Below are positions 1-41,652 of a stretch of 41,652 bases of DNA, in pieces (within the stretch, counting starts at the first letter, position 1; each line of letters starts with the position of its first letter). The position numbers were made by a program, and so were the translations under genes. The DNA is from Candidatus Bathyarchaeota archaeon (GTDB lineage: Archaea > Thermoproteota > Bathyarchaeia > Bathyarchaeales > Bathycorpusculaceae), in the NCBI GenBank assembly GCA_017883615.1, contig JADGNF010000028.1, positions 1-41,652 on the forward strand, read 5' to 3'. The notes under the pieces are model-generated. The model ran no database searches. It was not told where the DNA came from and was given only the letters and a program-made list of their open reading frames with translations.

Positions 1-2
1 AA

Positions 3-149
3 CAAACAGAAGCGTCCGAAACGAACGTAGCCATAACGGTTCAGACAGCTGCGCAAAACCAGAACTCTCAAGAAACTCCCGATCATAACACACCAACGAT
101 TCGCAATCTAACCCAGCATTTCCATTGCGTTAGGCTCAATACAAGCTAA
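3..149 (+). CDS. Possible 3' end of a gene entering from the left edge
   Basis: One plus-strand frame is open from the edge to a TAA at 147-149. The 48 residues are polar and rich in Thr, Gln and Asn, like the end of a linker or surface protein. It would converge with the next gene, whose stop codon lies at the same place. No family is recognisable, and an open frame of this size can arise by chance. Confidence 0.25.
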   Translation, partial: QTEASETNVAITVQTAAQNQNSQETPDHNTPTIRNLTQHFHCVRLNTS

Positions 150-547
150 CGAGGGCAGGTCTGAGCTTCTCTGAGTTTGCCAAACTCTAATGCGCACTTC
201 ATTAGTCGTTCGAATGTTTCAAAATCGGTATGTTGTAGAGTTGTTTGCTCAGAGCTTACATAGTTGTTTTTTCTTGCTTGGATAACTAGTCTTTCGAACT
301 CTTGCTCTAAAATGTCTCTGGTCATGATTGGTTTCCCATCGAGTAATCTTAGACCGCAGCCAAGACAGTATTCGAAATCGAACTCTAGCACTCTTTCTTT
401 GGAGTTGCCTTCGCCAAAATACTTGCTGTCTTTCGCCAATTTCGCGGTGTTGACATCGTCAAATTCGACGAATGAAACATGAGTCTTTTTCACATTATGT
501 TTGCAGCTCAAGTTAACGCACCTCACAGCTTTCGGCAGTATCTTCAA
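146..547 (-). CDS. Unknown protein with two Cys pairs (possible zinc ribbon)
   Basis: This 133-residue protein is not recognised. It has Cys at 10 and 15 and a C-x2-C pair at 61 and 64 (CLGCG), a spacing that could hold one zinc ion. The C-terminal half is charged and probably helical. The start drawn is a TTG. A TATA-like AT-rich 16-bp palindrome (556-571, arms CACTTTA/TAAAGTG) lies immediately upstream, so close that the true start may be a little further in, for example the GTG at 526, which keeps all four Cys. The gene is divergent from the helicase gene, with about 350 bases between them. The coding call rests on length and Cys spacing only. Confidence 0.6.
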   Translation of the reverse strand: MKILPKAVRCVNLSCKHNVKKTHVSFVEFDDVNTAKLAKDSKYFGEGNSKERVLEFDFEYCLGCGLRLLDGKPIMTRDILEQEFERLVIQARKNNYVSSEQTTLQHTDFETFERLMKCALEFGKLREAQTCPR

Positions 548-898
548 TAATTGCTCACTTTATTTAAAGTGGATAGCTGTCCAGACCCCTCACGCCGGAT
601 AACTCTATTAAATCACAATCGCCTATTGCCTCGAATCTAGCAAAATCAACAAAATATTAGAAAAAAGCACTTATCAAACCAACTTCATTTTAGACCGCAA
701 ACCAGCGCCTAAATGGAAAAATAACCTCAATCTATGCTAAACGTTTTTATATGTGGCAACCGAACGTGATGCTATATCACATTAACTCATGTAACAAAAT
801 GAAGCTCCAAACTAGAAGCTTTTGATTAAATGCATGATGCACGTTTGTGATAGGAGAAAACAAAAACGTTACAAAGTCAATCATTTAAAGACTTACCA
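548..898. promoter_or_regulatory. Divergent intergenic region with TATA-type promoter for the helicase
   Basis: There is no credible gene in this stretch. On the plus strand an AT-rich TATA-like element (TTTTTATAT) sits at 744-752, about 110-150 bases before the helicase start, leaving room for a long 5' leader. On the minus side the palindrome 556-571 contains TTTAAATA and probably serves the Cys-rich gene. A short reading frame from ATG 834 to TGA 902 overlaps the helicase start and could be a leader peptide, but it has no other support. Confidence 0.45.
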
Positions 899-2026
899 TT
901 GAGTATGGAAGTTTTTAAAAGCATAAAAGAGCTCGGATACGACACTCTTTTTCCAATCCAAGCTCAAGCGATAATGCCCTTGCTCGAAGGCAAAGACATC
1001 ATCGGACAAGCCCAAACCGGAACCGGCAAAACCGCCGCGTTCGGTCTACCCATGGTGGAACGCATAGACGCCCAACTCAGAAGAGTACAAGGCCTCATCA
1101 TAGTCCCAACACGGGAACTCGCCCTGCAAGTCGCAGACAACATGGCTCAATTCGCCAAATACCGCAGACTTAGAGTTCTGCCAGTTTACGGCGGCGCCTC
1201 AATAGAGAGGCAAATCCACGAACTGCAAAACGGCGCTCAAATCGTCGTTGGCACACCCGGAAGATTAATCGACCTCATGGAAAGACGCAAGCTAGACCTA
1301 TCTAGCGTCAAAATCGTAGTCCTCGACGAAGCAGACCGCATGCTAGACATGGGCTTCATCGAAGACATCAGCTTCATACTTTCCAGAGTACCAGCAGACA
1401 GACAAACAAGCCTATTCTCAGCAACCATCGACAAAACCGTCATGAACGTCGCCAACCGATACATGAAGAACCCAATCAAAATCTTCGTGAGCAAAGACGA
1501 AATCGGCCTAACCCAAATGAAACAATACTACACCGTCGTCAACCAAGGCGCAAAATTCGACACCCTATGCACCATCCTACACGAAAACAACGTAGAACGC
1601 GCAATCGTCTTCTGCAGAACACGCCACGAAACAAGCAAAATAGCAGACCGCCTAGCCCAAAAAGGCTACCGCACGCAAGCACTCCACGCAGGCTACACAC
1701 AACCACAAAGAGAACGAGCCATAAACGCTTTCCGAGCGGGCAAACTAAACCTACTCATCGCAACAGACGTCGCAGCAAGAGGCTTAGACATCGAAGGTAT
1801 CACCCACATAATCAATTTCGACATCCCCGCAGAACCACAAGTCTACTTCCACAGAACAGGCAGAACAGCACGCAAAGGATGCGACGGCACAGCTATCTCG
1901 TTGGTCAGCTACGGAGAAATGAGCAACTTCAACAACATCAAAGCTATCACGAAGACCAAGATCGAAGAACTCAAATCCACCGGAACTCAGAACTCACAAG
2001 ATTCGCCTATTGTTGGCTTTTTTTAA
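899..2026 (+). CDS. DEAD-box ATP-dependent RNA helicase
   Basis: An RNA-remodelling helicase of superfamily 2, likely used in ribosome assembly or RNA unwinding under cold or stress. All motifs are visible: Q-motif Gln at about 21, motif I AQTGTGKT (38-45), PTREL (70-74), TPGR (119-122), DEAD (143-146), SAT (174-176), ATDVAARGLD (288-297) and HRTGRTARKG (318-327). The C-terminal tail is short, so this is close to a minimal helicase core. The drawn start is TTG 899. However, the conserved aromatic residue 17 positions before the Q motif (in FKDLP) is encoded upstream in the same frame, at about 884-898, and no ATG, GTG or TTG precedes it before in-frame stops at 848-853. A GGAG at 853-856 sits nine bases before an in-frame ACG at 866, which may be the real start. 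Confidence 0.96.
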   Translation: MSMEVFKSIKELGYDTLFPIQAQAIMPLLEGKDIIGQAQTGTGKTAAFGLPMVERIDAQLRRVQGLIIVPTRELALQVADNMAQFAKYRRLRVLPVYGGASIERQIHELQNGAQIVVGTPGRLIDLMERRKLDLSSVKIVVLDEADRMLDMGFIEDISFILSRVPADRQTSLFSATIDKTVMNVANRYMKNPIKIFVSKDEIGLTQMKQYYTVVNQGAKFDTLCTILHENNVERAIVFCRTRHETSKIADRLAQKGYRTQALHAGYTQPQRERAINAFRAGKLNLLIATDVAARGLDIEGITHIINFDIPAEPQVYFHRTGRTARKGCDGTAISLVSYGEMSNFNNIKAITKTKIEELKSTGTQNSQDSPIVGFF

Positions 2027-2083
2027 ACCAACAACCATAAAAGGCACAAAATCCAATCTCTTTTGAGGTCAAGGACAAAGATT

Positions 2084-2227
2084 ATGTTTAGAGACCCAGT
2101 CTGCGGAATGGTTCTGAACGATGATACTGCTAAGTTCAAAATCACTTATGAAGGCGAAACAATCCACTTTTGCAGCCTGCAATGCAAAAAACGCTTCAAA
2201 CGTCAACCAACTAAATTCTTAAAGTAA
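2084..2227 (+). CDS. YHS-domain metal-binding mini-protein
   Basis: A 47-residue protein beginning MFRDPVCGM, the diagnostic start of the YHS domain found in metal-ATPase tails and small metal-binding proteins. Cys 7, Cys 30 and Cys 34 (CSLQC) are placed as in that family, and the C-terminus is basic. A GAGGT at 2065-2069 precedes the ATG. It lies just downstream of the helicase and may be co-transcribed with it. A role in copper or other soft-metal handling is inferred from the family, not shown here. Confidence 0.85.
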   Translation: MFRDPVCGMVLNDDTAKFKITYEGETIHFCSLQCKKRFKRQPTKFLK

Positions 2228-2237
2228 CAACAAAAAA

Positions 2238-2264
2238 GAAGAATATTCTTCGGAGAAACCGAAG
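2238..2264. terminator. Overlapping hairpins between convergent genes
   Basis: A perfect 14-bp palindrome GAAGAATATTCTTC (2238-2251) overlaps a second 6-bp hairpin, CTTCGG / CCGAAG (2248-2253 and 2259-2264). It lies between the stops of the YHS gene (plus) and the aquaporin gene (minus). The position suggests a two-way terminator or 3'-end stabiliser. Confidence 0.45.
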
Positions 2265-2279
2265 ACTTTATGCTGAATT

Positions 2280-2993
2280 TTATTTCAGGAATTTCCAAAC
2301 CGCAGCAGCAATGAGTCCGCCAATTATCGGTGCAGCAATGAACAGCCAAAGTTGATTCAACGCAGTTCCGCCAACGAATGCCGCAGGTCCTAAGCTCCTT
2401 GCAGGATTAACAGATGTTCCAGTTATGGGAATTCCAACCAAGTGAATCAGCGTTAAGCTCAACCCAATGGCTATTCCAGCAAACCCTTTAGGCGCACTCT
2501 CACTTGTTGCACCAAAAATCACCATCAGGAAAATGAACGTTAACACCACTTCAGCGACGAACGCAGCAACCATAGAGTACCCAGCAGGAGAAGCGGAACC
2601 AAACCCGTTTTGTCCCAAGCCATTAACAGCCAAACTGTAAGAGGGAAGACCACTCGCAATCGCATACAGCAGCCCAGCACCAATTACCCCACCAACGCAC
2701 TGGAAAACCACGTACCCAACCGTATCCTTAACGCTTAATTTGCCAGCAGCCAACATCGAAATCGAAATAGCAGGATTTATGTGACACCCAGAAATGCCCC
2801 CAATCGCATAAACCATCACAAGCACGGCTAAACCGAAAGCCAAAGCAATACCAACGTTCCCATTACCAGCCAAACCGCCTATGCCACCAAAGTTCCTACC
2901 AGCAATCACCGCACTTCCGCAACCCATAAGCACAAGCACCATTGTTCCGATGAGTTCAGCAACGTATTTTTTGAATGGACTAATTTCACTCAC
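2280..2993 (-). CDS. Aquaporin (MIP family channel)
   Basis: A six-helix water/small-solute channel of 237 residues, normal for the family. Both half-helix signatures are intact: HINPA (NPA 73-75) and SVNPARS (NPA 196-198). The likely selectivity-filter residues Phe 53, His 184 and Arg 199 match water-selective AqpZ-type channels better than glycerol facilitators; this is inferred by motif alignment. The start is GTG, with a GAGG seven bases upstream and a good TATA box further up. It is a single-gene transcript facing the YHS gene. Confidence 0.95.
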   Translation of the reverse strand: MSEISPFKKYVAELIGTMVLVLMGCGSAVIAGRNFGGIGGLAGNGNVGIALAFGLAVLVMVYAIGGISGCHINPAISISMLAAGKLSVKDTVGYVVFQCVGGVIGAGLLYAIASGLPSYSLAVNGLGQNGFGSASPAGYSMVAAFVAEVVLTFIFLMVIFGATSESAPKGFAGIAIGLSLTLIHLVGIPITGTSVNPARSLGPAAFVGGTALNQLWLFIAAPIIGGLIAAAVWKFLK

Positions 2994-3041
2994 GTTAATA
3001 CCTCAACATTTGTTCAGCCGGAAGGTTTCTTAAGAGTAACC

Positions 3042-3050
3042 TTATAAAAG
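3042..3050 (-). promoter_or_regulatory. TATA box of the aquaporin gene
   Basis: On the minus strand CTTTTATAAG is preceded by a purine-rich GAAA stretch resembling a BRE. It lies about 50 bases before the GTG start, consistent with a short leader carrying the GAGG ribosome site at 3001-3004. Confidence 0.6.
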
Positions 3051-3145
3051 TTTCCAGAAAAAGGTAAAACAGTTTTAGCTGCTGGACAAAATTACGACTT
3101 GCCTTCTGCAAAGACTTGCAACCAGACTCCAAAACCCAAACAAGC

Positions 3146-4423
3146 TCAAAGCTTCTCTTCAGTCGCAATATCCATCATGGTCAACCCCGAAGCAGGCTTA
3201 GGATAAAAATCAGTTGACTTTTCAGGCAGCCGCTGACGTTTTTGAGCAACCTGCCAAACCACTTCCGGACTGATGGGATTAACTAGAAAAGCCAACTTTG
3301 CCTCGCCGCTATCGATCTTTTCCATCGCAACCCGCATACTCCGCTCGTAAAGAATGTCTTCCTCAATTTTCAGCTCGCCAGTCTTCATCATGATCTTGAA
3401 AACCACATCTTTGAGGATAACAACATCAAGAAGACGAACACCGTTTGAAGCATGTGGATCGGCAAGCTTCTGAATTTTCCGCTCATCTTTGAGCAGCAAC
3501 CCGTATGCTTTGGTTCCGTCGTAAATGGCGAAAGCGTGTTCAGCTTTGTGTTCCCGCAAGAAAGCCTCAACCGCAGAAACCAGAGGCGTCAACTCCGAAA
3601 TGTCAAAGTACAATGCAAGCGCCTCCAACGTGTCGATAGTCAAATCGAACTTACGAAGCAGCCTATGCGTGGGCAAAATCACTAAACCGTCATCCTGAAC
3701 AGGCACCATGTAGCTCATGTGGAAATTAAACGCCGAATCCTCAGTCCACTCCACCTGCTTGCGACACTCATCACGATACGCCAATGCGCTCTCGTAACGA
3801 TGATGCCCATCGGTGATTACTAATTTCTTGGGCTCCAGAACTTTCTGCACCAAAGCAATCTTTTTTGGGTCCACAACCCGCCAAACCTTGTGGACAACAC
3901 GGAATTCATCTTCAACCTCCATGGATGGCTTTGTCTTGGCGGTCTCCTCGAAAAAATCCAAAGTCTTCTTTTCGGGATCAGAATAAATGAGGAAAACGGG
4001 TTCAAGGTCTTTTTGGATATTACGCAGCATGTTAAGGCGATCCGCTTTGGGCGCCGCATAAGTAGTTTCATGAGGAAAGACCATGCCTTCCGCGTAAGCA
4101 TAAAGCCTTAAAGCAGCAATCAACCCCGTGCGACAGCAGTTCTGGCCATCCAAACGAAATTCCTGCCGACAAACAAAAACTGCGGGCTCCTCATCCTTAG
4201 CCAAAACGCGCTCATTTAACCATTCATAAAGACGCTGATGCACAGTCTCGTAACGGTTCTCTTCCAACGGCAAAATCAGACGACAATAGTTGTAGGGAGA
4301 TTTCTCGTAGTATTCCCGTTGCATATCTTGGTTAATCTTATCGTAAGGTTGCGTGATCAGGTTTTTGAGGTTCCCTGCTTTCTCAGCGTACCTTATGACT
4401 CTAAAAGGCCTAACGTCAACCAT
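3146..4423 (-). CDS. DUF1015 family protein (COG4198) of the serine operon
   Basis: A 425-residue soluble protein recognised by its start (VRPFRVIRYAEK), ITQPYDKI, the SPYNYCRLILP block and the central ITDGHHRYESAL motif, all typical of DUF1015. The HH-R-E motif is the likely active site. The family often sits beside serA and a class V aminotransferase. A ParB/DUF1015-like fold occurs in archaeal serine kinase (SerK), so a serine or phosphoserine-related reaction is a reasonable inference, not proven. It is the last gene of the three-gene operon, 16 bases after the serA stop, and starts with ATG. Confidence 0.88.
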   Translation of the reverse strand: MVDVRPFRVIRYAEKAGNLKNLITQPYDKINQDMQREYYEKSPYNYCRLILPLEENRYETVHQRLYEWLNERVLAKDEEPAVFVCRQEFRLDGQNCCRTGLIAALRLYAYAEGMVFPHETTYAAPKADRLNMLRNIQKDLEPVFLIYSDPEKKTLDFFEETAKTKPSMEVEDEFRVVHKVWRVVDPKKIALVQKVLEPKKLVITDGHHRYESALAYRDECRKQVEWTEDSAFNFHMSYMVPVQDDGLVILPTHRLLRKFDLTIDTLEALALYFDISELTPLVSAVEAFLREHKAEHAFAIYDGTKAYGLLLKDERKIQKLADPHASNGVRLLDVVILKDVVFKIMMKTGELKIEEDILYERSMRVAMEKIDSGEAKLAFLVNPISPEVVWQVAQKRQRLPEKSTDFYPKPASGLTMMDIATEEKL

Positions 4424-4439
4424 AACAATTCAACCCAAC

Positions 4440-5330
4440 CTATACTAGTGCATCTATAACCTTTTTAGCTATCTGCTCACTCGTCCTTAACTGAGCTTCC
4501 CAAGTTTGAGCACCAACATGAGGCGTCGCATAGACGTTCTTGAGCTTAAGCAGCTTGTTGTTGTTTGGAGGCTCCTTTTCAAAAACATCCAAAGCAGCCG
4601 CCTTCACCTTACCCTTAACCAACGCATCATAGAGGGCATCCTCATCAACAATGCCACCGCGACTACAGTTAACTAGCATAACGCCCGTTTTCATCTTAGT
4701 AAATTCTTTGCTCGAAATCAAATGCCTCGTATGCGGCGTGAGCGGAACATGGATAGAGATGAAATCCGCATTTGGAAGCATCTTGTCGAGAGGAACAAAC
4801 TCTTCGCTAACGCACACGTCAACAGTTATGACATTCATGCCTAAACATTGAGCAAGCCTTTTGACTTCCCTGCCAATACTTCCGCAACCAATAATTCCTA
4901 ACGTCTTGCCGCTAACTTCGGTTCCCATAGATTCTTCTTTAAGCCATTTGCCTTCCCGCAAAGAAACGGCACTCTCGACAATTCCTCGGGCAAGCGAAAG
5001 TATGTAACCAATGGCGAGTTCCGCAACGCTCGTTGAAGCGATGTGAGGAGTGTTTACAACAATTATGCCCTGCTTCATTGCAGCCTCTTGGTCTACGTTA
5101 TCTAAACCGTCACCCGCACGTCCGATAACTCTGAGCTTCTTGGCTTTACTGATCAAATCAGCGTTGACCTTGGTTGCTGAACGCACGATTAACGCATCGT
5201 ACTCGCCAATTATGTTTAGCAGTTCCGCTTTAGGCAGATCCCAACCTTTGGTGACTTGGAAGCCTTTCTGCTCAAGCAGCCTTATGCCTTCATCGAAGAT
5301 TGGGTCGCTAATAAGAACTCGAACTGTCAC
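4440..5330 (-). CDS. serA: D-3-phosphoglycerate dehydrogenase, short form without ACT domain
   Basis: Catalyses the first step of phosphoserine-route serine synthesis, oxidising 3-phosphoglycerate with NAD. The Rossmann motif GIIGCGSIG, the catalytic Arg in NCSRGGIVDE, the Glu in FEKEPP and the His in ATPHVGAQTWEA are present. At about 296 residues it lacks the C-terminal ACT/regulatory domains, so serine feedback of the usual type is unlikely. The chosen start is GTG 5330, which overlaps the aminotransferase stop as GTGA, a classic coupling arrangement. An in-frame TTG at 5345 would add five residues. Confidence 0.92.
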   Translation of the reverse strand: MTVRVLISDPIFDEGIRLLEQKGFQVTKGWDLPKAELLNIIGEYDALIVRSATKVNADLISKAKKLRVIGRAGDGLDNVDQEAAMKQGIIVVNTPHIASTSVAELAIGYILSLARGIVESAVSLREGKWLKEESMGTEVSGKTLGIIGCGSIGREVKRLAQCLGMNVITVDVCVSEEFVPLDKMLPNADFISIHVPLTPHTRHLISSKEFTKMKTGVMLVNCSRGGIVDEDALYDALVKGKVKAAALDVFEKEPPNNNKLLKLKNVYATPHVGAQTWEAQLRTSEQIAKKVIDALV

Positions 5331-6406
5331 TTTGCTAAGCCCCAAATTTCATCTATCCAATCAAGCGCCTGCTGTATTCCCGGAACTGTCCATTCGCCCA
5401 TGTGCCCAATGCGGAAAGTCTTTTCCGCAAGCTTACCATAGCCGTTGCTGATTTCTAAGCCTTTTTCGGCGAGCTTTTGGTTTAGCTCCTTCACGTTTTT
5501 ACCTTGGGTGTTTTTGATGCAGGAAACTGTTATGGATTCGTAGCCTTTTTCAGGGAACATTTCGAAGTGTTTTTTGGCCCATTTCTGGGTCAGAGCTGCC
5601 ATATCCTGATGCCGCTGGTAAATGCGCGGATACGTCTCCTCAAGCATTAGGTCTAAGCGTTTGTCCAATGCATAGAGCAGCGAAACGTTGGGGGTAAAGG
5701 GCGTTTGATGCTTCTTTTCAAACTCAAATATCTCCAAAATGTCGGTGTAGCCGCCTCGGTTGGGGATTTCTTTGGCTCGCTCCAAAGCCCTCTCATTAAC
5801 AAACGCAATGGCTAAACCAGGTGGAAGCGCAAAACACTTCTGGGTTGACGCAAAAAGTATGTCGACGCCCATCTCATGCGGCAAAGTCCAATCCCCACCC
5901 ATCGAGGAAACGCTGTCAACCGTAAACATAACATCCGGATAATCCTTCTTCAACAACTTACCAACTTCAGCAACCGGACTTCTGGCACCCGTCGAAGACT
6001 CGTTATGGCACATCGTAACCGTATCATACTCGCCCGTTTCCAGTTTCTCCGCCACTGCATCAGGCTTAACAACGCTACCCCACTCCGCCTCAATGAAATC
6101 AGCCTCCTTGCCACAGTTACGAACAATTTCGCCAAACCGCTGACTAAAAGCGCCATTTAAGCAACAAAGCGCCTTCTTCTTAACGATGCATCTGCCAACG
6201 ATATCAAACCACAAAGTACCCGAAGACGTCGTGGTAGTCGGCTTGTAGTCTGAAGGTAACTCGAAGAACTTGGCAAGCTTGCCCCCGATTCCGCCATAGA
6301 AATCGCTGAATTCTTTGCTCCGGTGACCCATCATGAGGCGAGTTTGTTCTTGGAGTATTTGCGGGCTTACTTCTGTGGGACCTGGTATGAGGAGTTTTTT
6401 ATGCAT
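5327..6406 (-). CDS. Class V PLP aminotransferase (alanine-glyoxylate/phosphoserine type)
   Basis: A soluble pyridoxal-phosphate enzyme. It starts KKLLIPGPTEV, with GHRSKEF next, and the PLP lysine lies in STQKCFALPPGLA. Its place directly before serA, with a four-base GTGA overlap, makes phosphohydroxypyruvate (serine synthesis) or glyoxylate the likely amino acceptor; serine-pyruvate or alanine-glyoxylate activity is also possible. The start is placed at ATG 6406 because a GGAG (6416-6419) sits nine bases before it. An upstream in-frame ATG at 6427 lacks such a site. First gene of the operon. Confidence 0.9.
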   Translation of the reverse strand: MHKKLLIPGPTEVSPQILQEQTRLMMGHRSKEFSDFYGGIGGKLAKFFELPSDYKPTTTTSSGTLWFDIVGRCIVKKKALCCLNGAFSQRFGEIVRNCGKEADFIEAEWGSVVKPDAVAEKLETGEYDTVTMCHNESSTGARSPVAEVGKLLKKDYPDVMFTVDSVSSMGGDWTLPHEMGVDILFASTQKCFALPPGLAIAFVNERALERAKEIPNRGGYTDILEIFEFEKKHQTPFTPNVSLLYALDKRLDLMLEETYPRIYQRHQDMAALTQKWAKKHFEMFPEKGYESITVSCIKNTQGKNVKELNQKLAEKGLEISNGYGKLAEKTFRIGHMGEWTVPGIQQALDWIDEIWGLAK

Positions 6407-6441
6407 TCTATTCTTCTCCGTTAACATTTTGGATCTCAGGA

Positions 6442-6454
6442 TGACGCAGCGTCA
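6442..6454. promoter_or_regulatory. Candidate operator of the serine operon
   Basis: TGACGC-A-GCGTCA is a perfect 6-bp inverted repeat with one central base. It lies between the TATA-like AAAAATATAT (minus strand, 6481-6490) and the aminotransferase start, about where transcription would begin. A regulator bound here would block initiation. No cognate regulator gene is adjacent. Confidence 0.45.
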
Positions 6455-6480
6455 CGATATCTAACAGGGTGCTTGAGTTC

Positions 6481-6490
6481 ATATATTTTT
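6481..6490 (-). promoter_or_regulatory. TATA-like element of the serine operon
   Basis: Minus-strand AAAAATATAT about 75 bases before the preferred ATG. The predicted transcript start falls at or next to the palindrome 6442-6454. Confidence 0.45.
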
Positions 6491-6887
6491 CACATCCAAA
6501 ACCAACAGCAACCAAACCACAAAACAAAGCAAGTTGGTTAACTGCTCAGTCAAAGAGCGATCCAGAGTCTTTTCCAGATTCTAATCTACAGCAACCACCG
6601 TAAACATTGCTTTCAAATGCTACGTTCATCCCGTTTACCCTCTGAACGAAAAGGGGAACTGCATTTTAAATATAAAGATTATGCCCCCATCAAGCCGAAA
6701 AATGCCCAAACCGGAAAAATTCGAATTTTGATAATTCCGTGTATTGTTGTTGAACGGGTGTCCAGTACAACTCAGAAAGCGACAATGCTTATTAAGGCTC
6801 AACACGCAGGCACTCTACATATCGTGTCGTATGTAATCAGACACCAAAACCTTGACTACAAAACGACCAAGTGAGGTGAATATAGAA
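6491..6887. other. Intergenic region, no supported gene
   Basis: The region holds an AT-rich TATA-like stretch (TTTAAATATAAAG, about 6665-6677) and a weak inverted repeat (CGTTCA 6623-6628 / TGAACG 6643-6648). An open frame from 6617 runs through it, but its composition is not protein-like and it overlaps the start of the next gene. A GAGGTG at 6873-6878 is the ribosome site for the HAMP gene. Confidence 0.4.
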
Positions 6888-7724
6888 ATGAAAATCAAAC
6901 GTAAACTATTGCTCTCATACCTTTTGATAGTCGCACTCTTCGTAGCCGCAGGCGCAACCATAACCTACAACACCACCAAAATGGCAGACCTCCAAAACAA
7001 CGTCAAAAAACAAGTAGAAATCAACAACTACGCCTACGCCTTCCAATCCGGCCTAGACCAAAAACAATTCGGCACAATCATGTACAGCACCGACAAAACA
7101 GCCCAAGGCGAACAAATCATAGTAAACAGCGCAAACATCATGGTACCAGCAGAAGAATACCTCCAAACCGCACTAGCAGACAACCCAAACCTATCAGCCA
7201 AATTTGACACGGTCGTCCAACTAGACTCAAACCAAATTAACGGCGCAATCAGCCAAGTATACAGCATATACATCACAAACAGCTCCACCAAATACGAAGA
7301 CATTTGGGGACAACTAACCACCCTAATGGGCGCAGTAAGCCAAGCCGACGTCAAACTCGCCGAAGTCCGCAACGCAACAGTCGCCAACGTAGACGCAGCA
7401 ACACTGGAAGCCCAAAACTACGCCAACATCAGCCTAATCACCGCCGTGGCGTTTCTTGGAGCAGCATCCGCAGCCTCAGTCGCCCTATCCGTAATCATGG
7501 GAAACCGCATCACAAACCCACTAAAAAAACTCGCTGACATCGCCCACAAAGTAAGCCTAGGAGACCTAAACCAAAGATACTACCTCAAACAAAACATCGA
7601 CGTAAAAACCGGCGACGAAATCGACGAACTCGTCAACGCCTTCAGAAGAATGGTCAACGCTTTCCGCATGACCGAAGCCCTCAGCAAAGAAGGAGACCAA
7701 CCAGAGGAGACAAACAATCCATGA
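6888..7724 (+). CDS. Membrane receptor with HAMP domain and no output domain
   Basis: The 278-residue protein has a basic N-terminus, a membrane helix at about 8-26, a mostly helical extracytoplasmic region of about 150 residues (30-180) resembling four-helix-bundle chemoreceptor sensors, a second membrane helix at about 181-204 and a HAMP linker at about 205-262 (RITNPLKKLADIAHKVSLG, then GDEIDELVNAFRRM). It stops soon after HAMP: there is no methyl-accepting, kinase or cyclase domain. ATG 6888 is chosen because GAGGTG lies ten bases before it; an in-frame ATG at 6852 has no such site. The stop overlaps the next start as ATGA, so the 74-residue product is the obvious candidate output partner. 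Confidence 0.88.
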   Translation: MKIKRKLLLSYLLIVALFVAAGATITYNTTKMADLQNNVKKQVEINNYAYAFQSGLDQKQFGTIMYSTDKTAQGEQIIVNSANIMVPAEEYLQTALADNPNLSAKFDTVVQLDSNQINGAISQVYSIYITNSSTKYEDIWGQLTTLMGAVSQADVKLAEVRNATVANVDAATLEAQNYANISLITAVAFLGAASAASVALSVIMGNRITNPLKKLADIAHKVSLGDLNQRYYLKQNIDVKTGDEIDELVNAFRRMVNAFRMTEALSKEGDQPEETNNP

Positions 7725-7945
7725 CAATCGAGAAAGAATGCTTAGCCGTGCTATCAGAAGAACTCGGACCAGCCGCCAAAGCATTTCTCGACCGCCAAAC
7801 CAGAAACCACCTAAAAAAAGAGCCGTCGATGCTAGAGAAAGCAGACCTTGACGAGTTAGCAAAATGGTCCGCAGTTGGAGTTCAAATGGCGCTTGGGGCA
7901 CAAATCGCGGAAAACGTCAAAAAAGGTCTGTTGGCGCTGAAGTAA
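7721..7945 (+). CDS. Small helical protein coupled to the HAMP receptor
   Basis: A 74-residue soluble, probably all-helical protein, not recognised. It overlaps the receptor stop by four bases (ATGA), which argues for coupled translation and a shared function. A central basic patch (RQTRNHLKK) is followed by an amphipathic helix and a hydrophobic end (GVQMALGAQIAENVKKGLLALK). It may bind the HAMP helix or act as its output adaptor; that is inference from position alone. A T-tract follows the gene. Confidence 0.8.
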   Translation: MTIEKECLAVLSEELGPAAKAFLDRQTRNHLKKEPSMLEKADLDELAKWSAVGVQMALGAQIAENVKKGLLALK

Positions 7946-7965
7946 GAAACAAAAAAACCTCCAAT

Positions 7966-7977
7966 CTTTTCTTTTTT
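7966..7977 (+). terminator. T-tract terminator
   Basis: TTTTCTTTTTT follows the stop of the 74-residue gene by about 20 bases. Such T-runs commonly end archaeal transcripts. Confidence 0.4.
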
Positions 7978-8135
7978 ACTAATGTTTTTCGTCAGAAACA
8001 ACTTTGCTTGTGATAACGCTAAGCAGGTTTTTCCAAAGGACACATGGGTCCAATCTCAATTGAGAAACTTTACAAAAGAACAAAGAAACTTTGCAGTTAC
8101 AGACAAAAATAAGGAAGAAGAATCCGAAGAAAAAG

Positions 8136-8567
8136 TTATGGTTTATACAAAAATGTTTCCAGCAGCCAGTCGTGTGGTGCCGCTTTCTGCATGAAAACGC
8201 TAAGCTTGTTTTCACCCAAGCCTAAGCAGAAAACTTTGAGGTTTTTTCCTTCAACAACTATGTTTTCGATCGTCCCCAAACCCAGCGACTCCATCATCAT
8301 CTTCGAGCTTTCAAAAGCCTGGGACGACATTATAGCGTATTCCACAATTTTTTCGGGTTCGTGCAGGTCTACTGTGGCATTGGATTCGCCCCGCAAGATA
8401 TAGCCAAGCACGTCAGGGTTCTTGCGGATTTCCTGAGCAGAAGCAAACAAACTTTCATAATGCAAATCCTCGTTGTTGACCTTTGTTGGGTCCGGGATTT
8501 CCGAAGCCGAAATCACTATGTCTTCATCGCCCATCATGTTTTCAGAAACGTCCTTTTTCTTAACCAC
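8136..8567 (-). CDS. Roadblock/LC7-like protein
   Basis: A 143-residue soluble protein. After a charged N-terminus of about 45 residues, the remainder (GYILRGESNATVDLHEPEK through to the VFCLGLGENKLSVFM strand and a final helix) follows the pattern of a roadblock/LC7 fold, a small-GTPase-linked dimerisation module widespread in archaea. It is the third gene of a set with the next two upstream: the start (GTG 8567) falls two bases after the neighbour's stop, and the GAGGAG ending that gene serves as ribosome site. The fold call is by pattern, so moderate. Confidence 0.7.
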   Translation of the reverse strand: MVKKKDVSENMMGDEDIVISASEIPDPTKVNNEDLHYESLFASAQEIRKNPDVLGYILRGESNATVDLHEPEKIVEYAIMSSQAFESSKMMMESLGLGTIENIVVEGKNLKVFCLGLGENKLSVFMQKAAPHDWLLETFLYKP

Positions 8568-8569
8568 AC

Positions 8570-9757
8570 TTACTCCTCCACAACCGGCTTAACAACAACT
8601 AACGCGCCTTTCTTAATCTGCAGCGCCTGTTGAATCTTCTCCGGCAACTGAATTATGCCCTTGCCTTCCAAATCCGAACCCTTCATAGGCTTAAATTTGC
8701 AGACAAGTTTCCGTCCAGCCACCGTTTCTTCGATCGTAATCTGCTCGATTTTCTTGTCGCCAAATAGCTCCTGCCACTGAACCAATATTCCAGTGTCAAC
8801 CCGCGCGAAATCGTTACCTCCTAAGAGACCGCCCATTCCGCCGGCGTTTTCCACTATGAATTGGTTAACGGGAATATTCGGGGTCGAAAAGTGGCCCTGA
8901 CGGCCACCAAACGATTCTGGTTTTTGCGCCGTGGGTTTAGCTTCGGGGATTATTATCTTGTCAGGTTGGTTAGAGGTTGAAGTCTCGATTTCTGTGGGGT
9001 CTGATATAGGTTTTATCAGTATTTTCGCACCTTTTTTTATGCCTAACTCAGTCTGGATTTTATCGGACAATTGAACAATTCCTTTGCCTTCAAACTTTGA
9101 CTCTTTGAAGGGCTTAAATTGACAAACCACACACTTGTGTGTAAGTGGGTTCTCAACTGAGATCTTAGTGATCTGATCATTGCCAAAAGTTTCGTTCCAT
9201 TGCGCAATCAAAGCCGTATCAAGTAGAACGATGTCACTGTCTTTTAGGAAAGAACCAAAACCAAAGTTTTCTACTGTGAATGGAACTCGCTTCAACTCTG
9301 ACGGCTTTGGTGCATAGATTTCCGGACTTGAAATTCTTTGCGGCTTAAGTTCCGGTGTGGGAAGAGGTTCTTTGGCGTTACCTTGGGACGGATACATCTG
9401 CTCTACAAGACGCAACATAGTTGGAATCATTATTCTGGTCAAGTTGGTTACAGTTTTCTCGTCCACTTCGTTGGACGCTACGTTAGCAATGTAAAAATCC
9501 TGAAACCGCGTAATGTTTGCGCGGGCTTTTTGTCCCTTGAAGGAAACCGATTCCAAGTCGCCTAAGACATTTGATTTCTCGGTTAAGTTCCTAAAACTTT
9601 CTTGTACGTTGTTAATGGCTATTTGCGGCGTGTTCTGGTCTTGTGCAACGACTTCGCCGTTTGCTCTAAAAATGAAGGTATTGGTAACGTCTGGGCAGAC
9701 GTTTTTTATCTCACCCAAAGCGTTTCTAAGGGCGAAGGCACTTGCTTGGTTGCTCAT
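8570..9757 (-). CDS. Roadblock-like domain fused to two tandem copies of a ~93-residue domain
   Basis: A 395-residue protein from ATG 9757, chosen because GGAG (9768-9771) lies ten bases before it; an in-frame start at 9781 has none. Residues about 1-120 look like a roadblock/LC7 domain (TFIFRANGEVVAQD). Two homologous domains follow, at about 160-252 and 300-392, joined by Pro/Ser/Thr-rich linkers. Each reads VENxG...DT(A/G)(L/I)..QW.E.FG, then (V/L)VC.FKP, EGKGI(V/I)QL, and ends in IKKGA. The EGKG-I-QLP-I...L.IKKGA part resembles a swapped-hairpin/AbrB-like beta barrel. Middle gene of a three-gene set; likely a scaffold that dimerises through the roadblock fold. No enzyme motif is seen. Confidence 0.8.
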   Translation of the reverse strand: MSNQASAFALRNALGEIKNVCPDVTNTFIFRANGEVVAQDQNTPQIAINNVQESFRNLTEKSNVLGDLESVSFKGQKARANITRFQDFYIANVASNEVDEKTVTNLTRIMIPTMLRLVEQMYPSQGNAKEPLPTPELKPQRISSPEIYAPKPSELKRVPFTVENFGFGSFLKDSDIVLLDTALIAQWNETFGNDQITKISVENPLTHKCVVCQFKPFKESKFEGKGIVQLSDKIQTELGIKKGAKILIKPISDPTEIETSTSNQPDKIIIPEAKPTAQKPESFGGRQGHFSTPNIPVNQFIVENAGGMGGLLGGNDFARVDTGILVQWQELFGDKKIEQITIEETVAGRKLVCKFKPMKGSDLEGKGIIQLPEKIQQALQIKKGALVVVKPVVEE

Positions 9758-9788
9758 TCCAGCGGGTCTCCTTTCATCCATTCAGCGC

Positions 9789-10214
9789 CTAAGATAGTTT
9801 GAACAGGATTCGTTCTGGGACGCCTTCGTTTTCCACCACGAGGTACTTGAGTCCGTCAGTATCGCCAAGTTGATCAAGCCATTTGAGAGCTTCACGCGCT
9901 TTTTGCAAAACGAGCAAGCGTTCTTGGAAGCTGCGCACGACCTGTTCTATGGCGGTTAATTCGTGGAAGGGGTTAGCGTCCAGGATAATGTTTAGGCTGC
10001 CGACGTTTACTTCGCCCAGCGATTCTGTTTGGCCTTTTTTGCCGGCAAGTTTGAGGACGACTTCCCGGATCTTTTTGCTTTTCTCGGCTAAGATGCGGAT
10101 TTCGTCTAAGCGCCGCAGGTACTCTCCGAGGGTGCTTTTGGTGTCGCCTATTTCTTTGTCGAGGCGTTCGGCTAATTGTTCGGCTGATTGGTATTCTTTT
10201 ATTTCAACGACCAT
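9789..10214 (-). CDS. Coiled-coil protein, first of the roadblock gene set
   Basis: A 141-residue soluble protein, not recognised. Two heptad-rich helical stretches (about 8-58 and 85-115) flank a short beta-like segment (GEVNVGSLNIILDAN), and the C-terminus ends in VPERILFKLS. ATG 10214 is preceded by AGGAG. It runs 31 bases ahead of the roadblock-fusion gene on the same strand, so the three genes probably form a complex. The pilin gene ends about 110 bases upstream on the same strand, so the promoter may be shared or separate. Confidence 0.75.
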   Translation of the reverse strand: MVVEIKEYQSAEQLAERLDKEIGDTKSTLGEYLRRLDEIRILAEKSKKIREVVLKLAGKKGQTESLGEVNVGSLNIILDANPFHELTAIEQVVRSFQERLLVLQKAREALKWLDQLGDTDGLKYLVVENEGVPERILFKLS

Positions 10215-10322
10215 GAGTTTTTTCTCCTATCAAGTTATTGGGAAACAAAGGAAAGGGAAGTTAGGTGAAAAGTCCGTTTCCACCCTCTGCCCCAAATTCA
10301 CTAAATTTCTAAAGCTGGATGT

Positions 10323-10772
10323 TTAAGATGGGTTGCTGAATGATGCTGTGTTGACGGTATTGGTGCCTTTTGTGGTAGACAGCTTTACTTGATATTCGGT
10401 GCCTGAAACTAATGTGGTTCCTGTCAAAGTAACAGTCATAGTGCTTCCTTTAGGAAGGGTGAAGTTTCCGACTGGTGTTAGGTTGCATGTCATTCCAGAC
10501 GAAACGTCATTCCCGTTCACGAATGCATTTCGTATGGTTATTGCGCCGTTGCCAGTATTCTGAACTGTAACAACTATTGCATTGGTACCACTATTGAAGC
10601 CGATGTTTGTGATTTGTACTTGCTCTGCACTGCCCATCAAGCTAGTCGTCATTCCACCCATCCAGGCAGCAACGACAACGCTGACGGCTACGGTGACAGC
10701 AATGAGGATAATCGATGCGACTACGGGGCTAAGGGCTTTCGCGTTTTTCTTTATGGTCCTAAAGTTTTTCAT
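10323..10772 (-). CDS. Archaeal type IV pilin-like protein with class III signal
   Basis: A 149-residue surface protein. The N-terminus KKNAKALSPVVASIILIAV is the archaeal pilin signature: a basic segment, a prepilin-peptidase site just before LSPVV, then a hydrophobic helix of about 20 residues that forms the pilus core. The remainder is Thr/Asn/Gly-rich beta structure (ITNIGFNSGTNAIVVTVQNTG). ATG 10772 is chosen because GGAGG (10784-10788) precedes it by 11 bases; upstream in-frame codons encode an unrelated tail. No assembly ATPase is in the window, so it uses machinery encoded elsewhere. Confidence 0.9.
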   Translation of the reverse strand: MKNFRTIKKNAKALSPVVASIILIAVTVAVSVVVAAWMGGMTTSLMGSAEQVQITNIGFNSGTNAIVVTVQNTGNGAITIRNAFVNGNDVSSGMTCNLTPVGNFTLPKGSTMTVTLTGTTLVSGTEYQVKLSTTKGTNTVNTASFSNPS

Positions 10773-10822
10773 TTTCAATTTTTCCTCCGATGTTTTTGTG
10801 TTACTTGAGGAAAGCGAAAGCC

Positions 10823-10848
10823 AATTTAAATCTTGTGTCGCACGACAC
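10823..10848 (-). promoter_or_regulatory. Pilin promoter: TATA box with adjacent palindrome
   Basis: Minus-strand ATTTAAATT (10823-10831) lies about 50 bases before the pilin ATG. Four bases upstream is a perfect inverted repeat, GTGTCG-CA-CGACAC (10835-10848). A symmetric site just upstream of TATA suits an activator or a repressor that blocks TFB. The winged-helix gene immediately upstream is the obvious candidate regulator. Confidence 0.5.
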
Positions 10849-10963
10849 TGTAGTGGTTGTGTGTTGAACAGAGCTACAGCAAAAAAGAAAAATCCCCACG
10901 AAAGGGACACATGCTAAAAAACTGGAAAATAAAGCATACAACTATCAAACTGTCATATGCTTC

Positions 10964-11317
10964 TTATGAAGCTTCGACCGTGTCAAAGAAACCGAGAAGA
11001 AGCTTCGCAACTTTCTCTCCAAGAGGCGTACTCAGATAATACTTCTTGAGAGGATCAATGCGTTCACTTTTTGCTAAACCAAGATCTTCGATTTCAATCA
11101 TTCTTGATCTGAAGGTCCCGTCGCTCAAAGTCAAGTTATTTTCCCGCATGAAGTCTTTAGCGTCTTTCCATTTTCCGCGGTTTATGTAGAGCAGCAAAAG
11201 GCAGTCAATTGCGTGGTCTTTCTCCAACATGGTCTTAATTGCAGACAGCCTTTTGTCTGTCAGGATTTGCTTAACCTTCTCCTCTTCTCCACTTTTTTTC
11301 ATGACTTTCATCTTCAT
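10964..11317 (-). CDS. Winged-helix DNA-binding protein
   Basis: A 117-residue protein with a helix-turn-helix pattern at about 50-85 (DAKDFMRENNLTLSDGTFRSRMIEIEDLGLAKSE) followed by a wing (KKYYLSTPLGEKVAKLL), typical of archaeal ArsR/PadR-like regulators. The basic first 25 residues may be extra. Three in-frame ATGs (11317, 11311, 11302) compete; an AGGA just before the first suits the second best. It lies directly upstream of the pilin gene on the same strand and probably controls it. Confidence 0.8.
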   Translation of the reverse strand: MKMKVMKKSGEEEKVKQILTDKRLSAIKTMLEKDHAIDCLLLLYINRGKWKDAKDFMRENNLTLSDGTFRSRMIEIEDLGLAKSERIDPLKKYYLSTPLGEKVAKLLLGFFDTVEAS

Positions 11318-11612
11318 TCCTGTTTGTGTTTTATTGTTAATGTATTTTCACGAGAGTACATTTAACCTATATTACGAGTTATGAAACATATCAATAGACG
11401 CATCTCTCGGCACTGCGAGCTGCACGGCGAATAGTTTCGGCGAAACCCCCTTATAAACAAATGCCTTGAAATTGCTGTCCAGGCGATTGCTAAACATAAA
11501 AACCGCTGAAAACCAACATTTTACTAAGTGAAATGCCGAAAATGAAAACAAAATTTTTGAATTTTGGCTACCCAGTTTTAAAAAACAAAACTGGGAAAGG
11601 TACAGAATGAAG
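11318..11612. other. Intergenic region, no gene seen
   Basis: The region separates Rpo10 from the winged-helix gene. It contains a minus-strand TATA-like element (TTTATAAG, about 11451-11459), a short hairpin (GTTTC/GAAAC near 11428-11440) and a weak ATGTA/TACAT repeat near 11339-11360. No tRNA or other RNA could be recognised. Confidence 0.35.
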
Positions 11613-11843
11613 CTATCCGAGGTTACGAGCTTCTTTACGTTTTTCGGCTTCTTCGGTAAACCGGAGAATTTCGTCGATGATTTCCACGTTTGACAGAAGC
11701 ATGCGTCTGCAACAGTAGCGTTTTACGCCAAGACTATCCAGAACGTCTTTGGCATTTTCACCTGTTCGGATTCTTCTGGCGAATTCTTCCCATTTGTCGC
11801 CAACGAGTTTGCCGCAGGTGAAGCATCTAACGGGGATAATCAT
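11613..11843 (-). CDS. rpoN: DNA-directed RNA polymerase subunit N (Rpo10)
   Basis: A small structural zinc subunit of the archaeal RNA polymerase assembly platform with Rpo3, Rpo11 and Rpo12. The start [12 protein letters not shown] and the later RYCCRRM give the CxxC...CC zinc site. At 76 residues it is slightly longer than usual because of a charged C-terminal tail. AAGGAG precedes the ATG. It is the last gene of the ribosomal operon, 15 bases after uS9. The Rpo6 (RpoK) gene that often follows is absent. Confidence 0.97.
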
Positions 11844-11858
11844 CGGTTTCTTATCTCC

Positions 11859-12269
11859 TTACCTGTAACTCTTCTGTTCCTTAGATCTTGCGCCTGCACC
11901 GCCGACCTTCTTTGATTCTTTTGCTCTGGCATCGCCAGCAACCATGGTTCGGTCGTATTCGGTAAAGACTGTGCGTAGATGACTGCTCTTGGTCCACTTC
12001 AACAGCCCGTTGGCAATTGCCATTCGTGCTGCCTCCGCTTGACCCATATATCCGCCACCCTGAGCTTTTACGTCCATGTCCAGCTGTTTCCAAACGGAGT
12101 CTCCTGCTTGCAGAAGTGGCTCCATGATCTTTTCGCGGGCAATTGCCGGTTCAAAAATCTCCACTGGTGTTTTGTTTACGCGGACTTTTCCGACGCCTTG
12201 CTTTATGACGGCACGGGCTGTAGCGGTTTTTCTTTTTCCACTTACGACGAGTACTTTCTTACCTGGCAT
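11859..12269 (-). CDS. rps9: Small ribosomal subunit protein uS9
   Basis: A 136-residue protein starting MPGKKVLVVSGKRKTATARA. The conserved GGGYMGQAEAARMAIANGLL block is clear, and the C-terminus ends in basic SKEQKSYR, which reaches the P-site tRNA. ATG 12269 is chosen, two bases after the uL13 stop and with AAGGTG upstream. An upstream TTG-type start would overlap uL13 for no gain. Confidence 0.97.
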   Translation of the reverse strand: MPGKKVLVVSGKRKTATARAVIKQGVGKVRVNKTPVEIFEPAIAREKIMEPLLQAGDSVWKQLDMDVKAQGGGYMGQAEAARMAIANGLLKWTKSSHLRTVFTEYDRTMVAGDARAKESKKVGGAGARSKEQKSYR

Positions 12270-12271
12270 AC

Positions 12272-12718
12272 TTATGCACCTTTGTTCCATCCGATTTCTA
12301 CTGCTAATTCTCCAAGTGTAAAATGAGGCCCAGTTAGCTTGGCTGCGTTAGCTTGCTCAATAGTTTCAAGCGGGCGGTCTTTAAGCTCAAGTGGTATGCC
12401 CAAATATACCTTCAATCGTTTGTAAGCGAGTTTTCCTTTTGGTTGCGCCCATGGCACCATTCCGCGGACTGTTTTGCGGACGATGCGGTCGGGTCTTCGG
12501 CTGTGGAACGGACCGCGGTCTGGAGCTCCTACTTCTAGGAATTTGTGGGCTTCTGCCACCTTGCTTTTTCGTTTGCCGGAGATTATGACTTTTTCGGCGT
12601 TAACTATGATTATTTGTTCGCCATTGAGAAGCCGTTTAGCGATTTTGCTGCACATACGGCCCAAGATGAGGCCTTCGCCGTTTACAACTGCAACTCCGGA
12701 TGTTTTTGCTGCTTGCAT
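12272..12718 (-). CDS. rpl13: Large ribosomal subunit protein uL13
   Basis: A 148-residue archaeal-type uL13 with LGRMCSKIAKRLLNGE, the VNAEKVIISG strand, and RTVRGMVPW-like VRKTVRGMVPWAQPKGK. ATG 12718 has GGTGATAAG just before it and lies four bases after the eL18 stop. Length and order match other archaea. Confidence 0.97.
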   Translation of the reverse strand: MQAAKTSGVAVVNGEGLILGRMCSKIAKRLLNGEQIIIVNAEKVIISGKRKSKVAEAHKFLEVGAPDRGPFHSRRPDRIVRKTVRGMVPWAQPKGKLAYKRLKVYLGIPLELKDRPLETIEQANAAKLTGPHFTLGELAVEIGWNKGA

Positions 12719-12722
12719 CTTA

Positions 12723-13085
12723 TCACCTAATTATGATAACGTTAGAGCCTTGAGGATTCTTTTCTATAAGCTCTGGAATTGAGAGATACTTTGCTTTAAC
12801 GGCTGCCATTTTCTCTTTAGCTTTGTCGGATGCGCCGAACGCTGCAACCGTAACAGCGTGATCCAAGGTTCCTGAAGCAAGAACTTTACCGGGCACAACT
12901 ATGGTAGCGTTCTTTTTGGTGTACCTGTTTATTTTGCTCAGGTTCACCGCGACACGTTGCCTGCTTGGTCTAGCCAAGTTTTCTGCGACGGATAGCCAGA
13001 TACCTGCATCTTTGGCTTTGCTTTGTTTCTTGAGGAATTGAATAAGTTGGATTATTTCTGGATTGGTCGATTTTGTTTCTCTCAT
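12723..13085 (-). CDS. rpl18e: Large ribosomal subunit protein eL18
   Basis: A 120-residue archaeal/eukaryotic-specific protein with TNPEIIQLIQFLKKQSK, the WLSVAENLARPSRQR block and VVPGKVLASGTLDH. Its ATG overlaps the Rpo3 stop (ATGA), so translation is coupled. Confidence 0.97.
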   Translation of the reverse strand: MRETKSTNPEIIQLIQFLKKQSKAKDAGIWLSVAENLARPSRQRVAVNLSKINRYTKKNATIVVPGKVLASGTLDHAVTVAAFGASDKAKEKMAAVKAKYLSIPELIEKNPQGSNVIIIR

Positions 13086-13897
13086 TGTACTTCTACCTTT
13101 AGCTGCTCTTCAAATTCGTTAAGTTGTTTATCCAAAATTTTTGTTGCTTCTTGTAAGACTCTTTCGGGAGTAAGCACACCGTTGGTTTCTATGTTCATTA
13201 TGAAATCGTCCTTTTCCCACCCGACTTGAATGCCCTCTTCTTTTTTGGGGCAAGCTTCCACGCAGTCCATGCAGAGGTTACATGCTAAGAGGTCGCGGAC
13301 ATCGACTTTTTCGCCCTTCATGGCAAGTACTTTCTTGGAGCAGATGTCGGCGCATTTTGTGCAGTCCTCGCATTTTTCTTTGGGAACTTGAATTTTCGGG
13401 TAATATTTGTATGCGCAAACGCAAACGGGTTGCCATTTGGCATGGTTCTTGCCTTGACCCAATCTCGCGTATGCTTCAAGTTTGAGCTTTTGTCCTTTTG
13501 CTAATTTCAGAATTGGGATTTTATCGGAAACGGGCACTACTTCGGAGTTTTCGGAAACTAACTCGCCTGAGTACACCGGTCGGGTGCCTTCGGTGGCTTC
13601 GGCATTTAGTGTAAGCGTAACTCGGCATTGACCGCAGCCAAATTCACTTTTGCATTCGCAATCTTCGGGCAGGCTGTAGTTATCTAGATCAGTTTTCAAC
13701 GGAACAAGACCTAGTCTGTGGGCGATCATTTCATCCTGTAGAATCGAAGAATTCTCAATCATAACAACTTCGTCAATAGCCATAGCTGGAACTTCAGCTA
13801 GTCCGATGCGTCGCAGAGCATTCATTAAAGGAACGTCTGCGCCTTTGACGGCGATTCGAATGGTCGTTGCGTCTTTTTCGAGCACTTCAATTTTCAC
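13082..13897 (-). CDS. rpoD: RNA polymerase subunit D (Rpo3) with two Fe-S cluster motifs
   Basis: An assembly-platform subunit, equivalent to bacterial alpha and eukaryotic Rpb3. The alpha-like dimerisation region (PLMNALRRIGLAEVPAMAID) starts at about 23. An insert carries Cys 176/179/182/186 and Cys 206/209/212/216, two complete C-x2-C-x2-C-x3-C ferredoxin motifs, as in the cluster-bearing Rpo3 of some archaea. A further set at Cys 80/82/88/91 could bind zinc. At 271 residues it is full length. The start is GTG, with GTGGAG upstream. About 100 bases without a gene separate it from uS11. Confidence 0.97.
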   Translation of the reverse strand: MKIEVLEKDATTIRIAVKGADVPLMNALRRIGLAEVPAMAIDEVVMIENSSILQDEMIAHRLGLVPLKTDLDNYSLPEDCECKSEFGCGQCRVTLTLNAEATEGTRPVYSGELVSENSEVVPVSDKIPILKLAKGQKLKLEAYARLGQGKNHAKWQPVCVCAYKYYPKIQVPKEKCEDCTKCADICSKKVLAMKGEKVDVRDLLACNLCMDCVEACPKKEEGIQVGWEKDDFIMNIETNGVLTPERVLQEATKILDKQLNEFEEQLKVEVQ

Positions 13898-13999
13898 TTA
13901 CTTACACTCCACAAGTGACCGTGACAAAGCGTTGTCGATTGACAAAGCTGTGGTGGTTTTATTTCAATTTTTCTATGAATGAAAGGGAAAGTTAGGCGA

Positions 14000-14404
14000 C
14001 TATACGCGTCTGCCTCTTCTGCCGCCTGGTCTGCGTGTGCCGTCGTGTGGGATGGGTGTGACTTCTTCGATGCGTTCGATGCGGAATCCGAAGCGGGCAA
14101 AGGCTCTGATGGCTGCTTGTGCGCCTGGTCCGGGCGTTCGTGGTCCGGAGCCGCCTGGAGCGCGGACTTTAATGTGGATGGCGGTTATGCCTTTGTCTCT
14201 TGCGACTTCTGCTGCTCCGGTTGCTGCGCGCATGGCTGCGTATGGTGAGGATTCCATGCGGTCTGCTTTGACGAACATGCCTCCGCTTGTGCGGGCGATG
14301 GTTTCTGCGCCTGATATGTCAGTTATGTGGATTAAGGTATTGTTGTAGGAGCTGAAGATGTGGACTACGCCCCACTTCTCGTTACGTTTGCTGCTACCGC
14401 TCAA
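14000..14404 (-). CDS. rps11: Small ribosomal subunit protein uS11
   Basis: A 134-residue protein with [19 protein letters not shown], the [22 protein letters not shown] core and a C-terminus rich in Arg/Gly. It begins at a TTG overlapping the uS4 stop (TTGA), so translation is coupled. Confidence 0.97.
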
Positions 14405-14988
14405 AATCTACCGCCTCTTCCGCCTCTGCGTCTGTCGCGTTGTTGAGGAATCTGGCGTGGTTTAACCACAACGGTCATTGCAACGCGGGTTGGATGCGCT
14501 ACGTCAATGAATTGGCTGTCAGCTGCATAGTTGAGGGTTTTTTCTTCTTCGCGTGAGACAAGGTATCCTGGAACGGTGACTCTTTTTCCATCCAGCGCTA
14601 TGTGTCTGTGTGTAATTAGTTGCCTTGCTTGGTGAACGGTTTTTGTTAAGGTCTTTCTGAAAACTAAAGTTTGAAGTCTGCGTTCCAGAAGGTCTTCAAT
14701 GGATAAGTCCAACACGTCGTCTAGCACGGCCGTTTCTTGGAGGATGCCGATCTTCTTCAGACGGGTAAGGAGTTCATTTTCCATTTTCATACGTTCCTCC
14801 GCGGGTCTACCGATGAGTGAACGTGCGATTCCTCTGAATTTGCTAAGTTGGGTTTCGTGTCGCCAAAGTTCATGCTTGTTTCGCAAGCCGTAAGTGCCTA
14901 GGAGTTTAAGTTCTTCGTCTAGGATGTCTTTGCGCCAGGGGAAACGTGGAGTATCGAACTTTCTTCTTTGCCTTTTAGGATCGCCCAT
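14401..14988 (-). CDS. rps4: Small ribosomal subunit protein uS4
   Basis: A primary 16S-binding protein of 195 residues. [18 protein letters not shown] is the archaeal N-terminus, and the S4 RNA-binding domain is at about 103-165 ([31 protein letters not shown]). The C-terminus is a Gly/Arg-rich tail ([10 protein letters not shown]). Two bases separate its ATG from the uS13 stop. Confidence 0.97.
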
Positions 14989-14990
14989 GT

Positions 14991-15491
14991 TTATTTGCCT
15001 CCTTCAGCTGCTGCTGGGGCGCCGCCAGGTTTGCCACCCATGAGGGTCTTCTTCTTGACGCCCAAGGATTTACCTGATCTGCCCGTGGTCTTGGTTCTTT
15101 GTCCGCGAACTTTGAGACCATATGCGTGGCGGTATCCGCGCCATGACCGGATGTTTTTGGCGTCGTCTATGTCAGTTTTGGTTCTCAGAACAAGGTCTGC
15201 ACTTATCAGGTGTAGGTCTTTTCCCGAGTCTGAGTCTTTTCTGCGATTAAACATCCATGTGGGTAAGTTGTATTTGGCTGGGTCTTTGACGATTTCCTCG
15301 ATTTTGGATATGTCTGCCTCTGTGAGGAAGCCTGCCCGCAAATCGGGGCTGATACCAGCCTTCTTGAGTACCGCGTTGGAGATGCTAAGGCTTACGCCTT
15401 TGATGTTGGTTACGGCGTAGCCGACTTTCAGAGTACCTGCTGAATCGGAACCCAAGATACGAACGATGTGACGAAATTCCTGAGATGACAT
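14991..15491 (-). CDS. rps13: Small ribosomal subunit protein uS13
   Basis: First gene of the operon. A 166-residue protein with FRHIVRILGSDSAGTLKVGYAV, the helix-hairpin-helix block, and the terminal RGYRHAYGLKVRGQRTKTTGR signature. An Ala/Gly/Lys-rich tail of about 15 residues (GGAPAAAEGGK) follows. The promoter lies about 50 bases upstream. Confidence 0.97.
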   Translation of the reverse strand: MSSQEFRHIVRILGSDSAGTLKVGYAVTNIKGVSLSISNAVLKKAGISPDLRAGFLTEADISKIEEIVKDPAKYNLPTWMFNRRKDSDSGKDLHLISADLVLRTKTDIDDAKNIRSWRGYRHAYGLKVRGQRTKTTGRSGKSLGVKKKTLMGGKPGGAPAAAEGGK

Positions 15492-15537
15492 CTATTTTTC
15501 ATCCGTTTAGCTTGAAGCATATACGAAATGAGTCAGT

Positions 15538-15550
15538 ATTTATTTAAACC
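15538..15550 (-). promoter_or_regulatory. TATA box of the ribosomal protein operon
   Basis: Minus-strand GGTTTAAATAAAT with a purine-rich AAGGAAGG just upstream as BRE-like sequence. It lies about 50 bases before the uS13 ATG and is the strongest-looking promoter of the window. Confidence 0.7.
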
Positions 15551-15770
15551 TTCCTTTTACAAAAGAAGTATCATTAAACAAAACTGCACATTGGATGCTT
15601 AATGCTCAAATCGTAAACCCGCCTAAGGCTGATTCTTGAGTAATCAGCAGCCACAGGAATCTGGGAAATTTTATCCTCAAAACCGCTTCAGGCATCCAAC
15701 AGTTTTCGGGTTTTGGGAGGCTAAGCCTAAAATAAAATGACACCCCAGTTAACGAAGAGAAAAAGGTACA

Positions 15771-16043
15771 ATGAACTTCATCACAATAATTGGGTTAGTC
15801 GCAGCCATATTCACGACCGTTTCGCTATTTCCTCAATTGCTGAAATCTTGGAGGACACGGTTCAAACCCACAACGGATAACACCCTAACATCGTATTCGA
15901 TGCTGTTCTGTGTGGGCATCTTCCTCTGGTTAGTCTACGGCATTTATTTGGCGGATTTGCCAATGATTGTGGCGAACTCGCTAAGTTTTCTACAGGGCTT
16001 TGTGATTTTGATGATTCAGGTTCGCCGACTGAAACTTAAGTGA
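15771..16043 (+). CDS. SemiSWEET sugar transporter (PQ-loop/MtN3)
   Basis: A 90-residue, three-helix membrane protein with the PQ motif at 21-22 (SLFPQLLKSWRT), conserved Trp/Tyr in helix 2 and the Asn of helix 3 (MIVANSLSFLQG). These are hallmarks of SemiSWEET transporters, which dimerise to carry sugars. Length is normal. ATG 15771 has AAAGGT close before it. A single gene divergent from the ribosomal operon. Confidence 0.9.
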   Translation: MNFITIIGLVAAIFTTVSLFPQLLKSWRTRFKPTTDNTLTSYSMLFCVGIFLWLVYGIYLADLPMIVANSLSFLQGFVILMIQVRRLKLK

Positions 16044-16117
16044 CTATAGGGAAACCATTCAGACCTCCTCTACTTCTCCAGTTTTCAACATCTAATGGCA
16101 GATTATGTTAATTGTCA

Positions 16118-16409
16118 CCTACCCTGTAGGTTTCTGCATCGAGTCACTATTAGGAGTCAAACATGTTCGTGAACACTGGTTTCAAACCTTGCAGTTGCAT
16201 TTTCGCCTACCCCCCTCCCATTTTCTGCATGCATCAAATATTAGGCACCAAACATGATCGCGTTTATTGTTTGATGACGTTTGCTCTGCAGCAACCTACC
16301 CCCCTCTATTTATAGCCTAAACCAAAAGAAGAAAACCCAAGAAACTGACTTACCGAGACCTGTTGAGCGCGAAGCCTACCCCCCCCTTATTTTAAGACGC
16401 AAAACATTC
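16118..16409. repeat. Four degenerate tandem repeats of 80-89 bases with a C-run box
   Basis: CCTACCC(C)n boxes start at 16118, 16206, 16295 and 16375, giving spacings of 88, 89 and 80. Copies 1 and 2 also share TTCTGCAT and then TATTAGG...CAAACATG at the same offset; copies 3 and 4 keep weaker versions (TATAGCCTAAACC, TTTAAGACGCAAAACAT). On the minus strand the box reads GGGGGGTAGG. No coding frame spans the repeats. Function unknown. Confidence 0.6.
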
Positions 16410-16528
16410 CAAGCAGCGGCAGGCAAAGTCAATCTTCTGACCGCCGCTCATCCTTACCTTTTTTCCAAAACGCCAATAACCTGAAAAACTGCCAACAGCG
16501 GCCCCTACTTTTTTGGCAGAATTGAAAC

Positions 16529-16687
16529 GCCGAACCGACACAAAGCCCCACGGCAACACCAACAATAACACCAACCACAACTACACCTAACACCGAAACC
16601 CCAGCCACAACAGTTGCCATCGTAATCGCAGTAGTCATCATAACAATCATCGCCCTCGTTACATTCGTCGTCATCAAAAGAAAATAG
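16529..16687 (+). pseudogene. Orphan stalk and membrane anchor of a lost surface protein
   Basis: The plus frame encodes about 50 residues: a Thr/Pro-rich stalk (TQSPTATPTITPTTTTPNT), then one hydrophobic helix (VAIVIAVVIITIIALVTFVV) and IKRK before a TAG. This is the standard C-terminal end of archaeal cell-surface proteins. It is preceded by an in-frame TGA, has no start codon, and no body is found upstream in any frame. It therefore looks like the 3' remnant of a deleted or decayed gene. Confidence 0.65.
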
Positions 16688-16743
16688 ATGCCGACAAACG
16701 GGAAACTGGTGAAAGCAGTCTGCCCCAGCAACTTCTCATTTTT

Positions 16744-17331
16744 TTAGGTTAATTGCCACCCTTTTGGGAACGAAACAGGTTTCAGGCAGGTGGGGCAAAC
16801 GACGGATTCGCCCTGCAGAAGTACATTGTGTAGGTTGTATTTAGCGCCGCAAAGTTTGTTTGGGCAGAAGAACCGCCTTGCGGGACTGTAGCCGAACTCG
16901 AATTTTGCGCCTTCATTGTAGCTGCGAAGAACTTTGGCTTCATATCCGTTGGCTTTTGTTTCAATGCCCAAAGAGTAGTTGTTGAGGAAAAGAACGGAGA
17001 AGTTTATGGCTACTTTGTTATCGCAGATTACCCAGACGTCAAGGTTCAAAGTGGCTGCAATACCTAACTCGTAATTGAGCCAGCCTTGAATGTTGCTCCA
17101 TTCCGCGCCGTCCTTCTTCTTTGCCTCCACCAACTGGGGACCCACAAGAAGAAACATAGCCTTCGAAGCCGCCAACGCATCACGCATGGTCTGCCAGACA
17201 GGCGGGGTTTTCTGCGCTTCAAACTCCTGCAAGTAAAGGGTGACGACTTCCTTTTTGGCGACCGTCTCGAAGTGTTTGAGGGTTTCTTTATCCTGACGAG
17301 TTAAAGCGACGAAGATTTGGGCGTTGGGCAT
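16744..17331 (-). CDS. TIR-like domain with C-terminal zinc ribbon
   Basis: The N-terminal 130 residues follow the TIR pattern: a first strand AQIFVALTRQDKE, W-x-x-M-x-D-A-L-x-x-S, the strand AMFLLVGPQLVE, then GWLNYELGIA, which places Glu 91 (numbered from the GTG) where TIR NADases have their catalytic acid. Strand DVWVICD follows. Residues 157-190 form a zinc ribbon (CPNKLC...CPTC). TIR domains bind or cleave NAD in defence and signalling; that activity is inferred here. ATG 17331 is preferred; a GTG at 17340 overlaps the stop of the broken cbiM and its ribosome site is too close. Confidence 0.65.
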   Translation of the reverse strand: MPNAQIFVALTRQDKETLKHFETVAKKEVVTLYLQEFEAQKTPPVWQTMRDALAASKAMFLLVGPQLVEAKKKDGAEWSNIQGWLNYELGIAATLNLDVWVICDNKVAINFSVLFLNNYSLGIETKANGYEAKVLRSYNEGAKFEFGYSPARRFFCPNKLCGAKYNLHNVLLQGESVVCPTCLKPVSFPKGWQLT

Positions 17332-17336
17332 GAAAT

Positions 17337-18062
17337 TCACTTTCCTTGATTAACGTTGTTTTGTATGCTTAAAATGGTTCCCACATTTTGCGGGTTATTG
17401 GGTTTGTTTCGGTTCCGCAACCTGTCTAAGCCATGGAGGTTTAGCGTTTTGATATGGGAAAGCGGCACAATCAAGACAGCCGCGATGATACCTTCGATTA
17501 GTCCCGTTGGAACGTACCAGATAAGCATTGTTGGTACGGTTACGGTTATGCCTCCGAGGTTCCCTGCTAAGGGGGCAATGCTGGTTTCGATACCCACCGC
17601 CAACGCCGTGCAGACGTTTGATACCCAAGATGCCACAAACACGCTTGCCGCCAACCGCCGATCACTAAAGTTTTCGCCTGCTAAGGATTTGACTACGAAG
17701 AAACTTGGGGCTCCGATGATTACCATGTTGAAGATGTTGGCGCCGAAGCTGCTTATGCCGCCGTCGCCTATGGAGGCTTGGAGAATTAGGGTTAGGGTCA
17801 TGCTGATTATAGCAACGAAGGGACCCAAAACCATCGAAACGATGGTGCCGCCCAAGAAGTGCCAGGTGCTGGCCCCGCTTGCCACCGGAAACTCTACCAG
17901 CTGGATAACGAAAACAAGGGCACTGACTATGGCTATGAGCGGGATTATTTAGCAATTGAGGGTTCTTTTGGTGCCTCGCCAAGCCCACGCCAGGAACAGC
18001 AATGCAACTATGTACATTGTGATGCAGACGTAGGGGTTTAGGATTCCGTCAGGTATGTGTAT
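17337..18062 (-). pseudogene. cbiM: Disrupted cbiM: cobalt/nickel ECF-type transporter S component
   Basis: One frame encodes a full CbiM-like membrane protein of about 220 residues: HIPDGILNPYV at the start, then VEFPVASGASTWHFLGGTIVSMVLGP and the later hydrophobic helices. It has two lesions. The first codon, where CbiM has its metal-binding Met-His N-terminus, is ATA (18060-18062) with no ATG, GTG or TTG upstream before a stop. An in-frame TAA lies at 17949-17951, after TLNC. The part after the stop can still be read from 17885 as 182 residues. No cbiQ or cbiO gene is nearby. Otherwise the frame is intact, so the lesions are recent or are sequence errors. Confidence 0.8.
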
Positions 18063-18177
18063 CCTGTTAGCCTTCTCAAACGCGGTAACACGAAATTAAC
18101 AAAACGTGCGCGGCAGACGCTTTTATGCTTTTACAAAAAACTCAAAAAAGTTCAAGGAAAGGAAAAGGAAGGTTGGT

Positions 18178-18978
18178 TTAGTAGGCGTATACTCTGCCGT
18201 AGGGTCGGTGTGAGTAGGGTACGATTTTGACGAATTTGCCCTTCATGATTGCGTCCATGTCGGCGTTGAAGTGGTCGCAGTACTCTTTGACTAGGCTTTT
18301 TATTTGTTCGAGGTCTGCTTCGTTGACGTCCATGACTTTGACTTCTTTGCCCAGATTGCCGATTTCGCCTCTGACGTAGATTATGCCTGCGTGCATGCCT
18401 GTGCCCACGAACCGCGCCTTGTGCCCTTCGCCTTCCTTGAGCGTTAAGCCCAAAACGACGAGAATGCCGCCTGCCATGTATTCGCCCAGAAAGTCCTCTG
18501 CCGTGCCGCCGACCACCATGTAAGGCTTGTCATTCACATATTCTTTCATGTGTATGCCCACGCGATAGCCGACGTCGTCGCGGATGAACATCTTGCCGCC
18601 ACGCATACCGTAACCTGTGATGTCGCCTGCCCTGCCGTGGATAACGATTTGCCCATCATTCATCGTGTTGCCCGTGCAGTCCTGCGCGTTCCCGTGAACC
18701 TCAATACTGGGGCCATCCATGAAAGCCGCCAAATCGTTCCCAGGTGTACCGTAAATGTCGATTTTCAGCTTCGTCTTCAGGTCAGTGCCGATGTATCGTT
18801 GCCCGTAAATGTTGCTCAATTCCACTTTTGCTACGCCGTTGCTGTCAAGTTCACGGAGTAGGATATTGAGTTCTTTGTAGTGAACGTCTTGCGCGTTAAT
18901 TTTCCAGATGCCTTTTTCGTTTTTGGCGAAGGATTGGAATTTCTCACTAATTATTGCGGTCTTTTGTTTCGTTGCCAT
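18178..18978 (-). CDS. Glutamate synthase alpha-subunit C-terminal (GXGXG) domain, separate gene
   Basis: A 266-residue right-handed beta-helix domain that in bacterial GltB closes the glutamate synthase large subunit. The Gly-rich turns recur regularly (DGQIVIHGRAGDITGYGMRGG, YMVVGGTAEDFLGEYMAGG, GTGMHAGIIYVRG). In this archaeal-type arrangement each GltB domain is its own gene. ATG 18978 is preferred over GTG 18987 because GGGTGA precedes it. It is the last gene of the operon, overlapping the previous gene's stop region. Confidence 0.9.
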   Translation of the reverse strand: MATKQKTAIISEKFQSFAKNEKGIWKINAQDVHYKELNILLRELDSNGVAKVELSNIYGQRYIGTDLKTKLKIDIYGTPGNDLAAFMDGPSIEVHGNAQDCTGNTMNDGQIVIHGRAGDITGYGMRGGKMFIRDDVGYRVGIHMKEYVNDKPYMVVGGTAEDFLGEYMAGGILVVLGLTLKEGEGHKARFVGTGMHAGIIYVRGEIGNLGKEVKVMDVNEADLEQIKSLVKEYCDHFNADMDAIMKGKFVKIVPYSHRPYGRVYAY

Positions 18979-18979
18979 G

Positions 18980-20491
18980 TTAGTCACCCGCCATTTTTAT
19001 TCCTAAGATTCGTAGTTCTGTATCCGTTAAGCCGACCCCGCGTAGGTGAAGTCGGTTGCCGCGGAGGCTTTCTATGGCGTTTATACCCATGCCGCCCATC
19101 ATGTCTTTGATTTCCATGCTCCAGCCCCTTAGCAAGTTCACGAGGCGTTCGGAGGCGATGTCGGGGTTGACACGTTTGCCAATCCATGGGTCGGGTGTGG
19201 CGATGCCCCAGGGGCATTTACCCGTGTAGCATTTCTGGCAGACCGTGCAGCCCATGGATATGAGTGCTGCGGTTGCGATGTAAACGGCGTCGGCACCAAG
19301 TGCGATGGCTTTGAATATGTCGCCGCTGCTTCGGAATCCACCTGCCACCACGATTGAGGCGCGGTTGCGGATGCCTTCGTCTCGGAGGCGTTGGTCTACG
19401 CTGGAGAGGGCGAGTTCGATGGGTATGCCTACGTTGTCTCGGATGACTTTGGGGGCTGCGCCTGTGGAGCCGCGTACGCCGTCGATGGCTACGATGTCGG
19501 CGCCTGCTCGGACTATGCCGCTTGCGATGGCTGCTACGTTGTGAACTGCTGCAATCTTCACGGAAATGGGTTTCTCATAGTTTGTTGCTTCTTTCAAAGC
19601 GTAGATTAGTTGACGCAGATCTTCGATGCTGTAGATATCATGCTGCGGCGCTGGAGAAAGCGCGTCGGTACCAACTGGAATCATGCGGGTGCGTGCGATG
19701 TCTTCAGTGACCTTTTCACCGGGGAGGTGCCCACCTATGCCGGGTTTGGCACCTTGACCGATTTTTATTTCTACGGCTGCACCTGCGTGCAGGTACTTGG
19801 AGTGGACACCAAATCTACCTGAAGCCACTTGAACGATTGTGTGTTCACCGTATTTGTAGAGGCTGGGGTCTAAACCGCCTTCGCCCGTGTTAAAGTACGT
19901 GCCCGCTTTGGTGGCTGCGCGTGCGAGGGATTGGTGGACGTTGAGGCTGATGGCGCCGTAGCTCATGGCAGAGAACATAATTGGGGTTTCCAAGGTCAAT
20001 TGGGGAGTTAGTTGGGTTTTGATGTCTATGTCGCCGTTTTTGTGCTTCAAGTCAACCGCGTCTGGCTTCGCGCCCAAGTATGTGCGGATTTCCATGGGTT
20101 CTCGTAACGGGTCAATGGAGGGGTTTGTGACTTGGCTAGCGTTCACCAGTATCCGGTCCCAGTAGCTTAGTCCGGGTCTGTCACATCCCATACCTGTCAG
20201 GAGAACACCACCGGTTTCGGCTTGCTTTTTGATGTCTCGGATAACATCGGGAGTCATGTTGGAGTTGTCACGGTTGCTACTTGGGTTCTTCTTGATGGAT
20301 ATCGCGTGGGTGGGGCAGAAGGTAACGCATCGTTGGCAGTTCACGCAGTTCTCGTCTTTGCTGCATATAACGTCGTCTTCGGCATCGTAGCTATGGGTAT
20401 CATACGTGCATTGGTTGACGCAGACTTTGCACCTAATGCATTTGTCCTGGTCGCGTTCCACGATATATTCGGGTTGTATGTAAGTTTTCAT
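18980..20491 (-). CDS. Glutamate synthase FMN-barrel subunit with N-terminal ferredoxin domain
   Basis: The central synthase domain, which reduces 2-iminoglutarate on FMN to make glutamate. The first 65 residues hold two ferredoxin motifs (Cys 18/21/24/28 and 49/52/55/59). The TIM barrel follows, with KIGQGAKPGIGGHLPG (243-258), DGVRGSTGAAP (about 337) and the Fe-S Cys group MGCTVCQKCYTGKC (415-426). At 503 residues it is typical of archaeal-type GltB. ATG 20491 overlaps the amidotransferase stop (TAATG). Confidence 0.95.
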   Translation of the reverse strand: MKTYIQPEYIVERDQDKCIRCKVCVNQCTYDTHSYDAEDDVICSKDENCVNCQRCVTFCPTHAISIKKNPSSNRDNSNMTPDVIRDIKKQAETGGVLLTGMGCDRPGLSYWDRILVNASQVTNPSIDPLREPMEIRTYLGAKPDAVDLKHKNGDIDIKTQLTPQLTLETPIMFSAMSYGAISLNVHQSLARAATKAGTYFNTGEGGLDPSLYKYGEHTIVQVASGRFGVHSKYLHAGAAVEIKIGQGAKPGIGGHLPGEKVTEDIARTRMIPVGTDALSPAPQHDIYSIEDLRQLIYALKEATNYEKPISVKIAAVHNVAAIASGIVRAGADIVAIDGVRGSTGAAPKVIRDNVGIPIELALSSVDQRLRDEGIRNRASIVVAGGFRSSGDIFKAIALGADAVYIATAALISMGCTVCQKCYTGKCPWGIATPDPWIGKRVNPDIASERLVNLLRGWSMEIKDMMGGMGINAIESLRGNRLHLRGVGLTDTELRILGIKMAGD

Positions 20492-21621
20492 TACGCTTTA
20501 ACCTCCGTTGGGGCTACTGTTTTCTTGCTGCGAACTCTGCCGATAAGCGGTTCCCCGCCGCGTGCGGTCCACAGCTTATCCAGCATAGGTGAAACTAAGC
20601 GGATTGAGGCTTCTTCGCTGGAGAGATAGAGCATGTCGCCGCGGGTGGCTGCAATCATCGGGCGTAGCTTGATGCGATCCGTTAAGCCAATCATTTCGCC
20701 ATGGTGGGCGATTATGACGCTGAAAGGTCCGTTCATCAAGAGGCTCCCGTAGGTTTGGCGCAATGTTTTGAGCGCGAGTCTCTTTTTGGGTTCCATCTGG
20801 TCAATTTCCGACCAGAACGGCGCTGCCAAAATCTGCGACACAATTTCTATTGGAAGCTGCTCTTTGCGCATGAGCAAATCCACCGCGTATGCGAGGACTT
20901 CAGTGTCGGTTTGCAGAGTGCATTTGTAGCCGTACATTTCGAGGTAGCGACGATTGATACCGTAGCTGGATAGTTCGCCGTTGTGGACGACGGTCCAGTC
21001 TAGGATGTTGAATGGGTGCGCGCCACCCCACCAGCCCGGAGTGTTTGTTGGGAACCGTCCGTGGACACTCCACAAGTAACCCTGATAATCTTCCAAGCAG
21101 AAGAAATCCGCTATGTCTTCGGGGAACCCGACGCCTTTGAATACGCCCATGTCTTTGCCGCTGCTAAACAAGAACGCTTGACCCGTTTCGGTGTTGATGC
21201 GCATGACAGCCTCGATTATGCAGTCGTCTTCGGTTTGGGTTTTGGGTCGGTTCTTTTTAGGCTCCACAAAGTACCGCCACAGAAGCGGTGGATTGATGAC
21301 GTTGGCGGGTTTAGTTTGCATTTCCTCGTCAAATATGATGTTGAAGTTTGAAGCCAAGATGTGGTCGGTTTTTTCTTTCGCGTCTTTGCTCAGGTACATG
21401 ATGTGCAGGGCGTAGTAGTCTTTGAATTGGGGGTAGATGCCGTAGACTGCGAAGCCGCCGCCTAAGCCGTTGCTGCGTTCATGCATGTTGGTGATGGCAC
21501 GGACGGGGTCTTTGGAGCCGAACCGTTTGCCTTCCAGGTTCATCATGCCAAATATGCTGCAGCCTGCGAAGTCTTTGTCGTTGCCGAATGGGTTTATGAT
21601 TTTTAGGTCTTGTTGATTCAT
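20491..21621 (-). CDS. Glutamate synthase class II glutamine amidotransferase subunit
   Basis: An Ntn-hydrolase that frees ammonia from glutamine for the synthase subunit. Cys 21 in AGCSIFGMM is the likely nucleophile, exposed by removal of a 20-residue propeptide. Other class II motifs are HGRFPTNT (Arg 189), VVHNGELS (Asn 214, Gly 215) and QTDTEVLAY (Asp 239). At 376 residues it matches archaeal stand-alone GltB amidotransferase domains. Two bases separate it from the flavoprotein gene. Confidence 0.92.
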   Translation of the reverse strand: MNQQDLKIINPFGNDKDFAGCSIFGMMNLEGKRFGSKDPVRAITNMHERSNGLGGGFAVYGIYPQFKDYYALHIMYLSKDAKEKTDHILASNFNIIFDEEMQTKPANVINPPLLWRYFVEPKKNRPKTQTEDDCIIEAVMRINTETGQAFLFSSGKDMGVFKGVGFPEDIADFFCLEDYQGYLWSVHGRFPTNTPGWWGGAHPFNILDWTVVHNGELSSYGINRRYLEMYGYKCTLQTDTEVLAYAVDLLMRKEQLPIEIVSQILAAPFWSEIDQMEPKKRLALKTLRQTYGSLLMNGPFSVIIAHHGEMIGLTDRIKLRPMIAATRGDMLYLSSEEASIRLVSPMLDKLWTARGGEPLIGRVRSKKTVAPTEVKA

Positions 21622-21623
21622 CT

Positions 21624-22904
21624 TTATTCCTCCAGACTCATGGTCTTACGTAGACTCATGGGGAGCGCTGCGAGCCCAAAATCGTCTGCTAGGAGCGCGG
21701 CTTTGAACTCTTTCACGTTGACCTTGTTTTTCATGAGGTAGAATAGGATGCCGGCGCGTTCGATATCGCCAAGGAAAGTCATGCCCACGATGACGCCGTC
21801 TTTGAGGACCAGCTTCTTGTAGACGCCTTTTGCTTTGTCTTCTTTGACTATGATTTCGAGTGTGGGGTCAGGTTTGGGGTTCGCCATGCCGATCGAAACG
21901 ATGGGAACGCCGAAGTACTTGAGGCTGCTCATGTTGGTTCCGCCCGCATAATCCGTCTTTTTGCCTGCCATGTTGTAGCCCGCGATTTTGCCCTCCAAAA
22001 CGGCAAGCGGCCAAAGCGGCAGGGTACGATTCTGGTTTAGCACGAAGTCGTAGGTTTCCGCGACATCGCCGCTGGCGTAAACGTCTGGCACGTTGGTTTG
22101 CATCTGGTTATCGACAACTATGCCGCGGTTAATTTTCACGGTTGTACCGACAACAAGTTCGGTGCGTGGGATAACGCCTATGGCTGCGATAACCATGTCA
22201 CAAGGAATCTGGTCACCTTTCGTGAGAACAACACCGCCGACTACACCGTCGTTGCCGGGTTTGCCAACGATTTTCTGGACCGACTGCCCTGTAGCAATGT
22301 TCACGCCAGCTTTGCGCACAACTGCTTCCATGATGTCACTGGCTTTGGCGTCAAGAAGAAGGCTGAGGATTTTGTCCTGCAACTCTACCATCGTAACTTT
22401 TACACCCCGCTTCAGGAGGGCTTCCGTGACGCTGATGCCAATTAAGCCTGCACCGATAACTACCGCATTTTTTGCATTGCCAGAGCTGATTTTGTCGGCT
22501 AGGCGTTCTGCGTCAGCTATGTTAGTGAAGGTGTAGAGACCTTCTTTTTCTTGACCTTCGGTTTTGGGAACAAACGGTTTGCCGCCAGTTGCTAAGAGGA
22601 GCTTTTCGTAAGAGACTTTGCTTCCATCGCCAAGCACAACTTCATGACCTTCAAGGTTAAGGCTAACCGCTTTTTTGCTACAGAGAAGGTTAACGCTGTT
22701 TTTTTGCCAGAACTGGTCGTCGCGGGTCTTCATCTTGGCGAGGTCGGCTTTGCCGCTGACGAAGTCGCTTATCATGGGGCGGCTGTAATGACTGCATTGC
22801 TCCTCGCTGATGACTGTGATTTCGCCGGTTGGGTCTACTTCGCGTATGGCTTCAACTGCGCCTATGCCCGCGGCGCAAGCGCCAATTATGACGTACTTTG
22901 ACAT
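21624..22904 (-). CDS. FAD/NAD(P)H oxidoreductase of the glutamate synthase operon
   Basis: A pyridine nucleotide-disulfide oxidoreductase family flavoprotein. FAD-binding IIGACAAGIGAVEA is at 6-19, NAD(P)-binding VVIGAGLIG at 148-156, and the second FAD motif YASGDVAE at 276-283. There is no redox CxxxxC pair in the FAD domain, so it resembles ferredoxin/rubredoxin reductases. Its place predicts it passes electrons from NAD(P)H to the ferredoxin gene product and on to the synthase, replacing bacterial GltD. The start overlaps the ferredoxin stop (TAATG). Confidence 0.92.
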   Translation of the reverse strand: MSKYVIIGACAAGIGAVEAIREVDPTGEITVISEEQCSHYSRPMISDFVSGKADLAKMKTRDDQFWQKNSVNLLCSKKAVSLNLEGHEVVLGDGSKVSYEKLLLATGGKPFVPKTEGQEKEGLYTFTNIADAERLADKISSGNAKNAVVIGAGLIGISVTEALLKRGVKVTMVELQDKILSLLLDAKASDIMEAVVRKAGVNIATGQSVQKIVGKPGNDGVVGGVVLTKGDQIPCDMVIAAIGVIPRTELVVGTTVKINRGIVVDNQMQTNVPDVYASGDVAETYDFVLNQNRTLPLWPLAVLEGKIAGYNMAGKKTDYAGGTNMSSLKYFGVPIVSIGMANPKPDPTLEIIVKEDKAKGVYKKLVLKDGVIVGMTFLGDIERAGILFYLMKNKVNVKEFKAALLADDFGLAALPMSLRKTMSLEE

Positions 22905-23347
22905 TACGCTTTAACCTCTTTGATTTCTAGAGCGCCGTTTGGGCAGTTGGCGACGCATGAGGGGGTTTCTAATTCGGTGCATTGGTCACATTTCGCGATT
23001 ACGTGGCCTTCTTTGTCGATTTTTATGGCACCGTATGGACAAACCATAACGCATGTCCAACAGCCCATACATTTGTCCTTGTTGTGAGTAACTAAGCCAG
23101 TTTCTTTGTCTTTTTGCATGGCTCCTGTTAGGCATGCCTGAGCACATGGCGCGTCTTCGCAGTGTCGGCACTGAATCGCGAACGAGATGGGTTTGTTCAT
23201 TTCTAAGCGTACGCGGCTGATGGGGCGGGGTTTTTCGCGGTTGTAAGCTTTGACGATGTCTTTGGATTTGCTGTGTTGAGTAGTGCAGTAGACTTCGCAT
23301 AGTCCGCAGCCCATGCAGTGTTCTTGTTTAGCTGTTATTCGTTTCAT
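22904..23347 (-). CDS. Ferredoxin-like protein with four [4Fe-4S] motifs
   Basis: A 147-residue electron carrier of the HycB/CooF type. Cys groups are at 11/14/17/21, 60/63/68/72, 93/96/99/103 and 120/123/131/135. The pairing fits four clusters bound by crossed motifs. First gene of the five-gene glutamate synthase operon and probably the electron wire between the flavoprotein and the FMN subunit. GAGGT precedes the ATG. Confidence 0.93.
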   Translation of the reverse strand: MKRITAKQEHCMGCGLCEVYCTTQHSKSKDIVKAYNREKPRPISRVRLEMNKPISFAIQCRHCEDAPCAQACLTGAMQKDKETGLVTHNKDKCMGCWTCVMVCPYGAIKIDKEGHVIAKCDQCTELETPSCVANCPNGALEIKEVKA

Positions 23348-23624
23348 GATTTTTACCTCGTGTTATTGGTTAGCGTGGACAGGTGAGCATAAGTATGTAA
23401 AGTTCTACGTCTCTTGTGCACAGTACTGAGTTGGTGGTGACTGTTTGCTCAGTGTTTTGTATGGGTGGTTTACATGTGTTTACTGACATCTATGTTCACC
23501 TGTTGTTTGGAAGTGGCAATGTAATAGCACGTATTCTATATAATTGTAGTGAAAATCATTTATGTGTAAGAGAATGAGTTATATAACGTATATGAATCAT
23601 ATATTTGGTAAATGGTGAATAGAG
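23348..23624. promoter_or_regulatory. Divergent control region: glutamate synthase operon and PhoU regulator
   Basis: The minus-strand promoter is probably ATTATATAG (about 23537-23546). The plus-strand TATA is GTTATATAAC (23577-23586), 40 bases before the phoU TTG. ACAGGTGAGCATA (23379-23391) recurs inverted, with one mismatch, at 23491-23503, about 100 bases apart on the operon side of its TATA. This is a candidate paired operator or looping site. Confidence 0.45.
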
Positions 23625-24728
23625 TTGGCTGAAAAAGATTTGGGGTATAGACGCGTCCAATGTACTGGCAGAGGCAGTTTCATCATCTCACTCCCAAAAG
23701 AATGGGTCCAAGATATTGGGTTGAAACGCGGTAGCGAAATCGCTTTTAACCTCGAACCTGACTCCTCGCTGAATCTTATTCCGAGAAAAATACGCGAAAA
23801 AACGGGTGTGGAAGAGGGCAGCAAACTCAAGGAATACTACATCACCGTAGATACCGAAGAAAATCTCCAATCCACCCTGCGACTGCTACAGGCACTCTAC
23901 GTCATCAGCGCTGACGTAATCCGGGTCCACTTCCGAGGCAAAGGCGACATTTCCAAATCCAAAACTGAAATCAAAAACTTCGCCAAGGAATCTTTCTTAG
24001 GAGCCGAAATAATTGACGAAACCAACGATGAAGTAACGTTACAAATTCTTGTGAAACATTCGGAATTTCCCATCGAAAAAGCAGTTCGACGAATGGTAAT
24101 CGTTGCGCTCGCCGCCCACCGCGATGTTATATTAGCGCTTAAAGGGGGAAATAAAGAGCTTTTCCAAAATGTAATCAACGCTGAACATGATGCTAACAGG
24201 TTGGGTCAATATATCGTTCGCCAACTCAAGTTCGGAATTGAGCATAACATGTACCGGGAGCTCGGCTTCAAAACCCCCAAAGAATTCCTGTTGTACCGTA
24301 TCATCGTGAACGACATCAAAGATATCGGCGAAAATGCGATAAACATCATGAACAACCTTGCAAACTTCCAAAAACTCGTTGCTGACCAGTTGTTGTTCCT
24401 GAAAGATCCCATAGACGAAGAAGTTTATTCGCAGATAATCAACTTCAACGCGTTAGCCTACCAGCTATTTGAGGATGCGACCAAAGCCATGTTTAAACGC
24501 GACTACAACGACGCCGAAGCCCTAATTCCAAAGCGGCAGAGTTACGTGAAGCTGGAAAACGAGCTCATCAGACTTATGAGCAGCAAAAAAATGGACCCCA
24601 ACATGTCTGCGATTCTGAGGCTGGTTCTAGACAGCTCAAGACGCATTTTGGACTATGGACAAGACATAGCAGAACTCACCTTGAATCGCACGGTAGAAGA
24701 ACTATGCGCATCATTCGCTGTAAAATGA
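23625..24728 (+). CDS. AbrB-PhoU family regulator
   Basis: A 367-residue protein. Residues about 8-55 form a SpoVT/AbrB DNA-binding barrel (RGSFIISLPKEWVQDIGLKRGSEIAF). Two PhoU three-helix repeats follow (about 115-215 and 220-335), with acidic metal-binding Glu/Asp in the EHDANRLGQYIVRQL type helices. Archaeal proteins with this layout are thought to regulate phosphate uptake. No phosphate transporter is nearby; the only neighbour is the divergent glutamate synthase operon. The start is TTG with GGTGA before it. Confidence 0.9.
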   Translation: MAEKDLGYRRVQCTGRGSFIISLPKEWVQDIGLKRGSEIAFNLEPDSSLNLIPRKIREKTGVEEGSKLKEYYITVDTEENLQSTLRLLQALYVISADVIRVHFRGKGDISKSKTEIKNFAKESFLGAEIIDETNDEVTLQILVKHSEFPIEKAVRRMVIVALAAHRDVILALKGGNKELFQNVINAEHDANRLGQYIVRQLKFGIEHNMYRELGFKTPKEFLLYRIIVNDIKDIGENAINIMNNLANFQKLVADQLLFLKDPIDEEVYSQIINFNALAYQLFEDATKAMFKRDYNDAEALIPKRQSYVKLENELIRLMSSKKMDPNMSAILRLVLDSSRRILDYGQDIAELTLNRTVEELCASFAVK

Positions 24729-24775
24729 CTCAAGCTTAAGCCAACCCTAATCAAGCATGCAACTGAGGCGCCCAA

Positions 24776-24805
24776 TTTTTTTACCCCCACGGCATTTCTT
24801 TTTTT
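24776..24805 (+). terminator. T-tracts after the PhoU gene
   Basis: Two T-runs (24776-24782 and about 24797-24804) follow the stop by 50-75 bases, consistent with archaeal T-rich termination. Confidence 0.4.
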
Positions 24806-24901
24806 GCTAACGGTTGAAGCTGCTTGAAAGAAATCGAACCATGAATTGACCGACTTCTTTATCTATGAATCTAGTTAAGATAGGAGCGAAGGCGAAAAAG
24901 C

Positions 24902-25666
24902 ATGAAGCTGAGTTTGTCCAATGGGATTTTTAGCAAACTGAAGATAAATGAAAACTTTGCAGCCGTACAGCAACTCGGTTTTACCGACATCGAGTTCAAC
25001 ATGAAATCCATAAAGAAGGAGCATGACACTGACGTTTATCGAGAACAGAAGGCGTTGGCTTCGTCTGGTCTGAATTGTTTGACTCTTCATTCAGCTGTCT
25101 TGCACGTAAAAGATCCCATTGAGGTTCATCAGGCGGTTTATTATGGCAAGATCTCGCTGGAATGCGCCAAAGCACTCCGCACTTTACTGATGACTGTGCA
25201 TTCGAACGTCTCCAAAAAGCTGCCCAAAACTGTAAGGGAACAATGTCTGACAGAGGTTTTTAGCGAAATCAACCCGTTCGCGGAAAAGCTTGGCATAAAG
25301 CTGTCTTTGGAGAATCTGTCGTATACTTCCACGGGGTTTGGCAAAAACCCGGAAGAACTCAACGAAGTCCTCGCAGTAATAGACCCCAAAGAGAAAATGG
25401 GGATAACGTTCGACTTATGCCACGCCTTAGAAACCAAACAGGTAGATAGTTTGCTTGAAGCTTACGGCAAGCGCGTGTGCAACGTTCATATGGCAAACAA
25501 AGCCCATCGACCCTTCACAAAAGAAACGCCTGAATTAACCCATTTCCTCACGGAACTGCAAGGTTACGGTTATGATGGCCCCATTACGCTGGAGTTATTC
25601 CACAAGACGCCAATGTATGAGATTGCGAAAACTAAAGCTTTGTTTGATAGGGTGCTCAAAAAGTAA
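24902..25666 (+). CDS. Xylose isomerase-like TIM-barrel protein (sugar phosphate isomerase/epimerase family)
   Basis: A 254-residue TIM barrel of the AP-endonuclease-2 superfamily. The metal ligands appear to be Glu in KLSLENLSY, Asp-His in GITFDLCHALE, His in VCNVHMANK and Glu in GPITLELFHK. Substrate is unknown; family members act on keto-sugars, inosose or DNA ends. A GGAG-like site lies about 14 bases before the ATG. A single gene between the PhoU gene and the convergent MEMO1 gene. Confidence 0.88.
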   Translation: MKLSLSNGIFSKLKINENFAAVQQLGFTDIEFNMKSIKKEHDTDVYREQKALASSGLNCLTLHSAVLHVKDPIEVHQAVYYGKISLECAKALRTLLMTVHSNVSKKLPKTVREQCLTEVFSEINPFAEKLGIKLSLENLSYTSTGFGKNPEELNEVLAVIDPKEKMGITFDLCHALETKQVDSLLEAYGKRVCNVHMANKAHRPFTKETPELTHFLTELQGYGYDGPITLELFHKTPMYEIAKTKALFDRVLKK

Positions 25667-25687
25667 ACGGTTCCGAATTGAGGCAGT

Positions 25688-26545
25688 TTAGATTGGCTTT
25701 TTGATGGTGACTGCTGCGTAGCCGACAACGCTTGACTTGTCTCCGGTTATGTCGCCGCTGGTTTTGTGACTGAGAACTTCTGCTTTTTTTGCGCCCAAAG
25801 CTTTTGCATAAGTAATTAGGGCCGCGATTGGTGCATAGCCGCATGCGGAAACGTTCTGGGCTTCCAAAACTTGATAGAATTTCTTTTCATCCAGTTCTTC
25901 TAAGGCCTTCAAAGCAGCCAAATCTTTCCGGTCCACGCTTGCCTGCGACTCGTAATGGGTGAAATCCGAAGACGCGATGACCACAGCGTTCTTGTTAGCC
26001 AAAACCTCTGCCAACGCTCTACCGATTTCCTGCGCTGACTCCAAATCCTGCATCAAAAAGCAGATGGGCACAAACTTGAAGCTATTTCCGTAAATGTACT
26101 GCAGGAACGGCAGTTGGACTTCGATGCTATGTTCGTGCCTGTGTGCAATTTCGTCAAAATCCAAAATACTTGTTTCTTTGGCGATCGGGTCTGCCGTTTC
26201 AGTGTCGATTTCCACGTTACCTAAAGGAGTTTGCCAAAAGCCTTCGCGCATTGCTGAAAGCGGGTTGCCGTAGCCGGTGTGGTTGGGACCTAAAATTACG
26301 ACTGTTTCAGGTTTTCCGTCTTGAGCTAAAGAAAAATACGCGTTTGCCGCTACAGCGCCACTGTAAACGTAGCCTGCGTGCGGACAAACCAGCCCCAATA
26401 TGTTCCGGGAACCAGCAACGTTAACCGCTGGCAGTTTTCCAGGTCCAAAGGGAGAAAGAAAACAGGATTCAACCTGTTCGCGAAGAGCTTGGGCAGTTCC
26501 CTCGTAGAACATTCCCGCCACGACAGGACGGCGAATGCTTGGCAA
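25688..26545 (-). CDS. MEMO1 family protein
   Basis: A 285-residue protein of the MEMO family, related to class III extradiol dioxygenases. Conserved features are the start SIRRPVVAGMFYEG, GLVCPHAGYVYSG (metal His), the LGPNHTGYG block, HRHEHSIEVQLPFLQ and ASSDFTHYE. Archaea keep the gene beside eno and rps2, as here. Human MEMO1 binds metal and is implicated in redox control; the archaeal role is unknown. The TTG start lies three bases after the uS2 stop, with GGGGAA as ribosome site. Confidence 0.95.
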   Translation of the reverse strand: MPSIRRPVVAGMFYEGTAQALREQVESCFLSPFGPGKLPAVNVAGSRNILGLVCPHAGYVYSGAVAANAYFSLAQDGKPETVVILGPNHTGYGNPLSAMREGFWQTPLGNVEIDTETADPIAKETSILDFDEIAHRHEHSIEVQLPFLQYIYGNSFKFVPICFLMQDLESAQEIGRALAEVLANKNAVVIASSDFTHYESQASVDRKDLAALKALEELDEKKFYQVLEAQNVSACGYAPIAALITYAKALGAKKAEVLSHKTSGDITGDKSSVVGYAAVTIKKPI

Positions 26546-26548
26546 GGT

Positions 26549-27346
26549 TTATTCCCCTTCTTCGTCTTCTCTGCTGATTTTCGCTTCGAAATCTTCAATC
26601 GTTGCTTTCGGGTCTTCGCTTGGTTTGAGCTCGCCGCGTTCTCTTAGAATCTGTCTTGTCAAGAGCCAGAATATGACGGCTAGCGCGCGTCTGCCTTTGT
26701 TGTTGGTTGGGATGACGTAGTCTACGCCTGCGAATTCGTTGTCGGTGCTGCATAATGCGACGATTGGGATGCCTACTGCGGATGCTTCTTTGACTGCTTG
26801 TGCGTCTGCGCGTGGGTCGGAAACGACGATGATTTCGGGGTCTACTCGGTGTGGGTAGAGTGGGTTGCTTAGCATGCCGGGGATGAATCTGCCTGTTAGT
26901 GGGTTGGAACCTGTTAGTTGGCAGAACTTTTTGACTGGTTCATGCGCGTAGAGCCTTGTCGCTGCAACAGTGATTTTTGAGGGTTCATATCGTGCTAGGA
27001 ATTTGCCTGCGACTCTGATTCTGTCGTCGGTTTTTTTCACGTCGAGCACGAATAGTCCATCGGGTCGGACCCGATAGATGAAGGGTTCCATGTCGCGTGT
27101 CTTCATCCTGGTTCCGATGTGGATACCGGCTGACAGCAAGGTGTCTCTGGGCAACAGCAGCTCCTCTTCGGGTGCTGATGGAACCTCAGGTTTTGCTGGT
27201 TCAGCTTCAGGGGTTGGATTTTCGGTTTGGGTTTCCGTTTCAGTCTCGGTTTCGGTTTCCATTTCTTCCTCAACGTTACTTTCCTGTGCCTCTGCATTTT
27301 CGGGCTCAGTTTCAGGTTGAGGATTTGCTTTGTTTTCTTCTTCCAT
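26549..27346 (-). CDS. rps2: Small ribosomal subunit protein uS2 with long acidic N-terminal extension
   Basis: The core from about residue 62 onward is an ordinary archaeal uS2 (LLSAGIHIGTRMKTRDMEPFIYRVRPDG, then GRFIPGMLSNP, VSDPRADAQAVKEA and the TDNEFAGVDYVIPTNNKGRRA end). Before it lie about 60 residues of Glu, Pro, Thr and Asn, including a run of alternating Glu-Thr. Such an extension is unusual on a ribosomal protein and is probably disordered. The ATG has AAGAAGGTAT before it, and no other start with a ribosome site lies nearer the core. Middle gene of eno-rps2-MEMO1. Confidence 0.95.
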   Translation of the reverse strand: MEEENKANPQPETEPENAEAQESNVEEEMETETETETETQTENPTPEAEPAKPEVPSAPEEELLLPRDTLLSAGIHIGTRMKTRDMEPFIYRVRPDGLFVLDVKKTDDRIRVAGKFLARYEPSKITVAATRLYAHEPVKKFCQLTGSNPLTGRFIPGMLSNPLYPHRVDPEIIVVSDPRADAQAVKEASAVGIPIVALCSTDNEFAGVDYVIPTNNKGRRALAVIFWLLTRQILRERGELKPSEDPKATIEDFEAKISREDEEGE

Positions 27347-27366
27347 ATGTATACCTTCTTTGTTAC

Positions 27367-28620
27367 TTAGATTTGGAGATCGGCCATTTTGGCGCGGTTT
27401 CCTAGGAACTGCTCGATGCGTAGCAGTTCGTTGATTTTGGCGATTCGGGCGCCTTCTACGATGCCTGTTTTGATGATTGGGCAGCCGAATGCGACTGCGA
27501 GGTGTGCGATGTGCCAGTCGGTTGTGTCGCCGCTTCGGTGGGACATTACGCAGCTGTAGCCGTTGCGTTGGGCGGTCATTATGGTCTCTAAGGCGTCTGT
27601 TAATGTGCCGATTTGGTTAACTTTTATGATGATGGCGTTTCCTGCGTGGATTTTTACGCCTTGGGTTAGTCGTTCGTTGTTTGTTGTGAAGAGATCGTCG
27701 CCGCAGATGAGGCAGTTCTTGGTTTGGCGTGTGAGTTCTGCGAAGCTCTTAAAGTCTTCTTCGTGGAATGGGTCTTCGACGTATGCGAGATGGTATTTTT
27801 CGATGATTTCTTTGACGTATTCGAGTTCTTCGCCGCTGTCGCGTTTGACGCCTTCGTTGGGGTACTCGTAAACTTGTTCTTTCTCGTTCCAAAGTGAAGA
27901 GGAAGCCATGTCAAGGCCGAATCCGCATTCGAAGTCAAGTTCGTTGCCGACTTCTTCGCAGGCCTTGGCGATTATTTCAAAAGCGTCGGCGCCGTCGATG
28001 CTGGCGATCCATGCGCCTTCGTCGCTTTTGCCTGCGGTGAAGGTTTTGTCTTTTTTCTTTAGGACGTCGCCGATTTTTTTGTGGATTTGGGTGTTTGCGG
28101 TTGCGGCTTCGAGGAAGGTTTCGGCGCCGTATGGTAGTGCGAGGAATTCTTGGATGTCTGGGCTTTTTCCTCTCAGTGCGTGTTGTCCGCCTGAAATGCA
28201 GTTGCCCAGTGGGTAAGGCAGGATAGTTGCTTTGCTTCCGCCCAGGAACTGGAATAGGAGGAGGCTGTGGCTGTTGGCGGCTGCTTCCGCGTTTGCTAAT
28301 GAAACTGCGAAGGCGGTGTTTCCGCCGATGATTTTGAAGTTGGTTGTGCCATCAATTTCGTGGAGGGTGTTGTCGATTTCTTCTTGGTAGTCGGAGTTGA
28401 GTCCGGCGAGTTCGGGTGCGATGAGTTCGTCGGCTTTTTTTATTGCTGCGTCTACGCCGCCTGAGGGGTAGTAGATTACTTCGGCTTTTCCGCGGCTTTT
28501 CCCAGCTGGAGCTGAGGCTCTACCGAAGCCCGCTGTGGTTATCACGTCAACCTCGATGGTTTCTTCCCCTCGATTGTTGAAAACTTTTCTTGCAATGAGG
28601 TCTTCAATGATTGATGACAC
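27367..28620 (-). CDS. eno: Enolase
   Basis: Converts 2-phosphoglycerate to phosphoenolpyruvate in glycolysis and gluconeogenesis. Metal ligands are Asp 237, Glu 282 (YVEDPFHEED) and Asp 308 (CGDD). Lys 333 in IIIKVNQIGTLTD and the signature SHRSGDTTD (360-368) complete the active site. At 417 residues it is typical of archaea. The GTG start has GAGG ten bases upstream. First gene of the cluster. Confidence 0.97.
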   Translation of the reverse strand: MSSIIEDLIARKVFNNRGEETIEVDVITTAGFGRASAPAGKSRGKAEVIYYPSGGVDAAIKKADELIAPELAGLNSDYQEEIDNTLHEIDGTTNFKIIGGNTAFAVSLANAEAAANSHSLLLFQFLGGSKATILPYPLGNCISGGQHALRGKSPDIQEFLALPYGAETFLEAATANTQIHKKIGDVLKKKDKTFTAGKSDEGAWIASIDGADAFEIIAKACEEVGNELDFECGFGLDMASSSLWNEKEQVYEYPNEGVKRDSGEELEYVKEIIEKYHLAYVEDPFHEEDFKSFAELTRQTKNCLICGDDLFTTNNERLTQGVKIHAGNAIIIKVNQIGTLTDALETIMTAQRNGYSCVMSHRSGDTTDWHIAHLAVAFGCPIIKTGIVEGARIAKINELLRIEQFLGNRAKMADLQI

Positions 28621-28718
28621 TGGGTTTTTCCTCAGGTGGCTAAGTTAACTTTGCTGGGTCTTTTTTAGGTTTCGGATATGGTGTGTTTTGAGTTTGGAGT
28701 GTTTTGGGTGTTTTGGTT

Positions 28719-28995
28719 TCTTGTTTGTAGTAGTAGTGGGTGTTTTTGGAAAATACTACTTCTTTTCGGTTGGGTTTTGGGTTGCTTGTTTGGTTTGGGT
28801 TGGTTCTTGAGTTTTTTGTAGAAGAGGAAGCGTTGGCTTATTCAACAACTTGTCGAGGTGTGTGCGTGCAACGGTGGAGGGGGGTTGGGGTTGCATATAC
28901 GTTTTGCATATACAAACGTATGTACAGTCCGCGCCTGGAACGTTGAGGCGATGTTTCTTTTTCGATTAGGCTTTGTTGTTGGCTGAATTTGTTTT
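28719..28995 (+). repeat. Tandem structured element, copy A
   Basis: First copy of a non-coding element. In order it holds: a hairpin AGTAGT/ACTACT (28732-28758); a G/T-rich spacer ending in GGTTCTTGAG; a second imperfect hairpin beginning GTAGAAG at 28828 and closing by ACTTGTCG; GTGTGTGCGTGC; a G-run box GGAGGGGGG; and a tail with GCATATAC twice and a stem ATACGTTT/AAACGTAT. Copy B starts 277 bases later with the same order of parts. The G·T pairs that occur favour the plus strand as the RNA strand. Confidence 0.65.
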
Positions 28996-29225
28996 TCTTG
29001 TTGGTAGTAGTGGTGGGTGTTTTGCGTTTTACCACTTCTCTGGATCTGTGCGTTTTGGGCTCTGTTTTTGGTTTAGGCGGGTTCTTGGGGTTTTGGTAGA
29101 AGTGAGTGCTGGAGCATTCACTACTTCTCGCTTAGGGTTTAAGTTGGGTGTGTGCTTGCGCAAAGGGGGGAGGGGGGTCTTGTTTGTATATACATTTTCC
29201 ACGTATAGCGTATATACACTCTTCT
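28996..29225 (+). repeat. Tandem structured element, copy B
   Basis: Second copy, aligned part by part with copy A. Hairpin 1 is AGTGGT/ACCACT (29009-29036): relative to copy A one A-T pair has become G-C, with both sides changed. Hairpin 2 is stronger here (GTGAGTGC/GCATTCAC, one G·U pair, at about 29102-29121, flanked by AGAA/TTCT). GTGTGTGCTTGC, then GGGGGGAGGGGGG and two GTATATAC palindromes follow. A weaker hairpin starting GTGAAGAA at 29290 may be a third, decayed copy. Confidence 0.65.
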
Positions 29226-29581
29226 GGGTTTGATTGGGAGTTTAGTTGTTTCAATTCTTTTCATGCTTGCGTTGTTGGATTGGCAGTTTGTGAAGAAATG
29301 GTGGGTTTAACAGTTTCTGTTCGTTTTTGTGATTTTTAAGATAGATATTTGGAAACACTAAAGCCTCCTTGTTGAGGCTGAGAAAAGGGCTTCGTTAATG
29401 CTATCTGCCATTCTTAATTTTTTTGGATTTGAAAATCTGAAGCAATTATCTTAGGTTTTTTTCTTAGGCCTTTGATTTCTTGTATATCCGCAGGTTTCGG
29501 TACGGCTGGTTTTTGCGCGTGATTAGGAACAAGTTTTATCTATACTGGACATGTATTTTCAATCAAAAGGCAGGTATTAAA
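29226..29581. other. Intergenic region upstream of the surface protein
   Basis: No gene is supported. A 6-bp hairpin AGCCTC/GAGGCT (29362-29379) and a TATA-like AGTTTTATCT (29532-29541), about 45 bases before the ATG at 29582, are the visible signals. AGGCAGGT (29569-29576) is a possible ribosome site. Confidence 0.4.
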
Positions 29582-30457
29582 ATGGTACACACCAAAAAAA
29601 GCGCCTTAACGGTAGCAATGACACTTGTATTCTTGACCGTCATGTTGACTACTTCAGCACGTGCCCAACCCACACCTGGCACCCTAACTGCTTCCTCAAC
29701 AGACACTCCCAGCGTTCTCACGCTAACAGGAAGCGGATTTGGCACCTCCGCAACAGTTAATATCGGCATATACCTTAACGACCAAACAACCTTAGCGTTT
29801 GCCCTTCCCGACGCAACAACAGACGACCTAGGAAACTTTGCAGTTAACATTACTTTACCCATTGTCAGCACTTCAGGCTTTTACCTGATCATTGCAAACA
29901 CCACAAACGTCGTAGGCTTCCAACCATGGGTTTTGTTCTCACCAAGCGACGCATCGCAGACTGGACCCGCAGGCAACGTTCCAGAAACTGTCAAAGTTTC
30001 ACCAGACAACAGCAACATTTTCAACGTCACCGGCCAAGGATTCGACGTCTCCAAACCAGTCACTATAATACTAGCCCCGCCCCATGGACCAGCAACGTAC
30101 ACCTTCCCACCGAGCCAAATAACGACCGATAGCCAAGGTAGATTCTCGGCAATAGTCATCGTCCCCACAACCATAAGCGGGTCATTCAATCTGGTCGCCT
30201 CAACCGCTAATGGCAACGTGATCAGCAGCGCAAACACCACAGTGACAATTCCCAACCTTCAAGGTCCAATAGGTCTAACTGGAGCAACCGGAGCAACAGG
30301 CGCCCCGGGCAACAACGAAACATCCGGTTCAACATCGACGAATACAACCCTAGCCTACATTAGCATCGCGTTAAGCGTTGTTGCAATAGTCATCGGTATC
30401 TATGCAATAACAAAGACCAAGCATCGGCCATATGAAGAAAAAACGGCTAATGAGTAG
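29582..30457 (+). CDS. Secreted membrane-anchored surface protein with two IPT/TIG-like domains and a collagen-like segment
   Basis: A 291-residue protein. It has a signal peptide (about 1-27, ending TTSARAQ), two Ig-like repeats of about 95 residues each containing the matching phrases LTLTGSGFGTSATVNI and FNVTGQGFDVSKPVTI, and then a Gly-X-Y stretch (GPIGLTGATGATGAPG). A Thr/Ser-rich spacer, one membrane helix (about 258-278) and a short basic cytoplasmic tail follow. It is anchored with the Ig-like part outside. ATG 29582 is chosen because the signal peptide starts there; upstream in-frame codons (from 29480) are not part of it. Confidence 0.85.
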   Translation: MVHTKKSALTVAMTLVFLTVMLTTSARAQPTPGTLTASSTDTPSVLTLTGSGFGTSATVNIGIYLNDQTTLAFALPDATTDDLGNFAVNITLPIVSTSGFYLIIANTTNVVGFQPWVLFSPSDASQTGPAGNVPETVKVSPDNSNIFNVTGQGFDVSKPVTIILAPPHGPATYTFPPSQITTDSQGRFSAIVIVPTTISGSFNLVASTANGNVISSANTTVTIPNLQGPIGLTGATGATGAPGNNETSGSTSTNTTLAYISIALSVVAIVIGIYAITKTKHRPYEEKTANE

Positions 30458-30601
30458 CCATTCCAATCGCTTCCTTTTTTTGACTTACACACCCAAATGG
30501 ATCGCAGAGAACGCTCGCTGTTCTTCTCAGCTCAACAGAAACTGAGAAAACATATTAGCCAAAACAACATTCAAAACTAATGGCTTCATGAAGTGGGATG
30601 C

Positions 30602-31036
30602 ATGAAGAACGAGACAAAAAATAGAAGGATAAGGTTAGTGTGGGCAATTCTTCTACTAATCGGGTTCCCACTAGCAATTACTCTACCGTTTGTCGACGCG
30701 TTTGTCTTTAAGCACGTTTCTTTGGAAACCCAAGTTCCCTTTGAGTTTACTGCAGGACTACTCTCAACAGCAAGCATACTTTTTGGTTTCACTTCCTTAA
30801 TAATTGTCACCAAAGAATGGGTGGAAAGAAAAATCTGGGCAGTCCTCGTGCCCCCACTAGCGCTCATCATACTGTCAGGAGTCACGATCAGCAACTTGGC
30901 GCTGGGGTTACAGAACCCAGTGCAGGCACTGCTGATAAGCTCGGCAACATTCAATGCAAACGTCGTGAGCACAGGACTAGTAGTTGGCTATGTCCTTCAA
31001 AGGCTATCTCAAAATCAGAAACTTGATAAATCCTAA
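30602..31036 (+). CDS. Unknown four-helix membrane protein
   Basis: A 144-residue integral membrane protein with four predicted helices: ILLLIGFPLAITLPFVDAF, FTAGLLSTASILFGFTSLII, IWAVLVPPLALIILSGVTI and ISSATFNANVVSTGLVVGYVL. The termini are basic. No family is recognised. ATG 30602 is the likely start; a GTG at 30593 would add three residues. It follows the surface protein on the same strand after about 140 bases. Confidence 0.7.
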   Translation: MKNETKNRRIRLVWAILLLIGFPLAITLPFVDAFVFKHVSLETQVPFEFTAGLLSTASILFGFTSLIIVTKEWVERKIWAVLVPPLALIILSGVTISNLALGLQNPVQALLISSATFNANVVSTGLVVGYVLQRLSQNQKLDKS

Positions 31037-31118
31037 GAAAAATGTGTTTCTTCAATCGCGAATTAGACAATTTTGCTTCAGGGTCCTTGTTTTTTCCGAG
31101 AGAACTTGAAGGAAAAAG

Positions 31119-31370
31119 TTACTTAATTATTTCGGCGTTTGCGGTCTTTTCGCCTATCCTAGTGATTTTTATTTTCACGTGATCGCCGACCTTCGCCCCA
31201 GGGACATGGATTACAAAACCCTGAATCCTTGCAATGCCCTCCGCTTTGGGGCTACATTCCATAATATCCACTTCTAGTTCTTCGCCTAACTCGACCGGAT
31301 AACGCTTAAATCCTTTACCGTGACCCTGCCTACCCTCGTAATTGCCGCCTTGCCTTGTTGAATAACTCAT
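31119..31370 (-). CDS. TRAM-domain protein
   Basis: An 83-residue single TRAM domain (about 25-82: PVELGEELEVDIMECSPKAEGIARIQGFVIHVPGAKVGDHV then IKITRIGEKTANAEII) after a Gly/Arg/Lys-rich N-terminus. Stand-alone TRAM proteins are abundant in archaea and act as RNA chaperones resembling bacterial cold-shock proteins. ATG start. A single gene in a region of stress-type genes. Confidence 0.92.
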   Translation of the reverse strand: MSYSTRQGGNYEGRQGHGKGFKRYPVELGEELEVDIMECSPKAEGIARIQGFVIHVPGAKVGDHVKIKITRIGEKTANAEIIK

Positions 31371-31502
31371 GTTCAGAACACCTAATTTAGTCTAAAATAA
31401 AGTAAGGGAGTTGTGGAGTTAAAATGTTCCGCAACCGCCTAAACCCATGTTGAAACAAAAAGTTCAGTTTTGATGAACGGTCCACTGAGAGATTTTCTGA
31501 AT

Positions 31503-31661
31503 TCACCGGTTAGCGGCAATTTTTCGCTGGCGTCTCTGCTTTTTCCCAAGAGAAGTGCGAGGACCAACTCCCTGCTCACGCATCTTCTGAGTTTTTTCGT
31601 CTTCGCTTCGGGGACCTGTTGCCGCTTCACGTTTCTTCTCGTTTTTTGTTTCTTTACTCAT
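31503..31661 (-). CDS. 52-residue highly basic small protein
   Basis: A short frame from ATG 31661 with an excellent ribosome site (GAGGTGA, about 31667-31673) and TGA at 31503. The product is Lys/Arg-rich and hydrophilic (MSKETKNEKKREAATGPRSE at the start, GKKQRRQRKIAANR at the end), so it is probably disordered and may bind nucleic acid. The longer overlapping frame at 31439-31630 has no ribosome site and a less likely composition. Not recognised. Confidence 0.7.
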   Translation of the reverse strand: MSKETKNEKKREAATGPRSEDEKTQKMREQGVGPRTSLGKKQRRQRKIAANR

Positions 31662-31739
31662 GTTCTTTCACCTCAGCCGTACAAGTTGTACATTTTTTGT
31701 TCAAAACAGAATTGCTTTTGACCCGATTGGTTCTTAACT

Positions 31740-32048
31740 TTAAGATTTTGGTTCCCTGTCTTCGCTGTAGTTTCTATCTTCGTGTGCCTCCTCTTCAGAT
31801 TCTTCTTCGGCGGCTTCTTCGTTTTCGGAGGTTTCTTCCTCCGCATCGCTTTCTTTGTCTTCTGCAACACCTTTTGCCGGATAAGCATCGTCTAGCCAAG
31901 CTTCAAACTGTTTCTTGCTTTCAGAATTAGAAAAGGCCCACTTGCACAGTTCATTGATAACGTTGTTCAAGTCAGTTTGATGACCTACAGCCAAAGATTT
32001 CAAGTATTGATCCCAGTTTGATTCCAGAGAAATTTTTAACTCAACCAT
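31740..32048 (-). CDS. Small protein with helical head and strongly acidic tail
   Basis: A 102-residue protein. Residues 1-60 look folded (MVELKISLESNWDQYLKSLA and FSNSESKKQFEAWLDDAYPA), and the first part resembles the strand-helix-helix start of small archaeal regulators without a clear match. Residues about 62-102 are almost all Glu, Asp, Ser and Ala. The gene runs ahead of the basic 52-residue gene on the same strand, so the two products have opposite charge. Function unknown. Confidence 0.75.
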   Translation of the reverse strand: MVELKISLESNWDQYLKSLAVGHQTDLNNVINELCKWAFSNSESKKQFEAWLDDAYPAKGVAEDKESDAEEETSENEEAAEEESEEEAHEDRNYSEDREPKS

Positions 32049-32085
32049 TGTTTACATCACCATTATTAATGCATACAATTATTGA

Positions 32086-32382
32086 TCATTTTAGCAATTG
32101 CATGCTTTCTTCAAGACTCATCGCTAATTTAATTTCGCTCGTATTCCAAGCCATCCACTTTGCAATGGCTGGCTCCATAGAGAATTTTTGCAACGCATCT
32201 GAACTTGGGGCTTCATACACCCAAACCACCAAATGCTCAGGGATTACAGTCCAAACACCTACCCGCTTTATCCCATGCTTCTTCTCTAACACACTCATTT
32301 TTTCAGGCAATTCAAGTGTTAGTTTCTTCATTTTCTCGTTATTTAACGGGCAGTTCTCAGGTGAATGCCTAGAGACTATCAA
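32086..32382 (-). CDS. Small dimeric alpha/beta-barrel-like protein (DUF3303-like)
   Basis: The core IVSRHSPENCPLNNEKMKK... with GVWTVIPEHLVVWVYEAPS and the final helices fits the small ferredoxin-like barrel family whose members begin with a His-x-Pro-E-x-C-P motif. The open frame extends upstream to 32469, but that part contains the probable TATA (TTTATATG, minus strand, about 32432-32439) and no good start. A TTG at 32382 is the best guess, giving 98 residues. Activity unknown. Confidence 0.6.
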   Translation of the reverse strand: MIVSRHSPENCPLNNEKMKKLTLELPEKMSVLEKKHGIKRVGVWTVIPEHLVVWVYEAPSSDALQKFSMEPAIAKWMAWNTSEIKLAMSLEESMQLLK

Positions 32383-32530
32383 AAAAGTTGGCGTAGAAAC
32401 ACTTCCTACTAAAAGTAGTAGCGGAAAGTAACATATAAACCATTGGAAAAAGACAGATTTCTCGCACAAAGCGAAAACAGTTTATGCAAGAAACGCCACA
32501 TTAGATAGTAGATTTTTGTGTGGTGTAACA

Positions 32531-32683
32531 ATGGTTGAGAAGAAGTTAGAGCTTGTATTCATGGATAAAGAGGGCAAGTTTTACCCATTAGACGAAGTTA
32601 CCAGCGGGGAGTTGGCTAGGGGACTGGAGAAAATTTCCAAAGAAATTGCTGCAAGATTGCAGTTGCAAAAAGAACAGAGATAG
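32531..32683 (+). CDS. 50-residue small protein
   Basis: A frame from ATG 32531 to TAG 32683. The sequence has a beta hairpin-like start (KLELVFMDKEGKFYPLDEVT) followed by one amphipathic helix ending LQLQKEQR. Composition is protein-like, and GTGTGGTG lies just before the start. It precedes the Hsp20 gene by about 80 bases on the same strand. Not recognised. Confidence 0.6.
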   Translation: MVEKKLELVFMDKEGKFYPLDEVTSGELARGLEKISKEIAARLQLQKEQR

Positions 32684-32762
32684 CGTAAATTGAGATTTTG
32701 AGAAAACAATTCAGTTCCAATATTCAAAAGATTCCAATAATACATTAATCGAGGTGAAAAAA

Positions 32763-33308
32763 ATGAGTAAAGAAGAAAAAAAGGCAGCGGAGAAGGCAAT
32801 CGCAAAAGCTGGAGTCACAGCAAAACCTGTAAAACACGTTTCAGCTAAACACGTTCCTGCAGTTCATGTTCTGACGACCTTTGACGACTTGATGGACAAT
32901 TTCCGCAGAAACTTCATCGAAAGCATAGCGTTCCCAGCGGACTGGGTAAGTCTTGAACCATTTGTTCCAGTTCGCGAGGCAACTGTAGATTTGGTCGACG
33001 AGGGAAACAGGTTTGTGGTGCATGCTGAATTGCCCGGCGTAGCTAAAGACAAGATAGACGTAAGCTTAACAAAAGATGGTATTGAAATTTCTGCTGAAAC
33101 GGATGTTGAAAAGGTAGGCAAGGAGAGGAACTTTGACTTTGTCGTCAGAGAACGCGTTTACTCGCACGTTTACAAACAACTGGCATTTCCCGAAGCGGTA
33201 ATCCCTGAGAAAGCCGAATCCACATATAAAGATGGATTACTTGAAGTCTGCGTCCCAAAGAAGACTATTGCACCCGCGCCAAAAAAACACAAAGTACCAG
33301 TCAAATAA
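32763..33308 (+). CDS. Small heat-shock protein (Hsp20/alpha-crystallin)
   Basis: An ATP-independent holdase chaperone of 181 residues. A Lys/Ala/His-rich N-terminus (1-40) precedes a hydrophobic arm (about 42-65). The alpha-crystallin domain spans about 70-165 (ATVDLVDEGNRFVVHAELPGVAKDKIDVSL, then GLLEVCVPKK). The usual C-terminal I-x-I motif is replaced by Pro/Lys-rich APAPKKHKVPVK. ATG 32763 is chosen because GAGGTG (32751-32756) precedes it; a GTG inside that site at 32754 is not the start. Confidence 0.92.
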   Translation: MSKEEKKAAEKAIAKAGVTAKPVKHVSAKHVPAVHVLTTFDDLMDNFRRNFIESIAFPADWVSLEPFVPVREATVDLVDEGNRFVVHAELPGVAKDKIDVSLTKDGIEISAETDVEKVGKERNFDFVVRERVYSHVYKQLAFPEAVIPEKAESTYKDGLLEVCVPKKTIAPAPKKHKVPVK

Positions 33309-33316
33309 GTAATAGT

Positions 33317-33346
33317 ATAGTGAGCATTTTAATGCTTACTCACTAT
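33317..33346 (+). terminator. Hairpin terminator after Hsp20
   Basis: ATAGTGAG (33317-33324) pairs with CTCACTAT (33339-33346), with a further CAT/ATG pairing inside. TTCCGTTTATTTTT follows. It starts nine bases after the Hsp20 stop. Confidence 0.6.
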
Positions 33347-33432
33347 TTCCGTTTATTTTTAGGATGGTTACATGAGGGCAAAACATACGAAAAAGCGCAA
33401 ATCTTATACATACATGTTGGCAATTGTACGTT

Positions 33433-34659
33433 ATGTCTGGGAAGAGCCTGCTTAAGAATTCCAAAGCTAAAAAAGAACCTCGAGCTCTATTAGAACTACC
33501 CCAGCGGATATTTACGACAAATGGTTGGATGCATTTAGGTCTGACCGCAAGCAAATTGTCACCTTTTTCTCAAAAATGCTGGATGCATTCGTATATTGCA
33601 AAATAATAACTGACAAAGTTGGTAAGCCAGTTGACTATGTATACCTCGGTATAAACGAGGCTTATGAGCACATGACAGGCGTTAGAAGAGAAACCATACT
33701 GGGGAAGAGGGCAACCAAGGTATTCCCCAGCCTAAAGAAGGATCCTGTCGACTGGATTGGCATACTTGGAAAAGTTGCTCTTACAGGAAAAGCAGCAAAC
33801 ATCGAAAACTTTTCACCTACAGCAAATATTTGGGTCCGCGCATCGATCTATAGCCCTCAAAAAGGTTACTTTGTGGAAATTCTTGAAGATGTTACGAAGC
33901 GCAAGAATTTAGAAACTAAACTTGAAGAGTACTCCAGAAGCCTTGAAAAAATAATTGAAGAACGTACCAAACAGCTCAAAGACTCTGAAAGGCTTGCTGC
34001 TATTGGTCAGACAGCAGCGATGGTCGGGCACGACATTCGTAATCCGTTGCAGTCTATTCTCAGCGAACTGTACCTCGCAAAATCCGAATTACCTGCCATA
34101 GCCGAAGGCGATGTCAGAAAAAGCTTGACTGAAAAGCTTCGAAAACATCGAAAAAGACCTCGACTACATGAAAAAAATCGTTCAAGACCTTCAAGATTTT
34201 GCAAGACCAATTAAAGCCGTCGCCGGAGAGGCTGATTTGAAAGATGTCATTGACGATGTGGTGAAGAAAAGCGGTGTTCCAAAGACCATTATAGTGTCTA
34301 CCCGCATAGAGGAAGATGCTAAAAAAGTGATGGCTGATCCTGATTTGTTGAAGCGCATTATAGGCAACTTGGTTATTAATGCAGTTCAAGCTATGCCTGA
34401 GGGAGGAAAACTCAACATCTGCTCGTACCAAAAACCGGGCGACATGATAATAACTGTCCAAGACACTGGTCAAGGAATCCCCGAAGCAGTTAAACCCAAA
34501 CTTTTTACGCCTTTGTTCACAACCAAATCAAAGGGTCAGGGATTTGGACTTGCTATAGTTAAGCGCATGGCCGAAGCATTAAATGGTACTGTAACATTCG
34601 AGAGTGAAGAAGGGAAGGGCACCAAATTTATTATCCGGTTGCACCGAGTAATAAGCTGA
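33433..34659 (+). pseudogene. PAS-domain histidine kinase interrupted by frameshifts
   Basis: Together the frames encode a soluble sensor kinase: a PAS domain (TDKVGKPVDYVYLGINEAYEHMTG onward), a coiled coil, an H-box (AAMVGHDIRNPLQSILSE) and an HATPase domain with N box NLVINAVQAMPEGG, DTGQGIPE and GQGFGLAIVKRM. The catalytic part is out of frame: the frame from 33525 reads to 34214, while the continuation (SFENIEKDLDYMKKIVQDL) needs one A removed from the AAAA at 34132-34135. At the start, ATG 33433 connects to the PAS frame only if one A is added to the AAAAAA at 33469-33474. A TATA (33403-33411) suggests a leaderless start. It is either a recent pseudogene or carries homopolymer errors. 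Confidence 0.8.
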
Positions 34660-34747
34660 AAGTGAATAAAGCTTCATAAAACTTTTAATGAACCGGCTTA
34701 TCAACGACTTTTTGTGCGTTATCGTTAGAAACCAAGATTTTGAATCT

Positions 34748-35416
34748 TTAAAAAGGAAAGTTCACTGGAGTGTTTGGCCTTGTCTGGACGATTAGCGGCT
34801 CTTTTTTGCTATCCGCCGAAAAACCGCGCGTTGAATAAATTAAAACTCCCAAAGCTACGAAAATGAAAACAACCGCCCCGGCGGCGATGTATGGCATTTT
34901 GCTCAGCGTCGTGTATGCACTTTGCGGATTCATGATTCCGCCGAGAATTATCGCAAAAATCATGATACCGGCGGACAAAATGAATGTAAATTTGTAGGGC
35001 CTGTCTGACTTGGTTTTAACCAATTTCTTTCTGTCAAGTTCGCCAACAATAAAATTCACGAAGACACCTATTGAGCCTATTACCAATGGTATAATAAGAG
35101 AAATGGTTTCTTTACGTATGCTCAAATCGATGAACTGTTGCAAACTAAGAACTGCGAAAAGAAGCATAAGCAAAACAAGCGCCATGGATCCAAAGAAAAT
35201 GCACCTGTCAAGATACTTCCCTGAAAGAGCCGGGCCATAAGTTCTTCTGTTGGGCAAGGGTACTTCGCCAGGTTTAATGTCTTTTGTTGTCCTTCGTGTC
35301 AGTCCTGGCGGATCGTTCGAAAGAAAATAGATTTTATGTTTTGGATCAAGCGGGAGTTTGTTTCCGTCAGAATCATACACAGCTTTGGTTACTATTCTTG
35401 AAAAGGATACAGCCAT
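34748..35416 (-). CDS. Unknown membrane protein with four helices and soluble N-terminus
   Basis: A 222-residue protein. The first 65 residues are soluble (KAVYDSDGNKLPLDPKHKIYFLS, then PPGLTRRTTKDIKPGEVPLPN). Four membrane helices lie at about 75-95, 106-126, 143-163 and 176-196. The C-terminal tail is short. ATG 35416 has GAGGTG seven bases before it, inside the end of the upstream frameshifted gene, so the two are one transcript. No family recognised. Confidence 0.75.
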   Translation of the reverse strand: MAVSFSRIVTKAVYDSDGNKLPLDPKHKIYFLSNDPPGLTRRTTKDIKPGEVPLPNRRTYGPALSGKYLDRCIFFGSMALVLLMLLFAVLSLQQFIDLSIRKETISLIIPLVIGSIGVFVNFIVGELDRKKLVKTKSDRPYKFTFILSAGIMIFAIILGGIMNPQSAYTTLSKMPYIAAGAVVFIFVALGVLIYSTRGFSADSKKEPLIVQTRPNTPVNFPF

Positions 35417-35702
35417 TCTACACCTCTGTCTCTGGTTGTGGTGAATGAGTCTAGGAACGAGTGAAGAAAGGCTCCGATGCCGAAAAACGGATTTATTAGA
35501 TATACTATGCCGATGAACAAGAAATTGTGGAATAATGCGCGATGTATTTGCCGGAGACGAAAAGACTCTTTGCTAAAAAACCATATTCTCTAGCTAAGTC
35601 AGGAATTACAGAACCAACACCAACCATTAGAGCTATCTCTGGTTTGCCAAAGAATAAGGCTCCAACGAAAACGCCAAACATTATGTGGGTAGTAAGATTC
35701 AT
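35392..35702 (-). pseudogene. Frameshifted DUF457/YdjM-type membrane-bound hydrolase-like gene
   Basis: The first frame (ATG 35702) gives MNLTTHIMFGVFVGALFFG and VGVGSVIPDLAREYGF, the N-terminal motif of the YdjM/DUF457 family (metal-dependent hydrolase-like). It then drifts into junk. The other frame carries on with HRALFHNFLFIGIVYLINP and LHSFLDSFTTTRDRGVEWLYPF, ending at TAG 35392, just as that family should. A one-base indel near 35545-35560 separates the halves. A TATA lies at 35751-35761. The end overlaps the next gene by 25 bases. Confidence 0.75.
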
Positions 35703-35884
35703 AAGAACAAACCGTCAATTCGAACTGAACAAATAGTATGAACAAAATTAGAAATATAAAGGTAGTTTTGCCTCTCCTCAGACAAACACGTTTGGAATAG
35801 TTTTGTCCATTTAGTTCGCCGAGTGAGTACGGCTAAACTACCATATTTGCCCTGAGAATGCTGTTTTAGCTCTTACTTGGACGC

Positions 35885-36085
35885 TTATGCTTTTTTGGGC
35901 TTTATGCCTAGCTTTACGTTGACCTCAACTGTGTACTCTTTTTCGAGTTTTCCAACAGTGAAATTCCAGGCCTTAACTTCAACATCCATATCCTTGAAAT
36001 GCCCCACTAACGAATCCTTATACTCGCTAACAGTTTGGCCAATACCTTGCAACCGCTCTGTAATATCAACATGTTTATCAGTCAT
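35885..36085 (-). CDS. Small soluble unknown protein
   Basis: A 66-residue protein from ATG 36085, chosen for its perfect GGGAGGTG about nine bases upstream; the open frame continues to 36175 without a start site. A helix (DITERLQGIGQTVSEYKDSLVGHFKDM) is followed by strands (VEVKAWNFTVGKLEKEYTVEVNVKLGIKPKKA). The pattern suggests a small alpha/beta protein. Not recognised. Confidence 0.75.
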   Translation of the reverse strand: MTDKHVDITERLQGIGQTVSEYKDSLVGHFKDMDVEVKAWNFTVGKLEKEYTVEVNVKLGIKPKKA

Positions 36086-36193
36086 CCAAACACACCTCCC
36101 AAAACTCAATACAACATAATAGTTAAGCTGCAGAAAGCTCTTAAGGGTGTGTGACTGGTAGCCAACACCAACCACACTTTAGCAAGGGAAACC

Positions 36194-36529
36194 TCAAGTT
36201 CGCTTTGTTCTTAATTCTTTCCTTATAAAGAGGAAAAGCGCTAAAAATAGCAGCCCACCAATAACGGCTGAAGTGAGACCCATGACGCTCCAAGCCTCCC
36301 ACGCCGGCATCGAAGTGCTAAGATACTTCAACGACCCGATAAGCAGAAAGAGTACAGCAGATCCGATTAATGAAATTACCAAGGCTAATAAAACACCGAC
36401 AATTATGCCTGAGATTAGAAGTCTTTGAAGGCGTTTCTTTACAGCATCCTCTGTCTCACGCACGTACTCTCTGAGCACAGCTCTTATCTCCTTGACCAAT
36501 GCGTCAATTATTTCTCTTACAAAAGACAA
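36194..36529 (-). CDS. Two-helix membrane protein (phage-holin-superfamily-like)
   Basis: A 111-residue protein. A basic/acidic amphipathic helix (1-35) is followed by two long membrane helices (about 37-66 and 77-103) with a short loop, ending in a basic tail (RKELRTKRT). The layout resembles DUF1469/holin-like proteins common in stress gene sets. The TTG start has GGAG about 13 bases upstream. It lies 18 bases after the next gene's stop, on the same strand. Confidence 0.7.
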   Translation of the reverse strand: MSFVREIIDALVKEIRAVLREYVRETEDAVKKRLQRLLISGIIVGVLLALVISLIGSAVLFLLIGSLKYLSTSMPAWEAWSVMGLTSAVIGGLLFLALFLFIRKELRTKRT

Positions 36530-36547
36530 TTATCGCGAACTCTCCCG

Positions 36548-37060
36548 TTAGAAGTGCTTCATTATGAAATCTCTTATAGTTCTGTGTTTTGCCAAGAGTT
36601 CGACGATTTTTTTTGTGGCTTGGGTTAATTGCGCATCAAACAACCTTGTGATAGCTAACGACAATGCAAACACGACTATGCCAAAGAGATATCCTGTTAC
36701 GGCGTTTATCGTACCAACGTACCAAATAAAGGCGAATGTTACGGCTGAACCTATCAGCCCCATGATATAGGCTCTTATTATGAAATAGAGTCTTTGTACC
36801 CATGTAGAAAACAGCAGAACCTTGATTACGGCTCTTTTTTCTATATCACTGTCAGTTCCAGATTTGGTTCCCACCTTTTGGATAACCCTTTTTGCGTAGT
36901 GAATGTCCGCTAAATGCAGCATCTTTTTAGCGTAACGAACATCCGATAAATCTGTGGACTTTGCACCTTCAAGCTCTAACAAAATCCTTTGCGCTATCTC
37001 ATCTATTTCAACATCTACTTTTTCCAACTTAGCATCTTTAGTTACCATTATCTCATTCAA
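36548..37060 (-). CDS. Unknown two-helix membrane protein
   Basis: About 170 residues. A charged helical N-terminal region (1-85) is followed by two membrane helices (about 96-120 and 122-143) and a basic amphipathic C-terminus (LTQATKKIVELLAKHRTIRDF). The start is uncertain: TTG 37060 has AGGTG six bases upstream; GTG 37069 and ATG 37048 are alternatives. It runs in a line with the two smaller genes downstream, suggesting one operon. Not recognised. Confidence 0.7.
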   Translation of the reverse strand: MNEIMVTKDAKLEKVDVEIDEIAQRILLELEGAKSTDLSDVRYAKKMLHLADIHYAKRVIQKVGTKSGTDSDIEKRAVIKVLLFSTWVQRLYFIIRAYIMGLIGSAVTFAFIWYVGTINAVTGYLFGIVVFALSLAITRLFDAQLTQATKKIVELLAKHRTIRDFIMKHF

Positions 37061-37092
37061 TGTTCGCACCTAAGTTAAGAAGAACGATTGCC

Positions 37093-37398
37093 TTACCCTA
37101 TAATTTTTCTAATTACACATTGACTTAACAGCAACCCAATGTTGTCAGAATCGATACTATTCATCTCAACGCTTCTTCCTCTCTTTGTATGCTCGAAAAC
37201 GTGAGTTCTAATGGCGCGACTCATAGCTCCCAAGTCCGGCAACAAAAGTATTTCAGCGCCACACTCGCAACTAATGAGCGGCAAACGTAACTTCAAGTTG
37301 TCATCTACGTCACCATTTCTACCGTCTAACAAAACCAAATTTTCAGCCGCCTTAATTGGCAATTGTCTCAGATTTTTCTCAACTTTAATCCTGCTCAT
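37093..37398 (-). CDS. Small protein with Cys-x-Cys...His-x3-His (possible zinc finger)
   Basis: A 101-residue protein. CECGAEILLLPDLGAMSRAIRTHVFEH contains Cys 44, Cys 46, His 66 and His 70, a spacing that could bind zinc, and a preceding segment LPLISC. The N-terminus is basic (SRIKVEKNLRQLP). It starts the minus-strand run 37398-35885. No family is certain. Confidence 0.65.
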   Translation of the reverse strand: MSRIKVEKNLRQLPIKAAENLVLLDGRNGDVDDNLKLRLPLISCECGAEILLLPDLGAMSRAIRTHVFEHTKRGRSVEMNSIDSDNIGLLLSQCVIRKIIG

Positions 37399-37592
37399 TT
37401 AAAATCGAAAGACTCCAATACGTTCCATGGAGAATATAGTCTGGATTGCTTTTATGGCAATGTGTATGTGATGCCCCAGTCACAACCCTAACTTGGGAGT
37501 CACGCCTTCCACCAAAAATACGATTATGATTTCCTTTTATAATTTCAGCACAAAATAAACAAGACGCGCAAGTTTAGTTTCAGGGGCTCCTT

Positions 37593-37610
37593 TGTAGCAG
37601 GGGGGCTACA
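37593..37610. other. Hairpin with G-run loop
   Basis: TGTAGC (37593-37598) and GCTACA (37605-37610) form a perfect 6-bp stem around AGGGGG. It lies between divergent genes, about 60 bases before the next start. Role unknown; a regulatory site is possible. Confidence 0.35.
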
Positions 37611-37667
37611 GTCACACACGCTTAATAGCAAATTTCACTGATAATAACATAATCGGAGTTGTGAATT

Positions 37668-37994
37668 TTGACCGTCATAGATGACATATTTCATTTTATA
37701 ACCTCTGGAAGCATTGGCGGTTTGCCACCCATTGTGGTAATGATCATCCCATTCGTTATAGGCCTCATAGTGGGATATCTGCTCCACAAAATGCTAAAAA
37801 TTGCCATAATCGCTGCAATTGTACTCGTAGTCGTTGCGTACTTCGGCTTTTTCGGCTTGAGCCTTGGCGCATTGAAAACCCTAGCAGACACATATGGGCC
37901 CATCGCAATTCAATACGGGATACTAATAATGGGCTTGCTACCGTTAGGCATTGGACTCGCAGTAGGTTTTATAATTGGCTTCATATTCTCTTAA
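37668..37994 (+). CDS. Small three-helix membrane protein (FUN14-like)
   Basis: A 108-residue, very hydrophobic protein. Helices at about 22-42 (VVMIIPFVIGLIVGYLL), 44-64 and 84-107, with Gly-rich packing (LPLGIGLAVGFIIGF), resemble the small FUN14/GG-rich membrane family. The TTG start has GGAG about ten bases upstream. Followed by a PH-domain gene 36 bases on, same strand, so probably co-transcribed. Confidence 0.75.
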   Translation: MTVIDDIFHFITSGSIGGLPPIVVMIIPFVIGLIVGYLLHKMLKIAIIAAIVLVVVAYFGFFGLSLGALKTLADTYGPIAIQYGILIMGLLPLGIGLAVGFIIGFIFS

Positions 37995-38030
37995 ACTAAA
38001 CAACCCTTTAAATCAAACTGGTGAATAATT

Positions 38031-38420
38031 ATGGATGCCCCTGACGATATAGCAAAAATTCTCGATCCAAACGAGAAGATTGAACTGTACATTAGGCAGA
38101 AAATCTACCACCCCCAGATCAACATCGATTCCGCAGTCTTTACTAACGAACGTATGATTCTGCGGCATCCTCATGCCCTTGGTCTAAAGAAAGACTACAC
38201 TGACTACAATTACAGAGACATAGCGAATGTGGTTTTGGAAAAAGGATTACTAAGGTCTACAATCAAATGCACTCTCAGGTTCGGTGGAGAGCCATTAGCT
38301 CTAGGCGATTTGCCTAACGCCGAAGCCGAAAAGGCCTACGGAATCATCAGAGAAAACATTGGCAAAGTACAAACGCCCTTTTCATCTGGAAACGCTGACG
38401 CGACCAACCCTCCTAAATAA
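38031..38420 (+). CDS. PH-domain-like protein
   Basis: A 129-residue soluble protein with a bacterial/archaeal PH fold pattern: NEKIELYIRQK, VFTNERMILRHPHALGLKKDYTDYNYRDIANVVLEKG, IKCTLRFGG and a C-terminal helix (AEAEKAYGIIRENIGK). A Pro/Asn-rich tail follows. PH proteins of this type often sit beside membrane proteins and may bind envelope components. ATG start. Confidence 0.75.
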   Translation: MDAPDDIAKILDPNEKIELYIRQKIYHPQINIDSAVFTNERMILRHPHALGLKKDYTDYNYRDIANVVLEKGLLRSTIKCTLRFGGEPLALGDLPNAEAEKAYGIIRENIGKVQTPFSSGNADATNPPK

Positions 38421-38689
38421 TCACTTAATAGACCTCGGCAGTAACCCTGCGATTGAGTTCGTTCCAAGGCTAAGGCACCCGTTTGCCTTTAGACCAAATG
38501 ACCGATTCTCCTCACTTTTATTTTTGTTTCCGCTGAACTTATGAAGCATTTTTCCTACCTGTTCCATTTAGTCCATTAACCCTCAATGGCGGTGGCCAAT
38601 TCAAAAACTGGTTCTGACAAGTCAATTGCAAATTACGTATTTCTGTGAAAGGATAGACTTGTATTTACTTCAATCGCCATTCTTAAATA

Positions 38690-38710
38690 CAAATACTCAT
38701 AGAGTATTTG
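38690..38710. promoter_or_regulatory. Operator-like 9-bp perfect inverted repeat at the TrmB-family promoter
   Basis: CAAATACTC and GAGTATTTG are perfect arms around ATA. The site begins where a TATA-like CTTAAATAC (38682-38690) ends and stops 11 bases before the ATG at 38722, across the expected transcript start. This is the classical place for autorepression by the gene's own regulator. Confidence 0.7.
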
Positions 38711-38721
38711 TGAGATTAGAC

Positions 38722-39513
38722 ATGTCCGGCGATGAAAACACAGACTTACTGCTCGGCTTGGGTTTAACTCTTAATCAAGCAAGGATATATTTAGCAATAC
38801 TCAGACTGGAAAAAACTACAGTAGGACAAGTAGCAAAGTATTCAAAAGTACGTAGAGAAGATGTCTATAGGATTCTTCCCTCGCTTGAAAAAATGGGTCT
38901 GATTGAAAGATTAATGGGAAAACCAGCCGAAGTCCGAGCTACGCCGATTTCTGATGCGCTAACTTTGCTGGTTTCGGAAGAAAAAAGCAAATCTGACGAA
39001 CGATTATCAGACATGAAGGGGAAAGTCCAAAAGCTATCTCTCAAAGACTGGAAACAACCAATTCCCGGACAAGAAAGCATCTACATACTGATAGCCGAGA
39101 AAAAAGCGATATTATCAAAAACTTCAGAACTAATCAGAAACTCAAAAAAAGAAGTCGCGTTGATCGCGGACAAAGCAATAATTATACCAATTTTGGCCCA
39201 GTTTTCAGATGAATGCAAGCACGCAGTAAAGAAAGGCGCTCACATTCGACTAATATTCGAAGGCGACAACCCAGACCTTCAGCTAAAAGAAAAAGTCCAA
39301 AAACTCATCAATGGGACGGCTGTTCACATTAAGTTTCATCGCGAACCTTTGAACCACTTCATAATGTCCGACGACAAAGAAGCGTTGATTACCACCTCAA
39401 AAGAAAGCGGATTAGGAGAAAGCCCATCTCTTTGGACAAACAACAGTAACCTTATAGGCGTGCTAAGAACAGGTTTTGAATCTGACTGGCAAAAAGCTGA
39501 AACACTAACCTAA
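38722..39513 (+). CDS. TrmB-family transcriptional regulator
   Basis: A 263-residue regulator. The N-terminal winged helix (about 8-75: LLGLGLTLNQARIYLAILRLEKTTVGQVAKYSKVRREDVYRILPSLEKMGLIER) matches the TrmB DNA-binding domain. A helical linker (about 85-120) leads to a phospholipase-D-like effector-binding region. Members usually sense sugars. ATG 38722 is chosen because it begins the TrmB domain and lies just after the promoter; the open frame upstream is not coding. Leader is very short or absent. Confidence 0.9.
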   Translation: MSGDENTDLLLGLGLTLNQARIYLAILRLEKTTVGQVAKYSKVRREDVYRILPSLEKMGLIERLMGKPAEVRATPISDALTLLVSEEKSKSDERLSDMKGKVQKLSLKDWKQPIPGQESIYILIAEKKAILSKTSELIRNSKKEVALIADKAIIIPILAQFSDECKHAVKKGAHIRLIFEGDNPDLQLKEKVQKLINGTAVHIKFHREPLNHFIMSDDKEALITTSKESGLGESPSLWTNNSNLIGVLRTGFESDWQKAETLT

Positions 39514-39605
39514 GACGCCACTACACTTTTGATTGCGAGCTGCACGAATACCAGATTCTAGTCGAACAGTAGAAAGATCAAATCGGGCGGACAATTTGAA
39601 TGTCG

Positions 39606-39655
39606 GTGTGAACCCACATTCACACACCCTTAACTCCGTTCATGCCAATATATAA
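39606..39655 (+). promoter_or_regulatory. PRC-barrel promoter with upstream inverted repeat
   Basis: GTGTGAA (39606-39612) and TTCACAC (39619-39625) are perfect 7-bp arms six bases apart. A TATA box (CAATATATAA, 39646-39655) follows 20 bases on, and GGAGG precedes the ATG at 39697. The repeat is placed for an activator or upstream repressor site. Confidence 0.6.
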
Positions 39656-39696
39656 TTTAGCCCAAATCACGGACGCATAAAGGAGGATAGATAAGT

Positions 39697-39981
39697 ATGA
39701 AAACAAGAGAGTTTATTGACAAAGATGTTTTTGCATTGGACAAAAAAATCGGCACTGTCAAGGGAATAGAAGTAGACCCAGAAGAATGGAAAATAACTCA
39801 TCTTGAAATCGAATTAGAAAAAGGCATAGCTGAATCTGTGCTGGGTGCAAAGAAAGGCGGAGTACGAAATATGTTGGCCATTTCATCCCTTGAGAAAGGG
39901 GTTGCGCGTTGGACAGACAAAGGACTTCACCTTAAAGTATCAAAAGATCAACTTCACATGTACCTAAGACCAGTAGTTTAA
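39697..39981 (+). CDS. PRC-barrel domain protein
   Basis: A 94-residue single PRC-barrel (REFIDKDVFALDKKIGTVKGIEVDPEEWKITHLEIELEKG, then the second strand set ending LKVSKDQLHMYLRPV). These domains bind RNA in RimM-type proteins and appear as small stand-alone proteins in archaea. GGAGG upstream is strong. A mini-membrane protein gene follows after 16 bases, so the two form an operon. Confidence 0.9.
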   Translation: MKTREFIDKDVFALDKKIGTVKGIEVDPEEWKITHLEIELEKGIAESVLGAKKGGVRNMLAISSLEKGVARWTDKGLHLKVSKDQLHMYLRPVV

Positions 39982-39997
39982 ACTTAGTTGAGGATTT

Positions 39998-40159
39998 ATT
40001 AAGAATACATTAGTAACTATTGCAGTTATACTCGTGATACTTTGGTTGGTTGGCTTCTTTGCCTTGCCAGGCGTGGGCGCATTGTTAGACATATTGCTCG
40101 TAATAGCAGTAGTCTTGATAGTAGTCTGGCTCCTAACTGGCAAAAAGCTTTGGAAATAA
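39998..40159 (+). CDS. Lmo0937-type mini membrane protein with apparent ATT start
   Basis: A 53-residue protein with two membrane helices (TIAVILVILWLVGFF and LLDILLVIAVVLIVVWLL) and a basic C-terminus (TGKKLWK). The pattern matches the small lmo0937 family. No ATG, GTG or TTG precedes the first helix after an in-frame TGA at 39989-39991. The sequence reads ...GAGG then ATT (39998), the expected distance from the ribosome site. The first normal start, a GTG inside helix 1, would remove part of the conserved N-terminus. Coupled to the PRC-barrel gene. Confidence 0.65.
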   Translation: MKNTLVTIAVILVILWLVGFFALPGVGALLDILLVIAVVLIVVWLLTGKKLWK

Positions 40160-40252
40160 CCACAAATTCCCCTTTTGTTTAGATTAAGTCAAATCAAAAA
40201 ACAAAAATAAGATAAAAAGACTGTAACTTAGGTAGATCAAGGAAAATAGTAT

Positions 40253-41652
40253 ATGACTCAGAAACCTGCTTTCACAAAATGGATTAGCCCATTAGCAGCG
40301 CTTGGGTTTCTTGTTTTTATTTTGTACTTCTTGTTCTTCACAGATTTAAAACAGGTTGCTGTTGTTATTGAGGGAATAAACGTCCCAATATATCTCCTGT
40401 CTTTTGGATGCGTTGTAGGCGTAGCATTGTTTAGTGCATTAACTTGGAAAGCAGCACTTGACATTGTGGGAGTAAAAACCACTTTTAGAAGAGTCTTTAA
40501 TCTCAATTGGGTTGGAATTTTCGTTGATTCGCTTATTCCTGGCGGTTTGGCCGGGGACCTTTTCATGACTTACCTACTGAGTAAAGACGAAGGTGTTGAG
40601 GGAGCTAAAGTGTTAGCTTCAGTAATAATCAAAGATGTTCTTGAGCTTGTAGTGATCTTAGGCTCCTTAATTGTTGGCATGGTTCTCCTCGTTCTAAATT
40701 ACTCGGTAAACAGTTTCTTGTTGATCGCTATAGGGATAACGCTGACTTTTTTGGCATTACCACTTTTTCTGATAATATATTTGAGCACGAATGTTTCAGC
40801 AACCAAGAAACTGCTTCGAATCCTTGTCGGCGCAATCGCAAAAGTTAGGAAGAAACCGTTTGAAACTACCGATCTTGAAAATAAAATAACAGACTTTCAT
40901 GACGGAATAATGTCAATCAAAAGCAATTCAAAAGCTATTGTGAAACCAATCGTTTTCCAAACTATTGCTTGGGTTTTCGAAATCTTAGCGTTATACTTTG
41001 TTTTTGTTGCTCTAGGGTCACAAATTGCAGCTGACAAAATTTTGATCACGAACACTGTAGTAAGTACTATCAGGGACCAAGGGGTAGTTCTTGCTGGTTT
41101 CTCCCAAATAGTTTCCAGTCAGCTTTACGGAGTTCTCGGAATTAACTTATCATTGGCACAAGCTTCAAGCTTGCTAGCTGGATTAGCCAACTTCTGGTTC
41201 AGATTGGTGGTTTCTTTCGTCTTTTTCCAGACATATGGGTTGGGAACTATCGCCGAAAAATTATTGAATAGAGCTTTTAAGGAGAAAACGAAAAAAGATA
41301 AAAAAGATTTCAAGGAACAAACCAATAGTAATCAAAGAGATTTTGATGACAAAACTGACACCGACAGAAAAGATTTCGAGAAAATAAGTGACACAAACGA
41401 AACCAACTACATAGAACAAAGGGACGCCAACAGGAAAGACTTTGAAGATAAGACCGACAACGATAGAAAGGATTTCGAAAAACTAAGCGATGACAATGAA
41501 AGAGACTACACAGAACAAAGAGATAGCAACCAAAAAGATTTTGATGACAAAACTGACACCGACAGAAAAGATTTCGAGAAAATAAGTGACACAAACGAAA
41601 CCAACTACATAGAACAAAGGGACGCCAACAGGAAAGACTTTGAAGATAAGAC
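40253..41652 (+). CDS. Flippase-like membrane protein (LPG synthase TM/UPF0104 family) with long 11-residue-repeat tail, 3' end off window
   Basis: At least 466 residues, open to the edge. The N-terminal 345 residues form about eight membrane helices with family motifs: VAVVIEGINVPIYLLSFG, the LTWKAAL helix, SLIPGGLAGDL (the conserved P-G-G) and LAQASSLLAGLANFWFR. Members include AglD and lysyl-PG synthase transmembrane parts, thought to move lipid-linked substrates. After a Lys-rich stretch the cytoplasmic tail consists of 11-residue repeats such as DANRKDFEDKT, DNDRKDFEKLS, DDNERDYTEQR. Groups of six repeats (198 bases) are almost identical in DNA. ATG 40253 is preceded by AAGGAAAA. Confidence 0.85.
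   Translation, partial: MTQKPAFTKWISPLAALGFLVFILYFLFFTDLKQVAVVIEGINVPIYLLSFGCVVGVALFSALTWKAALDIVGVKTTFRRVFNLNWVGIFVDSLIPGGLAGDLFMTYLLSKDEGVEGAKVLASVIIKDVLELVVILGSLIVGMVLLVLNYSVNSFLLIAIGITLTFLALPLFLIIYLSTNVSATKKLLRILVGAIAKVRKKPFETTDLENKITDFHDGIMSIKSNSKAIVKPIVFQTIAWVFEILALYFVFVALGSQIAADKILITNTVVSTIRDQGVVLAGFSQIVSSQLYGVLGINLSLAQASSLLAGLANFWFRLVVSFVFFQTYGLGTIAEKLLNRAFKEKTKKDKKDFKEQTNSNQRDFDDKTDTDRKDFEKISDTNETNYIEQRDANRKDFEDKTDNDRKDFEKLSDDNERDYTEQRDSNQKDFDDKTDTDRKDFEKISDTNETNYIEQRDANRKDFEDK
41339..41652 (+). repeat. 198-base direct repeat encoding six 11-residue units
   Basis: The stretch starting at 41339 (GATTTTGATGACAAAACTGA) recurs from 41537, 198 bases later, with identity over the visible overlap of about 115 bases. 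A DNA period of 99 bases (33 residues) and a protein period of 11 residues lie inside it. The array runs past the window edge. Confidence 0.85.

Follow-up and report, generated by a model that had tools for sequence, protein, structure and literature searches.

Dispersed repeats of prokaryotic genomes are usually short palindromes or remnants of transposons. In eukaryotes, the retroelements Ty1, Ty3 and Tf1 are inserted just upstream of core promoters, within a preferred window. MITEs, including Correia elements, are short, non-coding, multi-copy, intergenic and hairpin-forming, and Correia elements can carry promoters and are found for the most part immediately upstream of genes (PMC10969869). 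REP, REPIN and GTAG palindromes, which go with the Y1 enzyme RAYT, are dispersed extragenic hairpins with species-specific expansions (PMC3733652, PMC6006769). The bathyarchaeal repeat family described here shares these properties of MITEs and of REP palindromes, and is larger, strand-asymmetric and in register with the archaeal core promoters of the most basic genes; the genes hit are largely different in each species. For the terms used, a literature search returned no paper joining Bathyarchaeia with non-coding RNA or repetitive intergenic DNA.

The window (the whole stretch analysed, 41,652 nucleotides) comes from a Candidatus Bathyarchaeota genome of 1.73 Mb in 79 contigs, designated G000. 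Within it, the interval 28620-29582, between the start of the enolase gene (28620, minus strand) and that of a gene for a secreted-looking protein (29582, plus strand), is free of genes. An earlier note, made from the sequence alone, had described a tandem pair of non-coding elements here, 277 bases apart and with a common order of parts, and alignment of the two copies, A and B, bears this out (matching segments of 30 nt at 93%, 39 nt at 77% and 13 nt at 92%). The order in both is a T-rich start, hairpin 1, a G/T spacer, hairpin 2, a GTGTGTGCG box, a G-run and a tail of TATAC boxes. The features of the locus are as follows (z, folding relative to dinucleotide shuffles).

27367-28620, minus strand: enolase gene (Pfam PF00113, PF03952), transcribed away from the element
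28660-28676, minus strand: enolase core promoter, TCCGAAACCTAAAA, BRE/TATA-like, from comparison of upstream regions; conserved in the genus and beyond
28713-28929, plus strand: element copy A (nhmmer E 5.6e-57, 398 kb searched; 161.9 bits with the R1 model)
28729-28760, plus strand: hairpin 1 of A, AGTAGTA (28729-28735) with TACTACT (28754-28760), from the sequence and alignments A1 and A2; z -0.31
28820-28852, plus strand: hairpin 2 of A, degenerate, AAGC/GCTT and AAGT/ACTT; z +0.07
28876-28884, plus strand: G-run box of A, from the tail-pattern search
28893-28925, plus strand: tail of A, three TATAC-type boxes (28893-28900, 28906-28913, 28918-28925), from the sequence and alignment A2
28990-29221, plus strand: element copy B (nhmmer E 9.6e-53; 144.1 bits with the R1 model; z -2.0 as RNA)
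29009-29036, plus strand: hairpin 1 of B, AGTGGT (29009-29014) with ACCACT (29031-29036); z -1.04
29098-29128, plus strand: hairpin 2 of B, AGAAG-TGAGTGC / GCATTCA-CTA-CTTCT; z -1.47
29165-29177, plus strand: G-run box of B, from the tail-pattern search
29186-29217, plus strand: tail of B, GTATATAC (29186-29193) and GTATATAC (29210-29217), from the sequence; z -2.75
29582-30457, plus strand: secreted-looking protein on the other flank, an ORF without a Pfam match

Copy A starts ~40 bases upstream of the enolase core promoter. Copy B is longer and has a strong hairpin 2, that of A being weak. A third hairpin, at 29290, does not belong to the family (z +0.3, no profile match). An 86-aa frame over copy B (28973-29233) was rejected as a gene and is a by-product of the A-poor strand; the G/T strand, being short of stop codons, leaves frames open over most copies, and these are broken by 1-2-base indels between copies, so that a protein-coding element was likewise rejected.

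The resemblance of A to B is far above chance, since G000 carries at least 13 further copies, making at least 15 full copies, plus fragments, that match along ~220 bp. A DNA search located the unit at ten places, namely the window and, at 79-86% identity, nine more. Searches by pattern and profile raised this to 15 full copies with one fragment, a set that a calibrated sequence model reproduced together with a weak tail-only match; copy counts here and below are lower bounds, 150 candidates per genome having been scored. Partial or decayed copies include the fragment on contig C4, a decayed copy on C33 and one with an internal deletion on C50. The tail pattern had 15 matches in G000 and none in the control, and all 15 lay at known copies or at the C4 fragment. 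A 20-mer of hairpin 1 had no exact match in the GTDB 220 genome set, and a link to viruses was dropped, as the five 17-mers that matched IMG/VR seem coincidental.

One strand of the element is G/T-rich. Of 18 stretches in 199 kb of G000 that have at least 76% G+T on one strand over 150 bases or more, 13 overlap copies. The earlier note had offered three readings of the locus, one being an origin-like region, to which G-runs, AT-rich palindromes and divergent genes would lend some colour. We see almost no chance of a replication origin with G-run boxes and palindromes: 15 copies are scattered over one 1.7 Mb genome, the local skew is that of the element's own G/T strand, the annotated neighbours in G000 are not replication genes, and a Pfam scan of ten ORFs around the element found none that was orc1/cdc6. 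Within the spacers, G-T exchanges outnumber transitions (66 vs 39 in G000 and 125 vs 82 in G003, a related genome, counted at G- and T-majority columns), an excess that hairpin 2 and the tail do not have. This pattern suggests that the spacers keep their composition under sequence drift, although low-complexity alignment error could contribute, and hints that the composition is selected, not merely inherited.

Seven genomes of the genus (G000-G006) were searched. Apart from that of G005 the assemblies are fragmented, with several contigs that stop within one of these repeats. The named relatives from an enolase-based search are Candidatus Bathyarchaeota and Bathycorpusculum assemblies. Among the findings that the earlier note would have counted against its reading was a lack of further copies in relatives; same-genus copies do exist. 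G003 has at least 53 matches to a model built on its own copies, including a second, longer subfamily of ~330 bases; G006 has about ten copies in total, G005 one, and G001 and G002 a few, and the search of G004 gave no convincing copy. G000 itself contains two copies of the G003 type besides its own family. The tail stands in front of hairpin 1 in G006 and G005 and behind hairpin 2 in G000; the modules are therefore exchangeable.

The 3' part of the long form in G003 (L128:1985-2301, L115:1701-2047) is conserved and contains a near-perfect hairpin, CAACATATGTGCTATGTTG, as well as a GTGAGTGCATGTTGACTG box; it is common to G003, G005 and G006 and was not found in G000. Assemblies break at long-form elements: contigs C17 and C26 of G006 (L003, L129) end inside a 567-base repeat of 92.6% identity that contains the long form. 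A transposase beside the long form in G005 and G006 was considered and rejected, because the flanking genes encode secreted beta-propeller proteins. These paralogous, PQQ-like proteins adjoin long-form elements at L130, L131 and L133 (G006/G005), and have very similar C-terminal anchors and several hundred bases of DNA in common; this looks like a joint duplication of the element and the gene ends.

The hairpin-1 end of the element usually faces a gene start at ~140 bp, immediately upstream of the core promoter. In G003, the gene boundary on the hairpin-1 side is a start in 34 of 42 cases and an end in 8, and on the other side a start in 18 of 41 and an end in 23 (Fisher P=0.0006), counts that come from an in-house gene caller whose individual calls may be off. 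Where both G003 neighbours run in the same direction the split is 15 vs 2 (P=0.002), and the median distance to the start is 136 bp. Placement in G000 tends the same way, with few tandem-intergene cases, which are unbiased (~2 vs 2). A minority of copies start 4-30 bases past the end of a gene or tRNA. The neighbours are core genes; they include, in G000, enolase, ribosomal proteins S15 and S30, GAPDH, proteasome alpha, a class II (D, K and N type) tRNA synthetase, Elp3, an adenylate-kinase-like protein, HMG-CoA reductase and EF-2; in G003, thermosome, LonB, a Csl4/Rrp4-type exosome protein, GINS, Nop5, a LeuB-type dehydrogenase, an acetolactate-synthase-like enzyme, RNA polymerase B, MetRS, L22, RNase HII and Hsp20. 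With repetition throughout the genome and a non-random position and orientation at promoters, the repeated regulatory element comes closest among the three readings of the earlier note. As a separate observation, a second dispersed motif, approximately GACTATAGCCCCCTTATATATAGAATCTAC and TATA-like with a C-run, occurs in the flanks of G003 copies (L113, L104, L112, L107); motifs of this type lie near many G003 copies, on either side of the element and in constant orientation.

Four sites are common to G000 and G003: enolase, psmA, GAPDH and HMG-CoA reductase. The core promoters of the first three are conserved across the genus, and in both G000 and G003 the element lies ~40-90 bases upstream of them, with different hairpin arms; it is absent upstream of these three genes in G001, G002, G004, G005 and G006. 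At the fourth site, between a metallo-beta-lactamase gene and HMG-CoA reductase, the element has opposite orientations in the two genomes. In a tree of the enolase, psmA and GAPDH proteins, G003 is sister to G004 (100% support). Since G004 has no copy at the three sites that were checked, the sites common to G000 and G003 need losses or repeated gains; the opposite orientation at HMG-CoA reductase favours repeated gain. Placement thus turns over and yet returns to the same promoters.

These properties were compared with those of known mobile repeats. Like MITEs, the element is short, non-coding, multi-copy and intergenic, but it has no terminal inverted repeats (the longest word common to the 5' end and the reverse-complemented 3' end is 4 nt) and no target-site duplications (the mean longest common flank word is 4.47 within vs 4.68 between copies in G000, and 4.62 vs 4.14 in G003). 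Unlike MITEs and Correia elements it also has an asymmetric G/T strand, oriented away from the promoter. A classical MITE was rejected for its missing inverted ends and target duplications. Neither Y1 transposase (PF01797) nor reverse transcriptase (PF00078) was found in any of the seven genus genomes, with positive controls that worked, and IS200/IS605, REP and retroelement origins were set aside on this account. A MITE parent enzyme was sought in these two classes and none turned up. Many copies resemble REP in a GTAG or GTGG at the foot of hairpin 1. However, the element is 150-330 bp long against 20-65 for REP, and its GTAG, replaced by GTTG in older copies, pairs with CTAC inside the stem rather than standing 5' outside the hairpin as a REP/RAYT guide does. 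The element fits no named repeat or RNA family among those tested, and to that extent the earlier statement that no known archaeal class fits holds.

We give about an even chance to the element being a genus-restricted, dispersed non-coding repeat that behaves like a mobile one and is targeted to, or kept beside, active promoters. It looks like a mobile repeat because its copies are multiple, lineage-specific, decaying and in places tandem: full and decayed copies coexist in G000, relatives have separate expansions, five of them (G004 included) have the enolase, psmA and GAPDH promoters without the element, enolase in G000 has a pair of copies and HMG-CoA reductase has copies in opposite orientations; the position bias in G003 and the core genes as neighbours agree with this reading. 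A family of this copy number, lineage-specific turnover, position and orientation could arise if the repeat spread like a non-autonomous mobile element, with integration or survival preferentially just upstream of the core promoter (the TFB/TBP site) of active housekeeping genes and with the G/T-rich strand reading away from the gene. Copies would then be made by transposition-like copying and not by recombination between promoters, the hairpin end might be the feature recognized by the copying machinery or the promoter complex, and this machinery would belong to neither of the two enzyme classes tested. Against the mobile repeat stand the missing terminal inverted repeats, target-site duplications, Y1 transposase and reverse transcriptase, the unbiased tandem intergenes of G000 and the hint of selected composition in the spacers; moreover, an exact empty site cannot be delimited because the nearest relatives are other species.

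The bias in position and orientation has one of two sources, targeting by the promoter complex or a selected function upstream of the gene. Targeting would open promoter-directed integration in archaea to study; selection would mean that housekeeping promoters are rewired by a spreading module. The more specific proposal, which we put forward tentatively as a possibility, is a repeat guided to the upstream side of assembled promoters, with a fixed orientation and a preferred distance, that recolonises the same housekeeping promoters across lineages and whose mobiliser lies outside Y1 and reverse transcriptase. Such a repeat would be an archaeal parallel to promoter-targeted integration in eukaryotes. 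With Ty1, Ty3 and Tf1 the likeness is one of analogy only, as the element has no long terminal repeats and reverse transcriptase is absent from the genus genomes.

Selection for an upstream function leads to another explanation, which we find rather doubtful: the element may be an activating module upstream of promoters, made up of putative sites for protein binding (inverted AGAAGTAGT-like half sites, the G-run and the TATAC boxes), that raises or co-ordinates housekeeping transcription and is copied from promoter to promoter. Its place 40-90 bases upstream of three conserved core promoters in two species, the orientation bias in G003, a tail module found only within the element, repeated half sites and invariant alignment columns, and the constraint on composition suggested by the spacer exchanges would all suit an activator. 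However, most relatives keep the same promoters without it, some copies directly follow gene or tRNA 3' ends, and across the genus the two arms vary in concert, as those of a hairpin would, with no single binding motif held. The readings overlap in part: an element that began as mobile may since have been recruited for regulation.

The behaviour of the hairpins bears on the last of the three readings, a structured RNA. The hairpins of A and B are present in the sequence as described, but most single hairpins fold at the level of dinucleotide shuffles, hairpins 1 and 2 included, and the TATAC tail of B alone stands out; folding of the whole copy gives z +1.3 for A, compared with -2.0 for B. The two-sided change in hairpin 1, which the earlier note took for covariation, amounts between A and B to one C/T difference and a register shift. 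The stem is nearly invariant across 15 copies in G000, where arms pair equally well with their own and with swapped partners (P=0.53). The same swap test gave P=0.07 within a G003 set of 21, P=0.04 for 18 older copies and P=0.001 for 43 copies from four genomes, own arms pairing better than swapped ones; covariation of hairpin 1 is therefore seen genus-wide only. The outcome is equal on the opposite strand, so the test supports a hairpin without choosing RNA over DNA. Older copies have divergent yet matching arms, GAAGA/TCTTC in G002, AGTTGTGCA/TGCACAACT in G001 and GTTG/CAAC in G006, and a conserved GGTTGC loop; by eye, a further small hairpin (TTGTG/CACAA) can be seen close to the 3' end of genus copies. 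A formal pair count on the G003 alignment found G-U pairs at one stem position and covariation not above its shuffles.

We regard as unlikely, on this evidence, a non-coding RNA encoded in many copies and transcribed from the G/T-rich strand, in which an unstructured G/U-rich linker connects two conserved hairpins. The genus-wide swap test, the arm exchanges in single older copies, the G-U pairs and a plus strand that leads away from the promoter or gene end in most copies argue for such an RNA, which could start divergently from the neighbour's promoter or extend the 3' end of an upstream gene or tRNA. Archaeal promoters are reported to transcribe divergently (Warman et al. 2021, as cited in PMC10268837), which would be a plausible source of the transcript. 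Against an RNA are the swap tests that fell short in the single-genome sets, the pair count, the shuffle-level folding and the equal result on the opposite strand. In addition, aligned copies have no conserved TATA box or promoter ahead of hairpin 1, at the 5' end of the element, and a search of Rfam 15 gave no match above the gathering score in the window and nothing but a chance-level miRNA match at five loci.

Old copies adjoin tRNA genes directly at L274 (G002), L283 (G006) and L134 (G001). At L062 (~7840-7880, contig C71 of G000), a fragment of a tRNA 3' half, GCCGGGAGTTCAAATCCCGCCCGATCCA, lies between a copy of the element and a pair of genes for PIN-like (DUF5615) and DUF433 proteins, and is perhaps an old integration site.
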